Source: Opitutus sp. GAS368
Lineage (GTDB): Bacteria; Verrucomicrobiota; Verrucomicrobiia; Opitutales; Opitutaceae
Assembly: GCF_900104925.1 (NCBI RefSeq)
Contig: NZ_LT629735.1
Coordinates: 4,075,001-4,139,000, forward strand
Direction of reading: 5' to 3'
Length of the DNA: 64,000 nucleotides
The notes beneath the pieces were generated by a model that was given only the letters and a program-made list of their open reading frames with translations, searched no databases and had not been told where the DNA came from. Position numbers and translations under genes: made by a program. Positions 1-64,000 of this stretch are shown one piece after another. Positions within the stretch are counted from its first letter, which is position 1. Every line of letters begins with the position of its first letter.

Positions 1-1706
1 GCGAGTTCGCCATCACCCTCGCCGTTTCCATCCTGATCTCGGCGGTTGTTTCCCTGACCCTCACCCCGATGATGTGCGCGAAGCTGCTGCACCACACGCC
101 CGAGGAGAAGCAGGGGCGCTTCTACCGCGCGAGCGGGCATTTCTTCGACGCCGTCATCGCCCGCTACGGAAAGCTGCTGCAATGGGTCCTGCGGCACCAG
201 ACCCTGACGCTGGGCGTCGCCGCGGGCACACTCGTCCTAACCGTCCTGCTTTACGCCGTCATTCCAAAGGGATTTTTCCCGGTGCAGGACACCGGGGCGA
301 TCCAAGGCATCTCGCAGGCCGCGCAGTCGATCTCATTTTCCGCGATGGCGGAGCGCCAGCAGGCCCTCGGCCGCCTGATCCTGGCCGACCCGGATGTCGC
401 CAGCCTGTCCTCCTACATCGGCGTCGACGGCACCAACACCACGCTCAACAGCGGCCGCTTCCTCATCAACCTCAAGCCCCAGCACGAGCGCAAGAGCAGC
501 GCGATCGAGGTCATCCGCCGCCTCCAGCCGGCGCTCGCCCGCCTGCCGGGCATCACGCTCTACCTGCAGCCCGTGCAGGACCTCTCCATCGAGAGCACGG
601 TCAGCCGCACCCAATACCAGCTGAGCGTCGAGTCCGCGGACCCGGAGGCGCTAGCCGAGTGGGTCGGCAAGCTGCTTGAAGGCCTGGGCCAGCTGCCGGC
701 GATCACCGATGTCGCCAGCGATCTCCAGAACCAGGGGCTCCAGGCCTACCTGGAAATCGACCGCGACTCCGCCGCGCGACTGGGTGTCACCGTCGCCGCC
801 ATCGACAACGCGCTCTACAATTCTTTCGGCCAGCGCCTCGTCTCGACCATCTTCACCCAGGCCAACCAGTATCGCGTGGTGCTGGAGGCGCCGCCGGCGC
901 TGCAGCGCAGCCTGACGTCGCTCGACAACATCTATGTCACCTCCGTCACCGGCGCGCAGGTGCGGCTGACCTCGGTCGCGCGGGTCAGCGAACGCCACGC
1001 GGCGCTCGTCATCAACCACGTCGCCCAGTTCCCGGCCGCGACCATCTCCTTCAACCTCGCGCCCGGCTACTCGCTCGGCGACGCGGTCAAGGCCATCAAG
1101 GCCTGCGAGGAGAGCATGGATATTCCGGCCAGCATCCGGCTGGGCTTCCAGGGCGCGGCCCTGGCCTTCAGCGCCTCGCTCAACAACACGCTGTTCCTGA
1201 TCATTGCCGCCATCGTCACGATGTATATCGTGCTGGGCGTGCTCTATGAGAGCTACATCCACCCGATCACGATCCTCTCGACGCTCCCGTCGGCGGGCGT
1301 CGGCGCCCTCCTCGCCCTGCAGCTCGCGAACACCGACCTGGGCATGATCGGCATCATCGGCATCATCCTGCTCATCGGCATCGTGAAAAAGAACGCCATC
1401 ATGATGATTGATTTCGCCCTCGAGGCCGAGCGCGACCAGGGCAAGGCCCCCGAGGAGGCCATCTACCAGGCCTGCCTGCTGCGTTTCCGCCCAATCCTGA
1501 TGACCACGATGGCGGCGCTCCTCGGCGCGCTGCCGCTCATGCTCGGCACCGGCGTCGGCTCCGAACTGCGTCATCCGCTCGGCATCACGATGGTGGGCGG
1601 ACTCATCTTCAGCCAGGTGCTCACGCTGTTCACCACGCCGGTCATCTACCTGATGTTTGACCGGCTCGCCCGCCGGACCCGGAAAACGCCACCCGCCACG
1701 GCATGA
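1..1706 (+). CDS. RND efflux permease, C-terminal part (5' end outside window)
   Basis: This is the C-terminal 567 residues of a hydrophobe/amphiphile efflux (HAE1) RND permease, an inner-membrane proton-driven drug pump subunit. The frame is already open at base 3, so the true start lies upstream. Visible family features are the second periplasmic porter domain, the TM block containing [16 protein letters not shown], and the end segment FTTPVIYL. The stop overlaps the next gene's start (ATGA), so the two permeases are translationally coupled. Two different RND permeases in tandem followed by an outer-membrane factor resemble the MdtB/MdtC arrangement; the adaptor is probably just upstream of the window. 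Substrate cannot be told. Confidence 0.93.
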
Positions 1707-4700
1707 CCATCTCGGAACCATTCATCCGGCGGCCCATCGCCACGACTCTGCTGACCATCGGCGTCGCCCTGGCCGGCATCCTCGCCTACAATCTCCTGCC
1801 GGTGTCGCCCCTGCCGCAGGTGGATTACCCGTCCGTGTCGGTCTCCGCCAACCTGCCCGGCGCCAGTCCCGAGACGATGGCCTCGACCGTCGCCACGCCC
1901 CTCGAGCGCGCCCTCGGCCGCATCGCGGGGGTGAACGAGATGACTTCCTCCAGTTCGCTGGGCTCGACCAACATCAACCTGCAGTTCGACCTCAACCGCG
2001 ACATCGACGGCGCCGCCCGCGACGTACAGGCCGCGATCAACGCCGCCCGCAGCCTGCTGCCCACCGGCCTGCCGAGCAACCCCGTCTACCGCAAGTCCAA
2101 CAGCGCGGAGTCCCCCATGGTGATCTTCAGCCTGACCTCCGCGACCATGTCGCAGGGGGAAATGTATGACGCCGCCTCCACCATTCTTGCCCAGACCCTC
2201 GCGCAGGTCGACGGCGTCGGCCAGGTCGATGTCGGCGGCAGCTCGCTGCCGGCCGTGCGCGTCGAGCTCAACCCCACCGTGCTCAACCGCTATGGCATCC
2301 CCACGGCCACGGTGCGCGCCGCGATCGCCTCCACGAACGCCAACCGCCCCAAGGGCTCCCTCGACGGCTCCAACCGGCACTGGCAGATCGCCGCCAACGA
2401 CCAGGCGAAAAAGGCGGCCGACTACATGCCGATCATCGTCGCCTACCGCAAAGGTGCGGCCGTGCGCCTCGGCGACATCGCGACCGTCACCGATTCCGTA
2501 CAGGATTTGCGCAACGCCGGCATGTCGGATGGCAGGCCGGCCGTGCTGGTCCTCGTCCGCCGCCAGCCGGGCGCGAACGTCATCGCCACCGCCGACCGCG
2601 TGAAGGCCCTGCTGCCGGTCCTGCGGGCCTCGATCCCCGCCAGCATCAACATCGATATCTCCGTCGACACCACCACGTCCATCCGCGCCTCGGTGCGGGA
2701 CGTGGAGCGCACGCTCCTCATCTCGGTGTCCCTTGTGATCCTGGTCGTGTTTCTCTTCCTCCGCCGCTGGCGCGCGGCGGTCATCCCCGCCGTGGCTGTG
2801 CCCGTGTCCCTGATCGGCACCTTCGGCATCATGTATCTGTGCGGCTACAGCCTGGACAACCTCTCGCTCATGGCGCTGACCATCGCCACCGGCTTCGTCG
2901 TCGACGACGCCGTGGTTGTGCTGGAAAACGTCTCCCGCCACATCGAAGCGGGCATGAAGCCCCTCGCCGCCGCGCTGCAGGGCGCACGCGAGGTCGGCTT
3001 CACCGTGCTGTCGATGAGCATCTCGCTCTGCGCCGTGTTCGTGCCGATCCTCCTGATGGGCGGCATCATCGGCCGGCTGTTCCGCGAATTCGCCGTGACG
3101 CTCTCGACCGCCATCCTCGTCTCCCTCGTGGTCTCCCTTTCCACCACGCCCATGATGTGCGCCCGGGTGCTGCAGCCGGCGGGCGAAAACCCACCGGGCC
3201 GCTTCTCCCGTTACATCGAGGAGCTTTTCAACCGCCTGCTGGGCTTTTATGAACGCACCCTCCGGTGGTCGCTGCGGCATCACCGCCTCATGCTCTTTAG
3301 CCTGCTCGTCACCGTCGGCCTGAATGTCTGGCTCTATGTCATCATTCCCAAGGGCCTGATGCCCCAGCAGGACACCGGCCGCATCTCGGGCAGCCTCATC
3401 GCCGACCAGAGCATCTCCTTCCAGGCGATGAAGGCCAAGCTGTCCGATTACGTGGCCATCGTGAAGGCCGACCCCGACGTGGAGCACGTCGTCGCCTTCA
3501 CGGGCGGCGGCCAGCGCAACAACGCCTTCTTCTTCGTGAACCTGAAGCCGCTGGGCATCCGCCTGCTCTCCGCCGACCTCGTCATCGCCCGGCTGCGACG
3601 CAAGCTGGCGCACATGCCCGGCGCCACGCTCTTCCTGCAGGCCAACCAGGATGTGCGCATCGGCTCCCACCGCACGAACGCCCAGTATCAATACACGCTC
3701 AGCGCCGATGACCTGGCGGAACTCCGTGACTGGGAGCCGCGCATCCGGACCGCCCTGAGCGCGCTGCCCGAGATCGTCGACGTCAGCACCGACGCCCAGG
3801 ACCTCGGCCTGCAAACCTCGCTCGTGATCGACCGCAACGCCGCGGCGCGCCTCGGGGTCAGCATCGCCACGCTCGACTCCACCCTCAACGACCTCTTCGG
3901 CCAGCGGCAGGTCTCGACCATCTACAACCCGCTCAACCAATACCATGTGGTGATGGAGGTGTCCCCGGAGTATTGGCAGAGCCCCACCGAACTGGACAAC
4001 ACCTACGTCGCCTCCACCACCGGCAAGCTCGTGCCGCTCTCGGCCCTGGCTCACTGGCAGCCGACCAACACCTCCCTCGCGGTCAACCATGTGAGCCAGT
4101 TCGTGTCGACCACCGTCTCGTTCAACCTCCCGCCGGGCGGCTCGCTCTCCGCCGCCGCCAAGGCCGTGGAAAACGCCCTCGCCCGGATCGGCGTCCCCTC
4201 GACCATCCACGGCAGCTTCCAAGGCACGGCCCAGGCCTATCAGGACGCCATCGGCAACCAGCCCCTCCTCATCCTCGCGGCCCTCGTCACGGTCTATCTC
4301 GTGCTCGGCATGCTCTACGAAAGCCTGATCCATCCCCTGACCATCATCTCGACGCTGCCCTCGGCCGGCGGCGGCGCGCTGCTCGCGCTGATCTTCTTCG
4401 GCCAGCAGTTCACCATCATCGCCCTGATCGGCGTGCTCCTGCTCGTCGGCATCGTGAAGAAGAACGCGATCCTCATGATCGACTTCGCCCTCGCCGAGCG
4501 GCGTGCGACCGGCGCCTCGGCCCGCGACGCGATCTTCCGCGCCTGCCTGCTGCGCTTCCGCCCGATCATGATGACCACCATGGCGGCCCTGTTCGGCGCC
4601 GTGCCGCTGGCCCTCGGCCACGGCAACGGCGCGGAGATGCGGCAGCCGCTCGGCGTCGCCATTGTCGGCGGACTGGTCGTCAGCCAGATCCTCACCCTCT

Positions 4701-4825
4701 ACACCACGCCGGTGGTCTATCTCTACATGGACCGCCTGGGCGAGTGGGGCCGCAGCCTGTGGCGCCGCCGGCACCCGGCCGTCTCCCCCGCTTCCCCGGC
4801 CTTGCCCGCCAACCAGCCCTCTTGA
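1703..4825 (+). CDS. RND efflux permease (MdtC/HAE1-like)
   Basis: Full-length 1040-residue RND pump subunit, the normal size for the family. It begins with the typical amphipathic start and TM1 ([20 protein letters not shown]). The TM4 motif with adjacent aspartates used in proton relay is visible ([15 protein letters not shown]), as is the TM10-11 motif [17 protein letters not shown]. Two large periplasmic porter domains lie after TM1 and TM7. The start overlaps the stop of the preceding permease and the stop overlaps the outer-membrane factor start (TGATG). By analogy with MdtBC, the two permeases may form a mixed trimer; that is inference. Confidence 0.95.
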
Positions 4826-6252
4826 TGAAAGCCCGACTTCTTTTTCCCCGCCTTGCCCTGCCGCTCGCGCTGCTCGCCCTCGCCGGCTGCGCCCTCGGAC
4901 CCGACTACCGGCGTCCGGCGGTGACCGCGCCGGCCTTCAAGGAATCCGGCGACTGGCAGCCCGCCGCGCCGGCGGCGGAACAGCCGCGCGGCAAATGGTG
5001 GGAGGCCTTCGGCGATCCCGTGCTCAACGACCTGCAGGACAAACTCGAGGCGAACAGCAACACCCTGCTCGCCGCCCAGGCGCAGTATCGGCAGGTGCTG
5101 GACGCCGTGACGGTCGCCTATTCCGCGCTTTATCCGGCGGTCAACGCCACCGGCTCGGCCACCCGCGACCGGTCCGCCGCCAAGAACGCCACGCCCGCCC
5201 AGATCCAGAATTCCTTCGGCGCCGGCCTCGCCGCAAGCTGGGAACTCGATCTCTGGGGCACGGTGCGCCGCGGCCTGGAAGCCGGCCGCGCCACCGCCGC
5301 CGCGAGCGCTGCCGACCTGGAATCCGTCCGCCTCAGCCTGCACGCCACCCTGGCCCAGACCTATTTTTCGCTGCGGGTCGCCGACACGCAACAGCGGCTT
5401 TATGACCGCACGGTCGCCGAATACGCGCGCTCGCTGCAGATGACCCATAACCGCTACGCCGCCGGCGTCGACACCCGCGCCGACGTCGCGACCGCCGAGG
5501 CCCAGCTCAAGACGGCCCAGGCCCAGGCCATCGATCTCAGCCTGACCCGCGCGCAGCTCGAGCACGCCATCGCCGTGTTGCTCGGCCAGCCCCCGGCGGG
5601 TTTCTCGCTGGCGCCCGCCGACCTGAGCGTGGCGCCGCCGGCCGTGCCGGCGCTGATTCCCTCGCAGCAGCTGGAGCGCCGGCCCGACATCGCCGCGGCG
5701 GAGCGCCGCCTCGCCGCCGCCAGCGCCGGCATCGGCATCGCCCAGGGCGGCTACTTCCCGGTCATCTCCCTCACCGGCTCGGCCGGCTACTCGGGCTCGA
5801 AGCTGGCCGGGCTTTTCTCCACGCCGAACGAGATCTGGTCGGTCGGGGGCTCCGCGCTCGCCCCGCTCTTCAACGCCGGCAAGACCCGCGCGCAGGTCGC
5901 TGCCGCCCATGCCGCCTACGAGGCAAGCCTCGCCACCTACCGCCAGACCGTGCTCACGGCCTTCCAGGAGGTGGAGGACAATCTCGCCGCCACCAACCTC
6001 CTCGCCCGCGAGGCCGCGGTGCAGGACGAGGCGGTCGCCGCCGCCCGGCAGTCCACAGCCATCACGCTCAATCAATACAAGGCGGGCGCCATCAGCTATC
6101 TCGAGGTCGTGACGGCCCAGTCCACCCAGCTCACCGCCGAGCGCACCGCGGTGCAATTGCTCGGCCGTCGCTTGAACGCGGGTGTCACGCTCCTCAAGGC
6201 CGCCGGCGGGGACTGGCACGATGCCGCGGGCGTGGCGCCCGCGGCGAAGTGA
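4825..6252 (+). CDS. Efflux outer-membrane lipoprotein (NodT/OprM-type factor)
   Basis: 475-residue outer-membrane channel of the tripartite RND system. The frame is open further upstream, but the ATG overlapping the preceding stop gives a proper lipoprotein signal (LLALAGC, lipidated Cys near residue 21) followed by the family's LGPDYRRP motif, so this start is chosen. Two OEP (outer membrane efflux protein) repeats follow, with long alpha-helical hairpins rich in Ala and Gln, and the conserved ERRPDIAAAERRLAAASAGI stretch between them. It closes the RND operon and should dock on the permease/adaptor complex across the periplasm. Confidence 0.94.
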   Translation: MKARLLFPRLALPLALLALAGCALGPDYRRPAVTAPAFKESGDWQPAAPAAEQPRGKWWEAFGDPVLNDLQDKLEANSNTLLAAQAQYRQVLDAVTVAYSALYPAVNATGSATRDRSAAKNATPAQIQNSFGAGLAASWELDLWGTVRRGLEAGRATAAASAADLESVRLSLHATLAQTYFSLRVADTQQRLYDRTVAEYARSLQMTHNRYAAGVDTRADVATAEAQLKTAQAQAIDLSLTRAQLEHAIAVLLGQPPAGFSLAPADLSVAPPAVPALIPSQQLERRPDIAAAERRLAAASAGIGIAQGGYFPVISLTGSAGYSGSKLAGLFSTPNEIWSVGGSALAPLFNAGKTRAQVAAAHAAYEASLATYRQTVLTAFQEVEDNLAATNLLAREAAVQDEAVAAARQSTAITLNQYKAGAISYLEVVTAQSTQLTAERTAVQLLGRRLNAGVTLLKAAGGDWHDAAGVAPAAK

Positions 6253-6550
6253 TCCCGGGCGGTCCGCCGCGACCGACTGGAGGAGCCTGCTTGCAGGCGA
6301 CCTTCCCTGCCGGATTTTCGCGAAAGCGACCTTGGGCGCGATCGCTCTGATACCAAACACCCAAAGCTTTTACACGAAGGCCGCAAAGAACGCAGAGATA
6401 TTTCTCATCGCAGGATCTGCTTCGCGGTCTTGGCGACCTTGGTGTGGAGTGTAGTAGCTTGAGGCGATTGATATGAGTCAGCGATCGCGTGCAAGCACGC
6501 TCCTACAGCCAACCCTTGGAGCAAGTCCCGAGGCATTGGCCCAATCCCAC

Positions 6551-6614
6551 GCGGGCGAGGTCGCCCGCGCTCCAGCTCTTCCGTCCTGGAGCCACGGCGA
6601 CCTCGCCGTGGAAT
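6551..6614. repeat. Two-hairpin palindromic repeat, family R4 copy 1
   Basis: Left hairpin GCGGGCGAGGTCGCCCGC and right hairpin CCACGGCGACCTCGCCGTGG, joined by a short spacer that ends in CTGGAG. A second copy with the same right hairpin and a slightly different left hairpin lies at 62980-63044, which shows this is a dispersed element and not a local structure. Confidence 0.8.
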
Positions 6615-6700
6615 CTCAAGACCAAGCCGGAGCAAGCTCCGGGGCATTTGATGAAGACCGCCGCCAACTCATCGTGCCCATCCCCATCCATTCCATTCCT

Positions 6701-6779
6701 TGTAGGAGCCTGCTTGCAGGCGATTCCGAGTGCTCATCGACGGACCGTAAACAAGTTCGCCTGCAAGCAGGCTCCTACA
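6701..6779. repeat. Long inverted repeat, family R3
   Basis: Two perfect 23-bp arms (6701-6723 and 6757-6779) in inverse orientation, separated by 33 bp. Each arm is itself nearly palindromic around GCCTGCTTGCAGGC. Single arms of the same family occur at 6279-6300 and, diverged, at 6481-6508. Confidence 0.85.
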
Positions 6780-6827
6780 CTCCGACCAAGCCGAGGCCAG
6801 CTCCGGGGTATTGGATCCACCGCGAAT

Positions 6828-6854
6828 AAAAAGGCCGGCGCGTTGGCGCCGGCC
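6828..6854 (-). terminator. Rho-independent terminator of the S10 peptidase gene
   Basis: Read on the minus strand: a perfect 9-bp GGCCGGCGC stem with a 4-base loop followed by a run of five T. It starts about 35 bases after the peptidase stop codon. Confidence 0.85.
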
Positions 6855-6889
6855 ATATCGTGGGGAAATCCACCGCGTTGCGCCGCAGT

Positions 6890-8452
6890 TTACTTCACCC
6901 CGGCGGACTTGAGCGTGTCGGCCATGTAGGCGCTGAAATCGGCCTTCAGCTTTTTTATCGAGTCGAGGTGGATATACATCATGTGGCCGGCCTCATAGTA
7001 GGTCAGCTTGATGTTGTTCCGCACCGCCGGGTCGAGGCCCATGTGCTTCACGGTGTATTCCGTGGCAAAGAACGGCGTGGCGAGGTCGTAATAGCCGTTG
7101 GCGATCCAGACCTTCAGAAACGTGTTCTTCGTCATCGCGGCCTTCAGGGTCTGGGCGACATTGAGGTATTGGTTCTGCGCGTTGGCGTAGCTCCACGGCT
7201 GCACGTTGCCCGTGAGGATGTCGTAGGGCAGGTCGTTCTCGTATTTCAGCTCGCGGCGGGCGTAGTCGTTGAACGCGTTCGTGTAGCCGCCGTTGATGGC
7301 CTCGAGGCTCGGGTCGAAGAAGCCGGCCGCCCCGCCGATGCCGCCATCGCCGCCCGCGCCGGGCGCGATGCCGCTGATGCGGCTGTCGAGCCGGCCGATC
7401 GTGCGGTTTTCGTCCTTCCGCAGCTCGGTGACGAACTGGAAGATGTTCACCCGGAGGTTCTGCTTCGTGATGTAGTCGAGCGGGAGGCCGGTGAGGGAGG
7501 CCAGTTCCTTGGCCGTCTTGTCGCGGTCGGCGGCGGACAGGCCGTCGCCCTGCATGAGCGCGAGCGTGTAGTCCTTGGCGGCGAATTCCTTCGCGCGGGC
7601 CAGGGTGGCCTGCAGGTCCTTCGCGTAGTCGCCCTTGAGCTTGCCGTGGTAGAAGGCGGCGGCGCTGTAGGTCGGCAGGAAGAGCTGATACGGCAGGTCG
7701 TTGCCCGGGGCGAAGCTCGCCGTCTCGAAGTTCATGATCGAGGAGATCAGGATGATGCCGTTGAGGTAGAGGGTGTATTTCTGCTGCAGGTAGTCGGAAA
7801 GGCCGGCGGCGCGCGTCGTGCCGTAGCTTTCGCCGACGAGGAACTTCGGCGAGGTCCAGCGCTCGTTGCGCGTCGTCCAGAGCCGGATGAAGTCGGCCAC
7901 CGACTCGATATCACCGGTGAAGCCGTGGAATTGTTTCGCGTCAACGTCCTTCGCGGGGCGGCTGTAGCCGGTCGTGACCGGGTCGATGAACACGAGGTCG
8001 GTCTCGTCGAGCCAGGAGAACTCGTTGTCCTGCCACTTGTAGGGCGGCGGCAGCGACTCGCCCTTGTCGGTCATGACAACGCGCTTCGGCCCGAGGGCGC
8101 CCATGTGCAGCCAGATGGACGCGGAACCGGGGCCGCCGTTGAAGGAGAACATGAGCGGGCGCTTCGCGGCGTCGGGCTCGTCGGACTTGGTGTAAGCGAC
8201 GAAGAAAATGTTGGCGCGGGGCTTGTCCTTGTCGTCCTTGAGGACGAGGTAGCCGGCGGTGGCCTTGTATTTGATGACCTTGCCGTTGATCGTGATCTCG
8301 TGCTCGGTCACCGAGAGCTTGGGTTCCTTCACCTCGGCGGGCGCAGCGGGTTTGTCGCCGCCCTTTTCCTTTTCCTTCGGTTCGTCCTCCGCCCGGGCGG
8401 TGAGGACCAACGACAGCAGCAACAGACACGGTAGCAGGCGTAGTGTTTTCAT
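6890..8452 (-). CDS. Secreted serine carboxypeptidase-like peptidase (family S10)
   Basis: 520-residue exported alpha/beta-hydrolase of peptidase family S10. The start chosen gives a clean signal peptide (MKTLRLLPCLLLLSLVLTARA); upstream in-frame codons would add a long arginine-rich tail. A charged Lys/Glu-rich linker (about residues 22-45) follows. The oxyanion-hole motif FNGGPGSAS lies at about 104-112, the nucleophile motif GESYG has Ser at about 209, and near the C-terminus the acid (GYYDLATP) and the histidine (EAGHMMYIH) complete the triad. It stands alone, convergent with the RND operon and divergent from the adaptor gene, and ends at a strong terminator. It probably degrades peptides in the periplasm or outside the cell. 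Confidence 0.9.
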   Translation of the reverse strand: MKTLRLLPCLLLLSLVLTARAEDEPKEKEKGGDKPAAPAEVKEPKLSVTEHEITINGKVIKYKATAGYLVLKDDKDKPRANIFFVAYTKSDEPDAAKRPLMFSFNGGPGSASIWLHMGALGPKRVVMTDKGESLPPPYKWQDNEFSWLDETDLVFIDPVTTGYSRPAKDVDAKQFHGFTGDIESVADFIRLWTTRNERWTSPKFLVGESYGTTRAAGLSDYLQQKYTLYLNGIILISSIMNFETASFAPGNDLPYQLFLPTYSAAAFYHGKLKGDYAKDLQATLARAKEFAAKDYTLALMQGDGLSAADRDKTAKELASLTGLPLDYITKQNLRVNIFQFVTELRKDENRTIGRLDSRISGIAPGAGGDGGIGGAAGFFDPSLEAINGGYTNAFNDYARRELKYENDLPYDILTGNVQPWSYANAQNQYLNVAQTLKAAMTKNTFLKVWIANGYYDLATPFFATEYTVKHMGLDPAVRNNIKLTYYEAGHMMYIHLDSIKKLKADFSAYMADTLKSAGVK

Positions 8453-8631
8453 AGGGGATATGACACCCGAGCGAATGCCGCGCCCGCGCAGGAGGCAACA
8501 GGAAATCCTGCGGCCGGAAGAACAGGCGTGAAACCTTCCGGGAAAAACGGCGTCTCTTCGGGACACTGACTGTCTGCGGGCGGGCGTGATTGCCTTCGCC
8601 CGACGGATGCGCTCCCTTGATTCTCCGCTGC

Positions 8632-10005
8632 ATGAAAAAAGTCCTCTTTGCCCTCATCCTCCTCGGTCTGGTCGCGGCCGGCTATTTCTATTACATCCGC
8701 TACGTCGAGGAGGCGAAGGCACCTGAGTTTTCCACGACGACGGTGTCCAAGGGCGCCCTCACGCAGACGGTCACCGCGACGGGCGACCTCGCCCCGGTGC
8801 TGAACGTCAATGTCAGCAGCCAGATTTCCGGCAACATCCTCAAACTCTACGTGGATTGGAACTCGCCCGTGAAGCAGGGCCAGGTACTCGCCGAACTCGA
8901 CCCCTCGAGCTACAAGACCGCCCTGCTCCAGTCGGAGGGCCAGCTCGCCAACGCCAAGGCCAACTATCAGCTCATGCTCGCCAACGCCAGGCGCTCGCGG
9001 GAGCTTTTCGCGAAGAATCTCATCGCGCAGAGCGACCTCGACACCGTGGAGGCCCAGCTCGCCCAGGCCGACGCCCAGGTCCAGATCCAGAACGCGAACA
9101 ACGAGACGGCCAAGGTCAACCTGAGCCGTTGCACCATCTACTCGCCGATCGACGGCACGGTGATTTCGCGCCAGGTCGACGTCGGCAACACCGTCGCCGC
9201 CAGCCTCAGCGCGCCCACGCTCTTCATCATCGCCAATGACCTTCGCAACATGCAGATCGACGCCGCCGTCTCCGAGGCGGACATCGGCAACATTGAGGTC
9301 GGCCAGGCGGTGAACTTCACCGTCGACGCCTATCCCAACCGGCAGTTCCGCGGCACCGTTTCCCAGATCCGCAATTCGCCGAAGACCTCGCAGAACGTCG
9401 TCATCTACGACACCATGATCGACGTCCGCAATGACGACCTGAAGTTGCGGCCGGGCATGACCGCCAACGCCTCCATCGTCGTCGCCAGCCGCCCGAACGC
9501 GTTCCGCATCGCCAACAGCGCGCTGCGCGTCCGCCTGCCCGACGGCGTGACCGCGCTGCCGGTGGCCGACGCCGTCAAGCCCGGCGCCACCCCGGTCGAG
9601 GGCGCCACGCGGCCCGCGACCGACGAGGAGCGCCGCAAGCTGATGGCCGACGCGGGCTTCGTCCGCGGCAACGGCCCGCCCTCCCCCGAGGTCATCGCCA
9701 GGATCGCCCAGCTGGCCAAGGAACGCGGGCTCGAGTTGCCCGCCTTCGGCGGACGCGGCGGCGGCAATCGCGATGCCAGCAGCAACGCGCCCGTCACGCG
9801 CACCCTCTACAAGCTCGTGGGCGACCCGAAGGACGGCCGGCTCCAGGCCGTGAACGTGAAGCTGGGCATCACCGACAGCATCGTCACCGAGGTGCTCGAC
9901 GGCCTGCAGGAAAAGGACGTCGTTGTCACCGGCGTGAGTCTGCCCAGCGCCAAGGCACAGGCCCCGCAGGGCAACAACCCCTTCAGCGGCGGCCGGCGTT
10001 TCTGA
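8632..10005 (+). CDS. Periplasmic adaptor (MacA/HlyD-like membrane-fusion protein)
   Basis: 457-residue membrane-fusion protein. The ATG used directly precedes a basic start and an N-terminal membrane anchor (KKVLFALILLGLVAAGYFYY). Then come a lipoyl/barrel-sandwich half (QISGNILKLYVDWNSPVKQG), a helical hairpin (about residues 95-165), the second lipoyl half (YSPIDGTVISRQVDVGNTV) and beta-barrel domains. A low-complexity Gly/Arg/Asn segment near residue 380 is unusual. Twenty bases separate it from the ATPase gene, so adaptor, ATPase and permease form one operon like MacA-MacB, with the MacB halves split into two genes. It should bridge the inner-membrane permease to an outer-membrane channel encoded elsewhere. 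Confidence 0.92.
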   Translation: MKKVLFALILLGLVAAGYFYYIRYVEEAKAPEFSTTTVSKGALTQTVTATGDLAPVLNVNVSSQISGNILKLYVDWNSPVKQGQVLAELDPSSYKTALLQSEGQLANAKANYQLMLANARRSRELFAKNLIAQSDLDTVEAQLAQADAQVQIQNANNETAKVNLSRCTIYSPIDGTVISRQVDVGNTVAASLSAPTLFIIANDLRNMQIDAAVSEADIGNIEVGQAVNFTVDAYPNRQFRGTVSQIRNSPKTSQNVVIYDTMIDVRNDDLKLRPGMTANASIVVASRPNAFRIANSALRVRLPDGVTALPVADAVKPGATPVEGATRPATDEERRKLMADAGFVRGNGPPSPEVIARIAQLAKERGLELPAFGGRGGGNRDASSNAPVTRTLYKLVGDPKDGRLQAVNVKLGITDSIVTEVLDGLQEKDVVVTGVSLPSAKAQAPQGNNPFSGGRRF

Positions 10006-10025
10006 TCCCCAGCCTCCCCCGACCG

Positions 10026-10793
<768 letters not shown>

Positions 10794-10797
10794 CCCC

Positions 10798-12012
10798 ATG
10801 CGCATCGGCTCCACCGTCACCGTTTCCCTCCGGGCCCTCCGGCGCAACACCATGCGCTCCATCCTTACCGCGCTGGGCATCATCATCGGCGTCGGCGCCG
10901 TCATCGCCATGGTCAGCATCGGCAACGGCGCGAAGTCCACCGTCGAGGCGCAGATCGCCAGCCTCGGCCAGAACGTGCTCCTGATCTTCTCCGGCAGCTT
11001 CAACCAGGGCGGCGCGCGCAGCGGCGCCTTCGGGGCCGGCACGCTGACCATCGAGGACGCCGAGGCCATCGCCCGGGAGACGCCCAATCTCGCCGGCATC
11101 AGCCCCGAGGTCCGCGCCAACGCCCAGGTGCTCGCCAACGGCCTCAACTGGTCCACCAACATTTTCGGCGAAAGCGCCGACTACCTGAACATCCGCCAGT
11201 GGCCGCTCACGGAAGGGGCCATGTTCTCCGACCAGGACATCCGCAGCGTCGGCAAGGTGGCCGTCATCGGCCAGACCATCGTCAAGCAGCTCTATCCCGA
11301 CGGCGACCCCATCGGGCAGACCCTGCGCATCCGCAACCAGCCGTTCCGCGTGATCGGTGTCCTGCTGGGCAAGGGCCTCTCGGTGCAGGGTTCCGACCAG
11401 GACGACGTGGTCATCATTCCCTACACGAGCGCCATGAAGCGCGTCACCAAGCAGACCATGCTGCGCTCGATCAACGTGCAGGCGGCCACGGCCGACACCA
11501 TCGACGACGTCCAGAATTACATCACCGCGCTGCTCCGCCAGCGCCACCGCACGACGGAGCAGACCGACGACTTCACCGTCCGCAACCAGCAGGAGATCGC
11601 GGCGGCCGCCACCGCCACCTCCCAGACGCTCACGCTGCTGCTTGCCGCCATCGCCGGCGTGTCCCTCGTCGTCGGCGGCATCGGCATCATGAACATCATG
11701 CTCGTGTCGGTGACCGAGCGCACGCGGGAGATCGGCATCCGCATGGCCGTCGGGGCGCACGGCAGCGACGTGCTGCTGCAATTCCTCATCGAGGCGGTCA
11801 TCCTCAGCTCGATGGGCGGCATCATCGGCATCCTGCTCGGCATCGCTTCTTCGCAGCTCGTTTCCAAATTCAACGGCTGGCCGGTGCTGGTGTCGACCAG
11901 CTCGATCATTGTCGCCTTTGTGTTCAGCGCCGCGGTCGGCGTGTTCTTCGGCTTCTATCCGGCGCGCAAGGCCTCCCAGCTCGATCCAATCGACGCCCTG
12001 CGCTACGAATAG
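10798..12012 (+). CDS. MacB-type ABC permease
   Basis: 404-residue permease with four expected TM helices: TM1 (SILTALGIIIGVGAVIAMVS), a MacB periplasmic core domain (about 45-245), then the FtsX domain with three helices. The family signature around VGGIGIMNIMLVSVTERTRE is present, and the end FYPARKASQLDPIDALRYE is standard. It works with the ATPase just upstream as a mechanotransmission-type exporter. The next gene is 190 bases away behind a large inverted repeat, so the operon probably ends here. Confidence 0.93.
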   Translation: MRIGSTVTVSLRALRRNTMRSILTALGIIIGVGAVIAMVSIGNGAKSTVEAQIASLGQNVLLIFSGSFNQGGARSGAFGAGTLTIEDAEAIARETPNLAGISPEVRANAQVLANGLNWSTNIFGESADYLNIRQWPLTEGAMFSDQDIRSVGKVAVIGQTIVKQLYPDGDPIGQTLRIRNQPFRVIGVLLGKGLSVQGSDQDDVVIIPYTSAMKRVTKQTMLRSINVQAATADTIDDVQNYITALLRQRHRTTEQTDDFTVRNQQEIAAAATATSQTLTLLLAAIAGVSLVVGGIGIMNIMLVSVTERTREIGIRMAVGAHGSDVLLQFLIEAVILSSMGGIIGILLGIASSQLVSKFNGWPVLVSTSSIIVAFVFSAAVGVFFGFYPARKASQLDPIDALRYE

Positions 12013-12031
12013 GCGCGGGGCCGCGGTCTTT

Positions 12032-12059
12032 TCCCAATCGCGGGATTCAGGACTCCCGC
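12032..12059 (+). promoter_or_regulatory. Putative enhancer (UAS 4): TCCCA-N5-GGGA dyad plus half-site
   Basis: TCCCAATCGCGGGA forms a 14-bp dyad at 12032-12045, followed by TCCCGC starting exactly 22 bp after the first T. The same arrangement precedes the units starting at 16217 and 44665. The dyad begins 126 bp before the -24 GG of the promoter at 12157. It is also embedded in a 12-bp perfect stem (12034-12045 with 12054-12065, 8-base loop) that could serve as a terminator for the preceding permease gene. The role as a binding site for the adjacent NtrC-type regulator is inferred. Confidence 0.55.
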
Positions 12060-12156
12060 GATTGGTGGAATCCGGGATTGGCCAAACGACGCAGGCGACC
12101 AGCCCGGACGGTTTATCTGCCTGCGAGCTTGGTGGTTAGGCGTCGCCCGGGAAAGT

Positions 12157-12172
12157 TGGCACGGCGCGAGCA
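12157..12172 (+). promoter_or_regulatory. Putative sigma-54 promoter of the small membrane protein/two-component unit
   Basis: TGGCACGGCGCGAGCA has a perfect -24 element (TGGCACG) and the invariant GC with GG-N10-GC spacing. The -12 element (GAGCA) departs from consensus TTGCA, making this the weakest of four such sites in the window. The predicted transcript would start about 19 bases before the ATG at 12202. Confidence 0.5.
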
Positions 12173-12201
12173 ATGATCGCGGCCTCAACCCAACTTCCTC
12201 C

Positions 12202-12468
12202 ATGAAGAGCCATCAACAGTTTCTCCCGATCGTCCTGCTCACCGGCACCGCCGGCCTCGCTGTCTTCGTTCTCGCCAACACCGAACTCGCCGCGCGTTTC
12301 CCGTTCGAACCTTTTCTTGCGGTGCTTGCCTCCCTCGCCCTGATCCGCTTCGCGTTTTCCGACTACGCGCGCCGCCCGAAACCGCTGCCCTTGCCGGCCA
12401 CGGTTCTGCGTCCGGTGCCGCGCCGCACGGTGCGCGCGTCGGCCTGCGTCGGGCGTGTCGCCGCTTGA
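12202..12468 (+). CDS. Small membrane protein of unknown function (88 aa)
   Basis: I do not recognise a family. Two hydrophobic segments (about residues 7-25 and 35-52) are followed by a Pro/Arg-rich cytoplasmic-looking tail. It lies directly after a sigma-54-like promoter and 99 bases before the NtrC-type regulator, so it may be the first gene of the regulatory operon. A membrane partner of the sensor kinase is possible, but the sequence gives no direct support. Confidence 0.6.
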   Translation: MKSHQQFLPIVLLTGTAGLAVFVLANTELAARFPFEPFLAVLASLALIRFAFSDYARRPKPLPLPATVLRPVPRRTVRASACVGRVAA

Positions 12469-12567
12469 AGCGCAGCATCATGAGTGGATACAGCCTTGAC
12501 CGCCGCAGGCGCGGCGAAGGCTGATGCCCTCTTGACACTTACCACCCGTCACTTGTCACTTCCTGCA

Positions 12568-13935
<1,368 letters not shown>

Positions 13936-13946
13936 GCTATAAGCTT

Positions 13947-14348
13947 TAAGCGGTAAGCTTCCTGAGCCAACTTGCGTGTAAGTGAAAGACTATCGCAAGA
14001 TTCAGGCCTGGCAGCGAAGTCACGCGCTTACTCTTGAAATCTACCGGCTGACCAAGCTTTTCCCCAAAGACGAAATGTTTGGGCTCACCAGCCAGATGCG
14101 CCGCGCGTCTTCCTCTATTCCGGCAAATATTGCCGAGGGTGCCGGTCGCGATGGTGACGCAGAGTTGAAGCGCTTTTTGATCATCGCGCTCGGATCGGCC
14201 TCCGAACTCGACTATTTTATTCTGTTGAGCGGTGAGCTCGGTTACATTGAACCATCGTCGGCAAGGAAAGTTACCGGCGAGATTCTGGAGATCCGCCGCA
14301 TGCTCGGGGGGTTCATTCAGAAGCTTAAGGCTTAAAGCTTACCGCTTA
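13947..14348. repeat. 14-bp inverted repeats bracketing the four-helix-bundle gene
   Basis: Left arm TAAGCGGTAAGCTT at 13947-13960 and right arm AAGCTTACCGCTTA at 14335-14348 are perfect reverse complements. More AAGCTT/TAAGC phrases extend both arms. The left arm begins 11 bases after the regulator stop; the right arm overlaps the last base of the four-helix-bundle stop codon and ends 4 bases before the kinase ATG. The pair delimits a cassette-like unit. Confidence 0.8.
13982..14335 (+). CDS. Four-helix-bundle protein (S23/IVS-type)
   Basis: 117-residue protein of the S23-like four-helix-bundle family, known from intervening sequences in 23S rRNA genes and as free-standing genes in many genomes. 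Family hallmarks are the KIQAWQRSHAL start, FPKDEMFGLTSQMRRASSSI, PANIAEGAGR and the LGSASELDYFILL helix. The start is GTG. It splits a response regulator from its kinase and is enclosed by perfect inverted repeats. Base use (aag, ttt, att) is less GC-biased than in its neighbours. Molecular function is unknown; structural relatives bind nucleic acids or partner with reverse transcriptases, but no reverse transcriptase is present here. Confidence 0.88.
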   Translation: MKDYRKIQAWQRSHALTLEIYRLTKLFPKDEMFGLTSQMRRASSSIPANIAEGAGRDGDAELKRFLIIALGSASELDYFILLSGELGYIEPSSARKVTGEILEIRRMLGGFIQKLKA

Positions 14349-14352
14349 TCGC

Positions 14353-15699
14353 ATGGCAAAGCCATCCCAGCGCCGCACCGCCCACGAGCAACGCGTGTTC
14401 TACTACACGCTGCTCAGCGGCCTGCCGGCGGTCGCGACGGTGATGTGGATCCTCTGGGCCGGCGACTACGAGGCCAAGGTCCAGTGGACGGTCACGCTGT
14501 TCATCGCCCTGACGTGGCTGGGCTTTGCCCTGGCCGTGCGCGAACAGGTCGTCCGGCCGCTGCAGACCATGGCCAACCTGCTCACCGCGCTGCGCGAGGG
14601 CGATTTCTCCGTCCGGGCCCGCGGCGCCAACCGCGACGAGCCGCTGGGCGACGTGCTCGCCGAGATCAACATGCTCGGCGGCGTGCTCCAGGAGCAGCGC
14701 CTGGGCGCGCTCGAGGCCACCGCCTTGCTCCGGACGGTCATGGAGGAAATCGATGTCGCCATCTTCGCCTTCGACGCCAACGAAACGCTCCGCCTCGTCA
14801 ACCGCTCCGGGCAGGAGCTGATCGCCCAGCCCGCCGAGCGCATTCTCGGCCGCCAGGCGGCTGATCTCGACCTCGCCGATTGCCTGGCCGGGGAAGGCAC
14901 CCGCGTGCTGAGCCGCACCTTTGCCGGTGGCGCCGGCCGCTGGGGGATGCGGCGCACGAGCTTCCGCGAGGGGGGCCTGCCGCACAAGCTGGTGGTCATC
15001 GCCGACCTCAGCCAGCCGCTTCGCGAAGAGGAATTGAAGGCCTGGCAGCGCCTCGTGCGCGTCATCGGCCACGAGCTGAACAATTCGCTCGCGCCCATCA
15101 AGTCCATCGCCGGCTCACTCACCACCATGCTCCGGCGCCCGGCGCGCGCCGACGACTGGGAAAAGGACATGATGGGCGGCCTCGAAATCATCGAGACGCG
15201 CGCCGAGGGCCTGAACAAGTTCATGCAGTCCTATGCCCGGCTGGCCAAACTGCCCGCGCCTAACAAACTGCCCTGCGATCTTGCGCCGCTGCTGCGCCGC
15301 ATCGTGACGCTCGAGGGCCGTTCCTCGGTCCAGTTGCTCGAGGGACCGGAAATCACGGTCTCCCTCGACGCCGCCCAAGTCGAGCAAGTGCTCATCAATC
15401 TCATCAAGAATGCCATCGAGGCCGCGCCCGAGGCCGGGCCGTCGGCTGCCCCGACCGGCTGCGTCCGCGTCGGCTGGCGCAAGGCTCCCGGCCAGGTTGA
15501 GATTTTCGTCGAGGACGACGGCCCCGGCATTGCCAATCTCCAGAATCTTTTCGTGCCGTTTTTCACCACGAAACCTTCCGGTTCCGGCATCGGCCTCGTC
15601 CTGTGCCGGCAAATCGCGGAAAATCACGGCGGCACCCTGACGCTGGAAAATCGCGAGGGCACCACCGGTTGCCTCGCCCGCTTGCGTCTGCCGGCCTAA
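14353..15699 (+). CDS. NtrY-like sensor histidine kinase
   Basis: 448 residues. Two N-terminal TM helices (about 17-37 and 45-62) with almost no periplasmic loop are followed by a HAMP-like linker, a PAS-like domain (about 120-220), the H-box VIGHELNNSLAPIK with phospho-His240, and a HATPase domain with N-box LINLIKNAIEAAP and G-box DDGPGI and GSGIGL. The HELNNSL form is characteristic of kinases that pair with NtrC-type regulators. With so little periplasmic sequence, it probably senses a membrane or cytoplasmic signal. Cognate regulator: the gene at 12568. Confidence 0.92.
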   Translation: MAKPSQRRTAHEQRVFYYTLLSGLPAVATVMWILWAGDYEAKVQWTVTLFIALTWLGFALAVREQVVRPLQTMANLLTALREGDFSVRARGANRDEPLGDVLAEINMLGGVLQEQRLGALEATALLRTVMEEIDVAIFAFDANETLRLVNRSGQELIAQPAERILGRQAADLDLADCLAGEGTRVLSRTFAGGAGRWGMRRTSFREGGLPHKLVVIADLSQPLREEELKAWQRLVRVIGHELNNSLAPIKSIAGSLTTMLRRPARADDWEKDMMGGLEIIETRAEGLNKFMQSYARLAKLPAPNKLPCDLAPLLRRIVTLEGRSSVQLLEGPEITVSLDAAQVEQVLINLIKNAIEAAPEAGPSAAPTGCVRVGWRKAPGQVEIFVEDDGPGIANLQNLFVPFFTTKPSGSGIGLVLCRQIAENHGGTLTLENREGTTGCLARLRLPA

Positions 15700-15703
15700 G
15701 GCA

Positions 15704-15817
15704 CGTCTTCAAAGTGCCTTGTCATCGCGAGGCCCGCGGCCGCGAGCCATGGCGATCCAGCGGGATTGCTTCGTCCTTTCGCAGGGTGTGACTCCTCGCC
15801 ATGACCCTTTGAAGACG
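15704..15817. repeat. Palindromic dispersed repeat with nested inverted ends
   Basis: Outer arms CGTCTTCAAAG (15704-15714) and CTTTGAAGACG (15807-15817) are perfect reverse complements. Nested inside are near-perfect arms GTCATCGCGAG (15721-15731) and CTCGCCATGAC (15795-15805). The inner unit, with ATTGCTTCGTC in its core, resembles a palindromic repeat that I know to be scattered through many unrelated bacterial genomes. It lies between the sensor kinase gene and the adaptor operon. Confidence 0.7.
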
Positions 15818-15894
15818 TTCCCTGGCCAGAGGGGCCGGACGGCCGGCTGCCGGCGGCTCGCCCGGGCCGCGTGACGCCGGGGTTTGGCCGCACA

Positions 15895-15971
15895 TTGGCT
15901 TTAGCTTGGCTTTGGCCTGGCTTTAGCTTGGCTTTAACTTGGCTTTAACTTGGCTTTGGCCTGGTTTTCGC
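15895..15971 (+). repeat. Seven tandem 11-bp repeats (TTGGCTTTAGC-like)
   Basis: Seven consecutive 11-bp units without gaps: TTGGCTTTAGC, TTGGCTTTGGC, CTGGCTTTAGC, TTGGCTTTAAC (twice), TTGGCTTTGGC and CTGGTTTTCGC. The period is about one turn of DNA, so every TTGGC half-site faces the same side. The array ends 205 bp upstream of the sigma-54-like promoter at 16176. It might be a protein-binding array or a curvature element; neither can be shown from sequence alone. Confidence 0.85.
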
Positions 15972-16064
15972 ATTACGGAACATAAAGCCCGCTCTCCTCC
16001 GTCCGGTTTCTCGGAATTTGGAAACGTGCCTTGGCTACCCGGACTTCCGCTCGGTCGTTTGGCA

Positions 16065-16092
16065 TCCCATTTTCGGGACAGTCATATCCCGC
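16065..16092 (+). promoter_or_regulatory. Putative enhancer (UAS 1): TCCCA-N5-GGGA dyad plus half-site
   Basis: TCCCATTTTCGGGA (16065-16078) followed by TCCCGC starting 22 bp after the first T. The first T is 112 bp upstream of the -24 GG of the promoter at 16176, the same distance as at the 44665 gene (112) and one more than at the 24664 gene (111). Confidence 0.65.
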
Positions 16093-16175
16093 CTTCGCTC
16101 TGATGTGCCCTGCTCAGCATCTTGTCGTCATTCGTTTACGACTCACCACCAGCGGTTTATAGCTATCTGAGTGCT

Positions 16176-16191
16176 TGGCATGAACGTTGCA
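16176..16191 (+). promoter_or_regulatory. Putative sigma-54 promoter of the adaptor/ATPase/permease cluster
   Basis: TGGCATGAACGTTGCA matches the sigma-54 consensus (TGGCAYG-N4-TTGCA) with exact GG-N10-GC spacing. The predicted start point (about 16202) is 15 bases before the ATG at 16217. This rules out a TTG codon at 16187 as the start, because that codon is inside the -12 element. The sequence from the -12 box to the ATG resembles that of the TolC-like gene at 44665. Confidence 0.75.
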
Positions 16192-16216
16192 AATGGGGCC
16201 GGCAACTTACCACCGC

Positions 16217-17470
16217 ATGGACATCGCCCGCCCCAACGCCGCCAAGGAAAAACGCAGGAAACGCCTCATCTACGGATCCGTCGCCGCTCTGGTCCTCATC
16301 GGCATCACCGTCGCCCTCTCGCGGCTGAAGCCCGCCGCCCCCACCGTGGAGCGCAACCTGGTGTGGATCGACACCGTCAAACGCGGCCCGATGGTCCGCC
16401 AGGTCCGTGGCCTCGGCACGCTGGTGCCCGAGGAGATTCGCTGGATCTCCGCCCGCACCCAGGGCCGCGTGGACAAGATCGTCCTCCGCCCCGGCGCCAT
16501 CGTCGAGACCGGCAGCCTGATCCTCGAGTTGCGCAACCCCGATGTCGTCTCCGCCGCCGCCAACGCCAACTCCCAACTGGCCGCCGCCGAGGCCCAACTG
16601 GCCAACCAGCGCATGCAGCTCGAAAGCCAGCTGCTGGCCGCCGAGGCCGAGGCCGCTCGCGCCAAGTCCAACTTCGAAACCACCAAGCTGCGGTCCGACG
16701 TCCAGGAGCAGCTCTTCCGCGACGGCTTGGTCTCCGAGCTCGACCTCAAGCTCGCCCAGGCCACCGCGGCCGACGGCGCCATAAGCAATGCCATCGAGCA
16801 AAAGCGCTACGTTTTCGCCAAGGATTCCATCAAACCGCAGCTCGCCGTGCAGGAAGCCGAGGTCGAACGCCTTCGCTCCCTCGCTCAGCTCCGCCAGGAG
16901 GAGCTGGACGCTCTCCAGGTCCGCTCCCCCATGGCCGGCGTGCTCTCCGCCCTGCCCGTCGAAGTCGGCGCCCAGGTCCAGCCGGGCTCCAACATCGCCC
17001 GCGTGGCCGATCCCTCCAAGCTCAAGGCCGAGATACACATCGCGGAGACCCAGGCCCGCGACATCGCGATCGGCCAGCTCGCCCAGGTCGACACCCGCAA
17101 CGGCATCGTCGAGGGCAAGGTCGCCCGCATCGATCCCGCCGTGCAGAACGGCACCGTCCTGGTCGACGTCACCATCGTCAACGAACTCCCCCGCGGTGCC
17201 CGCCCCGACCTTTCGGTCGACGGCACCATCGAGCTCGAGCGCCTGAACGAGGTCGTCTACGTCGGCCGCCCGGCCTTCGGCCAGGAGAAGAGCACCGTGG
17301 GCATCTTCAAGCTCGTCGAAGGCAGCAACGACGCCGTCCGCACCCAGGTCCAGCTCGGCCGCAGCTCGGTCAATACCATTGAAATCGTCGGCGGGCTCCA
17401 GCCCGGTGACCGCGTGATCCTCTCCGACATGTCGCCGTGGGACTCCAACGACCGCGTCCGGCTCAATTGA
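16217..17470 (+). CDS. Periplasmic adaptor (HlyD/RND-type membrane-fusion protein)
   Basis: 417-residue adaptor with a highly basic start (KEKRRKR), one TM helix (about 17-35), a lipoyl half (TQGRVDKIVLRPGAIVETG), a long Ala/Gln/Glu-rich coiled-coil hairpin (about 110-240), the second lipoyl half (VRSPMAGVLSALPVEVGAQV), then beta-barrel and membrane-proximal domains. It heads a long run of ABC exporter genes: an ATPase 170 bases downstream and then ADOP permeases. It should join these permeases to an outer-membrane channel, most plausibly the TolC-like protein at 44665, which carries the same promoter architecture. Confidence 0.9.
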   Translation: MDIARPNAAKEKRRKRLIYGSVAALVLIGITVALSRLKPAAPTVERNLVWIDTVKRGPMVRQVRGLGTLVPEEIRWISARTQGRVDKIVLRPGAIVETGSLILELRNPDVVSAAANANSQLAAAEAQLANQRMQLESQLLAAEAEAARAKSNFETTKLRSDVQEQLFRDGLVSELDLKLAQATAADGAISNAIEQKRYVFAKDSIKPQLAVQEAEVERLRSLAQLRQEELDALQVRSPMAGVLSALPVEVGAQVQPGSNIARVADPSKLKAEIHIAETQARDIAIGQLAQVDTRNGIVEGKVARIDPAVQNGTVLVDVTIVNELPRGARPDLSVDGTIELERLNEVVYVGRPAFGQEKSTVGIFKLVEGSNDAVRTQVQLGRSSVNTIEIVGGLQPGDRVILSDMSPWDSNDRVRLN

Positions 17471-17640
17471 TCTCAAATTTGAAATCCCAGATTGCAGATT
17501 CCAGCGTCATGTGCCCCGCCCTCATCCTCGCCCTCCTGACCGTCCTCGTTGCCACCGACGACGGCGCCCGCGGCTAAATTCCTGTAACCGCCACGCCCCA
17601 TCGCGTGTTAGTAACCCATTAACCCTGTCTCCTCACCCAA

Positions 17641-18351
17641 ATGACCACCGAAAATCCCTCCCTGATCAAACTCGACGGCGTGACCAAGGTCTTCCTCACC
17701 GATGAAGTTGAGACGCACGCCCTCTCCGGCATCCACATGGACATCCGCAAGGGCGAGTATGTCTCCATCGCCGGCCCGTCCGGCTGCGGCAAGTCCACCC
17801 TGCTCTCGATCCTCGGCCTGCTCGACACGCCGACCGACGGCACCTACGTCCTCAACGGCCGCCCCGTCCAGGGCCTGACGCTCCCCGAGCGCGCCCGCAT
17901 CCGCAACCGCGAGATCGGCTTCATTTTCCAGTCCTTCAATCTCATCGGCGACCTCACGGTCTATGAGAACGTCGAGCTGCCCCTCACCTACCGCGGCATG
18001 CCCGCCGGCGAGCGCAAGACCCGCGTGACCGAGGCCCTCGAGAAGGTCGGCATGGGCCACCGCGCCAAGCACCTGCCCTCCCAGCTCTCCGGCGGTCAAC
18101 AGCAGCGCGTCGCGGTCGCCCGCGCCCTCGCCGGCTCCCCGGCCGTGCTGCTCGCCGACGAGCCCACGGGCAACCTCGATTCGAAGAACGGCGACGCCGT
18201 GATGGAGCTGCTCCACTCGCTGCACCGCGCCGGTTCCACCATCGTCATGGTCACGCACGACACGCGCTTCGCGCGCCACGCCGAGCGCACCATCCACGTG
18301 TTCGACGGCCGCGTCGTCGAGGAGCAGGTCGAGGCCGGCTCCGCCCACTGA
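17641..18351 (+). CDS. ABC transporter ATP-binding protein (MacB/LolD-type)
   Basis: 236-residue nucleotide-binding subunit with Walker A GPSGCGKST (about 43-51), Q-loop FQSFNLIGDLTVYENVELPL, signature [15 protein letters not shown], Walker [14 protein letters not shown] and switch MVTHD. It differs from the ATPase at 10026 (GASGSGKS). It is the only ATPase among the adaptor and five permeases of this cluster, so it may energise several permeases. The gap before it holds no gene I can support. Confidence 0.94.
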   Translation: MTTENPSLIKLDGVTKVFLTDEVETHALSGIHMDIRKGEYVSIAGPSGCGKSTLLSILGLLDTPTDGTYVLNGRPVQGLTLPERARIRNREIGFIFQSFNLIGDLTVYENVELPLTYRGMPAGERKTRVTEALEKVGMGHRAKHLPSQLSGGQQQRVAVARALAGSPAVLLADEPTGNLDSKNGDAVMELLHSLHRAGSTIVMVTHDTRFARHAERTIHVFDGRVVEEQVEAGSAH

Positions 18352-18502
18352 GTCCTTTCGCCGGCGCACCGCCCTCAGTCGGCGCGCCGGTCCCCCAACA
18401 CACTGACCGACTTGCACCTCCGCCATCCGCGCCTGACAGCAACCTTTCGGTGGTCTCTGCTTCAAGTGCGCCCTGGCGGCGGTGCCTTTTAATAAAAACG
18501 CC

Positions 18503-20926
18503 ATGTTCCAGGACCTGCGTTATGCGTTCCGCCAGCTGGCCAAGCACCCGGGCTTCACGCTCATCGCGCTGCTGACCCTCGCGCTCGGCATCGGGGCCAA
18601 CGTCGCCATTTTCTCGGCGATCAACACTCTGTTCCTGCGCCCGCTGTCCTTCACCGAACCGGCGCGCCTCGTTCGCGTCTGGGGCGCCTTCGCCGATCGC
18701 GGCCTCGACCAGGCGAATCTTTCCTACCCCCGCTTCGAATATTTCCGCGATCAGATGTCGGTCTTCACCGACCTCAGTGCACAGTCCTTCACCGGCTTCA
18801 CCATCACCGGCCGCGGCGACCCGACCCAGGAGCAGGCGGCCCGCGTCAGCGCCAACTTCTTCACCATGCTCGGCGTGCAGCCGCAGCTGGGCCGCGCCTT
18901 CCGGCCCGAGGAGGACAAGGCCGGCGGCGCCAATGTCGCCCTCATCACGGACGAATACTGGCAGAAACACTACAACCGCGATCCGGGGGTCATCGGCGGG
19001 GGCCTCACGCTCGACGGCCGCGCCTACACGATCATCGGCGTCCTGCCGGCCTCCTTCCAGTTTCCCAACGGCGGCATTCCGCTCTGGACGACGCGCCCGT
19101 TTGAGCAGGAAGGCATTCCCTATGACCTCCTGCAGCGCGGCACGGGTTTCCTGGTCGTCACCGGCCGGGTCAAGCCCGGCACCACCCTGGCCCAGATCAA
19201 CGAGCAGCTGAAAACGGTCAGCGCCCGCTACGGACAGGCGAACCCCGAGAAGGTCGACTCCAACGCCGGCATCTTCGCCCGCTTCCTCCAGGACGACCTG
19301 GTGGGCAACCAGCGGCCGACGTTCTTCGTGCTGCTCGCCGCCGTCGGCGTCGTGCTGCTGATCGCGTGCGCCAACGTCGCCAACCTCTTCCTCGTCCGCC
19401 TGACCGCGCGCCGCAAGGAGATCGCCGTGCGTACGGCCCTCGGCGCCACGCGCGGCGGCATCGTCCGGCAGTTCCTCACCGAAAGCACGTTGCTCTCCAT
19501 CCTCGCCGGCGCCCTCGGCTGCCTGCTGGCCGTCTGGGCTGTCGGCGTCCTCTCCCGCGCCGCGGCCGACCTGCTGCCGCGGGCACGGGAGATCACCATC
19601 GACGTGCCCGTGCTCGGCTTCGCGCTGGCCCTTTCCGTCCTGACCGGACTCGTCATGGGCTTCGTGCCCGCGTGGCAGGCCTCGCATGCCGATGTCAACG
19701 AGACGCTCAAGGACGCCACCCGGGGCAACACCGGCGGGCGCGCCGCGGGCCGGCTGCGTTCGGCCCTGTTTGTCGGCGAGGTCGCCCTCTCCCTCGTCCT
19801 GCTCGTCGGCGCCGGCCTCCTGCTGCGCAGCTTCGCCCGGCTGCAGAACGTCTCCCCGGGGTTCCAGACGGAAAATATCGTGACCTTCAACGTTCAGCTT
19901 TCTCCGGGCCAGTATCCCGACACCGCGCGCCAGACCTCCTTCTATCAGCAATTGAACGAACGCCTCGCGACGCTCCCGGGCGTCACGGCCGCCGCAGGCA
20001 TCAATCAGCTGCCGGTCGTATCCGGCGGGGGCACCCGTTCCCCGTTCGCCCTCGAGGGCCAGGCCATCCCGCCGATGAACGAACGCCGGATCGCCATCCG
20101 CGCCAATTCCATTCCGGGCTACTTCGCCACCCTCGGCATCCCGTTCAAGGCCGGCCGTGATTTCACCTGGCGCGACGTCGGGAACCAGCCGAATGTCGTG
20201 ATCATCGGCGAGTCCACCGCGCGCCGGCTCTTCCCGAACGGCGGGAATCCCATCGGCCGCCGGCTTATCACGGGCATTGCCTCCATCCCGCGCGAGATCG
20301 TCGGCGTGGTCGGCGATGTCCGCGCCCAGGACCTCATCACCGCGCCAGGCGACACCCTGTATTATCCGACGGCACAATTGGGCGACGAGTTCCTCTCCTT
20401 TGTGGTCCGCACCACCCGGCCCGCCGCCAGCATGCGCGAGGAAATCAAGGCCGCGGTCCATGCGTTCGATCCGGGTCTGCCGGTCGACGAGGTGCGCACC
20501 TTCGCCAGCCTGCTCGCGGATTCCATCTCGGACCGGCGCCTGGTCATGGCCCTGGTCGGCGGGTTTGCGCTGCTCGCCCTCCTGCTCGCCGGGCTGGGCA
20601 TCTACGGCGTCATCTCCTATTCCGTCAGCCAGCGCACCGGCGAGATCGGCGTGCGCATGGCGCTCGGGGCCTCGCCGGCCCTCATCATCGGACTTGTCCT
20701 GCGCGAGGGCCTGCGGCTCACCGTCGCCGGCCTCGTCATCGGCCTGCTCGTGGCCTTCGGGCTCACCCGCCTGCTCGCCTCGCAGCTTTATGAGGTCAGC
20801 CCAACCGACCCGCTGATCTATGCCGGCGTCTCCCTGTTCCTGGCCGCCGTGGGTTTCCTGGCCTGCTGGATCCCCGCCCGCCGCGCCACCAAGGTCGACC
20901 CGCTGGTGGCGCTGCGCTCCGAGTAA
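18503..20926 (+). CDS. ADOP-type ABC permease, copy 1
   Basis: 807-residue permease of the ADOP class (acidobacterial duplicated orphan permease), with two MacB core + FtsX units fused head to tail and eight expected TM helices. The start MFQDLRYAFRQLAKHPGFT is typical of the class, and an earlier GTG would add seven non-conserved residues. Visible landmarks are TM1 (TLALGIGANVAIFSAINTLF), the first FtsX block with CANVANLFLVRLTARRKEIA, the repeated PGF-like motif near the middle and the C-terminal RRATKVDPLVALRSE. ADOP permeases lack their own ATPase domain; the ATPase 151 bases upstream is the likely partner. Confidence 0.92.
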   Translation: MFQDLRYAFRQLAKHPGFTLIALLTLALGIGANVAIFSAINTLFLRPLSFTEPARLVRVWGAFADRGLDQANLSYPRFEYFRDQMSVFTDLSAQSFTGFTITGRGDPTQEQAARVSANFFTMLGVQPQLGRAFRPEEDKAGGANVALITDEYWQKHYNRDPGVIGGGLTLDGRAYTIIGVLPASFQFPNGGIPLWTTRPFEQEGIPYDLLQRGTGFLVVTGRVKPGTTLAQINEQLKTVSARYGQANPEKVDSNAGIFARFLQDDLVGNQRPTFFVLLAAVGVVLLIACANVANLFLVRLTARRKEIAVRTALGATRGGIVRQFLTESTLLSILAGALGCLLAVWAVGVLSRAAADLLPRAREITIDVPVLGFALALSVLTGLVMGFVPAWQASHADVNETLKDATRGNTGGRAAGRLRSALFVGEVALSLVLLVGAGLLLRSFARLQNVSPGFQTENIVTFNVQLSPGQYPDTARQTSFYQQLNERLATLPGVTAAAGINQLPVVSGGGTRSPFALEGQAIPPMNERRIAIRANSIPGYFATLGIPFKAGRDFTWRDVGNQPNVVIIGESTARRLFPNGGNPIGRRLITGIASIPREIVGVVGDVRAQDLITAPGDTLYYPTAQLGDEFLSFVVRTTRPAASMREEIKAAVHAFDPGLPVDEVRTFASLLADSISDRRLVMALVGGFALLALLLAGLGIYGVISYSVSQRTGEIGVRMALGASPALIIGLVLREGLRLTVAGLVIGLLVAFGLTRLLASQLYEVSPTDPLIYAGVSLFLAAVGFLACWIPARRATKVDPLVALRSE

Positions 20927-20999
20927 ATCGTTCCCCCCTTTCCCCAACCCAGCCGCCAAGCTTGGATTACAAGAAAGATTAAGAGAACGATCCCCTTGC

Positions 21000-23435
21000 A
21001 TGCTCACCGATCTGAAATACGCCCTTCGCTCGCTGCTCAAGACTCCCGGCTTCGCCGTCATCGCCATCGCCACGCTGGCGCTGTGCATCGGGGCCAACAG
21101 CGCCATCTTCTCGGTGGTGCACGCCATCCTGCTCAAGCCCTACCCGTGGCCGGAGTCGGAGAGGCTGGTCTATGTCTACAACACCTACCCGCTGATGGGC
21201 CTGCCGAACGCCGGCGTCGCGATCCCGGACTACCTTGACCGGAGAGCCGGGGTCAGCGGCTTCGCCGACAGCGCCATGTTCACAAACATGAGCTACAACC
21301 TTTCCGCCGACGGCGAGCCTGAGCGCATCATCGGCCAGCGCGTCACGCCGTCGCTCTTCACCACGCTGCAAGCGGCGGCGGCCCGCGGCCGCGTATTCAC
21401 CGAAACCGACGCCCAGCCGGGCGCCGATCACGTCATCGTGCTCAGCCACAACCTCTGGAAGAACCGCTTCGGCGCCAACCCCAGCCTCATCGGCCAGACC
21501 ATCCGGCTCAACACCGAGCCCTACACCGTCATCGGCGTCATGCCCGAGAGTTTCTACTTCCCCGCGCCGCGCGTACAGGCCTGGGTGCCGTTCACCTTCC
21601 TGCCGAAGGAAAAGACCGACAGCGAACGCGGTTATGAATACTCCTCCATGATCGCCCGGCTCAAGCCCGGCGCCACCGCCGAATCCGTCCAGCGCGACCT
21701 CGACCTCATCCAGGCGCGCAACGCCGAGCGGCTCACCGACTCCCGCGAATTCTACAAGACCAGCGGCTTCGGCGGCCGGACCATCGGTTTCCTCGAGCAG
21801 AACGTCGGCAACATCCGCGGCATGCTCTGGCTCGTGCAGGCCGGGGTGGCCGCCGCGCTGCTCATCGGCTGCGCCAACGTCGCCAGCCTGCTGCTGGCCC
21901 GCGCCGTGGCCCGCGAGCGCGAGCTCGCCATCCGCGCCGCGCTGGGCGCCGGCCGCGCCCGGTTGATGCGCCTGCTGCTGACCGAAAGCCTCGTGCTCTT
22001 CCTCGCCGGCGGCGGCCTCGGCCTGCTGGTCGCCTGGTGGGGCGTGGACGCCTTCGGCCGCCTCGGCCTGTCCACGCTGCCGCGGGCCTTCGGCGTGCAG
22101 CTCGATTTCAGCGTGTTTGCCTTCACCCTGCTGTGCGCCCTGCTCACCGGGATCGCATTCGGCGCGCTGCCCGCGTGGTCGGCCTCGCGGGGCGATGCCG
22201 CCGCCGCGCTCAAGGAAGCCGGCACCCGCGGCTCCGCCGGCAAGCGCACCACCTTCCTGCGCGCCGCCCTGGTGGTGGGCGAGATCGCCCTGGCGGTCAT
22301 GCTGCTCTCCACCGCGGGCCTGCTCGTCCGCAGCTTTGCGAAGCTCCTGCAGGAAACCCCGGGCTTCAGTCCCGGTGGCGTCATCACGGCGCGCCTCGAC
22401 CTGCCCGAGGCCAAATACGACCAGCCGGACAAGCGCACGGCCTTCGCCAACGCCACGCTCGAGCGACTGCGCGCCCTGCCCGGGGTGCAGACCGCCGGCC
22501 TGACGACCGTCCTGCCCTTTACCGGCAATAACAGCTCGGGCTCCTACTCGAGCCCCGACATCGTCGTGCCGGCCGGCGCCCCGGGCCCGCATGCCCAGCA
22601 GCGTATCGTCGACCCGGGCTATTTCAAGGCGCTGGGACTCACGTTGCTCCGCGGCCGCCTGTTCTCCGCAGCCGATGCCGGGACGGCCCAGCAGGTGGTC
22701 ATTGTCGACCAGCTGCTCGCCGACAAATACTGGCCCGGCCAGGATCCGATCGGCAAGCGCATCAACCGCGGCGGCGACGACGCCCACCCCGGCGTCTGGG
22801 TCATTGTCGGTGTCGTGGCATCGATCAAGTTCCAGAGTCTCGAGGAGGACGTGAAGAAAGAGACGCTCTATTTTCCCTTTGCCCAGCGGCCTGCCGCCAA
22901 CCTGGTGCTGGTGGTCAAGACCGCCGGCGACCCGACGCTGCTGACCGCCGCCGTGCGCGAGGCCGTCCGCTCGGCCGACCCCGAGCAACCCGTCTTTGAC
23001 ATCAAGACCATGCAGCAGCGCATGGACGAGGTCGCGCAGTCGCGCAAGGCCCCGATGGTGCTCCTTTCCCTGTTCAGCGGCGTGGCGCTGCTGCTTGCCG
23101 TGCTGGGCGTCTATGGCGTGCTGGCCTTCTCGGTGGCGCAGCGCACCTCGGAGTTCGGCGTCCGCATCGCGCTCGGCGCCAGCCCCGGCGACATCGCGGC
23201 GCTCGTGCTGCGCCAGGGTGCGCGGTTGGTGCTGGTCGGTATCGCCGCCGGCCTCGCCGGCTACCTCGCGTTGAGTTCCATCGTCGGCGGGCTCCTTTAC
23301 GGCGTCGCCGCCACTGATCCGGCCACACTGGCGATCGCCCCGGTTGTGCTCGCGCTCGCCGCCACCGCCGCCTGCCTGCTGCCCGTCCGCAAGGCCATCC
23401 GGGTGAACCCGCTCGAGGCCCTGCGCGCCGAGTAA
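21000..23435 (+). CDS. ADOP-type ABC permease, copy 2
   Basis: 811-residue two-unit MacB/FtsX permease. The start MLTDLKYALRSLLKTPGFA is chosen because it matches the class start; the frame stays open upstream into the previous gene. TM1 (TLALCIGANSAIFSVVHAIL), GCANVASLLLARAVARERELA in the first FtsX unit, and the C-terminal RKAIRVNPLEALRAE are visible. It lies 73 bases after copy 1 and clearly differs from it, so the copies are old paralogs. Substrate unknown. Confidence 0.92.
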   Translation: MLTDLKYALRSLLKTPGFAVIAIATLALCIGANSAIFSVVHAILLKPYPWPESERLVYVYNTYPLMGLPNAGVAIPDYLDRRAGVSGFADSAMFTNMSYNLSADGEPERIIGQRVTPSLFTTLQAAAARGRVFTETDAQPGADHVIVLSHNLWKNRFGANPSLIGQTIRLNTEPYTVIGVMPESFYFPAPRVQAWVPFTFLPKEKTDSERGYEYSSMIARLKPGATAESVQRDLDLIQARNAERLTDSREFYKTSGFGGRTIGFLEQNVGNIRGMLWLVQAGVAAALLIGCANVASLLLARAVARERELAIRAALGAGRARLMRLLLTESLVLFLAGGGLGLLVAWWGVDAFGRLGLSTLPRAFGVQLDFSVFAFTLLCALLTGIAFGALPAWSASRGDAAAALKEAGTRGSAGKRTTFLRAALVVGEIALAVMLLSTAGLLVRSFAKLLQETPGFSPGGVITARLDLPEAKYDQPDKRTAFANATLERLRALPGVQTAGLTTVLPFTGNNSSGSYSSPDIVVPAGAPGPHAQQRIVDPGYFKALGLTLLRGRLFSAADAGTAQQVVIVDQLLADKYWPGQDPIGKRINRGGDDAHPGVWVIVGVVASIKFQSLEEDVKKETLYFPFAQRPAANLVLVVKTAGDPTLLTAAVREAVRSADPEQPVFDIKTMQQRMDEVAQSRKAPMVLLSLFSGVALLLAVLGVYGVLAFSVAQRTSEFGVRIALGASPGDIAALVLRQGARLVLVGIAAGLAGYLALSSIVGGLLYGVAATDPATLAIAPVVLALAATAACLLPVRKAIRVNPLEALRAE

Positions 23436-23441
23436 CCAACC

Positions 23442-23514
23442 ATCGCTCTCGTTCTCTTACTCCTTCTCTCCGCAAACAACGGGAGAACGATTACGAGGAG
23501 GAGAACGAGAATGA
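23442..23514. repeat. Imperfect inverted repeat of CTCGTTCTC/GAGAACGAG type
   Basis: Left arm around CGCTCTCGTTCTCTTACTCC and right arm around GAGGAGGAGAACGAGAATGA pair over most of their length, with a spacer near 23474-23490. It follows the stop of the second ADOP permease directly and might act as a transcript-end hairpin, though no T-run follows. Confidence 0.55.
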
Positions 23515-23555
23515 TTTCCCTATTGAGCATGACCTAAAGATGAGACGCGAGGCCC

Positions 23556-23619
23556 GGTAGGGCGAATCCTCCGGATGAGCCGTGGCACGAAGCGGCTCGT
23601 CGGGACGACTCGCCCTACC
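23556..23619. repeat. Palindromic repeat GGTAGGGCG...CGCCCTACC, family R1 copy 1
   Basis: 64-bp element with terminal inverted repeats GGTAGGGCG and CGCCCTACC, and an inner GGATGAGCC / GGCTCGTCG core. Near-identical elements occur at 58516-58577 (inside mfd) and at 63258-63311 (inverted). A variant with the same ends but another core is at 58954-59018, also inside mfd. Confidence 0.9.
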
Positions 23620-23695
23620 CGCTAACCGATCGATGTAACTTCAATAGGTAATCCTCAATAGTAACCTTCCGCCTCTTTGCTGAGTTATCCCTTCC

Positions 23696-24445
23696 ATGAA
23701 ATCCCGCCCCCTCCTCCTCTGCACCGCCCTGTTCGCACTCGCCACCCTGGCGCGTGCGACCGTCACCGAGACCTTCAAGCAGACCTACCCGCTGGCCGCC
23801 GACGGCACTCTTCAGCTCGACAACGTCAACGGCGACATCGATATCGTCGCCTGGGACAAGGCCGAGGTTTCGTTGGAAGCGGAGAAGAAGGGCAAGACCG
23901 ACGAGGACCTGGCGAAGGTCACCCTCGAGATCGATTCCTCGCCCGCCAAGCTCAGCATCAAGACCAAGTATGCCAAAAAGGACGGCTGGCTCTCGGGCAG
24001 CGTCAACGCCTCCGTCCGCTACAAGCTGATGGTGCCGGCCGGGGCTCATCTGCAAAAAATCGACTCCGTCAATTCCGACATCACCGTCACCGGCGTGCGC
24101 GGCTCCGTCAACCTGGACACGGTCAACGGTAGCATCACCGCCACCGGGCTCGCCGCCGACGCGCGCCTGGGCTCCGTCAACGGCAGTCTCCGCGCCGAGT
24201 TCGCCTCGCTCGACGGGGTCCAGAAGGTGAAGCTCGATTCCGTGAATGGCCGCACGAGCGTCGCTTTGCCCAAGGGCGCCGGCGCCCGGATCGACGCCGA
24301 TTCGGTCAACGGCAGCGTCAACATCGACCAGGCGGTGAAGCTCGGCAAGGTCCGCCGCCATTCGCTCAGCGGTCAGATTGGCAGTGGCGGTCCCGACATC
24401 TCGCTCGAGACCGTCAACGGCAGCATCTCCATCAAGGAGAATTGA
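23696..24445 (+). CDS. Secreted DUF4097-like beta-repeat protein
   Basis: 249 residues with a signal peptide (MKSRPLLLCTALFALATLARA). The rest is a series of short beta-strand repeats with recurring VNG motifs (DNVNGDIDI, DTVNGSITA, GSVNGSLRA, DSVNGRTSV, DSVNGSVNI, ETVNGSISI) spaced every ~20 residues, typical of DUF4097/adhesin-like beta-solenoids. It is likely periplasmic or surface-exposed. It sits between ADOP permeases 2 and 3, so a link to the export machine is possible. I see no catalytic motif. Confidence 0.8.
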   Translation: MKSRPLLLCTALFALATLARATVTETFKQTYPLAADGTLQLDNVNGDIDIVAWDKAEVSLEAEKKGKTDEDLAKVTLEIDSSPAKLSIKTKYAKKDGWLSGSVNASVRYKLMVPAGAHLQKIDSVNSDITVTGVRGSVNLDTVNGSITATGLAADARLGSVNGSLRAEFASLDGVQKVKLDSVNGRTSVALPKGAGARIDADSVNGSVNIDQAVKLGKVRRHSLSGQIGSGGPDISLETVNGSISIKEN

Positions 24446-24483
24446 TCTGTATCGCGCTTTATGCGCGCCGTTTCGTGGGCGTC

Positions 24484-24507
24484 GGCGGTCACAGACCGCC
24501 GCTACAG
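24484..24507. repeat. Partial palindromic repeat, family R2
   Basis: GGCGGTC-ACA-GACCGCC followed by GCTACAG, the right end of the R2 element seen complete at 35480-35553. It lies 13 bases upstream of the enhancer-like dyad at 24520. Confidence 0.7.
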
Positions 24508-24519
24508 TTCTCTCGGGCA

Positions 24520-24533
24520 TCCCACAATTGGGA
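24520..24533 (+). promoter_or_regulatory. Putative enhancer (UAS 2): TCCCA-N5-GGGA dyad
   Basis: TCCCACAATTGGGA, in the context GGCATCCCA...GGGAC, which it shares with the site at 16065. The first T is 111 bp before the -24 GG of the promoter at 24630. The third TCCCGC half-site present at the other three sites is missing here. Confidence 0.65.
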
Positions 24534-24629
24534 CGGTGGAATTTCATTTTCAGAAGTTTTCGTCGCTGAGCCTCGACGCAAGTATTCTCTAGATGCTCCA
24601 TTCCAATGAGTAACAAGAGTCTACGGCCT

Positions 24630-24645
24630 TGGCATCGCGCATGCA
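24630..24645 (+). promoter_or_regulatory. Putative sigma-54 promoter before the 48-residue membrane protein
   Basis: TGGCATCGCGCATGCA keeps GG-N10-GC spacing with a good -24 box and a near-consensus -12 box (ATGCA for TTGCA). The predicted start point, about 24656, is 8 bases before the ATG at 24664. Confidence 0.65.
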
Positions 24646-24663
24646 AGGGAACGCACTCTCTCC

Positions 24664-24810
24664 ATGTTCGGCACCGAATACAACTGGCTGATTTCCCTTT
24701 CGCCCCACCCCGACAACGGCACGCCCCAGGTGCGCATGGCCAGCAGTGGACTGCTCACGCTCGCGGTGGCCGTGTTTTGTTTTCTCTGCGTCGCGCTGTT
24801 CACGGGCTGA
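24664..24810 (+). CDS. Small single-pass membrane protein (48 aa)
   Basis: A short open frame of 48 residues, MFGTEYNWLISLSPHPDN at the start and LLTLAVAVFCFLCVALFTG at the end, i.e. a polar N-terminus and one C-terminal TM helix. It is the first frame after the sigma-54-like promoter and lies 31 bases before ADOP permease 3. I do not recognise a family. A small subunit or modulator of the permeases is plausible but unproven. Its tight placement between promoter and permease is the main evidence that it is a gene. Confidence 0.55.
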   Translation: MFGTEYNWLISLSPHPDNGTPQVRMASSGLLTLAVAVFCFLCVALFTG

Positions 24811-24841
24811 TCTTTCGCGTCACCCACTCACTACACTCCCC

Positions 24842-27352
24842 ATGATCATCGACACCTTCTTCCAGGACCTGCGCATCGGCCTGCGCGTGCTCATCAAGGA
24901 AAAGGGATTCTGCGCCCTCGCCGTCTTCGTGCTCGCCGTCGGCATCGGCGCCGTCACGACCCAGTACGCCGTGGTCAACGGCGTGCTCCTCCGCGGCTTC
25001 AAGTTCCGCGCCGCCGAGCGCCTGGTCGACGTGCAGCTGGCCGACCCGGAAAAGTTCACGCCGAACAATTTCAACTCCCGCATGACGACGGCGGATTTCG
25101 CCGACCTCAAGGAGCAGCAGAAATCCTTCGAGGATTGGGTCGGCTACCTCAACGGCTCCACCGTCAACCTGACCTACAACGGCCAGCCCAAGCGCCTGAC
25201 CGGCGGCTACATCACCTACGATTTTTTCCGCGCCCTCGGCGTCTCGCCCGTGCTCGGCCGCGACTTCCTCCCCGAGGAGGACCGGGCGGGCGTCGACAAG
25301 GCCGTCATCCTGAGCGACGCACTCTGGCACCGGGATTTCGGCGGTGACCCGGGGGTCATCGGCAAGGCCGTGCGGGTCAACGGCCGGACCGGCACCATCG
25401 TCGGGGTCATGCCGCCCAAGTTCCAGTTTCCCTCCAACGAGGAGCTGTGGATCCCCGTCAACGCCGAGTTTCCGGTCAAGCCGCGCAACGACCGCGGCGT
25501 CAATTTCATCTCCGTCATCGCGCGACTCAAGCCGGGCGTGAGCCCGGAGCAGGCCGCTAGCGAGATCTCCAGCATCGCGAAGGGCTTCGCGACCGCCTAC
25601 CCTGACACCAACAAGCAGTTCACGCTGGGCTATGTCCGCCCGCTCATCGCGGCGTTCACCGGCGGCCAGCTCAATATCCTGCTCTTCACCATGCTGGCGT
25701 TCTGCGTCGGCGTGCTGCTCATCGCCTGCGTGAACGTGATGAACATGCAGTTCGCCCGCGCCACGCTGCGGGCCAAGGAGCTCGCCATCCGCTCCTCCCT
25801 CGGGGCCACCCGTGTCCGCCTCATCCGCCAGATGCTGACCGAGAGCCTGCTGGTCGCCACCATCGGCGCGGTGGTGGGCGTGGGCATCGCCTTCTGGACC
25901 ACCGACTATCTCGACCTCTATGTGCATGCGGCCAACCCGATCCCGGCCTGGATGACTTTCAACATCGACACCAAGGTGCTGCTGGTCGTCGTCGGCGCCA
26001 CCATGCTCTCGGCCGTGGTGTCCGGTTTCGTGCCGGCCTGGCTCTCATCGCGCGCCAGCGCGATCGACGCCCTCAAGGAAGGCGGTCGCGGCAACACCAG
26101 CCGTTCCGTCGGTATCATCACCCGCGGCCTGGTGATCTTCCAGATCACGCTAACCTGTGTCCTGCTCATTGTCGCCATGTTGCAGGTGCAGTCCATCGTC
26201 AGGCAGCAGACCATCGACTACGGCTACGACCTCTCCGCCGTCCTCGGCAACCGCATGGGCCTGATGGAAGGCGATTACCCGACTTCCGAAAAACGCCAGC
26301 TCTTCTACGAGAAGCTGCTGCGCGAGCTCCGCGCCGCGCCGCAGTTCGAGGCCGTCGCGCTGACCAACCGCTTCCGCATGGTCTTCTCCGGCAACGGGCC
26401 CATCGAGATCGAGGGCAAGGAATACAAGCAGGACAGCGACCGCACCACGTCCGAATTCGAAAACGTCACGCCTGGCTACAACGACGTGCTCGGCCAGAAG
26501 CTGATCGAGGGCCGCTACCTCACCGAGGAGGACTCCGAGCAGAAAATGCCCGTCGCCGTCGTCAACGCCACTTTCGCCAAGAAGCATTTCAACGGGCAGG
26601 CCCTCGGCCGCCGTTTCCGCACGATCAACCAAAACGGTACGCAACCGGGCCCCTGGCGCCAGGTCGTCGGCGTCGTCACCGACGTGCGCATGGCCGGGCC
26701 GTTCAACAACAAGTCCGACGGCACCGGCTTCTACGTGCCCTTTTTCGATACCGCCTTCGGGCCCGCGGCCGCCACGCCGCAGGCCCAGCAGTTCGGCACG
26801 GCGCTGATCCGCCCGCGCGGTGGCCAGCGGCCCGAGGCCCTCGCCGCCGCGGTCCAGAACATCGTAAACAAGGTCGACCCGAACCTGCCGCTTTATTTCG
26901 TCGGCACGCCCAAGTCCGCCATCGACACCTTCCTGTCCCAGAACCGGCTCGTGGCCGTGATGTTCGCGGTCTTCGGCGCCATCGCCGTGCTGCTCGCCTC
27001 CGTGGGCCTCTACGGCGTGATGAGCTTCTCCGTCAACCAGCGCAGCCAGGAGTTCGGCGTGCGCATGGCGCTGGGGGCCGACGCCGCCCGCATCCTCCGC
27101 ATGGTCCTGCGGCAGGGCGTATGGCAGATTGGAATCGGCCTGAGTCTGGGACTCCTTCTGACGCTTCCGGCCGCTCTTTTAGCAGGAGATGCGATTATCA
27201 ATGCCCTCACCTTGTTCCAGATCACGCCCAGCGACCCCCTTACTTATGTGTCCGTATCGCTGCTGATCATCGTGGTTTCTCTTTTCGCCACCCTCGTCCC
27301 GGCGCGCCGCGCCACCCGCGTCGACCCGATGGTGGCGCTCCGCGCCGAATAA
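24842..27352 (+). CDS. ADOP-type ABC permease, copy 3
   Basis: 836-residue two-unit MacB/FtsX permease. It starts MIIDTFFQDLRIGLRVLIKE; TM1 is CALAVFVLAVGIGAVTTQY and the first FtsX unit contains CVNVMNMQFARATLRAKELA. The end is RRATRVDPMVALRAE. It is clearly closest to copy 4, which shares the same N-terminus and the VNVMNMQFARATLR block. The last ~55 codons before the conserved tail (from 27121) use TTA, TCT, ATT and GGA codons that are rare in the rest of the gene, suggesting a recombined patch. It is probably transcribed from the sigma-54-like promoter at 24630. Confidence 0.92.
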   Translation: MIIDTFFQDLRIGLRVLIKEKGFCALAVFVLAVGIGAVTTQYAVVNGVLLRGFKFRAAERLVDVQLADPEKFTPNNFNSRMTTADFADLKEQQKSFEDWVGYLNGSTVNLTYNGQPKRLTGGYITYDFFRALGVSPVLGRDFLPEEDRAGVDKAVILSDALWHRDFGGDPGVIGKAVRVNGRTGTIVGVMPPKFQFPSNEELWIPVNAEFPVKPRNDRGVNFISVIARLKPGVSPEQAASEISSIAKGFATAYPDTNKQFTLGYVRPLIAAFTGGQLNILLFTMLAFCVGVLLIACVNVMNMQFARATLRAKELAIRSSLGATRVRLIRQMLTESLLVATIGAVVGVGIAFWTTDYLDLYVHAANPIPAWMTFNIDTKVLLVVVGATMLSAVVSGFVPAWLSSRASAIDALKEGGRGNTSRSVGIITRGLVIFQITLTCVLLIVAMLQVQSIVRQQTIDYGYDLSAVLGNRMGLMEGDYPTSEKRQLFYEKLLRELRAAPQFEAVALTNRFRMVFSGNGPIEIEGKEYKQDSDRTTSEFENVTPGYNDVLGQKLIEGRYLTEEDSEQKMPVAVVNATFAKKHFNGQALGRRFRTINQNGTQPGPWRQVVGVVTDVRMAGPFNNKSDGTGFYVPFFDTAFGPAAATPQAQQFGTALIRPRGGQRPEALAAAVQNIVNKVDPNLPLYFVGTPKSAIDTFLSQNRLVAVMFAVFGAIAVLLASVGLYGVMSFSVNQRSQEFGVRMALGADAARILRMVLRQGVWQIGIGLSLGLLLTLPAALLAGDAIINALTLFQITPSDPLTYVSVSLLIIVVSLFATLVPARRATRVDPMVALRAE

Positions 27353-27511
27353 TCGAACCAGGACGCCATTTTTGCATGTCACCTCTGTTGCCCCGCACGC
27401 ATCTCGTCAGCCGTCGTGTCCGCCATCGGCTTGGCGACGGCGGAAGCCTTGCGCGAAGGCTGATGATCGCCCCGCGGGCCGGGTGACCGGCCATTTTCCC
27501 TCCCACCCACC

Positions 27512-30010
27512 ATGATTCTCGAAACCTTCTTCCAAGACCTGCGCATCGGACTCCGGGTCCTCTTCAAGGAAAAGTCCTTCTGCGCCCTCGCGGTGTTCGT
27601 GCTCGCCGTGGGCATCTGCGGCGTCACGACCATGTTCAGCGTGATCGACGGGGTGCTGCTGCGCGGCATGCCCTTTCCCGAGCCGGCGCAGCTGGTCGAC
27701 GTGCAGTGGCGCGACCCCAAGCAGCCGCCGGAGGTCACCACCAACCTGCTGCCCGCCGACTACCTCGAATTGCGCCCCGCGCAGCGGTCCTTCACCGATC
27801 TCGCCGCCTATCTCAACCTCTCGACGATCAACATCACGATCACGCGGACGCCGCAGCGGCTGCAGGGTGCCTACGTCACGGAAAATTTCTTTTCCGTCCT
27901 CGGCGTCAAACCGGTCCTGGGCCGTGATTTCACGGCCGACGACAACCGGCCCGAGGCCCCCCGCGTGGCGCTGATCAGCCACACGACCTGGCAGCACGAG
28001 TTCAATGGCGCGCGCGGCATCGTGGGCCAGACGGTCCGGCTCAACGGCCGCGCCGCCACGATCATCGGCGTGATGCCGCCCGGCTTCGCCTTCCCGCAGC
28101 AGGAGCAGATCTGGCTGCCGCTGTTCAACACCTTCGCCCCGCCGGCCAGGAATTTCCAGGTGGCGGCCGGCCTCGGCATCGCCGCGGCGCCAAACGTCGG
28201 CATCCTCGCCCGGCTGAAGCCCGGCGTGACCCTCGCCCAGGCCGGGCAGGAGTGGGACGCGCTCGCCGCCCGCCTCGCCGGGATGTATCCCGACACGAAC
28301 AAGCTCCTGACCGAGGCGTCCGTCCGGCCCCTGATCCAGAATTTCGTCGGCCGCAACCAGCGCATGATGCTCTACCTCATGTTCGGCGCGGTGGTCGGCG
28401 TGTTGCTGATCGCCTGCGTCAACGTGATGAACATGCAGTTCGCCCGCGCCACGCTGCGGCACAAGGAACTCGCCGTGCGCAATGCGCTCGGCGCCACCCG
28501 CGCCCGCCTCGTCCGCCAGATGCTGACCGAAAACGTGCTGCTGGCCGGCCTGGGCGCCGTCGCCGGCGTCCTCCTGTCGCTCTATGCGATCGACCTGTTC
28601 AACGAGGCCCTCGCGATTCAAATTCCGCCGCCGCCGTCCTGGGTTCATTTCGCGATCGACCCCCGGGTACTCGCCTTCACGGTCGGCGTCGCGATGCTCG
28701 CGGCCGTCGGGTCGGGCCTGCTCCCGGCCTTCCTCGCCTCGCGCGCCAACGCCGCCGACGCCCTCAAGGACGCCGGCCGGGGCAACACCAGCCGTGCGAC
28801 CAACGTCCTTACGCGCGGTCTCGTCATCACCCAGATCGGCCTCGCCTGCGCGCTGCTCGTCCTTTCGACGCTCGTCATCCGCTCCGTGGTCAACCAGCAG
28901 CGGATCGACTATGGCTACGACCCCGGGACCGTGCTGGCCGCGCGCGTCGGCCTGTTTTCCACCGACGATTACCCGGCCGAGGCGGACCGCCGGAAATTCT
29001 ACGAGCGGGTCCTGCGCGAGCTGCGCGCCACCCCGGGCATCGCCTCGGCCGCGGTCAGCTCCCGCTTCCGCATGATCGTCGCCGGCAACGGACCCTACGA
29101 GGTCGACGGCGTCAGCTATGCCACCGAGCGCGACCGCCCGCAGGGTTCGTTCGAGAATGTCAGCGAGGGCTACTTTGAAACGCTCGGCCTGAAGGTCATC
29201 GCGGGCCGTGACTTCACCAGCGACGACAACGACGCCCGCCAGCCGGTCGTCATCGTCAGCGCCTCCTTCGCCCGGAAGAATTTCGGCACCGCGAGCGCCG
29301 CGCTGGGCCGCAAGGTCCGGCCGTTCGGCGGCGGCAATTCCGGCCCGTGGCGGACCGTTGTCGGCGTCGCGCCCGACACCGTCATGCAGGCGCCGCCGTT
29401 CAGCCCCACCGTCAACACGGTCGGGATGTTCATCCCGTTGAATGTGCTGACGCCCCCGTTCGCCACCCTCCTGGTACGGCCGCCCGGTGGCTCGCCGCAC
29501 GCGATCGACGACCAGTTGCGCAAGGCTGTCGCCGCGGTCGACCCGAACCTGCCGCTTTATTTCGTGGAGACGCCGCGCCGCGCCCAGGACGACGTCCTCG
29601 CGCAAAACCGCATCCTCGCGACGATGTTCAGCCTCTTCGGCGGCGTGGCCACCCTGCTCGCCGCGGTCGGCGTGTATGGGGTGATGGCCTTCGCCGTCAA
29701 CCAGCGCACGCAGGAGTTCGGCGTGCGCATGGCGCTCGGTGCCGGCCGCCGCCAGATCCTGGTGATGGTGCTCGACCAGGGCGGCCGCCAGCTGTTCGTC
29801 GGCCTGGCCCTCGGCCTGCTCGGCGCGCTGCTGCTCGTGCTCTGGTTCACCGGCGCCTATGCCGGACTCTTCTTCGGCGTGAACCGCTTCGATCCGGCCA
29901 TCTACGGCTTCGTCGTCCTGCTGCTTTCCGCCGTGGCCGCGCTTTCCTGCCTCGTGCCCGCCCTCCGTGCCACCCGCGTCGACCCGATGGTGGCGCTCCG
30001 TGCCGAGTGA
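27512..30010 (+). CDS. ADOP-type ABC permease, copy 4
   Basis: 832-residue two-unit MacB/FtsX permease, sister of copy 3 (MILETFFQDLRIGLRVLFKE start, CVNVMNMQFARATLRHKELA block, RATRVDPMVALRAE end). Both copies share the IDYGYD stretch after the middle TM and the DPNLPLYFV segment in the second periplasmic domain, consistent with a relatively recent duplication. The 159-base gap before it holds a small inverted repeat (AGCCTT-GCGCG-AAGGCT near 27446) and no promoter I can defend. Confidence 0.92.
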   Translation: MILETFFQDLRIGLRVLFKEKSFCALAVFVLAVGICGVTTMFSVIDGVLLRGMPFPEPAQLVDVQWRDPKQPPEVTTNLLPADYLELRPAQRSFTDLAAYLNLSTINITITRTPQRLQGAYVTENFFSVLGVKPVLGRDFTADDNRPEAPRVALISHTTWQHEFNGARGIVGQTVRLNGRAATIIGVMPPGFAFPQQEQIWLPLFNTFAPPARNFQVAAGLGIAAAPNVGILARLKPGVTLAQAGQEWDALAARLAGMYPDTNKLLTEASVRPLIQNFVGRNQRMMLYLMFGAVVGVLLIACVNVMNMQFARATLRHKELAVRNALGATRARLVRQMLTENVLLAGLGAVAGVLLSLYAIDLFNEALAIQIPPPPSWVHFAIDPRVLAFTVGVAMLAAVGSGLLPAFLASRANAADALKDAGRGNTSRATNVLTRGLVITQIGLACALLVLSTLVIRSVVNQQRIDYGYDPGTVLAARVGLFSTDDYPAEADRRKFYERVLRELRATPGIASAAVSSRFRMIVAGNGPYEVDGVSYATERDRPQGSFENVSEGYFETLGLKVIAGRDFTSDDNDARQPVVIVSASFARKNFGTASAALGRKVRPFGGGNSGPWRTVVGVAPDTVMQAPPFSPTVNTVGMFIPLNVLTPPFATLLVRPPGGSPHAIDDQLRKAVAAVDPNLPLYFVETPRRAQDDVLAQNRILATMFSLFGGVATLLAAVGVYGVMAFAVNQRTQEFGVRMALGAGRRQILVMVLDQGGRQLFVGLALGLLGALLLVLWFTGAYAGLFFGVNRFDPAIYGFVVLLLSAVAALSCLVPALRATRVDPMVALRAE

Positions 30011-30104
30011 CGATGAAGTAGCGAGCGTGGTATTACGCGCCGAATATCCCGGGACCCTCACTTCCCTAATACACGCTCCCCGTTGCTTACTCCTTCTTTC
30101 TCCC

Positions 30105-32567
30105 ATGTTCCCTGAACTGCGCTTCGCCTTGCGCCAGCTCACCAAGGCCCCCGGCTTCACCGCCACGGTGATAACGGTCCTGGCTTTGGGCATCGGTGCC
30201 ACCACGGCGATCTTCAGCGTCATCAACGCCGTGCTGCTGCATCCGTTCCCCTATCAGGACGGCAACCACATCCTCTTCGTCGGGTCGAACCGGCTGGATC
30301 GCCCCAACAGCCAGATGCCGGTGGCCTACCTCGATTACCTCGAGTGGCGCCGGGACGCACGCAGCGTCGAGCACCTCGCCTTCGCCACCGGCACGTCCGC
30401 CACGCTGACGGGCCTCCCGGAACCCGCTGTGCTCCGCCAGGGCGCCGTGTCCGCGCCGGTCTGGCCCTTGCTCGGCATGCAGCCGGTGCTCGGCCGCGTG
30501 TTCACCGACGCCGAAGACACCCCCGCCGCCCCGCCGGTGTGCGTGTTGAGCTACGCCACCTGGCAGAAGCGCTTCTCCGGAGACCGGAGCATCCTGGACC
30601 ACCCCATCACCCTCGACGGCAAGTCCTACACGGTGATCGGCGTCATGCCTCCCACCTTCAAATTCTGGGCCGCCGACGTCTGGACCCCCGTCGGGCTCCA
30701 GGCGGGCTCGGACCTGATGCAGAGCCGCATCATACGCAATGACTCCTGGGTCGTCACGCGCGCCGCCCCGGGCCGCACCATCGATGACGTCCGCGCTGAG
30801 CTGTCGGTCATCGCCCGCCAGATCGCCCAACAACACCCCGACAGCAACCGGGATGTCGGCGTCACCATGCGCTACCTGAGCGAGTCGGTCTCGGGCCCGT
30901 TCCGGAATCCGCTCCTGCTGATGCTGGGCGCCGTCGCCGCCGTGCTGCTGATCGCCTGCGCCAACGTCGCCAACCTGCTCCTGGCGCGCACCATCGCCCG
31001 CCGCCGCGAATTTGCCGTGCGCGCCGCCTTGGGTGCCAGCCGGGGGCAGCTCATCCGCCAGATGCTGGTCGAGTGTGTGCCGCTCGCCGTGCTCGGCGGC
31101 ATCGCCGCCCTGGGCCTCGCGGTCTGGGGCCTCGATGGGTTGCTGGCCATTCTGCCGCAGGACACCGTGCCGGTGGAAGCCGTCATCCGGGTCAACGCGC
31201 CCGTCATGTTTTTTGCCGCCACCGTCACGTTCGGCACCATGCTGCTGTTCGCCCTGTTTCCCGCGCTCGAGGGCTCCAGCGCCGCCGGCGGCAACGGCCT
31301 CAACGAGGGCAGCCGCGGCACGGCCAGTGTGCGCACCGGCCGGATCCGCGCCGGGCTCATCGTCGCCGAGGTCAGCCTCTCCCTCATGCTGCTGATCGGC
31401 GCCGGCCTGCTCCTGCGCAGTCTCGCGCGCGTCTACGCCGTCGAGGTGGGCTTCAACCGCGACAACCTTCTCACGATCCCGATCCAGTTGCCCGAGAATC
31501 GCTACGGCACCAGCGAACAGGCCACGCGGTTCTTCGAGGACGCGGTGGCGCGCCTCCGGTCGCTTCCCGCCGTCGCCGCCGTCGCGGCCAGCACCAACGC
31601 GCCCTTCCTCAACGGCTCGGGCATGCCGCTCGTCGTCGAGGGCCAGACCTACACCGACATAGCCCAGATGAAGGATGTCCAGTTCTCCCTCGTCACCGAC
31701 GATTACTTCCGCGCCCAAGGGCTGCGGCTGGTGCGCGGCCGCGTCCTCAATGAGACCGACCGGGCCGGCTCGCCGCCGGTGATCGTCCTCAACGAGGCGG
31801 CGGTGAAGAAATTCCTGCCCGAGGGCGAGCCCCTCGGCAAGCAGGTGATGCTGGGCGCGCCGGACAACCTGATCAAACCCGGCATGCTGCCGGCGGGTTT
31901 CGACAAGTTCCAGTGGGCGACGGTGGTCGGCGTGGTCCAGAGCGCGCGGCACTTCGGTCTCGACAACGATCCACCCGCCGCCGCCTACATTCCGGTCCGC
32001 CAGTCCTGGAACTATCCGCAGATGCGCCGGTTCATGATCCTCCTCGTGCGCACGCACGGGGAACCCCTCGACGCCGTGCCGGCGCTGCGCGGCGTGCTCA
32101 AATCGCAGGACCGGGACCTGCCCGTCGAGCGCATCTCCACCATGAACACGATCATCGGCGACTCGCTCCAGTCCACGCGGTTCAACACCGTGCTGCTGGG
32201 CCTGTTCGCCGTCATCGCCCTCGCGCTGGCCGCCGTCGGCATCTATGGCGTCGTCGCCTGGAACGTGACGCAGCGCACCCGCGAGATCGGCATCCGCTCG
32301 GCCCTCGGCGCCACCCGCCGGGACGTGCTCCGTCTGGTGGTCGGCCAGGGCATGAAGGTCGTCCTGCTCGGCGTCGCCCTCGGTCTGGCCGGCTCGTTCG
32401 CCGCCACCCGCGCCCTGCAGGGCCTGCTCTTCGAAACCAGCGTCTTCGACGGCTGGACCTTCGCCATCGTCTCGCTCCTCCTCGCCAGCGTCGCGCTGCT
32501 CGCGTGCTGGTTTCCGGCCCGCCGCGCCACCCGCGTGGATCCCATGGTGGCCCTGCGGGCTGATTGA
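30105..32567 (+). CDS. ADOP-type ABC permease, copy 5
   Basis: 820-residue two-unit MacB/FtsX permease. The start MFPELRFALRQLTKAPGFT is chosen by similarity to the class; the frame is open upstream. It contains TM1 (VLALGIGATTAIFSVINAVL), CANVANLLLARTIARRREFA, and the second FtsX unit with VAWNVTQRTREIGIRSALGA, and ends RRATRVDPMVALRAD. It is more like copies 1 and 2 than copies 3 and 4. The TPR protein gene follows 34 bases later and may be co-transcribed. Confidence 0.92.
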   Translation: MFPELRFALRQLTKAPGFTATVITVLALGIGATTAIFSVINAVLLHPFPYQDGNHILFVGSNRLDRPNSQMPVAYLDYLEWRRDARSVEHLAFATGTSATLTGLPEPAVLRQGAVSAPVWPLLGMQPVLGRVFTDAEDTPAAPPVCVLSYATWQKRFSGDRSILDHPITLDGKSYTVIGVMPPTFKFWAADVWTPVGLQAGSDLMQSRIIRNDSWVVTRAAPGRTIDDVRAELSVIARQIAQQHPDSNRDVGVTMRYLSESVSGPFRNPLLLMLGAVAAVLLIACANVANLLLARTIARRREFAVRAALGASRGQLIRQMLVECVPLAVLGGIAALGLAVWGLDGLLAILPQDTVPVEAVIRVNAPVMFFAATVTFGTMLLFALFPALEGSSAAGGNGLNEGSRGTASVRTGRIRAGLIVAEVSLSLMLLIGAGLLLRSLARVYAVEVGFNRDNLLTIPIQLPENRYGTSEQATRFFEDAVARLRSLPAVAAVAASTNAPFLNGSGMPLVVEGQTYTDIAQMKDVQFSLVTDDYFRAQGLRLVRGRVLNETDRAGSPPVIVLNEAAVKKFLPEGEPLGKQVMLGAPDNLIKPGMLPAGFDKFQWATVVGVVQSARHFGLDNDPPAAAYIPVRQSWNYPQMRRFMILLVRTHGEPLDAVPALRGVLKSQDRDLPVERISTMNTIIGDSLQSTRFNTVLLGLFAVIALALAAVGIYGVVAWNVTQRTREIGIRSALGATRRDVLRLVVGQGMKVVLLGVALGLAGSFAATRALQGLLFETSVFDGWTFAIVSLLLASVALLACWFPARRATRVDPMVALRAD

Positions 32568-32601
32568 CGGAACTTCCCGTCCGCCCCAGGTTCTCCACTG
32601 C

Positions 32602-33468
32602 ATGCAACGATTCTGCGCCGTCCTGGCCGGCCTCAGTCTCACCGCCCTCGGGGTCGCCGCCGTCGACCCGGCCGCCTTCAAGGCCGCCGTCGAACTCTAC
32701 CAGCAGCACAAGCCACTCGAGGCGCAAAAGGCTTTCGAAACCCTCGCCCAGGCCGACGGGAAAAACGCCGACATCCAGTTCTATCTGGGCCGGCTGGCGC
32801 TCCAGCGCGACGATCATGAGCAGGCCGTGGCCTGCTTTGAGAAAGCCGTGGCGCTGGTGCCGGACGACGCGCGCTTCCACCACCGGCTGGGCGATGCCTA
32901 CGGTCTGGCAGCCCAGAAGGCCGGCCTGTTTTCCAAGATCAGCCTGGCCGGCAAATGCCAGGCCGAGTATGAAAAAGCCGTCGAGCTCGACGGCAAAAGC
33001 GTCGACGCGCGCCAAAGCCTGTTCAACTTCTACCTGCAGGCCCCGGGCTTTGCCGGTGGCAGCAAGGAGAAGGCGCTGACCCAGGCGGAGGAAATCAAGC
33101 GCCTCGACCCCCCGCGCGGCCGGCAGATCTTTGCCGCCTATTACGCGAACGAGCAGAAATACGCCCTTGCTCTCGCCGAGTTCGACGAGGTGCTGAAGGA
33201 CAAGCCCGACGATTACACCTCGCTCTACCAGGTCGGCCGCCTCGCCGCCAACACCGGCCAGTTCCTCGACCGGGGCCTGGCCGCGCTGCGCCGTTGCGTG
33301 GAGCTGCCCGCGCCGGCGGGCGAGCCCGGACATGCCGCCGCCCACTGGCGCATCGGCAACATCCTCGAGAAACAGGGTGACAAGCCGGGCGCCCGTGCCG
33401 CCTACGAGGCTTCGCTCAAAGCCGACCCGAAGTTTCCCCAGGCCATCGAGGCGTTGAAAAAGCTTTGA
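32602..33468 (+). CDS. Secreted TPR-repeat protein
   Basis: 288 residues with a signal peptide (about 1-20, ending GVAA) and at least four tetratricopeptide-like helix pairs, e.g. ADIQFYLGRLALQRDDHEQA, DARFHHRLGDAYGLAAQKAG and AAHWRIGNILEKQGDKPGA. TPR proteins act as scaffolds; this one should be periplasmic. Its position directly after the permease run suggests an accessory role there, but the sequence gives no partner. Confidence 0.85.
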   Translation: MQRFCAVLAGLSLTALGVAAVDPAAFKAAVELYQQHKPLEAQKAFETLAQADGKNADIQFYLGRLALQRDDHEQAVACFEKAVALVPDDARFHHRLGDAYGLAAQKAGLFSKISLAGKCQAEYEKAVELDGKSVDARQSLFNFYLQAPGFAGGSKEKALTQAEEIKRLDPPRGRQIFAAYYANEQKYALALAEFDEVLKDKPDDYTSLYQVGRLAANTGQFLDRGLAALRRCVELPAPAGEPGHAAAHWRIGNILEKQGDKPGARAAYEASLKADPKFPQAIEALKKL

Positions 33469-33511
33469 GCGGGCCGCGGCTCATCGCGCTCGCAATCGCC
33501 GGGTTTTCACT

Positions 33512-34708
33512 ATGCTCATGGCCGTGAGCAATCCGCCCCGTGAGGACTTCCTGATTCAGCTCGGCACCAGCGTGCGCGACGGCAGCTTCGTGAAGCTCAC
33601 GCTTGGCAAGCCGCGCGGCGGCGACGCCACCCTGCGCAACCTGCTGGTGCGGCCCGTGGTCCTGCGCGGCGCTCCGCACCTTTCCTTCGTCTGGCGGCAT
33701 GACCGGCAGGACATCACGAAGAACCACGCGCCGGAAGACGCCATCACGGCGCTGGCCGCGCTTGTCGGCGCCGACTTTCACAGCGCCCACCTCTTCACCA
33801 CGGCGCGGATGGCGCAGCTCGAGTTCAACAAGAAGGGCGAACCGCGCCTCACCTACGGTCCGGCCGCGGTGGAAAAGGCCGGGGGAGAGCACGACCGCAC
33901 CAAGCAGCGTCTGCTCCCGGAGCAGAGCCAGCCTTGGCTCGAAAAGCTGGGCGTCACGACCGCCACCGGCGCCGTCCGGGAGGGCCTGGCCGACAAGCAC
34001 CGGCAGATCCACAAGTTCACCGAAATCCTCAGCCACCTCGCCGCCGACGCGGCCTTGCCGACCCACCGGCCGCTCGAGATCGCCGACATGGGCTGCGGCA
34101 AGGGTTATCTGACGTTCGCCACGCACGATTACTTCAACCTGGTCGAGCAGCGCGCCGCGCACGTCCGCGGCATCGAGGCCCGCGAGGAACTCGTGACCCT
34201 GTGCAACCGGATCGCCCGCGAGACGGCGCGGGCGAACCTCAACTTTGTCCAAGGCACGATCGAGTCGGCCAGGCTCCCCGCGCTCGACGTGCTCATCGCC
34301 CTGCATGCCTGCGACACCGCCACGGACGACGCGCTCGCCAAGGGCGTGCAGGCCGGCGCCGCGCTGCTCGTGGTGGCCCCATGCTGCCAGAAGGAGTTGC
34401 GTCCCCAGCTGGTCGCCGCCCCGGTCCTGGCTCCCGCCTTGCGCCATGGGATTTTCCAGGAGCGCCACGCCGAATTTGCCACCGACGCCCTCCGCGCCCT
34501 GCTGCTCGAGTGGGCGGGCTACGACACGAAGGTGTTCGAGTTCATCTCGACTGAGCATACGGCGAAGAACCTCATGATCGCCGCCACCAAGCGAAACGGC
34601 CCGGCGCGCACCGAGTCCGCCGCCCTGAAGGTGCGCGAGCTGGCCACCTTCTACGGCATCAAGTCGCAGGCGCTCGCGCGGCAGTTCTATTTCGATCTCG
34701 GCACATGA
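33512..34708 (+). CDS. SAM-dependent methyltransferase (Methyltransf_32-like)
   Basis: 398 residues. An N-terminal ~150-residue domain (LGTSVRDGSFVKLTLGKPRG) is followed by a Rossmann methyltransferase domain with SAM motif IADMGCGKGYLTFA, the LHACDTATDDALAKG segment and the cysteine pair in VVAPCCQKEL, all typical of the Methyltransf_32 (METTL25/GSTCD-like) group. The target is probably RNA or a ribosome-associated molecule, by family only. The start could be the second Met (MAVSNPP). The stop overlaps the next methyltransferase start (ATGA), so the two are coupled. Confidence 0.82.
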   Translation: MLMAVSNPPREDFLIQLGTSVRDGSFVKLTLGKPRGGDATLRNLLVRPVVLRGAPHLSFVWRHDRQDITKNHAPEDAITALAALVGADFHSAHLFTTARMAQLEFNKKGEPRLTYGPAAVEKAGGEHDRTKQRLLPEQSQPWLEKLGVTTATGAVREGLADKHRQIHKFTEILSHLAADAALPTHRPLEIADMGCGKGYLTFATHDYFNLVEQRAAHVRGIEAREELVTLCNRIARETARANLNFVQGTIESARLPALDVLIALHACDTATDDALAKGVQAGAALLVVAPCCQKELRPQLVAAPVLAPALRHGIFQERHAEFATDALRALLLEWAGYDTKVFEFISTEHTAKNLMIAATKRNGPARTESAALKVRELATFYGIKSQALARQFYFDLGT

Positions 34709-35754
34709 ACTGGGAGACGCTCGACTGGGAAGTCCTCGACCGGCTGCGCGAAACGTTTCTGTCCGAGGCGAAGTCCGCCGGCCCCTACTGGCACACGATC
34801 ACCGACCTCGAAAGCTACGACCTCACCTACGGCGAGCGCATCGGTTGGAAGTGGGACGCGGTGCTGGCCGAATTGAAACGGCGCGGCTGGACCCCGCCCG
34901 CCAGCGCCACCGTGCTCGACTGGGGTTGCGGCAGCGGCGTCGCCGGCCGGCGCGTCGTGGACTTCTTCGGCGCGGCGAGCTTCACCCGGCTGCTGGTGCA
35001 CGACCACTCGGAGCTGGCGATGGACTTCGCCGAACACCGCGCGCGGAAACAATACCCGCAGCTCGAAGCCGGCCGCGCTGACGCCCGTTACCTCCGCTCG
35101 GATGAGCCGATCGGCGTGCTGGTCGCCAGCCATGTGCTCAACGAGCTCGCCGACGTGGCGCGAGCGGAGCTCGCCGACCTGTGCGCCCGCGCCCAGACCA
35201 TCCTCTGGGTCGAACCCGGCACGCACGAGGTCAGCCGCGCGCTCGGCGGCTGGCGCGAGAAACTGCGCGCCGCCGGCCTGAACCCCGTCGCTCCCTGTCC
35301 GCACCACGCCGCCTGCGGCGTGCTCGCGGCCGGCAACGAACGGCACTGGTGCCACTTCTTCGCGTCGCCGCCGGCCAACCTTTATGCCGACTCCGACTGG
35401 GTGAAGTTCGGCCAGCGCGCCGGCATCGACCTGCGCTCCCTGCCCTACTGCTTCCTCGCGCTCGACCGCCGGCCCACCTCTGTAGCGGCGGTCTATGACC
35501 GCCGGAACGATGATGAGGCCAACAACGACGACGGTCATAGACCGCCGCTACAGCTTTCCCGCATCCTCGGCGAACCGCGCCACTACAAGGGCTATGCCAA
35601 GATCTTCAGCTGCGACGCCAGCGGCGTGGCCGAACTGATGCTGCAGAAGCGCGACGCACCCGAATTATTCAAGGCCCTGAAGCAGGGCGCCGGCCCGGAG
35701 CTGCACCGCTGGGCGCACGCCCATGGCCGCATCATGCAAATCAAGCCGCTCTGA
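34705..35754 (+). CDS. Rsm22-like ribosomal methyltransferase with in-frame repeat insertion
   Basis: 349 residues. SAM motif VLDWGCGSGVAGRRV, the VASHVLNEL segment, and the Rsm22-family Cys/His cluster (APCPHHAACGVL ... HWCHFF), which in mitochondrial and bacterial relatives belongs to a small-subunit rRNA/ribosome-assembly methyltransferase. Residues about 259-283 are encoded by a 74-bp palindromic repeat (R2), giving a polar insert between CFLALDRRP and LSRILGEPRHYKGYAKIF. The insert falls after the Cys/His cluster, likely in a surface loop, and leaves the frame open. It forms a coupled pair with the upstream methyltransferase. Confidence 0.82.
   Translation: MNWETLDWEVLDRLRETFLSEAKSAGPYWHTITDLESYDLTYGERIGWKWDAVLAELKRRGWTPPASATVLDWGCGSGVAGRRVVDFFGAASFTRLLVHDHSELAMDFAEHRARKQYPQLEAGRADARYLRSDEPIGVLVASHVLNELADVARAELADLCARAQTILWVEPGTHEVSRALGGWREKLRAAGLNPVAPCPHHAACGVLAAGNERHWCHFFASPPANLYADSDWVKFGQRAGIDLRSLPYCFLALDRRPTSVAAVYDRRNDDEANNDDGHRPPLQLSRILGEPRHYKGYAKIFSCDASGVAELMLQKRDAPELFKALKQGAGPELHRWAHAHGRIMQIKPL
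35480..35553. repeat. Palindromic repeat R2 inside a coding gene
   Basis: Perfect 22-bp inverted arms (35480-35501 and 35532-35553; core GCGGCGGTCTATGACCG) around a 30-bp spacer. A degenerate copy is at 46254-46324 and a partial one at 24484-24507. This copy is translated as part of the Rsm22-like methyltransferase. Confidence 0.9.
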
Positions 35755-35781
35755 AGCTTATTCCGTAACTTCCCACTGAAA

Positions 35782-35811
35782 ATTAGTGTTCATTAGTGTC
35801 CATTAGTGGTT
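35782..35811 (+). repeat. Three tandem 10-bp ATTAGTG repeats
   Basis: ATTAGTGTTC, ATTAGTGTCC and ATTAGTGGTT in direct succession, ending 24 bases before the ATG of the ABC ATPase gene. The stretch is AT-rich against a GC-rich background and may belong to the promoter or leader of that gene; no sigma-70 box pair is convincing. Confidence 0.75.
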
Positions 35812-35835
35812 CAAAAAGCCTTCCCTTCCTCCCCC

Positions 35836-36498
35836 ATGATCACGCTCCGTAACGTTGAAAAAGTCTACCCGCTCAAGGGCGGAGTCTTCTATGCCCTGCG
35901 CAACATCAGCCTCACGATCAACGAGGGTGAGTTCGTCTCCATCATGGGCAACTCCGGCTCCGGCAAGTCCACCCTGCTGCACATCCTCGGCCTGCACGAC
36001 AGCGCGTGGGGCGGCGAATACACCCTGAAGGGCGAGGCCGTCCACAAGCTCGACAAGAAGAAGCGCTTCGAGCTGCAGAAAAAGCACATCGGCTTCGTCT
36101 TCCAGAGCTACCACCTCCTCGACGACCTCACGGTCTACGAGAACCTCGAGATTCCGCTTTCCTACCGCGACATGCCCAAGAAGGAGCGCGAGTCGGTCGT
36201 GTGCGACGTGCTCGACAAGTTCGGCATCGTCGGGAAAAAGGATCTCTATCCCAGCCAGCTCTCCGGCGGCCAGCAACAACTGGTCGGCGTCGCCCGCGCG
36301 CTCATCGCCAAGCCCTCGCTCATCCTCGCCGACGAGCCCACCGGCAACCTCCACTCCGACCAGGGCCGGGAGATCATGAAGCTCTTCAAGAAGCTCAACG
36401 AGGAAGGCACCACCATCATCCAGGTCACGCACTCGGCGGAGAACGCCACTTACGGCAGCCGGATCATCCGCCTCGCCGACGGCCTGCTGATCAGCTGA
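35836..36498 (+). CDS. ABC transporter ATP-binding protein (LolD/MacB-type)
   Basis: 220-residue ATPase subunit. Walker [10 protein letters not shown] (about 38-46), Q-loop [20 protein letters not shown], signature [15 protein letters not shown], Walker [12 protein letters not shown] and switch VTHS are visible. Two departures from its paralogs here are NLHSDQ in place of NLDSK after Walker B and QQL in place of QQR after the signature. The start [13 protein letters not shown] is chosen since the earlier GTG adds a non-conserved tail. No permease gene is adjacent, so it may serve the ADOP permeases upstream. Confidence 0.9.
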
Positions 36499-36728
36499 TC
36501 CCCCATGCTCCGGCGCCATGTCAGGTTCGCTTTCTCCCGAGAATTGCCGCGCTGAAGGCGAACCGCCCCTGCGCCGGTTTGCTCGTCCGCGCTGCGACGC
36601 GCCTGTCGATAAAGCCAATCGCCCGGGTTGTCCGGGCGCCGGCTACGCCGGGCGAAAGGTAACAAAACCAGAGCCATCTGGCTCTAGTGATATAGGGCCT
36701 TTAGGGTCTCAGGCAATGAATACTGTTG

Positions 36729-36768
36729 CCCGGGGGAATTCCCCGGGATGCAGTCGCCAACCGACTGC
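36729..36768 (+). promoter_or_regulatory. Two adjacent palindromes overlapping the sensor-kinase start
   Basis: CCCGGGGGAATTCCCCGGG (36729-36747) is followed directly by the hairpin GCAGTC-GCCAACC-GACTGC (36750-36768), which ends at the base before the ATG at 36769. The pair could fold in the mRNA leader and control translation, or could be an operator. Function is unknown. Confidence 0.45.
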
Positions 36769-38385
36769 ATGAGCATCAAAGTCCGAATGACCCTACTGTT
36801 GGGCCTGTTGCTGGCCGCCTTTCTCGGGGTCATGCAATTCCTCCGGCACAAGGAGCAGTCCCGCATCGAGGAGTTGCGGCAGGATTCGGTGCAGAGCAGC
36901 CGGCAATCACTCCAGCAGTGGATCAGCCTGACCAACCAGCCACTCCAGCGCTTCGCCCGGGACTTCAGCGAGTGGCCGGAGATGGCGGCCTTCCTGGACC
37001 GCCGCGATCAGGCCTGGGCCGAGAGCACGCTCAAGCAGAACCTGGTCAATTACGAGGCCCACGCCCTATGGGTGCTGACGGAAAAAGGCGAACTCGTCTA
37101 TTCGGCGCAGCAGCACCCGGGGCCGCCGCTGCCGCCGCCGGCGACGTCCGCGCAACTGGCTGCGTTGGCCTCCGGCCCGGGCCGACATATCTTTGCCGAA
37201 AGCCGCGACGGCCTGCTCGAAGCCTGGGGCGAGCCCATCGGGTCGGACCAACCGGGCGGAAATCCCCGCGGTTGGCTTCTGGTCTCCCGCTGGTGGAGTC
37301 CCCGGTTTCTGGCGACTCTGAGCCGGCTGTCGGAGATGCGCGTGGAACTGGTGCCGGCCGGGGGAGCGGCGACCCCCGCCCACCTGCTGCTGCCGCTGTG
37401 CGACCTGCAGGGCCGCCCGCTCCGCCAGCTGCAGACCACCCTGAACGAGCCCGACTTTGCCGGAACCCTCGACGCGGACACCCTGGCGGTCCGCATGCTG
37501 CTGCTCTTTGGTCTGCTGGTGATTGCGACCGTCTGGCTCGGCGTCCGGCAGTGGGTGCTCCGCCCGCTGGCCCAAATCAGCCGGAGCCTGGCGCACGAGG
37601 ATGCCTCGGCCGTGGTCGCCCTGCAACATGAGGACACCGAGCTCGGCCGCATCGCGCAGCTGGTCGCGCATTCCTTCGAGCAAAAGCAGGACTTGCGGCG
37701 GGAGAATGAGGAGCGCAAGCGCGCCGAGCAGGCATTGCGCAAGAGCGAGGAACTGGTGCGCCGTTCCCTTGAGCTGCGGGCCCGGCTCGCCCGCGACCTG
37801 CACGATGGCGTCATCCAATCCATCTACGCCGCGGGTCTCGGCCTGGAGAGCGCCATGTCGGAACTGGAACGCGACCAGGCCGCCGCCCGCACACGTCTGA
37901 CACACTGCCGGCAGAGCCTGAACGGCGTGATCCGGGAGGTGCGGGGCTTCATCAGCGGCCTCGAGCCGGAGCAGATGCAGCGCCATGGCTTCGCCGAGGA
38001 ACTGGGCGCCCTCGCCCGCACCATGCAGGCCCTGTGGCCCGTGCGCATCGTCCACAAGGTCGACGCGCAGGCCGCCGCCCGGCTGAACATCGGCCAGGAG
38101 GTGCACGCGCTCCAGATTGCCCGCGAATGCATCAGCAACGCGCTGCGCCACGGCGAGGCGAAGAAGGTGCTCATCATGCTGGCGCACGCCGCCGGGGACG
38201 GCGTGCTCACCGTGCGGGACGACGGCCGGGGCTTCGAGCCCGCGCTGGTCGCCGGCCAGGGCAGCGGGTTGCACAACCTGGCCACCCGCGCCCGCGAGAT
38301 GGGCGGCCGGTTGCACCTCGATTCGCAGCCGGGCCGCGGCGCCACGGTCACCATCACTTTTCCCCTCGCGGAGGCCGCACCATGA
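36769..38385 (+). CDS. Sensor histidine kinase, NarX/HisKA_3 type
   Basis: About 538 residues. TM1 (MTLLLGLLLAAFLGVMQFL), a large extracytoplasmic sensor region (about 30-245), TM2 (RMLLLFGLLVIATVWLGV), a HAMP-like linker and coiled coil, then the dimerisation H-box LARDLHDGVIQSIYAAGLGL of the HisKA_3 (NarX/LiaS) group and a HATPase domain with ECISNALRHG and DDGRGFEP. An alternative ATG at 36748 would add seven residues. Its stop overlaps the first pilin-like gene (ATGA), and the matching NarL-type regulator lies at 40810 after three pilin genes, so kinase, pilins and regulator are one operon. Confidence 0.9.
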   Translation: MSIKVRMTLLLGLLLAAFLGVMQFLRHKEQSRIEELRQDSVQSSRQSLQQWISLTNQPLQRFARDFSEWPEMAAFLDRRDQAWAESTLKQNLVNYEAHALWVLTEKGELVYSAQQHPGPPLPPPATSAQLAALASGPGRHIFAESRDGLLEAWGEPIGSDQPGGNPRGWLLVSRWWSPRFLATLSRLSEMRVELVPAGGAATPAHLLLPLCDLQGRPLRQLQTTLNEPDFAGTLDADTLAVRMLLLFGLLVIATVWLGVRQWVLRPLAQISRSLAHEDASAVVALQHEDTELGRIAQLVAHSFEQKQDLRRENEERKRAEQALRKSEELVRRSLELRARLARDLHDGVIQSIYAAGLGLESAMSELERDQAAARTRLTHCRQSLNGVIREVRGFISGLEPEQMQRHGFAEELGALARTMQALWPVRIVHKVDAQAAARLNIGQEVHALQIARECISNALRHGEAKKVLIMLAHAAGDGVLTVRDDGRGFEPALVAGQGSGLHNLATRAREMGGRLHLDSQPGRGATVTITFPLAEAAP

Positions 38386-38804
38386 AGCACCTCCGCTCCG
38401 CCGGCTTCACGCTCGTCGAGGTCATGGTGGCGTCCACCGTTCTCATCTTCGGCATCGTCACCGCGATCACCACCAGCCAGCGCGGACTGCTGGCGCTCGA
38501 CACGGCGCGCAACCTCACGGCGGCCTCGCAGATCATGCAGTCCGAGGTGGAGCGCATCCGGCTGCTGAGCTGGAGCCAGCTGCAGACCCTGCAGCAGACC
38601 GGCGGCACCAGCGTGACCCCGGACGCCGGGGCGAACGGCAGCCGCTTCACCTGCACCCGGGAAATAACCGACCTCAAGACCGAAATGAAACAGATCACGC
38701 TGACGACCGTCTGGCACGGCTACGACGGCGGTGAGCACATCGCCCGGCTGATCACCCGCTACGGCAAGAGCGGCCTCAATGACTATTTCTACACCACGCA
38801 CTGA
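38382..38804 (+). CDS. Type IV prepilin-like protein (PilV/GspI-like), triad 1
   Basis: 140 residues. A short leader MKHLRSAG is followed by the type III signal/TM segment FTLVEVMVASTVLIFGIVTA, with Gly at -1 and Glu at +5 for the prepilin peptidase. The globular part is small and includes YDGGEHIARLITRYGKSGLNDYF. It is a minor pilin or pseudopilin by family. It overlaps the kinase gene at its start and the next pilin gene by 26 bases. A paralog with the same ending pattern ([22 protein letters not shown]) is at 41598. Confidence 0.85.
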   Translation: MKHLRSAGFTLVEVMVASTVLIFGIVTAITTSQRGLLALDTARNLTAASQIMQSEVERIRLLSWSQLQTLQQTGGTSVTPDAGANGSRFTCTREITDLKTEMKQITLTTVWHGYDGGEHIARLITRYGKSGLNDYFYTTH

Positions 38805-39393
38805 TTCCCGCCCCGCCGGGCTTGCCACGCCGAAGCGCGCACCGCGCGCGCGCGAAGGCGGGTTCACCCTCGTCGAGGTGCTGATCGCCGCGACCCTCAG
38901 CACGTTGGTGCTCGCGGGCGTGCTGAGTGCCTTCCTGTTTCTCGCCCGCACGAGCTTTCGCTCCAGCGGCTACAGCGAGATGGAGGCCGAGGTGCGGCGC
39001 GGACTGGACATCTTTGCCCGCGACACCCGCAACGCCACGGACGTGCACTGGAACAGCGCGCAAAGCATCACGCTGACCGTCGGCGGCCTGCCCGTGACCT
39101 ATGCCTATGACAGCGACCCCGCGAGCGGCACTTATGGCAGCTTCTACCGCCTCGCGGACAGCACCGGCCAGTCCCGCACCGTGCTGGTCCACAGCGTCGC
39201 ACCGGATTTCGTCTTCAACCGCTACAAGCTCGAACAACCGGGCGTGAGCGACAACACCGCCGGCAACGACAGCGAGACCAAGCTGCTGCAGCTCACCCTG
39301 CGCGCCGTGCGCACCAATGTCGCCACCACCGGAGCCAGCAATGCCGCGACCTCCGCCCGCTTCATGCTGCGCAACAAAAGGGTCGCCAATTGA
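38779..39393 (+). CDS. Type IV prepilin-like protein (PilW/GspJ-like), triad 1
   Basis: 204 residues with a long pre-leader (about 27 residues, Arg/Pro-rich), then [21 protein letters not shown]. The globular domain contains the EVRRGLDIFARDTRNATDVHW helix typical of PilW/GspJ minor pilins. It overlaps both neighbours, indicating tight translational coupling. Paralog in triad 2: the gene at 42091. Confidence 0.85.
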   Translation: MTISTPRTDSRPAGLATPKRAPRAREGGFTLVEVLIAATLSTLVLAGVLSAFLFLARTSFRSSGYSEMEAEVRRGLDIFARDTRNATDVHWNSAQSITLTVGGLPVTYAYDSDPASGTYGSFYRLADSTGQSRTVLVHSVAPDFVFNRYKLEQPGVSDNTAGNDSETKLLQLTLRAVRTNVATTGASNAATSARFMLRNKRVAN

Positions 39394-40769
39394 TGACCGC
39401 CCTGACCCGACAGTCCCGGCCCGGACAGGCGCGCGGCGCGGTGTTGATCGTGGCCCTGCTCATCACGGCGCTGATCGCGCTGGCACTGGGCAGCTACCTC
39501 ACGCTGAACCTGGGCACCGCGCGCCTCGCCCGTCAGAGCTACCAGCAGAGCGCCTCCTTCCACCTCGCCGAGGCCGGGGCCGAGGAGGCCGTGTGGTCGT
39601 TCAACCAGGCCAACGCGCACAACCCGGCGGCCTGGACCGGGTGGACGGTCCAGCAGGCTGCGGCCTGGTGCAAGTTCTCCGGCTTCGATTTCGGCGGCAA
39701 CACCACGGGGACCATCAAGGTCTACGTGGACAACGCCAGCCCCGCCGGCGCCGACAAGCCGACGGTCGTAGCCATGGCGGTGGTGGAGGCCCCGGGCACG
39801 CCGCCCACCACCAAGATGGTCTCGGTGACCCTGGCGCGGCGGTCATACTTCGCGACCGGCATCGTCGCGAGGAACAGCATCAGCTTCTCCGGCCTCAACA
39901 CCTCGGTGGACAGCTGGAATTCCAACCCCAGCAACGACCCGGCGGCGGCCGCGGTGCCTTACAGCGCCGCGGTCCGGCACGACGGCGGCAGCGTGGCCAC
40001 CCTGGCGGTGCAGAACAGCGCGGTGCTCGTCAACCAGGCCTCGGTCTGGGGCTCGGTCGCCACCGGCGGCGCCGCCCCCGCCGTGGGCACCAATGGCTCC
40101 ATCCGCGGAGCCAGCACGCCAGCCGGGGTGCAGATCGATCCGGCCCGGGTTACCACGGACTTCACGGCGGACCTCCCGCTGATCACCGCTCCCGTCGACG
40201 GCACGCCGATCGCCAGCGTGGGTGCGACGCTCGGCACTCTCGGCCAGGCCACCAAATGGCGTTGTCCCAGCATCAGCCTGAACGGCAGCAAGACCCTCAC
40301 CATCCTGGGCGATGTCACGCTGGTGCTCACGGCAAGCACCGGCAGCGCGCTGGATATCACCGGCAACGCCTCCCTCATCGTGCCCGCGGGCTCCAGCCTG
40401 ACCGTGTATGTCGAGGGCGACTGCAAGATTGCCGGCAACGGCCTGGCCAACGCCAACCAGCGGCCCGGCACCTGCCAGATCTGGGGCACCAGCACCAGCG
40501 CGGCCGGCCAGAGCATCGAGGTCGCGGGCAACGGGGCCTTGAAGACGGTCATCTACGCCCCCAATGCCGACGTGAAGGTCAACGGCAACGGGGACATCAT
40601 GGGCGCCCTGGTCGCGAACACCGTCACCTTCACCGGCAATGCCAGCTTTCACTACGATGAATCGCTGGCGAATTCCGGCGGCAACACTCCCTTCGGCATC
40701 AGCCGCTGGCGCGAGCTCACCACCGCCGAGGACCGGACCCGCTGGCAGGGTGTTTTTTCCGGCTGGTGA
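39393..40769 (+). CDS. PilX-like pilus-associated protein, triad 1
   Basis: 458 residues. The start follows the previous stop as TGATG. One N-terminal TM helix (GAVLIVALLITALIALALGSYL), the conserved YQQSASFHLAEAGAEEAVWSF element of PilX-type proteins, then a long beta-rich, Gly/Ser/Asn/Thr-rich region with a polymer-forming-like fold (NGSKTLTILGDVTLVLTAS, GNASLIVPAGSSLTVY), and the closing SFHYDESLANS and RWRELTTAED. It probably sits in the envelope as the non-pilin partner of the two minor pilins. Paralog: 42693. Confidence 0.8.
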   Translation: MTALTRQSRPGQARGAVLIVALLITALIALALGSYLTLNLGTARLARQSYQQSASFHLAEAGAEEAVWSFNQANAHNPAAWTGWTVQQAAAWCKFSGFDFGGNTTGTIKVYVDNASPAGADKPTVVAMAVVEAPGTPPTTKMVSVTLARRSYFATGIVARNSISFSGLNTSVDSWNSNPSNDPAAAAVPYSAAVRHDGGSVATLAVQNSAVLVNQASVWGSVATGGAAPAVGTNGSIRGASTPAGVQIDPARVTTDFTADLPLITAPVDGTPIASVGATLGTLGQATKWRCPSISLNGSKTLTILGDVTLVLTASTGSALDITGNASLIVPAGSSLTVYVEGDCKIAGNGLANANQRPGTCQIWGTSTSAAGQSIEVAGNGALKTVIYAPNADVKVNGNGDIMGALVANTVTFTGNASFHYDESLANSGGNTPFGISRWRELTTAEDRTRWQGVFSGW

Positions 40770-40809
40770 TCCTGCTTTAATCCGTCTTCCTCAACCCCAC
40801 CCGCTTCCC

Positions 40810-41493
40810 ATGACTGCTATCGCCCCGAAATCCATCGAGATCCTGATCGTCGACGACAGCGAACTGGTACGCACCGGCCTCAAAACCCTGCTCGATGCCC
40901 ACGCCCGCACCACCGGCACCCTGCTCCGCATGGTCGGCGAGGCCAGCACGGCCAATGGCGCCGTCACCGAGGCCAGCCGGCTCAAGCCCGACGTCGTGCT
41001 CATGGACATCCGCCTGCCCGACGGCTCCGGCCTGGAGGCCTGCCGCAAGATTCTGGCCGGCGTGCCCGACACCAAGGTGCTTATCCTGACCTCCGTCATC
41101 GACGACAACCTGGTTTACGATGCCATGAGCAGCGGCGCCCACGGTTACCTGCTCAAGGAGATCAATGCCCAGGGACTCAGCCAGGCCATCGTGGACGTGG
41201 CCGCCGGAAAGTTCATCCTCGATCCCACCGTCACGACGCACGTGCTCAATCTCGTGCGCAGTGGCAGCAACCCGCCCACCGAGCACGACAAGCTCGCGAC
41301 GCTGTCCGCCCAGGAGCGGCGCGTCCTTGCCCTGGTGGCGGAGGGCAAGACCAATAAGGAAGTCGCGGAGTCGATGGGCTTGAGCGACAAAACGGTCAAA
41401 AATTATCTCAGCAATATCTTCGAGAAGCTGAAAATCAGCCGGCGCTCCCAGGCCGCCGTCCTCTACACGGCGAGTCGCGGGCCGGGTAAGTAA
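40810..41493 (+). CDS. NarL/LuxR-type response regulator
   Basis: 227 residues. The receiver domain has the acidic pair in LIVDDSELVR, the phospho-acceptor Asp in DVVLMDIRLPDGSG and Lys in YLLKEINAQGL. The C-terminal LuxR helix-turn-helix reads LSAQERRVLALVAEGKTNKEV and GLSDKTVKNYLSNIFEKL. The frame is open upstream, but this ATG gives the normal receiver start. Partner kinase: the HisKA_3 protein at 36769. It separates two pilin triads and probably controls one or both. Confidence 0.93.
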   Translation: MTAIAPKSIEILIVDDSELVRTGLKTLLDAHARTTGTLLRMVGEASTANGAVTEASRLKPDVVLMDIRLPDGSGLEACRKILAGVPDTKVLILTSVIDDNLVYDAMSSGAHGYLLKEINAQGLSQAIVDVAAGKFILDPTVTTHVLNLVRSGSNPPTEHDKLATLSAQERRVLALVAEGKTNKEVAESMGLSDKTVKNYLSNIFEKLKISRRSQAAVLYTASRGPGK

Positions 41494-41519
41494 TTACCCT
41501 ACGAAGAGAGCGTGGCATT

Positions 41520-41540
41520 CGGCCCTATACGATAGGGCCG
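41520..41540. other. Perfect hairpin between the regulator gene and pilin triad 2
   Basis: CGGCCCTAT-ACG-ATAGGGCCG, a 9-bp perfect stem with a 3-base loop, 27 bases after the regulator stop. No T-run follows, so it may be a weak terminator or an operator. A second stem (ATCGCCT ... AGGCGAT) follows at 41554-41579. Confidence 0.6.
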
Positions 41541-41597
41541 TAATCAGGAGCCCATCGCCTGTTACTGGCTTCAGGCGATTTGCGCTACAGTGACGGG

Positions 41598-42110
41598 GTG
41601 AACACGACCACGCGCTTTTCCGCATCATCGGACAGTCCTCCGGCAAGCCGGCCGCGCCGCCGGCGTCTCGCGGCTTTCACCATCATCGAGGTGGCCACCT
41701 CCGCCGCCATCATGGCCATGGTGATCTCCACCTCGATTATTGTCCTCCAACGGGGCTTCGCCAGTCTGGATACCGCCCGCTGTCTGAGTTACGCTTCGCA
41801 GATTCTGCAGAGCGAATTTGAGAAGGTCCGGCTGACCACCTGGGGCGACGGCACGGCCGCGGGCAACGGCACCACCGGGGTCACCGCCATTCCGACGACG
41901 GCCACCGCCCTCACGATTGACGCAAATTATTATTCGGCGGGCGATGTCGGCACCCGGATGCGCATTACGCGCAAAGCCTCCGACGTGCACACGGGCATGA
42001 TCCTGATCACTTACACCGTCAGCTGGAATGCCTACGACGGCCACAAACTGGTTCGAAACTATTTCACCTATTACGGGAAGGACGGAATCTATGACTTCAT
42101 CGCACTATAA
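41598..42110 (+). CDS. Type IV prepilin-like protein (PilV/GspI-like), triad 2
   Basis: 170 residues from a GTG start. An unusually long leader rich in Ser/Pro/Arg precedes the TM segment AAFTIIEVATSAAIMAMVIS, where the residue at -1 reads Ala in place of the usual Gly; Glu at +5 is kept. The rest parallels the 38382 protein ([43 protein letters not shown]). An upstream TTG (41580) is also possible as start. It overlaps the next gene by 20 bases. Confidence 0.78.
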   Translation: MNTTTRFSASSDSPPASRPRRRRLAAFTIIEVATSAAIMAMVISTSIIVLQRGFASLDTARCLSYASQILQSEFEKVRLTTWGDGTAAGNGTTGVTAIPTTATALTIDANYYSAGDVGTRMRITRKASDVHTGMILITYTVSWNAYDGHKLVRNYFTYYGKDGIYDFIAL

Positions 42111-42696
42111 CATCACCGGCCGCCGGTCGAACCGCCGCGCGGGTTTCACGCTCGTCGAGGTGCTGATGGCCATGTCGCTCAGCCTGATGGTCCTGGCCGG
42201 CACGCTGACGGCCTTCCTCATGCTCCTGCGCAGCGGCATCCGGGTGAGCAACTACTCGATGATGGAATCGCAAACCCGCCGGGCTTTCGAACAGCTGGGC
42301 GTCGATGCGCGCATGGCCAACGGCTACGCCTCGATCTTCACCAACGGCACGATCACCGCCTGCACCTTTACGATTCCGAGCGAGGATCTGAGCACGATCT
42401 CGCAGGTCACCTATGGTTTCGACCACAGCAACAGCGCCAACGGGAAATTTTTCTCGGTGCCGGGCAACGACCCCACGGCCACGACGGGCCGCGTGGACCT
42501 CGTGCAATACGTCACCTCCCTGACCTTCAACCGCTACGACTCCACGAGCACCCTGATTCCCGCCAGCACGACCAGTGACAGCGGCATCAAGCACATCCAG
42601 GTTTCAATCAACGTCAGCCGCGGGACCTTGGGCGTGGCCGCGACCACCCAGGTCATCCGCTCCTCCGCGTTCACCATCCGCAACATCACCATATGA
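42091..42696 (+). CDS. Type IV prepilin-like protein (PilW/GspJ-like), triad 2
   Basis: 201 residues. The leader [18 protein letters not shown] is followed by [19 protein letters not shown]. The globular part contains [20 protein letters not shown] and [10 protein letters not shown], parallel to the 38779 protein. The ATG chosen overlaps the preceding gene, as in triad 1, and the stop overlaps the next start (ATGA). Confidence 0.85.
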
Positions 42697-44345
42697 TCTC
42701 CCGGGCCACCGCACATCGCCACGCCGGCTGCACCGCGAATTCGTCGCGCGGCAGCGCGCTGATCACCACGCTGATCTTCTCGCTCATCATCGCCATCACG
42801 CTGGTGGGCTATCTCAAGCTCAGCACGAACTCCATGAAGCTCGCGCACCGCACCTATTTCGCCGATCTGGCCGGCAATCTCGCGGAAGCCGGCACCGAGG
42901 AGGCCGTCTGGAGTTTCAACAAGCTCGGCTACGCAACCGACTCAACCAGCATCAATGCCGCGTGGGGCGGCTGGACGCTGGGCAACACCGTGGCGGCTAC
43001 CAACATCACCAGCATGGGCTCCGGCTACACCTCCGCGCCGACCGTGGCCTTCAGCGGCGGTGGCGGCACCGGGGCGGCGGCCACGGCGAATATCGTCACC
43101 TCCATCATTGTCGTGGGCGGCGTCCCCACGACGATCACCGGGGTGAGCAGCCTCACCATCACCAACGCCGGCTCCGGCTACACCTCGGAGCCGACGATCA
43201 CCCTGAGTGGCGGCGGCGGCACCGGGGCCAGCGCCCGGGCCCTGCTGGCGGCGACGCGCACCATCACCTTCAACAACCTGGACCAGAATGCGACCGCCAC
43301 GGTGAAGGTGTGGTCCTCCGGCTATGACGGCTCGGGCACGGTGCCGACGGTTGTCACCAAGGCAACCATCACGCCGGTCGATGGTCCACCGATCGTAAAG
43401 TGGATCAAAATCATCCTCAGCAAGAGCGGCGTCATGCCCAAGGGCCTGATCGCCAAGAACTCTATTACCTGGAACGGGCACCCGTTGGCCGACAGCTTCA
43501 TCAGCAGCACGACGCCGGGCGTGCCCCCTTTCACCCAATACAACACCGCCACCGCCCGGTCCAACATCACCGTCGGCAGCCTGTATGGTCCCACGGTCAG
43601 CCTCGGCGCCCAAGGCGTCGTCAACGGCAACGTCACGGTGGGTTCAGGGGTGACGGTCACCGGGGGGACGATCTCCGGCCAGACCATTGGCAATGCCCAG
43701 TTCAACTTCACCATGCCGACGTATCCGACCAATACGGGCGCAACCGGCTACTACAGCTTGGGCGTCGTGGCCAGTCTCCCGGCGACACTGCCGCGCGCCG
43801 GCGATCTCCCGGAAACCGCCGCCGACGGAACCAAAACCTACTACTATTTTTGCAGCGGCACTACCATCGGGGCCACCACCATCACCGCCGGCAAGAACGT
43901 GGTGATCGTCGGATCGGGGGGCACCTCCATGGCCGCCGGCCTGCAGATTGGCGTCACCGGCACGAATGTCGGCAACGCGAAGATTTACATGGACGGGCCC
44001 ATCAATGAGTCGGGCAACGATGCGATCAACACTGGCAGTTGGGCCGGCGCATTGACCGTTTACTCGACCACGACGCAAACCTGCACATTCAGCGGCAACG
44101 CATCTTTCACCGGCGTTTTGATCGCCCCCTATGCGGCGCTGACCGGCAACGGTAGCGGTAATTCTCAAATGGACCTGTGCGGATCATTTGTGGTGGGATC
44201 GGTCACCAGCAACGGCCATATGGACTTTCACTACGACGAGGGGCTCGGCACCCCCACCACCACGAAGGCGTGGAGCCTGGCGCTGTGGAAGGAATTGCAA
44301 ACGTCGGCAGACCGAAACCTTTACGCTTCGCAGCTGAACTTCTGA
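42693..44345 (+). CDS. PilX-like pilus-associated protein with YTSxPTV repeats, triad 2
   Basis: 550 residues. N-terminal TM helix ([21 protein letters not shown]), then [20 protein letters not shown], as in the 39393 protein. About residues 105-195 hold two copies of a [20 protein letters not shown] motif, absent from the triad 1 paralog, and explain most of its extra length. A long beta-rich section follows and ends in DFHYDEGLG and [11 protein letters not shown]. It is likely exported to the envelope and associated with the pilins. It is the last gene before the TolC-like unit. Confidence 0.8.
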
Positions 44346-44513
44346 TCTCTCGCTCGTCCCCCTTTCGGGACGAAAAGATTTCGAGAGCGGACATTCTGAT
44401 TTTCCGACCCCGGCTCCGGTCGCACAATGCGCTGGTCCGCCGGCATCGCGCCCGCCACGGAGGAGTAACCGGACGTCTTTTTCAGGCCGTGTTCTTCGCC
44501 TGAAAGTGCGTCT

Positions 44514-44541
44514 TCCCATTTCCGGGATCGACCAATCCCGC
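44514..44541 (+). promoter_or_regulatory. Putative enhancer (UAS 3): TCCCA-N5-GGGA dyad plus half-site
   Basis: TCCCATTTCCGGGA (44514-44527), then TCCCGC beginning 22 bp after the first T. The first T lies 112 bp before the -24 GG of the promoter at 44625, the same as at 16065. The surrounding 319-base gap holds no gene. Confidence 0.65.
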
Positions 44542-44624
44542 TGCTGAGGCGAATCGCTCGATGAGACGGAGACAGTGATGTGGCAACTCACTGACATTCT
44601 GTTGTTTAGTTTTAATTTTAAAGA

Positions 44625-44640
44625 TGGCATGAGGGTTGCA
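44625..44640 (+). promoter_or_regulatory. Putative sigma-54 promoter of the TolC-like gene
   Basis: TGGCATGAGGGTTGCA fits the sigma-54 consensus with exact GG-N10-GC spacing and lies in an AT-rich stretch. The predicted start (about 44651) is 14 bases before the ATG at 44665, which settles that start against two earlier in-frame ATGs. Bases from the -12 box to the ATG closely resemble the leader at 16187-16216. Confidence 0.75.
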
Positions 44641-44664
44641 AAGTGGGGCGACAACCCAACCACC

Positions 44665-46176
44665 ATGTCCACCCCACGGCGCCTTTTTGGCCTGCTTTTT
44701 TCCTCAGTCCTCACGCTTTCCAGCTTTGCGCAATCCGCCCCCATGGATGCCGTCGGTGGGGAAAAGATCGGCCTGAACGACGCCATCCAGCGCGCGTTGG
44801 CCAAAAATTTCTCGATCAAGGTCGACGGTTTCAGCACCGCGATTGCGTCCGCCCAGGTCACCGAGGCCTTGGGCAAATTCGACCCGGTGTTCAACGGCAG
44901 CTACACTTACGCCGAGAGCTTCAATCCCGCGCTCGCCGACGCCACCACCGGCCTCCGCCCCCCGCCCAGCTTCTCCAAGTCCGACACCGCGGACTTCAAC
45001 CTCGGCGGCGTGCTGCCCTGGGGCATGACCTACAAGTTCGACGCCAACAGCCTCAATTCCCGCGGCACCTTCAACGGCTACATCGACAACTACAACACGT
45101 TCGCCGGCATCTCCGGCACCCAACCCCTCCTGCGCAACTTCGGCTTCGGTCCCACGCTCGCCTCCATCCGCATCGCCCAGGTCAACCGCGGCATCAGCCA
45201 GTGGGCTTTCCGGCAGTCGGTGATGGATACCATCTCCCAGGTCATTTTCGCCTACTACGATCTCAATTTCTCCTACGCCAACCTCCACAGCGCCGTCCGC
45301 TCCAAGGAACTCGCCATGCAGCTGGTCGACGAGAACCGGAAGCGCTTCAAGGTCGGCAACATGTCCGAATACGATGTCGGCGTCGCCGAATCGCGCGCCG
45401 CGACCCGCGATGAGAGCATCCTGTTTGCCCAGCGCGCGGTGCAGGCCGCCGAGTATGCCCTCAAGCAGCTCATCACCGACGACAAGACCCCGGGCCTGCT
45501 CGCGCAGCGCATCGCCATCGAACCCCCGCCCCCCCCGCCCATCGTCATCGTGGACGCCGCCACGGATTTCCACACCGCGCTGCAGAAGCGCCCCGATTAT
45601 CAGCAGGCGAAGCTCGCCCTCAAGCGCGACGGCATCAGCGCCCGCTTGCAGCGCAACCAGCTCCTGCCCCGCGTCGACCTCGTCGGCAGTTACGGCTACA
45701 ATGGCTATGATACCGATCTGCGCACCAGCCGCCAGCAGGTGAGGAGCGAGGACTACCACGCCTACAGTTGGGGCGTCGTCGTGTCCGTGCCGCTCACCTT
45801 CACCACCGAGCGCGGCCGCTACCGGGCCGCCAAGATGCAGGAGCGCCAGTCCGCAACCATCCTCGCAGAGGTCGAACAGGGCATCGTGGTCAGCGTCGGC
45901 AACGCCGCCGGCCAGATCGAGACCAACCAGAAGCGCGTGCAGTCCACCCGCCATGCGCGCGAACTGGCCCAGGCCACCCTCGACGCCGAGGTCAAGCGTC
46001 TCCGCGCCGGCACGAGCACCACCTTCCAGGTCGCCCAGCAGCAGGAAATCGTCTCCGGCGCCGAAGTGAGCGAAGCCCGCGCCCAGGCGGACTACGCGAA
46101 GGCCCTCGCCGAATATGACCGCCAACTCGGCGTCACGCTGGAGAAGCTCAACATCAACGTCGAGCCGCCCAGGTAG
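44665..46176 (+). CDS. TolC-like outer-membrane efflux protein
   Basis: 503 residues with a cleavable signal peptide (MSTPRRLFGLLFSSVLTLSSFAQS) and no lipobox, unlike the OprM-type factor at 4825. Two OEP domains with long helices are visible (e.g. AVRSKELAMQLVDENRKRFK; YDVGVAESRAATRDESI). A run of six prolines (EPPPPPPIVIV, about residue 290) is unusual and may stall ribosomes lacking EF-P. Its sigma-54-like promoter and enhancer match those of the adaptor operon at 16217, which lacks its own outer-membrane channel, so this is the likely third component of that machine. A strong terminator follows. Confidence 0.92.
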   Translation: MSTPRRLFGLLFSSVLTLSSFAQSAPMDAVGGEKIGLNDAIQRALAKNFSIKVDGFSTAIASAQVTEALGKFDPVFNGSYTYAESFNPALADATTGLRPPPSFSKSDTADFNLGGVLPWGMTYKFDANSLNSRGTFNGYIDNYNTFAGISGTQPLLRNFGFGPTLASIRIAQVNRGISQWAFRQSVMDTISQVIFAYYDLNFSYANLHSAVRSKELAMQLVDENRKRFKVGNMSEYDVGVAESRAATRDESILFAQRAVQAAEYALKQLITDDKTPGLLAQRIAIEPPPPPPIVIVDAATDFHTALQKRPDYQQAKLALKRDGISARLQRNQLLPRVDLVGSYGYNGYDTDLRTSRQQVRSEDYHAYSWGVVVSVPLTFTTERGRYRAAKMQERQSATILAEVEQGIVVSVGNAAGQIETNQKRVQSTRHARELAQATLDAEVKRLRAGTSTTFQVAQQQEIVSGAEVSEARAQADYAKALAEYDRQLGVTLEKLNINVEPPR

Positions 46177-46208
46177 GCCGCCCTTCAATTTGCCGGTTAC
46201 ATCCCCGA

Positions 46209-46244
46209 GGGGGCGGCGTCGCAAGGCGCCGCCCCCGCTTTTTT
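46209..46244 (+). terminator. Rho-independent terminator of the TolC-like gene
   Basis: Perfect 10-bp stem GGGGGCGGCG / CGCCGCCCCC with an 8-base loop and a run of six T two bases later, 32 bases after the stop codon. Confidence 0.92.
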
Positions 46245-46253
46245 GCGATGCCT

Positions 46254-46324
46254 CTGTGGCGGCGGTCTGTGCCCGCCGGGAAGCGCGGCAGGGTCATCGT
46301 CGACGGTCATGGACCGCCGCTACC
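46254..46324. repeat. Degenerate palindromic repeat, family R2
   Basis: Starts CTGTGGCGGCGGTCTGTG and ends CGGTCATGGACCGCCGCTAC, matching both ends of the perfect copy at 35480-35553 with several mismatches and a different spacer. Confidence 0.75.
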
Positions 46325-46402
46325 GCATGCCCCGATCTGCGCTGAATTTCACCGCCGCAATGCCGCTTGCAGCGCGTGAATTTTACCGGGAATATCCGCC
46401 AC

Positions 46403-47236
46403 ATGCCGCGCATTCCCCTCGAGGACAATTTCACCGACGTCATCGGCAAGGCCCAACGGGGGCTCAAGCTGGGCGACGACGCCCTGGCCGCCGCCGCCAA
46501 CATCCCCGTCGCCGACCTGCGCGCCGTGCAGCAAGGCGAGGTCCGGGAGAACACCCTCCTCGCCCTCGCCCGCCCCCTCGGCCTCGAGCGCAACGCCCTC
46601 CTCGCCCTCGCCCGGCGCGAATGGTATCCCGAGCAGCCGATCTTCAAGCGCGGCTTCGCCATGTTCAACACCCCCTTCGAGGACTTGACCGTGAACAGCT
46701 ACCTCGTCTGGGACGCGAAGACCCGGCTCGCCGCCGCCTTCGATACCGGCACCGACGCCCGGGGCATGCTCGACACGATCTCGTCCGAGGGCCTGACGCT
46801 GCGCAACATCTTCCTCACCCACACGCACCCCGACCACATCGCCGACATCCACCGGCTGGCCGCCACGGGCGCGCAGATCTGGGCGAGCGAACTCGAGCCG
46901 CTCGGCCGCCTCGGCGCCCAGACCTTCCAGGAAAACGCGCACTTCCACCTCGGAGAGCTCGCGATCAAGACCCTTTTCACCTGGGGCCACTCCCCGGGCA
47001 TGACGACGTTCTTCGTCACCGGTCTCGCGTGGCCGCTGGCCATCGTGGGCGACGCGCTGTTCGCCGGCTCGATGGGCGGCAGTTCCACCCATTTTGACAT
47101 GCAGCTGCGCAACAACCAGCAGAAGATTCTCAAGCTGCCGGCCGACACCGTGCTCGCGTGCGGTCACGGGCCGCTCACGACCCTGAAGCAGGAAAGGCAG
47201 CACAACCCTTTCTACGCCCGGCGTCATGCCCCGTGA
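46403..47236 (+). CDS. MBL-fold metallo-hydrolase with N-terminal helical (HTH-like) domain
   Basis: 277 residues. The C-terminal two thirds are a metallo-beta-lactamase fold with the metal motif THTHPDHIAD, a further His in WGHSPG, Asp in VGDALFAG and His in ACGHGP, so a binuclear site is complete. The first ~85 residues (TDVIGKAQRGLKLGDDALAA ... RAVQQGEVRENTLLALARPL) look like a Cro/XRE-type helix-turn-helix, an unusual pairing. Substrate unknown; glyoxalase II-like thioester hydrolysis is one option. An upstream in-frame start would run into the preceding repeat region. Confidence 0.85.
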   Translation: MPRIPLEDNFTDVIGKAQRGLKLGDDALAAAANIPVADLRAVQQGEVRENTLLALARPLGLERNALLALARREWYPEQPIFKRGFAMFNTPFEDLTVNSYLVWDAKTRLAAAFDTGTDARGMLDTISSEGLTLRNIFLTHTHPDHIADIHRLAATGAQIWASELEPLGRLGAQTFQENAHFHLGELAIKTLFTWGHSPGMTTFFVTGLAWPLAIVGDALFAGSMGGSSTHFDMQLRNNQQKILKLPADTVLACGHGPLTTLKQERQHNPFYARRHAP

Positions 47237-47284
47237 GCAAAAGGTTGATTTGTCGCGCCCGTTGCTATCTCTCAGCAGGACTTA

Positions 47285-49348
47285 ATGACCCGGTCGAGCC
47301 GCCTCATTCCCCTTCTCCTGGCCTTGGCCCTGCGGCTGACGGGCGCGGAACCGGCGACAATGCAGGTCCTGATGGAGAGCGGCAGCCAGCCCTTTTCCTA
47401 CCTCAATGACCAGGGCCGCCCCGACGGCTTCGCCGTGGATCTGCTCAGTGCCATTGCCGCGGACCAGGGGCTGCGCGTGGAATTTGACCTGCGCCCCTGG
47501 CAGATGGTCTATGCGGATTTTCAACAAGGCCGCGGTGATGTCCTCGGGCTCGTGGCCTGGTCCGAGGAGCGCGCCGCCTTGATGGATTTTTCCCTGCCCT
47601 ACGAGAAGCTCGTCGGCGGGGTCTATCAGCGCAAGGACCGCCCGGTGTTGAGCACCGTCGCCGACCTGGCGGGCAAACGCGTGGCCGTGATCAAGAACGC
47701 CCTCACCCACGAGTATGCGCGCCACCAGGCCTGGCAGGCGGACATCCGGCCCTTCGACTCCTTCGAGGAGTGCCTGCGGTCCGTGGAAAATGGCGACTGC
47801 GACGTCCTGCTCGGGATGCAACTCGTCACGGATTACCAGATCCGGCTGCTGAAACTGAAGCAGGTGGTGCCGAGCGAGCTGAATTTTCCGGAGATCAGCT
47901 ACAGTCTCCGCTTCGCGGTGCACCCGGGCCAGAAGGCCTTGCTCGCGAAGATCAACCAGGGACTCTACAACCTGCGGTTGAGCCGCGAGCACGATGTCCT
48001 TCATGAGCGGTGGCTTGGGCCGCTCGAGCCCCAGAAACTGCGTTGGCACGACGCCCAGCCGTTCCTGCCGCCGGTGACCGTCTTCTTTGTGGCCGCGCTG
48101 GCCGTGCTGCTCTGGCAGCGCCGGCTGCTGCGCCGGGTGTCCAGCCAGGCCCGCGCCATCCGCGAGAACGAGGAGCGGCTGCAGCTGGTCTTCGAGGGCA
48201 GCCAGGACGGATTCTGGGACTGGGACGTCACCTCCGGGCACATCCTGCGCAGCCCGCGCTGGGCCGGCATGCTGGGCTACACCCTCGAGGAGATCGGCGG
48301 CGGCCGGAAATCCTTCCTTGACCGGGTCCACCCCGACGACCTGCCGCGCGTCCTGGCCGACATCAAGCTCATGGAGGAGGGCAAGGACCACTACGCCCAC
48401 GAATTCCGCATGCGGGCCAAATCCGGCGAGTGGAAATGGATCCTCGACCGCGGCAAGGTCGTCGCCCGCGATCCGGCGACCGGCAACCCGCTCCGCATCA
48501 CCGGCACGCACACCGACATCACGGCGCGCAAACTGGCCGAGGAGACGGCGGACCGGCTGGAGCAGAAGATGCAGGAGACCCAGAAGCTGGAAAGCCTCGG
48601 CGTGCTGGCCGGCGGCATCGCCCACGATTTCAACAACCTCCTGAGTGTCGTGTTGGGCAATGCCTCACTCGCCCGCCTCGAAGCCGCCGAGACCCCCGTC
48701 AACGCCGCCCGCCTCGACAGCATCGTCACCGCCGCCAACCGCGCCGCCGAACTCTGCCGCCAGCTGCTGGCCTACGCCGGCAAGGGCCGCTTCTCCCTCA
48801 CCCGCCTCAGCCTCAACGAACTCGTCACCGAGACCACCCGGCTGCTGGAGCTTTCCATCAGCAAGCAGGCGCGGCTCGAGTTCGCCCTGGCTCCGGCCGT
48901 GCCGGCCATCGAGGGCGACGCCTCCCAGCTCCGCCAGATCATCATGAATCTGGTGATCAACGCCTCCGAAGCCCTCGGCGAAAACAACCCCGGCACCATC
49001 CGCCTCGCCACCACCGTGGTGACCCTGCCCCGGCCCGGCGCCCTGGATTCCGGGCCGGTCGCCGAGCTCGCGCCCGGCGAATACGCCTGCATGGAAATTT
49101 CCGACACCGGCTGTGGCATGCCGCCCGAGGTGCTCGCGCGGATCTTCGACCCCTTCTTCACCACCAAATTCACCGGCCGCGGCCTGGGCCTGGCCGCCGT
49201 CCTGGGCATCGTGCGCACGCACCAGGGTGCGCTCCAGGTCACCAGCACCGCGGGCCGGGGCTCCACCTTCCATATCTATCTGCCGGTCTCGCAGACCCAG
49301 ACCAATCCTCCCTTCCCGCGGACAGAGACGGCGAGCGCCGCGATATGA
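47285..49348 (+). CDS. Hybrid sensor kinase: solute-binding domain, PAS, histidine kinase
   Basis: 687 residues. A signal/anchor (about 1-20) is followed by a periplasmic amino-acid-type solute-binding domain (SBP_bac_3; SGSQPFSYLNDQGRPDGFAV, GKRVAVIKNA), a TM helix (about 257-277), a PAS domain (EGSQDGFWDWDVTSG to GTHTDITARK) and a kinase core with H-box GGIAHDFNNLLS (His about 447), N-box NLVINASEAL and G-boxes SDTGCGM and GRGLGLAAV. It has no receiver domain and no adjacent response-regulator gene, so the partner is elsewhere. The stop overlaps the MFS gene start, hinting that it senses the solute that carrier moves. Confidence 0.9.
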   Translation: MTRSSRLIPLLLALALRLTGAEPATMQVLMESGSQPFSYLNDQGRPDGFAVDLLSAIAADQGLRVEFDLRPWQMVYADFQQGRGDVLGLVAWSEERAALMDFSLPYEKLVGGVYQRKDRPVLSTVADLAGKRVAVIKNALTHEYARHQAWQADIRPFDSFEECLRSVENGDCDVLLGMQLVTDYQIRLLKLKQVVPSELNFPEISYSLRFAVHPGQKALLAKINQGLYNLRLSREHDVLHERWLGPLEPQKLRWHDAQPFLPPVTVFFVAALAVLLWQRRLLRRVSSQARAIRENEERLQLVFEGSQDGFWDWDVTSGHILRSPRWAGMLGYTLEEIGGGRKSFLDRVHPDDLPRVLADIKLMEEGKDHYAHEFRMRAKSGEWKWILDRGKVVARDPATGNPLRITGTHTDITARKLAEETADRLEQKMQETQKLESLGVLAGGIAHDFNNLLSVVLGNASLARLEAAETPVNAARLDSIVTAANRAAELCRQLLAYAGKGRFSLTRLSLNELVTETTRLLELSISKQARLEFALAPAVPAIEGDASQLRQIIMNLVINASEALGENNPGTIRLATTVVTLPRPGALDSGPVAELAPGEYACMEISDTGCGMPPEVLARIFDPFFTTKFTGRGLGLAAVLGIVRTHQGALQVTSTAGRGSTFHIYLPVSQTQTNPPFPRTETASAAI

Positions 49349-50712
49349 GCGCCGGCAGGCGCGATCCTTACGCCGCGATGCGCCATCCCGGCTACTCGCG
49401 CTACCTCGTCGGATTTTTCCTCTCCAACACGGGCCGGCAGGCGATGAGCGTCGCCATCGCGTGGCAAATCTACCGGTGGACTAATTCCGCCACCGCGCTC
49501 GGCCTGGTCGGGCTGGTGAACGTCATTCCCCTGATCGCGCTCGTGCTGCCCGCCGGGGTGCTCGCCGACCGGCTTGACCGGCGCCGGCTCGTGGCCTGGA
49601 CCATGGGGGCCTCGGGACTGTTCTCCCTGGCGCTGCTGCTGGTCAGCCGCTACCACGCGGCGCTGCCGGACCTCGCCCCGCTGCGGGGAGCCAACAGCCT
49701 GCTCCGGTCCATCGCGCTGGTGTTCGAACATCACACCGACCCGGCGGCGTTGCACTTCACCGACCCGGCGCTGCCCGTCATTTTCGCCCTGCTGTTCCTC
49801 CAATCCATCGCCCGGGTGCTGGGCAATCCCGCCCGGGCGGCGCTGGTGCCGCTGCTCGTGCCGACCAGCGCGGTGAGCAACGCCGTCACCTGGAGTGCCA
49901 GTGCCTTCGAACTCTCCACCGTGATCGGCCCCGCGCTCGGCGGCTTCCTTGTCGCCGGCGCCGGTTTCGACGCCGTCTACCTGATCGATTTCATCGCCGC
50001 GGTCGCCTTCGCCCTGCTGCTGCGCGGGGTGCAACACCACGCGGCCCCGCGCCGGACCGCCGCCGGGCCGGAGCCCGACATGTTCGCGGGCGTGCGCTTC
50101 ATCTGGCAACGCCAGCCCATCCTCGCGGCCATCTCGCTCGACCTGTTCGCCGTCCTGCTCGGCGGTGCGGTCGCGCTGCTGCCCATCTACGCCGACCGGA
50201 TCCTGCACGTCGGCCCGGCCGGGCTCGGCTGGCTGCGCGCCGCGCCCGCCCTCGGCGCCATCACCATGGCCTTCCTCGTCACGCACCTGCCGCCCGCGAA
50301 ACGCCCCGGCCTCGGCATGCTCTGGTCGGTCGCCGGTTTCGGCGCCGCCATCGTGCTGTTCGGCCTTTCCACCCATTTCTGGCTGTCGCTCCTCGCCCTC
50401 TACCTCAGCGGCGTGTGCGACAATTTCAGCGTCGTCGTCCGCCACACCCTCGTGCAGCTGATGACCCCCGACGCGCTGCGCGGTCGGGTCACGGCGTTCA
50501 ACCAGCTGTTCATCGGCTCCTCGAACGAGATTTCCGAACTGCGCGCCGGCCTGGCGGCGGCCCTGTTCGGCCCGGTGGCCGCGGCGGCCGGCGGCGGAGT
50601 CGGCACCATCCTGGTCGTCGTGGTCGTGACGCTGGCCCTGCCGGCGCTGCGCACGGTGCCGCCCCTGCCCACGCTGAAATCCGAGGACGAAAAAGTCGCT
50701 CCGGGCGGGTAA
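49345..50712 (+). CDS. MFS transporter
   Basis: 455-residue carrier with about 11-12 hydrophobic helices. The start MSAGRRDPYAAMRHPGYSRY overlaps the upstream stop (ATGA). The loop 2-3 motif appears as GVLADRLDRRRLV. A ~50-residue polar loop between about 95 and 145 is longer than usual. The overall pattern (YLVGFFLSNTGRQAMSVAIA) matches the enterobactin-exporter-like/DHA group of MFS permeases. Substrate cannot be assigned. Confidence 0.88.
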   Translation: MSAGRRDPYAAMRHPGYSRYLVGFFLSNTGRQAMSVAIAWQIYRWTNSATALGLVGLVNVIPLIALVLPAGVLADRLDRRRLVAWTMGASGLFSLALLLVSRYHAALPDLAPLRGANSLLRSIALVFEHHTDPAALHFTDPALPVIFALLFLQSIARVLGNPARAALVPLLVPTSAVSNAVTWSASAFELSTVIGPALGGFLVAGAGFDAVYLIDFIAAVAFALLLRGVQHHAAPRRTAAGPEPDMFAGVRFIWQRQPILAAISLDLFAVLLGGAVALLPIYADRILHVGPAGLGWLRAAPALGAITMAFLVTHLPPAKRPGLGMLWSVAGFGAAIVLFGLSTHFWLSLLALYLSGVCDNFSVVVRHTLVQLMTPDALRGRVTAFNQLFIGSSNEISELRAGLAAALFGPVAAAAGGGVGTILVVVVVTLALPALRTVPPLPTLKSEDEKVAPGG

Positions 50713-50791
50713 ATCCGAGCCGGCCCACCCCGGTATTTCAGTTCTTGCGGAACGCGATTTTTTGACCCAAGTTGCCCGCTCGTTTTGCTCC

Positions 50792-50866
50792 GGTGCGGTA
50801 GCCAAGTGGTAAGGCCGAGCTCTGCAAAAGCTCTATTCGGCGGTTCGATTCCGCCCCGCACCTCCA
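50792..50866 (+). tRNA. tRNA-Cys (anticodon GCA)
   Basis: A full cloverleaf can be drawn: acceptor GGTGCGG/CCGCACC, D arm GCC...GGC, anticodon stem GAGCT/AGCTC with loop CTGCAAA (anticodon GCA), T arm GGCGG-TTCGATT-CCGCC, discriminator T, and CCA encoded in the DNA. Integrase remnants lie just downstream, so its 3' end was probably used as an integration site. Confidence 0.97.
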
Positions 50867-51055
50867 CTTATCGGAAGCCGATAAGTGCCTCGCTGAAGCC
50901 TAAAAGGCGAAGGCGGACAAGGTGGCGAGGCGGCAACGGACACCAAAACGGACACCAGGTTCTCTACTCTTGGAGAACCTGGCGTAACGGGAACTAACCT
51001 GCCCGCTAGAAGGAGCAGGGCTTCATCGTTGATTATAAGCCCTTCGTGCCCAGTC

Positions 51056-51163
51056 CAGTTTGCGAGATATGCGAGAAGGGCCCAGATCACGCTGCCTCCG
51101 CTGGAAGATTACGAAAAAACATGGCGCAGCGGCCATTATCCCTTGCCCATACCCGTCGTCGGT
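51056..51163 (+). pseudogene. Tyrosine-recombinase C-terminal remnant, copy A
   Basis: The reading frame QFARYARRAQITLPPLEDYE continuing to PLPIPVVG matches the tail of the integrase remnant at 51792-52007 (AYAKRARVRLSPLEDYE to PLPLPAAG). Only the piece after the catalytic Tyr region remains. The 190 bases between the tRNA and this remnant contain two inverted repeats (ACTTATCGG/CCGATAAGT at 50866-50886; CCAGGTTCTC/GAGAACCTGG at 50955-50982) but no intact gene. Confidence 0.65.
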
Positions 51164-51229
51164 CGAGTCTGTTCCCGCTCCTTGCACGCGTCACTTGACA
51201 CATTGGGCCCGTTTGAGCACTTCTGAGCC

Positions 51230-51532
51230 ATGGCAACTGTTCAATTCCGAGCCCGCATTGATCGTAACCTGAAGAAGAAGAGCGACGCTGTCCTCAAGGG
51301 CCTTGGCTTGGACGCAGGTTCGTTCGTCTCCATGGCTTTGACTCAGCTCGTCAATCGCCGCGGCATCCCCTTTGCCGTCTCTGAGTCAGATGCGGGCTAC
51401 TTTGCCTCAGAATACGGGCTTAGTTCCGCCCAAAGCGCCAAGGCGGGCGCGGCCATGAGCAAAGACACGGCCCGCGCCCGGCGCACGGGCAAACTGCGCG
51501 AGATTACCGATGTGGCCGACCTCGCCCCATGA
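51230..51532 (+). CDS. RelB/DinJ-family antitoxin
   Basis: 100 residues. The N-terminal ribbon-helix-helix (TVQFRARIDRNLKKKSDAVL, then LGLDAGSFVSMALTQLVNRR) is the DinJ/RelB DNA-binding and dimer domain; a charged C-terminal part should wrap the toxin. The stop overlaps the toxin start (ATGA). It sits between two integrase remnants beside tRNA-Cys, typical for a mobile or addiction cassette. Confidence 0.88.
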   Translation: MATVQFRARIDRNLKKKSDAVLKGLGLDAGSFVSMALTQLVNRRGIPFAVSESDAGYFASEYGLSSAQSAKAGAAMSKDTARARRTGKLREITDVADLAP

Positions 51533-51795
51533 GGTTGCTGGCGACGCCGCGTTTTCTCAAAAGCATCCCAGCCGCTCGCCGGGCGGAAATCCTGGCAGCC
51601 ATGCAGGCGGCGGCTGTTGCCTATGGGCAGCCTCACCTGCACGCCGGTCTTGGACTAAGACGCATCCGGCCGTTCATGGAATGCCGCTGCGGGCTGGACT
51701 TGAGGCTTATTTTCCAGCGCGAGGGACCGGCCCTCGTTTTCCACCTTTGCGGGTCGCATGATGAGGTCGAATCCTTCCTGAAGAACCAGCGGTGA
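51529..51795 (+). CDS. RelE/YafQ-like toxin
   Basis: 88 residues. A small RelE-fold protein: helical start (RFLKSIPAARRAEILAAMQA), central strand with basic and aromatic residues (LRRIRPFMECRCGLDLRLIF) and an end strand plus helix (FHLCGSHDEVESFLKN). By family it is an mRNA interferase acting at the ribosome; the exact catalytic set is not certain from sequence. It is coupled to the antitoxin upstream and overlaps the integrase remnant downstream by 4 bases. Confidence 0.82.
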   Translation: MRLLATPRFLKSIPAARRAEILAAMQAAAVAYGQPHLHAGLGLRRIRPFMECRCGLDLRLIFQREGPALVFHLCGSHDEVESFLKNQR

Positions 51796-52007
51796 CCTTG
51801 CACAGCTACCGCTACGCCTGGGCGGATCGGGCGAAGGCGGTTGGCTACCCCGAACGGTTCGCGCCGTTGGCCCTGGGTCACAACAGCAAGGCCGTGCACC
51901 GGGCTTACGCGAAGCGAGCCCGGGTCAGGCTGTCACCGTTGGAGGACTACGAACGCGACGCGAAGGCCGCGCAGGTGATTCCGCTGCCGTTGCCGGCTGC
52001 TGGCTAA
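51792..52007 (+). pseudogene. Tyrosine-recombinase C-terminal remnant, copy B
   Basis: 71 codons open from a GTG. LHSYRYAWADRAKAVGYPER and ALGHNSKAVHRAYAKRAR carry the end of a phage-type integrase: His-x-x-Arg, LGH, and the catalytic Tyr near the end, then a LSPLEDYE tail. The first His-x-x-Arg box appears as HSYRY, but the catalytic domain upstream is missing, so it cannot be functional. The toxin gene has replaced or fused to its 5' end. Confidence 0.75.
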
Positions 52008-52082
52008 GGTCCACGCAAGCAGTAAGAGGTAAGCGGCGATAGCATCGGAGCTACCGCCGCACCACTCTGATTGAGGAATTGC

Positions 52083-53036
52083 TCAGAGTTTCCAACGGAG
52101 CCCGAACGACAAAAGCCATTTGGGCTCTAGTTGCAGGCCGTTGACGCGCTGATAAACCGGCACCTGAACGAAGGCGAAAGCACTGGCATTTTCTGTCACT
52201 TCGGCGGTCACCCCGGGGCTGAGATAGGCGAAGACGCCACCACTGTTTGCGGTGTCGGCATTGGAGCCGTGTTCCCGAGACTCGGCCTTGAGATTCACCT
52301 GAAGCTGCGGGGTGATCCTCCCTGTATTCAGCCAACGAATGCCACTGTTGAAGCCTACGCTGGTGCCAGGAACAAAGCCGTCTCGGGCGGCCAATGGCTG
52401 ATCAACCTGTACTTGGGCAAACAGACTCCATTCAGGTGCGAGTCGGCGGAACCAGGACGCATTCACCAACAGGTCGGTTGTCCCGGTGCCCAGTTGCAGG
52501 CCCCGGTCGAGTGCGTTGCCGGCCTGCGGACCCGCGGCAAAGTTTTGCGTAAAGTTACCGGTGGGCAGTTTGAGTCCGAATTGGAACCCAAGGCTTTCCC
52601 GCAATCCTGGCCGTTGGTAGCGCACCAGCAAACGGACGTCACCGAGCCCACTGGCCTGGGAGGTGGAAACCTCCCTGTCGCCGGCGGCAATGGTGGTGTG
52701 GAATCGGTCATGGTAAGGCACGGACAGAACGAAAGCCCATGACGAACCAATCCCATAGTTCAGGTCCAGCCAGGTATTGCGGTTGACGGTGTGTTGCTGA
52801 ATTTCGCTTTCATTGGGAAATGTTAGTGCTGCCCGGTTCACCGAGTCGGTGCCGGAGCGTAAAACGGACTGATCAAAGTATTCGTAGCGCAGGCCGGCTT
52901 CGAATCCGGGCAACATGCCATAGCCTTGTGCGGCCCAATCGGAGCTGAGAGAACACCCGCATTCGGAGCAGGCCAACGTGGTGGATACCCCGCCAACAGA
53001 GGCGAGGCAAAGGAGGAGACGTGAAAAAGATTTCAT
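52083..53036 (-). CDS. Outer-membrane beta-barrel protein with Cys-rich N-terminus
   Basis: 317 residues with a signal peptide (MKSFSRLLLCLASVGGVSTT). Directly after it is CSECGCSLSSDW, a cluster of cysteines at the mature N-terminus. The remainder shows alternating aromatic/polar strands ending in WLLSFGLRWKL, as in transporter-like/phenol-degradation (MetA) barrels. Base use is clearly less GC-biased than in the flanks. It is likely co-transcribed with the small secreted protein gene at 53158. A metal-related role is only suggested by the cysteines. Confidence 0.72.
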   Translation of the reverse strand: MKSFSRLLLCLASVGGVSTTLACSECGCSLSSDWAAQGYGMLPGFEAGLRYEYFDQSVLRSGTDSVNRAALTFPNESEIQQHTVNRNTWLDLNYGIGSSWAFVLSVPYHDRFHTTIAAGDREVSTSQASGLGDVRLLVRYQRPGLRESLGFQFGLKLPTGNFTQNFAAGPQAGNALDRGLQLGTGTTDLLVNASWFRRLAPEWSLFAQVQVDQPLAARDGFVPGTSVGFNSGIRWLNTGRITPQLQVNLKAESREHGSNADTANSGGVFAYLSPGVTAEVTENASAFAFVQVPVYQRVNGLQLEPKWLLSFGLRWKL

Positions 53037-53157
53037 CCAAGAATGTGTAAGACCGAAAATGAATAATATGCGCGTGCATTGCTACGCGTCCCGGAACGGG
53101 AAATAGAGGCGTGGACAAAGCGGCACCGATAGTGCCGCCGAGGGGGACGGTGAAACG

Positions 53158-53544
53158 TCAGACTCGCGGCGGCGGCAGGGGCACACGCCCAGTGCGCTCA
53201 ATCCCGGCTTGGTTGCCGCTATGCGGCCAAGCCAAAGTTGGCGCGGCCAGCACACTGTCCGGCTCGCCTTCGGCGATAAGGTGCACTTTCTCCACTCCAC
53301 CCTTCAATTCGGCATCGCGCGGCAATTGGCCCCGGGCTGATTCCTCGGCGTGACGCACCACCTTGCACAATTCGCAGGGCTTGCTGGGATCAAAGGTTTT
53401 GCTAAGCGCGATCCGCGCCGGCAACACACGCGCATAGTCCAGATACATCTTACTCCATGCCACTACCTGCACCACGTTCCACACTGCGCCGTTGGCACAC
53501 AGCCAGGCAATCACGAGGCAGAAGATGGAGATATTCTTACGCAA
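53158..53544 (-). CDS. Small secreted or membrane-anchored protein with CELCK motif
   Basis: 128 residues. The N-terminal hydrophobic segment (ISIFCLVIAWLCANGAVWNV) is a signal or anchor. A CELCK motif lies in the middle (SKPCELCKVVRHAEE) and a proline-rich tail at the end. I do not recognise the family; Cys-x-x-Cys small exported proteins often accompany metal-handling outer-membrane proteins. It lies upstream of the barrel gene on the same strand (120-base gap), with the same atypical base use. Confidence 0.65.
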   Translation of the reverse strand: MRKNISIFCLVIAWLCANGAVWNVVQVVAWSKMYLDYARVLPARIALSKTFDPSKPCELCKVVRHAEESARGQLPRDAELKGGVEKVHLIAEGEPDSVLAAPTLAWPHSGNQAGIERTGRVPLPPPRV

Positions 53545-53991
53545 AGAAACCCGATAAGAAGTGCGCCTGAAGCAGGCTCAAGCCAAATTGTGCAACACGC
53601 TTCATGCCCGGGTGTGGTTGCCACTGAACTCTTCAGCCGATTGACCTTCGCCTGCTCTGGTCTGGGTGCGCTCGGCTTTGGGCTGATTCTTGACACACCA
53701 ATTTTGACTGACTGCGTTTGTCAAGCGATCACGTCTCTTCTTCACCGTTGGCCGCCGGTTCCGCCCGCACCTCCACCTTCCAAGGCGTGTTCGCAAAAAA
53801 GCGGACATTCGCGGCTCACGGCCGAATTAGTCGACTGAAAGACTCTCTCTTCACGGTCTTTGGGCCCTGTTATCTTAGAAAGATGCGCCTAAAGCGTTTT
53901 CGGGGACGTAACTTAGTTGCTCTATCCATGTCACCAGTCACATTCCGCGAATGTCTCGCCCGTTTTAACCCATCCGCAACTACACAATAAT
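53545..53991. other. Intergenic region without a supported gene
   Basis: About 450 bases between divergent units. Short open frames on both strands lack family features and credible starts. Composition is less GC-rich than the rest of the window. It must hold the promoters of the minus-strand pair and of the pilin gene at 53992; I see no convincing box pair. Confidence 0.6.
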
Positions 53992-54339
53992 ATGCATATC
54001 CGTTCCACCAAGGGCTTCACGCTCGTTGAAATCATGATCGTCGTGGTCATCATCGGCCTCCTGGCCGCCATGGCCATTCCCGCGTTCCAGAAGGTCCGCC
54101 AGTCCTCGCAGGACAAAACGGTCCTCAACAACGCCCGCCAGCTGTCGGCGGCCGCCGACCAATACTTCCTGGAGAACGGTGTCTCCACCGTTGCTTCGAC
54201 GAGCCTCATCGGCGCGACGAACTACGTGAAGGCCATCAACACGGTCGCGCAGGAGTCCTACCCGGCCGGCTTCACCCAAGGCGTGACGATCACGATCTCC
54301 GGCGTCGCCGGGGCCCGCACCGTGACCTACGCTCCGTAA
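53992..54339 (+). CDS. Type IV major-pilin/GspG-like prepilin
   Basis: 115 residues. A short basic leader MHIRSTKG is cleaved before FTLVEIMIVVVIIGLLAAMA, the canonical prepilin N-terminus with Glu at +5. After the helix (PAFQKVRQSSQDKTVLNNARQLSAAADQYF) is a small globular part lacking cysteines. The ATG chosen is the one that gives a short leader; the frame is open upstream. It is monocistronic, ending at a strong terminator, as expected for an abundant structural pilin, and may be the filament built with the minor pilins at 38-44 kb. Confidence 0.92.
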   Translation: MHIRSTKGFTLVEIMIVVVIIGLLAAMAIPAFQKVRQSSQDKTVLNNARQLSAAADQYFLENGVSTVASTSLIGATNYVKAINTVAQESYPAGFTQGVTITISGVAGARTVTYAP

Positions 54340-54365
54340 CCCGACGCTTTTGCACTTGGATCCAA

Positions 54366-54395
54366 GGCTGTCTCCGCAAGGAGGCGGCCTTTTTT
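54366..54395 (+). terminator. Rho-independent terminator of the pilin gene
   Basis: GGCTGTCTCC-GCAA-GGAGGCGGCC followed by six T: a 10-bp stem with two G-U pairs and a GCAA tetraloop, 27 bases after the stop. Confidence 0.9.
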
Positions 54396-54505
54396 GCGAA
54401 ATAGCGCCCTGGCGAGGACCGAAACCCGCCCGGGCAACCGGGTCGATCCGCCCCGACCCGCCACTTCTCGCTAGACTAGGGCGAGTTCTTTCCGGTTAAT
54501 TGCGC

Positions 54506-55300
54506 ATGGCCTGCACCGTTTTCACCATCGCCAACCAGAAAGGCGGCGTCGGCAAGACCACCACCGCGGTCAACCTCGCGGCCGCCCTCGCCGAGCGCAA
54601 GATCCACACCCTCGTCGTGGACCTCGACCCGCAGGCCAACGCCACCAGCGCCCTCGGGGTCGAGAAGTTTGAGGGCAAGAGCCTTTACCGTCCGCTGCAC
54701 GGCGAAGGCAGCGCCTTCGAGATGCTGACGCCCACGCAGTGGCCCCACCTCGCGCTGATCCCGTCCGAGGTGGACCTCGCCGCCATCGAGATCGAGCTGG
54801 CCCAGCAACCGAATTACCTCATGCGCCTCCGCACGGTGCTCGAGCCGCTGCGCAGCTCCGGCGGCTACCGGGCCATCATCATCGACTGCCCGCCCGCGCT
54901 CGGCATGCTCTCGATGAACTCCCTCGCCGCGGCCGACCATCTGCTCATCGCCCTCCAGTGCGAATACATGGCCCTCGAGGGTCTCGGCCAGATCTTGAAG
55001 GTCGTCGACCGCCTGAAGAACGCCGGCGTCAACCCCACCCTCGATGTCGGCGGCATCATCATGACGATGTATGACAGCCGCATCAACCTGGCCAAGCAGG
55101 TCGTCGAGGAGGTGCGCTCGCACCTGCCGGACAAGATTTTCGACACGCTCATCCCGCGCACGGTCCGGCTCAGCGAGGCGCCCAGCTTTGGCAAGCCCAT
55201 CTTCGCCTACGACCCGCACGGCCCCGGTGCCACCGCCTACCGCGCCCTCGGCAAGGAGGTCGCGGAGCGTTTTGGACTGAAGGAGAACGGCGGAGCCTAG
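54506..55300 (+). CDS. ParA/Soj-type ATPase
   Basis: 264 residues. Deviant Walker A KGGVGKTTT (about 11-19), switch I-like DLDPQANATSALG, Walker B IIIDCPPALG, and the MTMYDSRINLAKQVVEEV helix of chromosomal ParA/Soj proteins. The ATG is chosen over a TTG two codons earlier. It would drive chromosome or plasmid segregation or polar positioning. No parB follows, which is unusual for the chromosomal par locus; the next genes are ABC-2 permeases. Confidence 0.93.
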   Translation: MACTVFTIANQKGGVGKTTTAVNLAAALAERKIHTLVVDLDPQANATSALGVEKFEGKSLYRPLHGEGSAFEMLTPTQWPHLALIPSEVDLAAIEIELAQQPNYLMRLRTVLEPLRSSGGYRAIIIDCPPALGMLSMNSLAAADHLLIALQCEYMALEGLGQILKVVDRLKNAGVNPTLDVGGIIMTMYDSRINLAKQVVEEVRSHLPDKIFDTLIPRTVRLSEAPSFGKPIFAYDPHGPGATAYRALGKEVAERFGLKENGGA

Positions 55301-55337
55301 TTGCGCCCGCGCCGGTTACGGCTTAGCTCCCCCTCCC

Positions 55338-56150
55338 GTGCTCGCCACCCTGAACAAATACCGCGCCGCGTTCTCCGTCGGCCTGCAGAGCAACCTGGTC
55401 TACCGGGTGAACTTCGCCATCCGCGGGTTCTTTTCGTTCTTCCACCTCATCGTGGTGTTCATCCTGTGGGGCTCGGCCTATGCCGGGAGCCCGGTCATCG
55501 GCGGCTTCAGCTTCGCCCAGACCTTCACCTACTTCGTCGCGCTCATCATCGTGCAGTTCATGATCGGTGCGTTCAACGAGGACTACCAGATCAGCGAGGA
55601 GATCCGCAACGGCCTGATCAACCAGTTCCTGCTGAAGCCGGTGAACTACTTCGCCTACCGCTTCAGCATCTACCTGGCGGCGCGGCTCGTCACCGGCCTG
55701 CTCATCCTGGTGCCGCTGGTCGTGCTCTTCCCCCTGCTCCAGGCGCACCTCACCGTGCCGCTCGACGCCTGGCGCCTCGGCATCGGCCTGCCCGCGCTGG
55801 CCATGTCCGCGCTCATCCAGTTCGGCATCGCGTATTGTTTCGGGATGATGAGCTTCTGGTTCCTCGAGATCCAGGGCCTTGTGATCCTCTCCATGGCGAT
55901 CGAGTCGGTGCTCGGCGGCCAGATCTTCCCCCTCGACCTGCTGCCCGGCTGGCTCTTCCGGCTTTCGCAATACCTGCCGTATTACTACCAGATGTATTTT
56001 CCGGTCGCGATCTTCACCGGCCGGCTCAACGACCCCGCCGCCGCCCTGACCGGCCTCGGCATCGAGGCCTGCTGGGTCGTGATCATCCTCGCCGTCGGCC
56101 AGCTCCTCTGGCACCGCGGCCTGCGCCTGCACACCGCCGTCGGCGGCTGA
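55338..56150 (+). CDS. ABC-2 family permease, first of pair
   Basis: 270 residues from a GTG start, six predicted TM helices, ABC2_membrane_6 type (opening YRAAFSVGLQSNLVYRVNFA; FGMMSFWFLEIQGLVILSMA; GQIFPLDLLPGWLFRLSQYL). Normally two such permeases work with one ATPase as an exporter. The second permease follows after 3 bases, but no ATPase gene is in the neighbourhood. Confidence 0.88.
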   Translation: MLATLNKYRAAFSVGLQSNLVYRVNFAIRGFFSFFHLIVVFILWGSAYAGSPVIGGFSFAQTFTYFVALIIVQFMIGAFNEDYQISEEIRNGLINQFLLKPVNYFAYRFSIYLAARLVTGLLILVPLVVLFPLLQAHLTVPLDAWRLGIGLPALAMSALIQFGIAYCFGMMSFWFLEIQGLVILSMAIESVLGGQIFPLDLLPGWLFRLSQYLPYYYQMYFPVAIFTGRLNDPAAALTGLGIEACWVVIILAVGQLLWHRGLRLHTAVGG

Positions 56151-56153
56151 CCC

Positions 56154-56948
56154 ATGAGCCTCGTCCACTACGCCCGCATCTGGCTCACCTCCGCCCGCTA
56201 CTCGATCGTGCGGACGCTGATGTTCCGCGGCGACTTCTTCATCTGGGCGCTGGTGGAGCTGTTCTGGATGTCGGTGAACCTGCTGATGATCTCGGTCATC
56301 TACCGGCACACCGATACGGTCGCCGGCTGGACCAAATACGAGATGATGCTGCTGGTCGGCACCTCGCTGCTCATCCAGCGCTACCTCATGGGCTTTTTCT
56401 GGAGCAGCATCTTCGAGATGGGCCGCAACATCCGCAGCGGCAGCTTCGACTTCTTCCTCGCGCAGCCGGGCAACGTCATGTTCATGGCCACCACCCGCAA
56501 GCTCGATCCCGACGGCCTGATGAACTCGTTCGTCGCGCTGGGCGTGGTCATCTATTCCGCCCGCCAGCTGAACCTGCACCCGGGCCTGACCGACATCGCC
56601 CTTTACGCCCTGCTGGTGGCCTGCGGCGTCATCATCCACTACAGCATGCTGGTGCTGTGCATCGCCCCGGCCTTCTGGATCACGAGCGCGCAGGGCATCG
56701 AGGGCAGTTACTTCACGCTCAGCGAATTCTCCCGCCTGCCCCGGGCCGCCTTCAAGGGCCTGGCCCAGGTCGCGTTCGTCTGGATCCTGCCCGTCGTGGT
56801 GGTCAGCAACGCCCCCGCCAGCACCCTCCTGCACGGCTTCGATCTCCGCGTCATCGGCTGGTTGCTGGGGATCACTGTCATCTGGTTCACCCTGGCCGTC
56901 ATCCTTTTTCACCGCGGCCTGCGCCGCTACACGAGCGCGAGCTCCTGA
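56154..56948 (+). CDS. ABC-2 family permease, second of pair
   Basis: 264 residues with six predicted TM helices, same family as the preceding gene (YARIWLTSARYSIVRTLMFR opening; MGRNIRSGSFDFFLAQPGNV cytoplasmic loop). It should heterodimerise with it. The rnc gene begins 4 bases later, so ParA-independent read-through into the rnc-mfd-ppi run is likely. Export substrate unknown. Confidence 0.88.
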   Translation: MSLVHYARIWLTSARYSIVRTLMFRGDFFIWALVELFWMSVNLLMISVIYRHTDTVAGWTKYEMMLLVGTSLLIQRYLMGFFWSSIFEMGRNIRSGSFDFFLAQPGNVMFMATTRKLDPDGLMNSFVALGVVIYSARQLNLHPGLTDIALYALLVACGVIIHYSMLVLCIAPAFWITSAQGIEGSYFTLSEFSRLPRAAFKGLAQVAFVWILPVVVVSNAPASTLLHGFDLRVIGWLLGITVIWFTLAVILFHRGLRRYTSASS

Positions 56949-56952
56949 GCCC

Positions 56953-57666
56953 ATGCTGCAGAAGCTCGCCGCCCTCCAGCAACGCCTCGGCTACGAGTTC
57001 CGCTCGACGGCGCTCCTGCTGGAGGCGTTGACTCATCCGTCCTACCTGCAGGACCACCCGGCCGCCGGCCCACACAACCAGCGGCTCGAGTTCCTCGGCG
57101 ACTCCGTGCTCCAGTTCATCCTGACCGACGCCCTCTTTCGCGAATTCACGGCCGAGCGCGAAGGCGTGCTCAGCCGCCGCCGCGCCGTGCTGTCCCAGGG
57201 CGGCTTTCTCACCCAGATGGCCCGCGACCTCGGGCTCGACGACGCCCTGCGCCTCAGCAAAAGCGAGGAGGACACCGGCGGCCGCGGCCGCGCCTCGATC
57301 CTCGAGGACGCCTTCGAGGCCTTGGTCGGCGCCATGTATCTCGACAGCGACCTCGCCACGACCCGAGCGCGGGTGCTGGCGTGGTATGGCCCGCTCGCCG
57401 CGCGGCTGGCCGCCACGGAGGACGCCGAGAACCCCAAGGGCCGGCTGCAGGAGCTGATCCAGCCCGTGCATGGCAACACCGCCCTGCGCTACGAGGTGAC
57501 CGCCACCACCGGCCCGCGCCATGCCCGCGAATTCGCCGTCGCCGTGTTCCTGAACGACCGCCAGCTGGGCACCGGCACGGGACCGTCCAAAAAGGTTGCC
57601 GAGGAGATCGCCGCCCGCACCGCCCTGCTCACCCTGCGCCAGGAAAATCACGGAAACACGAAATAA
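56953..57666 (+). CDS. rnc: Ribonuclease III
   Basis: 237 residues. The endonuclease domain contains the signature HNQRLEFLGDSVLQFI (acidic residues for two-metal catalysis) and the second acidic motif EDAFEALVGAMYLD; the C-terminal double-stranded-RNA-binding domain ends with GPSKKVAEEIAARTALLTL. Length is standard. It processes rRNA precursors and structured RNAs. It lies 4 bases after an ABC-2 permease gene and 69 bases before mfd. Confidence 0.97.
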   Translation: MLQKLAALQQRLGYEFRSTALLLEALTHPSYLQDHPAAGPHNQRLEFLGDSVLQFILTDALFREFTAEREGVLSRRRAVLSQGGFLTQMARDLGLDDALRLSKSEEDTGGRGRASILEDAFEALVGAMYLDSDLATTRARVLAWYGPLAARLAATEDAENPKGRLQELIQPVHGNTALRYEVTATTGPRHAREFAVAVFLNDRQLGTGTGPSKKVAEEIAARTALLTLRQENHGNTK

Positions 57667-57735
57667 CGGCAGCGCGGAATTGCGCTGCCCGGAAAACTGG
57701 ACTTCCTTCCGTCCTTCCGCGTTTCCGCGATAGTT

Positions 57736-60700
57736 TTGTCATCTGCCAATTCCGTTCCGCGCACCAAACTCACCGGCATTTGCCCGGCAGCGCAGACCCA
57801 TGCCCTCGCGGAACTGCTCCGGCAACATCCGGCGCCGGTCTGGCTGGTCATCCACGAGGAGGCGCAAAAAAACGACGCGCTGGCGGAAGACATCGCGCTT
57901 TTTCATGCGGCCAACGCCGGCAAGGTGCCGCTGGAGATCCTGTCCTTCCCCGAGGCGCAGACCGGCGAGATGCGCGAGGCCTTCAACGCCGCCAGTGACC
58001 GGCTCGCGGTGTTGAGCCGGTTGCGCGGGCTCAGGAACGCCTCGGCCAAGTCCGGCACGCTGCTCGTGCTTACGACACCGGCCGCCTTGCTCCAGCCCGT
58101 GCCTCCCCTGGCCGACTTCGCCACTCGCGAGGCGGAACTGGTGCGCGGCGAGCACCGCTCCTTTCAGGCCCTGCTCGACCTGATCAGCTCTTTTGACTAC
58201 GACAGCGAGGCGGTCTGCGAGGCCCCGGGTCAATACGCCGTGCGCGGCGGCATCGTCGACGTCTACCCCATCACCGCTCACCAACCCTACCGGCTGGATT
58301 TCTTCGGCGACACCCTCGAGGAGATCCGCACGCTCGACCCCGTCACCCAACGCTCGGGCGAATCGGTCGAGCGCGTCATTCTCACCGCGGCGCCGAAACT
58401 GCACACGTCGGGCCTGTCAGCCACCCTGTTGGATTACCTGAGCCCGGCCACCCACGCCGCGCTGCTCGAGCCCAAGGCACTGGAGGAGTTGTTCGATACG
58501 CTGGCACCGGATGCTGGTAGGGCGAATCCTCCGGATGAGCCGCGGGCTGACGGCTCGTCGGGACGACTCGCCCTACCCATCCTGGAAAAACTCCCACAGG
58601 CCGCCGCCCGCCTGTTCGGCATCAGCGACCTCGACCTGGCCAGCCGGTTGTTCGATGCGGCCGCACACGAGGAGACTTGGGACACGGAATCCCTCTCGCA
58701 CCACCGCGCTTATCCCGAGGAGCGCCTGCTCGCACACGAGCGGCTGGCCGCCGAGGAGGATGCGCGCCGGCAGTTTCTCGAGAAGGTCGCCGACTGGAAG
58801 CACGCGGGCTACGCCGTGGACTTTGTCGTCTCCAAGGAGGGCGAGGAACAGCGCATCCGCGAACTCCTCGCCGAACATGCCGCCCTGAAGAAGATCAAGC
58901 CACGCTTCCTGCGCGGTTCCCTGACCGAGGGATTCCGGCTGACGCTGCGTGAAGGTAGGGCGGGCACTCCGCTGCCCGCCGGGACCGCGGCGGCGCGGAG
59001 CGGAGTCCGCGCCCTACCCACCGGACTGGTCGTCGTCAGCGAGACCGAGATCTTCGGCCGCCAACGGGCGCGCCGCACCATCGCCAAACGCGCCATTGCC
59101 GCCACCTCGGCCGTGGACCAGTTGCTCGACTTCTCCGAGCTCGTTGAGGGCGACTTCGTGGTGCACTTGCAGCATGGCATCGCGCAATACCGCGGCCTGA
59201 CGAAACTCGAGACCGCCGACGGCATCCGCGAGGTCATCTCCCTGGAGTTCGATGACAAGGTCACGCTGCACGTGCCGCTGCAGGAATCGCACCTCATCAG
59301 CCGCTACGTCGGTCTGACCAAGACGAAGCCGCAGCTCGGGCGCGTCGGCTCGGGCCGCTGGGAAAAAGCCCGCCAGTCGGCCGAACGCTCGACGCTCGAT
59401 CTCGCCGCCGAGTTGCTGGCCATCCAGGCCCAGCGCGAGGCGCAGCCGGGTCACGCCTTCGCCGCGGACAACGTCTGGATGCGCGAATTCGAGGCGGCCT
59501 TCCCCTTTGCCGAGACCCGCGACCAGGCCAAGGCCATCACCGACCTCAAGGCGGACATGGAACGCACGCGGCCGATGGACCGGCTGCTTTGCGGCGACGT
59601 CGGCTTCGGCAAAACCGAGGTCGCCATCCGCGGCGCGTTCAAGGCCGTCATGGGCGGCAAGCAGGTCGCCGTGCTCGTGCCGACCACCGTGCTGGCGCAG
59701 CAGCACCTAAACACCTTCCGCGAGCGCATGGCCGGCTACCCGGTGGCGGTCGAGATGCTCAGCCGCTTCCGCACCCGCAAGGAGCAGGAAGGCATCCTCG
59801 CCGCGCTGGCCGAGGGCAAGATCGACATCCTCATCGGCACGCACCGACTGGTGCAGGACGACGTGAAGTTCAAGGACCTCGGCCTCGTCATCGTGGACGA
59901 GGAACAGCGCTTCGGCGTGAAACACAAGGAGGTCTTCAAGCGCTGGCGCGCCCACGTGGACATGCTCTCGATGAGCGCCACGCCGATCCCCCGCACTCTC
60001 TACCTCGCGCTCACCGGCGCGCGCGACCTCAGCACGATCGAGACGGCGCCGGCCAACCGGCTGCCGATCCAGACCATCGTCAAGAGCTATGACGAGAAGC
60101 TGGTCGTCGAGGCCATCCAGCACGAGCTCCGCCGCGGGGGACAGGTTTTCTATCTCCACAACCGCGTCATGAGCATCGACCTCGTGGCGGCGCGCCTGCG
60201 CGACCTGTTGCCCGGCGTCACGGTCGGCGTCGGCCACGGCAAGATGGGGGCCGACGGCCTCGAGCGGATGATGACCGACTTCGTCGCCGGCCAATACCAG
60301 GTGCTCGTCTGCACCACGATCATCGAGAGCGGTCTCGACATTCCGAACTGCAACACGCTCATCATCGAAGGCGCGGACCGCTTCGGCCTCTCGCAGCTTT
60401 ACCAGCTGCGCGGGCGCGTCGGCCGGTTCAAGCACCAGGCCTACGCCTACCTGCTGCTGCACCGGCACACGCGGCTGCTGGACGTCGCCCGGCAGCGGCT
60501 GAGCGCCATGCGCCAGCACAACCAGCTCGGCGCGGGGTTTCGCATCGCCATGCGCGACCTTGAGCTGCGCGGCGCCGGCAACCTGCTCGGGGCCGAACAG
60601 AGCGGCCACATCGTGGGCGTGGGCTTCGAGCTGTATTGCCAGCTGCTGCGCCAGAGCGTGGCCCGGTTGAAGGGTGAGAAGCACGCCGCGCTCGTCCGCG

Positions 60701-61194
60701 CCAATGTGAAACTCGACTTCGTCTTCGTCGGCGAGGGCGCCGAGTCGGAGCGCGCACGCGCCGGGGCCACCGACAGCTTCTCCGCGCTGAAGCAGACGGA
60801 ACGCATCGAGGGCGAGATCGACCGGATCCAGGCGCGCCTGCCGGCGGGCTATATCGGCGAGACGCGGCTGCGCATCGACTTTTACCGCCGGCTGGCCCTG
60901 GCCGAGAATCCCAAGCAGGTGAAGGAGCTCGAGGCCGAGTTGCGCGACCGGTTCGGCAAGTTCACCGAGCCCGTGAAGGCCCTGTTGCTGGTCACGGAAA
61001 TCCGGGTGCGGGCGGAACAAAAGGGCGTTTTGTCAGTCGAGACGCAAGGCAGCCGGCTGAAATGCCTCCGCAATTCGGGCCGGCGCGACGATTTCATCCA
61101 ATTGAGCAGCCGCTTTCCCCGCTTGACCGCACCCACCCCCCTTGCAAGGTTGAGGGAAATAATTATTTTCCTGCAGAATCTACCCACTCCATGA
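57736..61194 (+). CDS. mfd: Transcription-repair coupling factor Mfd
   Basis: 1152 residues from a TTG start. UvrB-homology region at the N-terminus (PGQYAVRGGIVDVYP), the RNA-polymerase-interaction domain (VEGDFVVHLQHGIAQYRGL), the RecG-like translocase with Walker A GDVGFGKTEVA, DEEQRFGVKHKE, SATPIPRTLYLA and the GRVGR motif, and a C-terminal domain. Mfd frees stalled RNA polymerase and recruits UvrA. Residues about 261-281 and 407-428 come from two palindromic repeats (58516-58577; 58954-59018) inserted in frame into the N-terminal half, away from the motor. The stop overlaps the SurA-like gene. Confidence 0.96.
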   Translation: MSSANSVPRTKLTGICPAAQTHALAELLRQHPAPVWLVIHEEAQKNDALAEDIALFHAANAGKVPLEILSFPEAQTGEMREAFNAASDRLAVLSRLRGLRNASAKSGTLLVLTTPAALLQPVPPLADFATREAELVRGEHRSFQALLDLISSFDYDSEAVCEAPGQYAVRGGIVDVYPITAHQPYRLDFFGDTLEEIRTLDPVTQRSGESVERVILTAAPKLHTSGLSATLLDYLSPATHAALLEPKALEELFDTLAPDAGRANPPDEPRADGSSGRLALPILEKLPQAAARLFGISDLDLASRLFDAAAHEETWDTESLSHHRAYPEERLLAHERLAAEEDARRQFLEKVADWKHAGYAVDFVVSKEGEEQRIRELLAEHAALKKIKPRFLRGSLTEGFRLTLREGRAGTPLPAGTAAARSGVRALPTGLVVVSETEIFGRQRARRTIAKRAIAATSAVDQLLDFSELVEGDFVVHLQHGIAQYRGLTKLETADGIREVISLEFDDKVTLHVPLQESHLISRYVGLTKTKPQLGRVGSGRWEKARQSAERSTLDLAAELLAIQAQREAQPGHAFAADNVWMREFEAAFPFAETRDQAKAITDLKADMERTRPMDRLLCGDVGFGKTEVAIRGAFKAVMGGKQVAVLVPTTVLAQQHLNTFRERMAGYPVAVEMLSRFRTRKEQEGILAALAEGKIDILIGTHRLVQDDVKFKDLGLVIVDEEQRFGVKHKEVFKRWRAHVDMLSMSATPIPRTLYLALTGARDLSTIETAPANRLPIQTIVKSYDEKLVVEAIQHELRRGGQVFYLHNRVMSIDLVAARLRDLLPGVTVGVGHGKMGADGLERMMTDFVAGQYQVLVCTTIIESGLDIPNCNTLIIEGADRFGLSQLYQLRGRVGRFKHQAYAYLLLHRHTRLLDVARQRLSAMRQHNQLGAGFRIAMRDLELRGAGNLLGAEQSGHIVGVGFELYCQLLRQSVARLKGEKHAALVRANVKLDFVFVGEGAESERARAGATDSFSALKQTERIEGEIDRIQARLPAGYIGETRLRIDFYRRLALAENPKQVKELEAELRDRFGKFTEPVKALLLVTEIRVRAEQKGVLSVETQGSRLKCLRNSGRRDDFIQLSSRFPRLTAPTPLARLREIIIFLQNLPTP
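58516..58577. repeat. Palindromic repeat R1 inside mfd
   Basis: 62-bp element, ends GGTAGGGCG and CGCCCTACC, nearly identical to the intergenic copies at 23556-23619 and 63258-63311. It is translated as a Pro/Arg/Ser/Gly-rich stretch between FDTLAPDA and ILEKLPQ. Confidence 0.92.
58954..59018. repeat. Second palindromic repeat inside mfd (R1 ends, different core)
   Basis: 65 bp with the same GGTAGGGCG/CGCCCTACC-type ends but a core containing GGGCACTCCGCTGCCC and GGAGCGGAGTCCGC. It is translated between LTLRE and TGLVVVSETEIFG. Confidence 0.85.
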
Positions 61195-62207
61195 GTCTTC
61201 GACGCCCCCGCGTTCTATCCACATCCCTGCTTGCTTGCGCCGGCCTTTTCCTAGGCCTGATCGCCGCCCGTGGCCAGATCGCCCAGACGCCGCCGGATAG
61301 TCTTAACATGCGCTACGCCAACGGCATAGTGGCCATTGCGGAGGATCATATCATCACAGTGGACGACATCCGGCGCGAAATCGGCCCGCTGGTCCCCGAG
61401 ATCCAGAAACAGAGCCGCAGCGAGAAGGAATTCAACGAGAAGCTGGAGGCCCTGCAGGAGGACGTCGTTCAGAACCTCATCGACCGCGTCCTGATCATCA
61501 AGGATTTCCATTCGGACGAGAAGCGCCAGGTCCCGGCCAGCTACGTGGACAACGCCGTGTCCGAGACCATCATCACCCAGTTCGACGGCGACCGCAGCAA
61601 ATACCTCGCCTACCTCCGTTCCCGCGGCATCTCGCAGAAGGACTACCGCAAGGAGCAGGAGGATGACATGATCTACGGCTATATGCGCCAGCAGAAGGCC
61701 AAGTCGGCCAGCACCATCAGCCCGGTGAAGATCGAGGCCTTCTACGCCGAGAACAAGGACCGCTTCTATCAGGAAGACAGCGTGCAGCTCCGCCTCATCC
61801 AGGTCACCCGCGCCGCCGGTGACTCGGACGATGTGCTCCGCAACAAGGCCAACACCATCGTCTCCGAGCTGGCCGCCGGCGCGGATTTCGGCGACGTCGC
61901 CCGCAAATACAGCCAGGACTCACGCAAGGGCAAGGGCGGCGACTGGGGCTGGCAGCGCCGCTCCGACCTGCGCAAGGAATTCAGTGATGTGATCTTCAAC
62001 CTGGAGAAGGGCCAGCGCAGCGAGCCGCTCATCATGCCCGAGGGCGCGTTCATCTTCTTCGCCGAGGACCGCAAGCACGCCGGTATTCTTCCCCTCGACG
62101 AGGTCCGCCCTGATATCGAGAAAGCGCTCGTCCAGCAGGGTTCCCGGCAAGCCACCGAGCGCTGGCTCGAGAAGCTCCGACGCAACGCCTACGTGAAGCA
62201 CTTCTAA
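61191..62207 (+). CDS. SurA-like periplasmic peptidyl-prolyl isomerase/chaperone
   Basis: 338 residues with a signal peptide (about 1-28, ending AARGQ). A SurA-N-like helical domain (IITVDDIRREIGPLVPEIQK, DRVLIIKDF) is followed by one parvulin domain (VQLRLIQVTRAAGDSDDVLR ... DFGDVARKYSQDSRKGKGGD to EPLIMPEGAFIFFAEDRKHA). It should fold outer-membrane proteins. E. coli SurA has two parvulin repeats; this has one. The ATG overlaps the mfd stop. Confidence 0.9.
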   Translation: MSLRRPRVLSTSLLACAGLFLGLIAARGQIAQTPPDSLNMRYANGIVAIAEDHIITVDDIRREIGPLVPEIQKQSRSEKEFNEKLEALQEDVVQNLIDRVLIIKDFHSDEKRQVPASYVDNAVSETIITQFDGDRSKYLAYLRSRGISQKDYRKEQEDDMIYGYMRQQKAKSASTISPVKIEAFYAENKDRFYQEDSVQLRLIQVTRAAGDSDDVLRNKANTIVSELAAGADFGDVARKYSQDSRKGKGGDWGWQRRSDLRKEFSDVIFNLEKGQRSEPLIMPEGAFIFFAEDRKHAGILPLDEVRPDIEKALVQQGSRQATERWLEKLRRNAYVKHF

Positions 62208-62248
62208 GTGCTCTAGCTCGCGGGCCAGCGGGCGAAGCGCCCCGGCCC

Positions 62249-62971
62249 ATGAGCGACGAATCCTACCCACCCCTCCGCGTCAGGGATCTTGCGGTCACCG
62301 ACCGGCCGCAGGAACGCTTGGAGCGACTCGGCCCGGCCGCGCTCAGTGACACCGAGCTGCTCGCCATGCTCCTCCGCAGCGGCAGCCGGGGGCACAACGT
62401 CATCAGCATCGCCCAGCGGCTCATCGCCGAGGCCGGCTCGCTCGCGGCCCTGATCAAGTGGAACGAGGCCGACTTTCGCCGGCTGACCGGCATCGGCCGC
62501 GTCAAGGCCCTGCAGCTGGTCACGGTCATGGAAATCGTGCGCCGCGGCCTGGCGAAGGGTGCCGAGCCGGAGGACGAGGTGCTCAACCGCCCCGAGCTCA
62601 TTCACGCCCATTTCAAAGCGCAGATTGCCGGACTGGCCGTCGAAAAATTCTGGGTGCTCTGCCTGAACCGCAAGAACCGGCTCCTGAAGCAGGTCGAGGT
62701 CACCTCCGGCACGGCCACCAGCTCGCTCGCCCACCCGCGCGAGGTCTTCCGCGAGGCCATCCGGCAGGGCGCCACGGCCGTCGTCTGCGTCCACAACCAC
62801 CCCAGTGGCGATCCGGCTCCCAGCGCCGCCGACGTGCAGGTGACCCGCCAGCTCCGCGATGCCGCCAAGGCCGTCGACATCGAGCTGCTCGACCACGTGA
62901 TCGTCGGCCGGTCCGGCGCCGATCCACAAGGGCGCGGCTACTACAGCTTCCGGGAAGCCGGGGTGATCTGA
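62249..62971 (+). CDS. radC: RadC/JAMM-domain protein
   Basis: 240 residues. The N-terminal helix-hairpin-helix part contains RLTGIGRVKALQLVTVMEI; the JAB/MPN domain contains the metal motif HNHPSGDPAPS with Asp in LLDHVIVG. Length is standard. RadC's real role is uncertain despite its name. It lies 41 bases after the SurA-like gene, probably in the same transcript. Confidence 0.95.
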   Translation: MSDESYPPLRVRDLAVTDRPQERLERLGPAALSDTELLAMLLRSGSRGHNVISIAQRLIAEAGSLAALIKWNEADFRRLTGIGRVKALQLVTVMEIVRRGLAKGAEPEDEVLNRPELIHAHFKAQIAGLAVEKFWVLCLNRKNRLLKQVEVTSGTATSSLAHPREVFREAIRQGATAVVCVHNHPSGDPAPSAADVQVTRQLRDAAKAVDIELLDHVIVGRSGADPQGRGYYSFREAGVI

Positions 62972-62979
62972 CAGCCCCC

Positions 62980-63044
62980 GCAGGCGAGGTCGCCTGCACT
63001 CCATTCAGATCGCCACTGGAGCCACGGCGACCTCGCCGTGGAAT
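62980..63044. repeat. Two-hairpin palindromic repeat, family R4 copy 2
   Basis: Left hairpin GCAGGCGAGGTCGCCTGC and right hairpin CCACGGCGACCTCGCCGTGG, joined by a spacer ending CTGGAG; same layout and same right hairpin as 6551-6614. Confidence 0.85.
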
Positions 63045-63054
63045 GGCAGACACG

Positions 63055-63085
63055 AAAAATCCCGCTACCCTTTCAGGCAGCGGGA
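63055..63085 (-). terminator. Terminator downstream of tRNA-Tyr
   Basis: On the minus strand: TCCCGCT stem, 12-base loop, AGCGGGA, then a run of five T. It starts 12 bases after the 3' end of the tRNA-Tyr gene. Confidence 0.8.
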
Positions 63086-63096
63086 CTTTCGCAAAT

Positions 63097-63184
63097 TGGT
63101 GGTGGAGACTGGAGTCGAACCAGTGAACGGCAAGAGCCGAATTGATTTACAGTCAACGTCCTTTGGCCACTTGGATACTCCACC
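63097..63184 (-). tRNA. tRNA-Tyr (anticodon GTA)
   Basis: Read on the minus strand: acceptor GGTGGAG/CTCCACC, anticodon loop ACTGTAAAT with anticodon GTA, long class II variable arm (CGGCTCTTGCCG), T loop TTCGACT, discriminator A and encoded CCA. The long variable arm with GTA identifies bacterial tRNA-Tyr. Confidence 0.96.
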
Positions 63185-63257
63185 ATCAAGCAAACGAAAG
63201 GTGAAGGTATGGGGCGGTTTCGGGCTTTGCCAAGCGGTTTTTTGCAAATGTGCACGC

Positions 63258-63311
63258 GGTAGGGTGAGTCGTCCCGACGAGCCGCGGCTCATCCGGAGGA
63301 TTCGCCCTACC
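63258..63311. repeat. Palindromic repeat, family R1, inverted copy
   Basis: 54-bp element in the opposite orientation to 23556-23619, ends GGTAGGGTG and TTCGCCCTACC, with the same GTCGTCCCGACGAGCCG core. It lies between tRNA-Tyr and the cardiolipin synthase gene. Confidence 0.88.
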
Positions 63312-63366
63312 TTGCTGCAACTCCGTCGCTTGCCAACCGGCCAATCACTGCAAATCTAGCCGCACG

Positions 63367-64000
63367 ATGGAGACGCTGAGGCAATACTACGACGCCCTCT
63401 TGGAGCACCCGTTCATCAACGGCGTCCTGCCGCACCTGCTCACGGTCGTGGGCTTCCTCCTGGCTTTCTTTGCCATCGCCCGCCTGATGAGCCAGCGCAA
63501 GCAGCCGGGCAACACCTTCGCCTGGCTCTTCGCCATTGCTTTCGTGCCCTACGTCGGCGTGCCCCTCTACCTCATGTTCGGCGGCCGCAAGCTGCGGAAA
63601 CTGGCGGAGAAAAAAGCCCGGCTCTATCCCACTCCCACCATCACGCCCTTTGCCACCGCGGAGCAGAATTTTGCCGCCCGCGTCTTCACGCGCAGCGGCG
63701 CCTGCCCGCCGGTCGGCGGCAACCGCGTGAGTTTCCTCACTTCCGGCGAGGAGTCCTTCGAACGGCTCGAACACAGCATCCGCCACGCCCAGCACAGCAT
63801 CCACCTGATGACCTTCATCCTCGGCCGCGACGCCGTGGGCAGACGCCTCGTCAAACTCCTCGCCCAGCGCGCCAGGGAGGGCGTCAAGGTCCGGCTGCTG
63901 CTCGACGGGCTCGGCTGCTTCCTGACCAGCGGGGGTTTCTGTGATCCAATCCGGCAGGCGGGCGGCGAGGTGGTGAAGTTCATGCCGGTGATGCCGCTGC
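63367..64000 (+). CDS. Cardiolipin synthase-like phospholipase D protein (3' end outside window)
   Basis: The first 211 residues are present. Two N-terminal TM helices (LPHLLTVVGFLLAFFAIARL and FAWLFAIAFVPYVGVPLYLM) with the PLDc_N pattern are followed by MFGGRKLRKL and the beginning of the first phospholipase D domain (SIRHAQHSIHLMTFILGRDA, GVKVRLLLDGLG). The catalytic HKD motifs lie beyond the window, so activity cannot be judged. By family it joins phosphatidylglycerol units into cardiolipin at the inner membrane. Confidence 0.88.
   Translation, partial: METLRQYYDALLEHPFINGVLPHLLTVVGFLLAFFAIARLMSQRKQPGNTFAWLFAIAFVPYVGVPLYLMFGGRKLRKLAEKKARLYPTPTITPFATAEQNFAARVFTRSGACPPVGGNRVSFLTSGEESFERLEHSIRHAQHSIHLMTFILGRDAVGRRLVKLLAQRAREGVKVRLLLDGLGCFLTSGGFCDPIRQAGGEVVKFMPVMPL

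Follow-up and report, generated by a model that had tools for sequence, protein, structure and literature searches.

A 74-bp inverted repeat in the genome of Opitutus sp. GAS368 is a REPIN, a doublet of GTAG-tagged REPs with about 70 copies in that genome, and it is translated in frame within a gene for an Rsm22/METTL17-like methyltransferase. The loop that it occupies, together with loops of an hrpA-like gene and of mfd, is a recurrent landing site with turnover among related genomes. The simplest account, which we consider very probably correct, is that a REPIN mobilized by a RAYT landed in a tolerant protein loop whose contents are turning over; we infer the mobilization by the RAYT, the direction of change and the neutrality of the encoded peptide. 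The repeat family is called R2 here, and its features in the analyzed stretch of 64,000 nucleotides (the window) are collected in Table 1.

Table 1. Repeat elements and host gene in the window
Feature	Position	Strand	Basis
Rsm22/METTL17-like methyltransferase gene hosting the REPIN	34705..35754	+	PF09243, structure match, dN/dS
R2 REPIN (REP doublet), in frame, codes for S259-Q283	35480..35553	+	hairpin, translation, family pattern
Left REP, GTAG tag and palindrome	35481..35504	+	exact match to family pattern
Right (inverted) REP	35529..35552	-	1 mismatch to family pattern
R2 REP with decayed partner	24483..24506	-	REP pattern; flank reading
Degenerate R2 REPIN, downstream of an outer-membrane efflux gene	46255..46324	.	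REP pattern
R1 REPIN in frame in mfd (57736-61194)	58516..58577	+	R1 pattern, ortholog comparison

An in-frame REPIN and its family

The element forms a hairpin of two 25-nt arms (35480-35504 and 35529-35553) that are 96% complementary, with perfect pairing at the outer 22 positions and a spacer of 24 nt. RNA folding of positions 35470-35563 gave -51.4 kcal/mol (z -8.85), which none of 200 shuffles equaled. The arms depart from the family pattern at one of 44 specified positions, and CT stands before the GTAG of this copy. The reading frame is open throughout the hairpin, which translates to SVAAVYDRRNDDEANNDDGHRPPLQ. The first-pass annotation had described a 74-bp element with perfect 22-bp arms inside an Rsm22-like gene, as the hairpin, the open frame and the PF09243 match now confirm; its roughly 25 polar residues are correct in number, but many, not all, of them are charged or polar. 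On direct reading, only one of the three frames of the left arm is open, so a gene would stay intact only with a copy of fitting length and phase.

Within the window the REP pattern occurs five times at up to three mismatches, the mean for 100 shuffles being 0.01. Two copies had been reported as degenerate and intergenic. The one downstream of the efflux gene is indeed a degenerate doublet, whereas the other consists of one good REP whose partner has decayed; its intergenic position is plausible, the long ORF spanning position 24483 having no Pfam match at an E-value of 0.01. A search of Rfam gave sub-threshold matches only, and the score of the hairpin against a microRNA family (28.5 against 150 bits) is a chance fit to a long hairpin.

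Across the 4.15-Mb genome the R2 arm, TGTAGCGGCGGTCTNNGACCGCCG, has 112 matches at up to two mismatches, and the reversed pattern has none at the same tolerance. The matches listed cluster into 70 sites. A census of doublets in 62 fetched stretches covered 69 sites, the window's own copy not among them, and found 53 convergent (+-) doublets, nine (+) and six (-) singles and one (++-) arrangement, with the (-+) orientation at none of the 69. A GTAG tetranucleotide beside a short palindrome makes R2 a GTAG-class REP, and many dispersed copies, mostly inverted and at preferred spacings, make the doublet a REPIN. Doublet lengths were 49-52 bp in 20 cases, 56-62 bp in 22, 69-72 bp in nine and 29 bp in two, and an arm variant (GCTC/GAGC) is also present in the genome. 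The lengths form three groups (near 50, 59 and 70 bp) with a step of about 10 bp, close to a helical turn, and all 17 copies of 50 bp have one GGTC arm and one GCTC arm. Reading the flanks of the 15 single REPs gave no clear support for these as sites of partner replacement; the partner was often decayed, and in some another repeat lay nearby.

R2 thus resembles the REPINs studied with their RAYTs by Bertels and Rainey 2011 (PMC3116915) in its inverted doublet unit, its preferred distances, a RAYT beside its own REPs and singles as remnants. The elements described there are extragenic, whereas some R2 copies are read as protein.

A candidate transposase flanked by R2

A RAYT-like transposase, for which the first pass proposed a search, exists in this genome and is flanked by R2. 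The intact 162-aa gene at G000:C1:672971-673456 (G-numbers denote genomes, G000 being that of the window) scores 96.7 bits against NF047646 REP_Tyr_transpos (cut-off 80) and is immediately flanked on both sides by R2 REPs, as a cognate RAYT would be. It is 76% identical to the query, the RAYT of the relative G003, and the RAYT of G011 is 78% identical; all three are R2-flanked and adjoin the same neighbor gene. None of the other loci scanned among the 78 of the transposase search (at up to three mismatches, places partly duplicated) bears R2. A PF01797 profile search of the genome returned nine genes, several of them flanked by other REP families and none by R2; the R2-flanked RAYT scores 20.4 bits against this profile, below the cut-off of 23, and was located by way of the G003 locus. 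For RAYTs that have been studied, the cleavage site near the REP is CT, and for one of them CA as well (PMC8266576). This RAYT is the likely mobilizer of R2, and the two inverted REPs would then move as a unit, most likely through single-strand cutting and strand transfer by that enzyme.

G009 (99% complete) and G017 (85% complete, 700 contigs) hold 165 and 54 R2 arms, respectively, and gave no match above 45% identity to the R2-flanked RAYT and no R2-flanked one among the loci read. Either R2 outlives its RAYT there or another enzyme moves it. In G009 the REPINs may have persisted beyond the loss of their transposase.

The host gene is conserved around the insert

The host protein (349 aa) belongs to the Rsm22 family by its match to PF09243 (65.1 bits, cut-off 23), and a Foldseek search with its model gave as best PDB matches chains of human and yeast mitochondrial small-subunit assemblies (METTL17 and RSM22). 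The AlphaFold2 model, built on a 45-row alignment, has a mean pLDDT of 89.3, with about 52 at residues 261-280, a low value to be expected in part, since the insert is missing from most rows of the alignment. The insert is modeled as a low-confidence loop between strands 247-254 and 283-294. An R2 copy would have come in at the loop that lies between these beta strands, and tolerance of the 25-residue peptide would have let the insert be kept.

A decaying gene would tolerate anything, and it would fit such a gene that no NCBIfam model matches at an E-value of 0.001. We consider decay highly improbable, however: the frame is intact, dN/dS against nine orthologs, calculated without the insert, is 0.12-0.26, the residues D72 and G74-G76 and several Cys/His positions are invariant across the 45 rows, and the gene is present in 20 of the 21 genus genomes, its own included. 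By these sequence measures the gene is under purifying selection and is not the silent pseudogene that had been considered at the first pass.

Turnover in the Rsm22 loop

We compared the loop among orthologs (WIN denotes the window's gene and L-numbers other loci). The ortholog set omits the fragment L075; the tree, of 47 rows with the loop removed, omits L033, whose contig ends at the loop, and L045, and includes L083 cut after the loop. The gene of G009 is split over two contigs at the loop, which places that loop outside the comparison. Identities of the upstream flank were out of register between rows and were left unused.

The two conserved motifs that bound the loop are 51 nt apart in seven of 20 rows and in L095, and 111 nt apart in the window. 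Strong inverted repeats in the gene proper were found in four of 62 coding sequences, every time in the loop (WIN, L020, L022 and L082), and in none of 620 codon-shuffled controls; a fifth match lies in the upstream extension of L082. Doublets whose arms differ, as in L019, L036 and the mfd loop of G000 and of G011, escape strict scans of this kind, and L019 and L036 do carry GTAG...CTAC palindromes at the loop. R2 itself is found in WIN, L019 and L022. In L020 the loop is occupied by the GTAGGTCGGGC family, which has 77 matches in that genome (G016). L082 has the GTAGGGTCGGCG family, with 32 matches in G001, and after it a decayed right arm of R2 (19 of 24 positions); L036 has another GTAG palindrome. 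Genome-wide counts of non-R2 palindromes cover those of L020 and L082.

The palindromes of all six carriers start within 9 nt of one point: counted from the start of the DLR codons, the first nucleotide of GTAG is nt 48 in L019, L020, L022 and L082, nt 45 in L036 and nt 54 in WIN. The remaining orthologs have no recognized palindrome in the loop, among them the long loops of L025, L027-L030 and L088. The first-pass annotation would have been contradicted by the insert in orthologs from genomes devoid of R2; eight of the 21 genomes have no R2 match, and none of their eight loops holds R2. R2 arms (at up to one mismatch) number 86, 99 and 54 in the genomes of WIN and of the two other carriers of R2 in this loop.

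Sister pairs in the tree bear on the insert boundaries, which the first pass had proposed to examine; none offers a clean empty site for the WIN copy, on which a target-site duplication of the MITE type would be judged. WIN pairs with L018 (98/82), L019 with L021 (100/95) and L022 with L082 (100/95). Neither L018 nor L021 has an R2 doublet in the loop, and in L082 the insert is partly overwritten: the foreign REPIN begins where the R2 left arm is missing, and the decayed right arm is still there. The WIN copy is young or refreshed, because its arms are near-canonical despite a WIN-L018 dS of 0.54. Since L018 has GTAGC at nt 60 from the DLR codons, 6 nt from that of WIN, loss in L018 is possible in place of gain in WIN. 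The proposal that such repeats are a source of new protein loops is not supported here: the loop pre-exists, its length differs among family members, a long insertion occupies the same place in yeast RSM22, and the R2 insert is lacking in two sister species and partly overwritten in the third.

One could instead suppose a single ancestral entry of R2, later lost or overwritten, with arms kept canonical by gene conversion. Such an old insertion would explain why the 3' junction (PPLQ-LS) is the same in WIN, L019 and L022 and their 5' points lie no more than 6 nt apart, why WIN and L022 both have the CGACGG variant in the right arm, with arms identical at 47 of 48 positions, and why traces remain in L082 and L018. 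Against it, the loops of L018, L021 and L083 are short and hold no recognizable R2 doublet, arm subtypes differ (GGTC/GGTC in WIN, GCTC/GGTC in L019) with unlike spacers, and the 3' flanks of L020 and L036 are different. We regard it as a possible reading, though not the probable one.

A RAYT-mobilized REPIN in a tolerant loop also accords better with these data than an insert kept for function, either as a useful peptide or as a hairpin in the mRNA that changes decay or slows translation. The hairpin is very stable, and in-gene R2 copies yield the same type of peptide (VAAVYDRR...GHRPPLQ); the left-arm part of that peptide, however, follows from its sole open frame, two sister species do without the insert, and other palindromes put unlike peptides into the same loop. 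A functional role seems very improbable to us.

Other loops filled by GTAG palindromes

Two further R2 copies lie in frame among the 69 sites, one in an hrpA-like gene with DUF3418 and helicase-associated domains and one in an ORF without a Pfam match over the cut-off; these calls are judgements from the ORFs, their GC by codon position and where the copies stand relative to likely starts. The three in-gene copies (51, 72 and 72 bp) have lengths divisible by three, as do seven of 52 other doublets (hypergeometric P 0.0046), a comparison we do not count as evidence, being post hoc and partly circular because in-gene copies were recognized by the open frame running through them.

In its first loop the hrpA-like gene holds R2 in three of 17 genomes (G000, G009 and G003), with another stretch inserted inside the R2 of G003; in G011 and G010 this loop is longer and of another kind, without a palindrome by strict scan. 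In its second loop, three different GTAG...CTAC palindromes are found in G000 (R1), G014 and G016, among 16 genomes displayed. R1, the family flanking the RAYT L016, also occupies the mfd loop of G000, G016 and G009. In G011 and G010 other GTAG palindromes start in mfd at the same nucleotide as R1 or 6 nt away, and the other 14 of the 19 rows have no GTAG at the loop, G014 looking like a remnant; the comparison covers 19 of the 21 genomes, G003 and G017 having no usable match. The mfd palindromes have the outer GGTAGGGCG in common and so may be related or changed in place. R2 and R1 both stand in frame in intact genes, which upholds the earlier claim that at least two families enter genes without breaking them.

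The recurrent occupation of the three genes by different palindromes is observed directly, and its cause could be tolerance, an old insertion with conversion or targeting by resident REPs. Other species have the same or other GTAG palindromes in these loops, so the loop content turns over. R2 loops are four to six codons shorter than a clean insertion into a 51-nt loop predicts, with a similar shortfall in the hrpA-like gene; these missing codons and the common 3' junction favor old insertion with conversion or resident-REP targeting over tolerance alone. More speculatively, a newly active REPIN family might preferentially enter a REPIN resident in a permissive loop, or exchange with it, at the GTAG end, making a few protein loops cassettes with content swapped from species to species. 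The exact or near-exact GTAG positions of different palindromes in the three genes, and the arrangement in L082, lead us to this tentative suggestion.

Relation to known elements

The class is not new: intragenic GTAG-REPs have been known in Opitutus terrae since 2013, and in-frame Rickettsia palindromes for longer. Di Nocera et al. 2013 (PMC3733652) report that intragenic GTAG-REPs peak in Opitutus terrae, an Opitutaceae member, so that R2 shares with them both superfamily and bacterial family. The inserts described there code for 20-30 residues in hosts that include RNA helicases and uvrA, the recB genes of two Xanthomonas species have different REPs at roughly the same site, and the authors suggest that loops or linkers tolerate intragenic REPs. 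The main text of that paper does not mention a methyltransferase as host; beyond what it describes, the present data add a comparison of orthologous loops over about 20 genomes, a cognate RAYT and an example of overwriting (L082). Among the matches listed from open-licence literature on Verrucomicrobia and Opitutaceae, judged by titles and abstracts, it alone bore on intragenic REPs. Rickettsia palindromic elements (RPE; PMC10969869, PMC3733652) are likewise in-frame palindromes within genes. As described there, RPE-4 and RPE-6 are of the CGTC class, unlike the GTAG-tagged R2, and seem to have no dedicated transposase; RPE-1, compared by description, is longer than R2.

We consider the precise re-occupation of the same loops by different repeats the interesting part. 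Near relatives with comparable filled and empty sites, a small RAYT that is intact and the REPINs belonging to it form a clean system for questions of REPIN site choice and of protein-loop tolerance. If different families truly return to the same nucleotides, the choice of target by resident REPs can be put to the test. A caution also follows: "insertions" in conserved Opitutaceae proteins may be recent mobile DNA and not function.

Compound inserts

The hrpA-like ORF of G000 (L244) contains at least four in-frame palindromes, namely R2, two R1 and a strong inverted repeat starting GAGGTGGAACCCGGC, with a hint of a further R1-like stretch upstream. In L249, L248 and L258, repeat-like stretches seem to lie within in-gene inserts, for example in the R2 right arm of the hrpA-like gene of G003.
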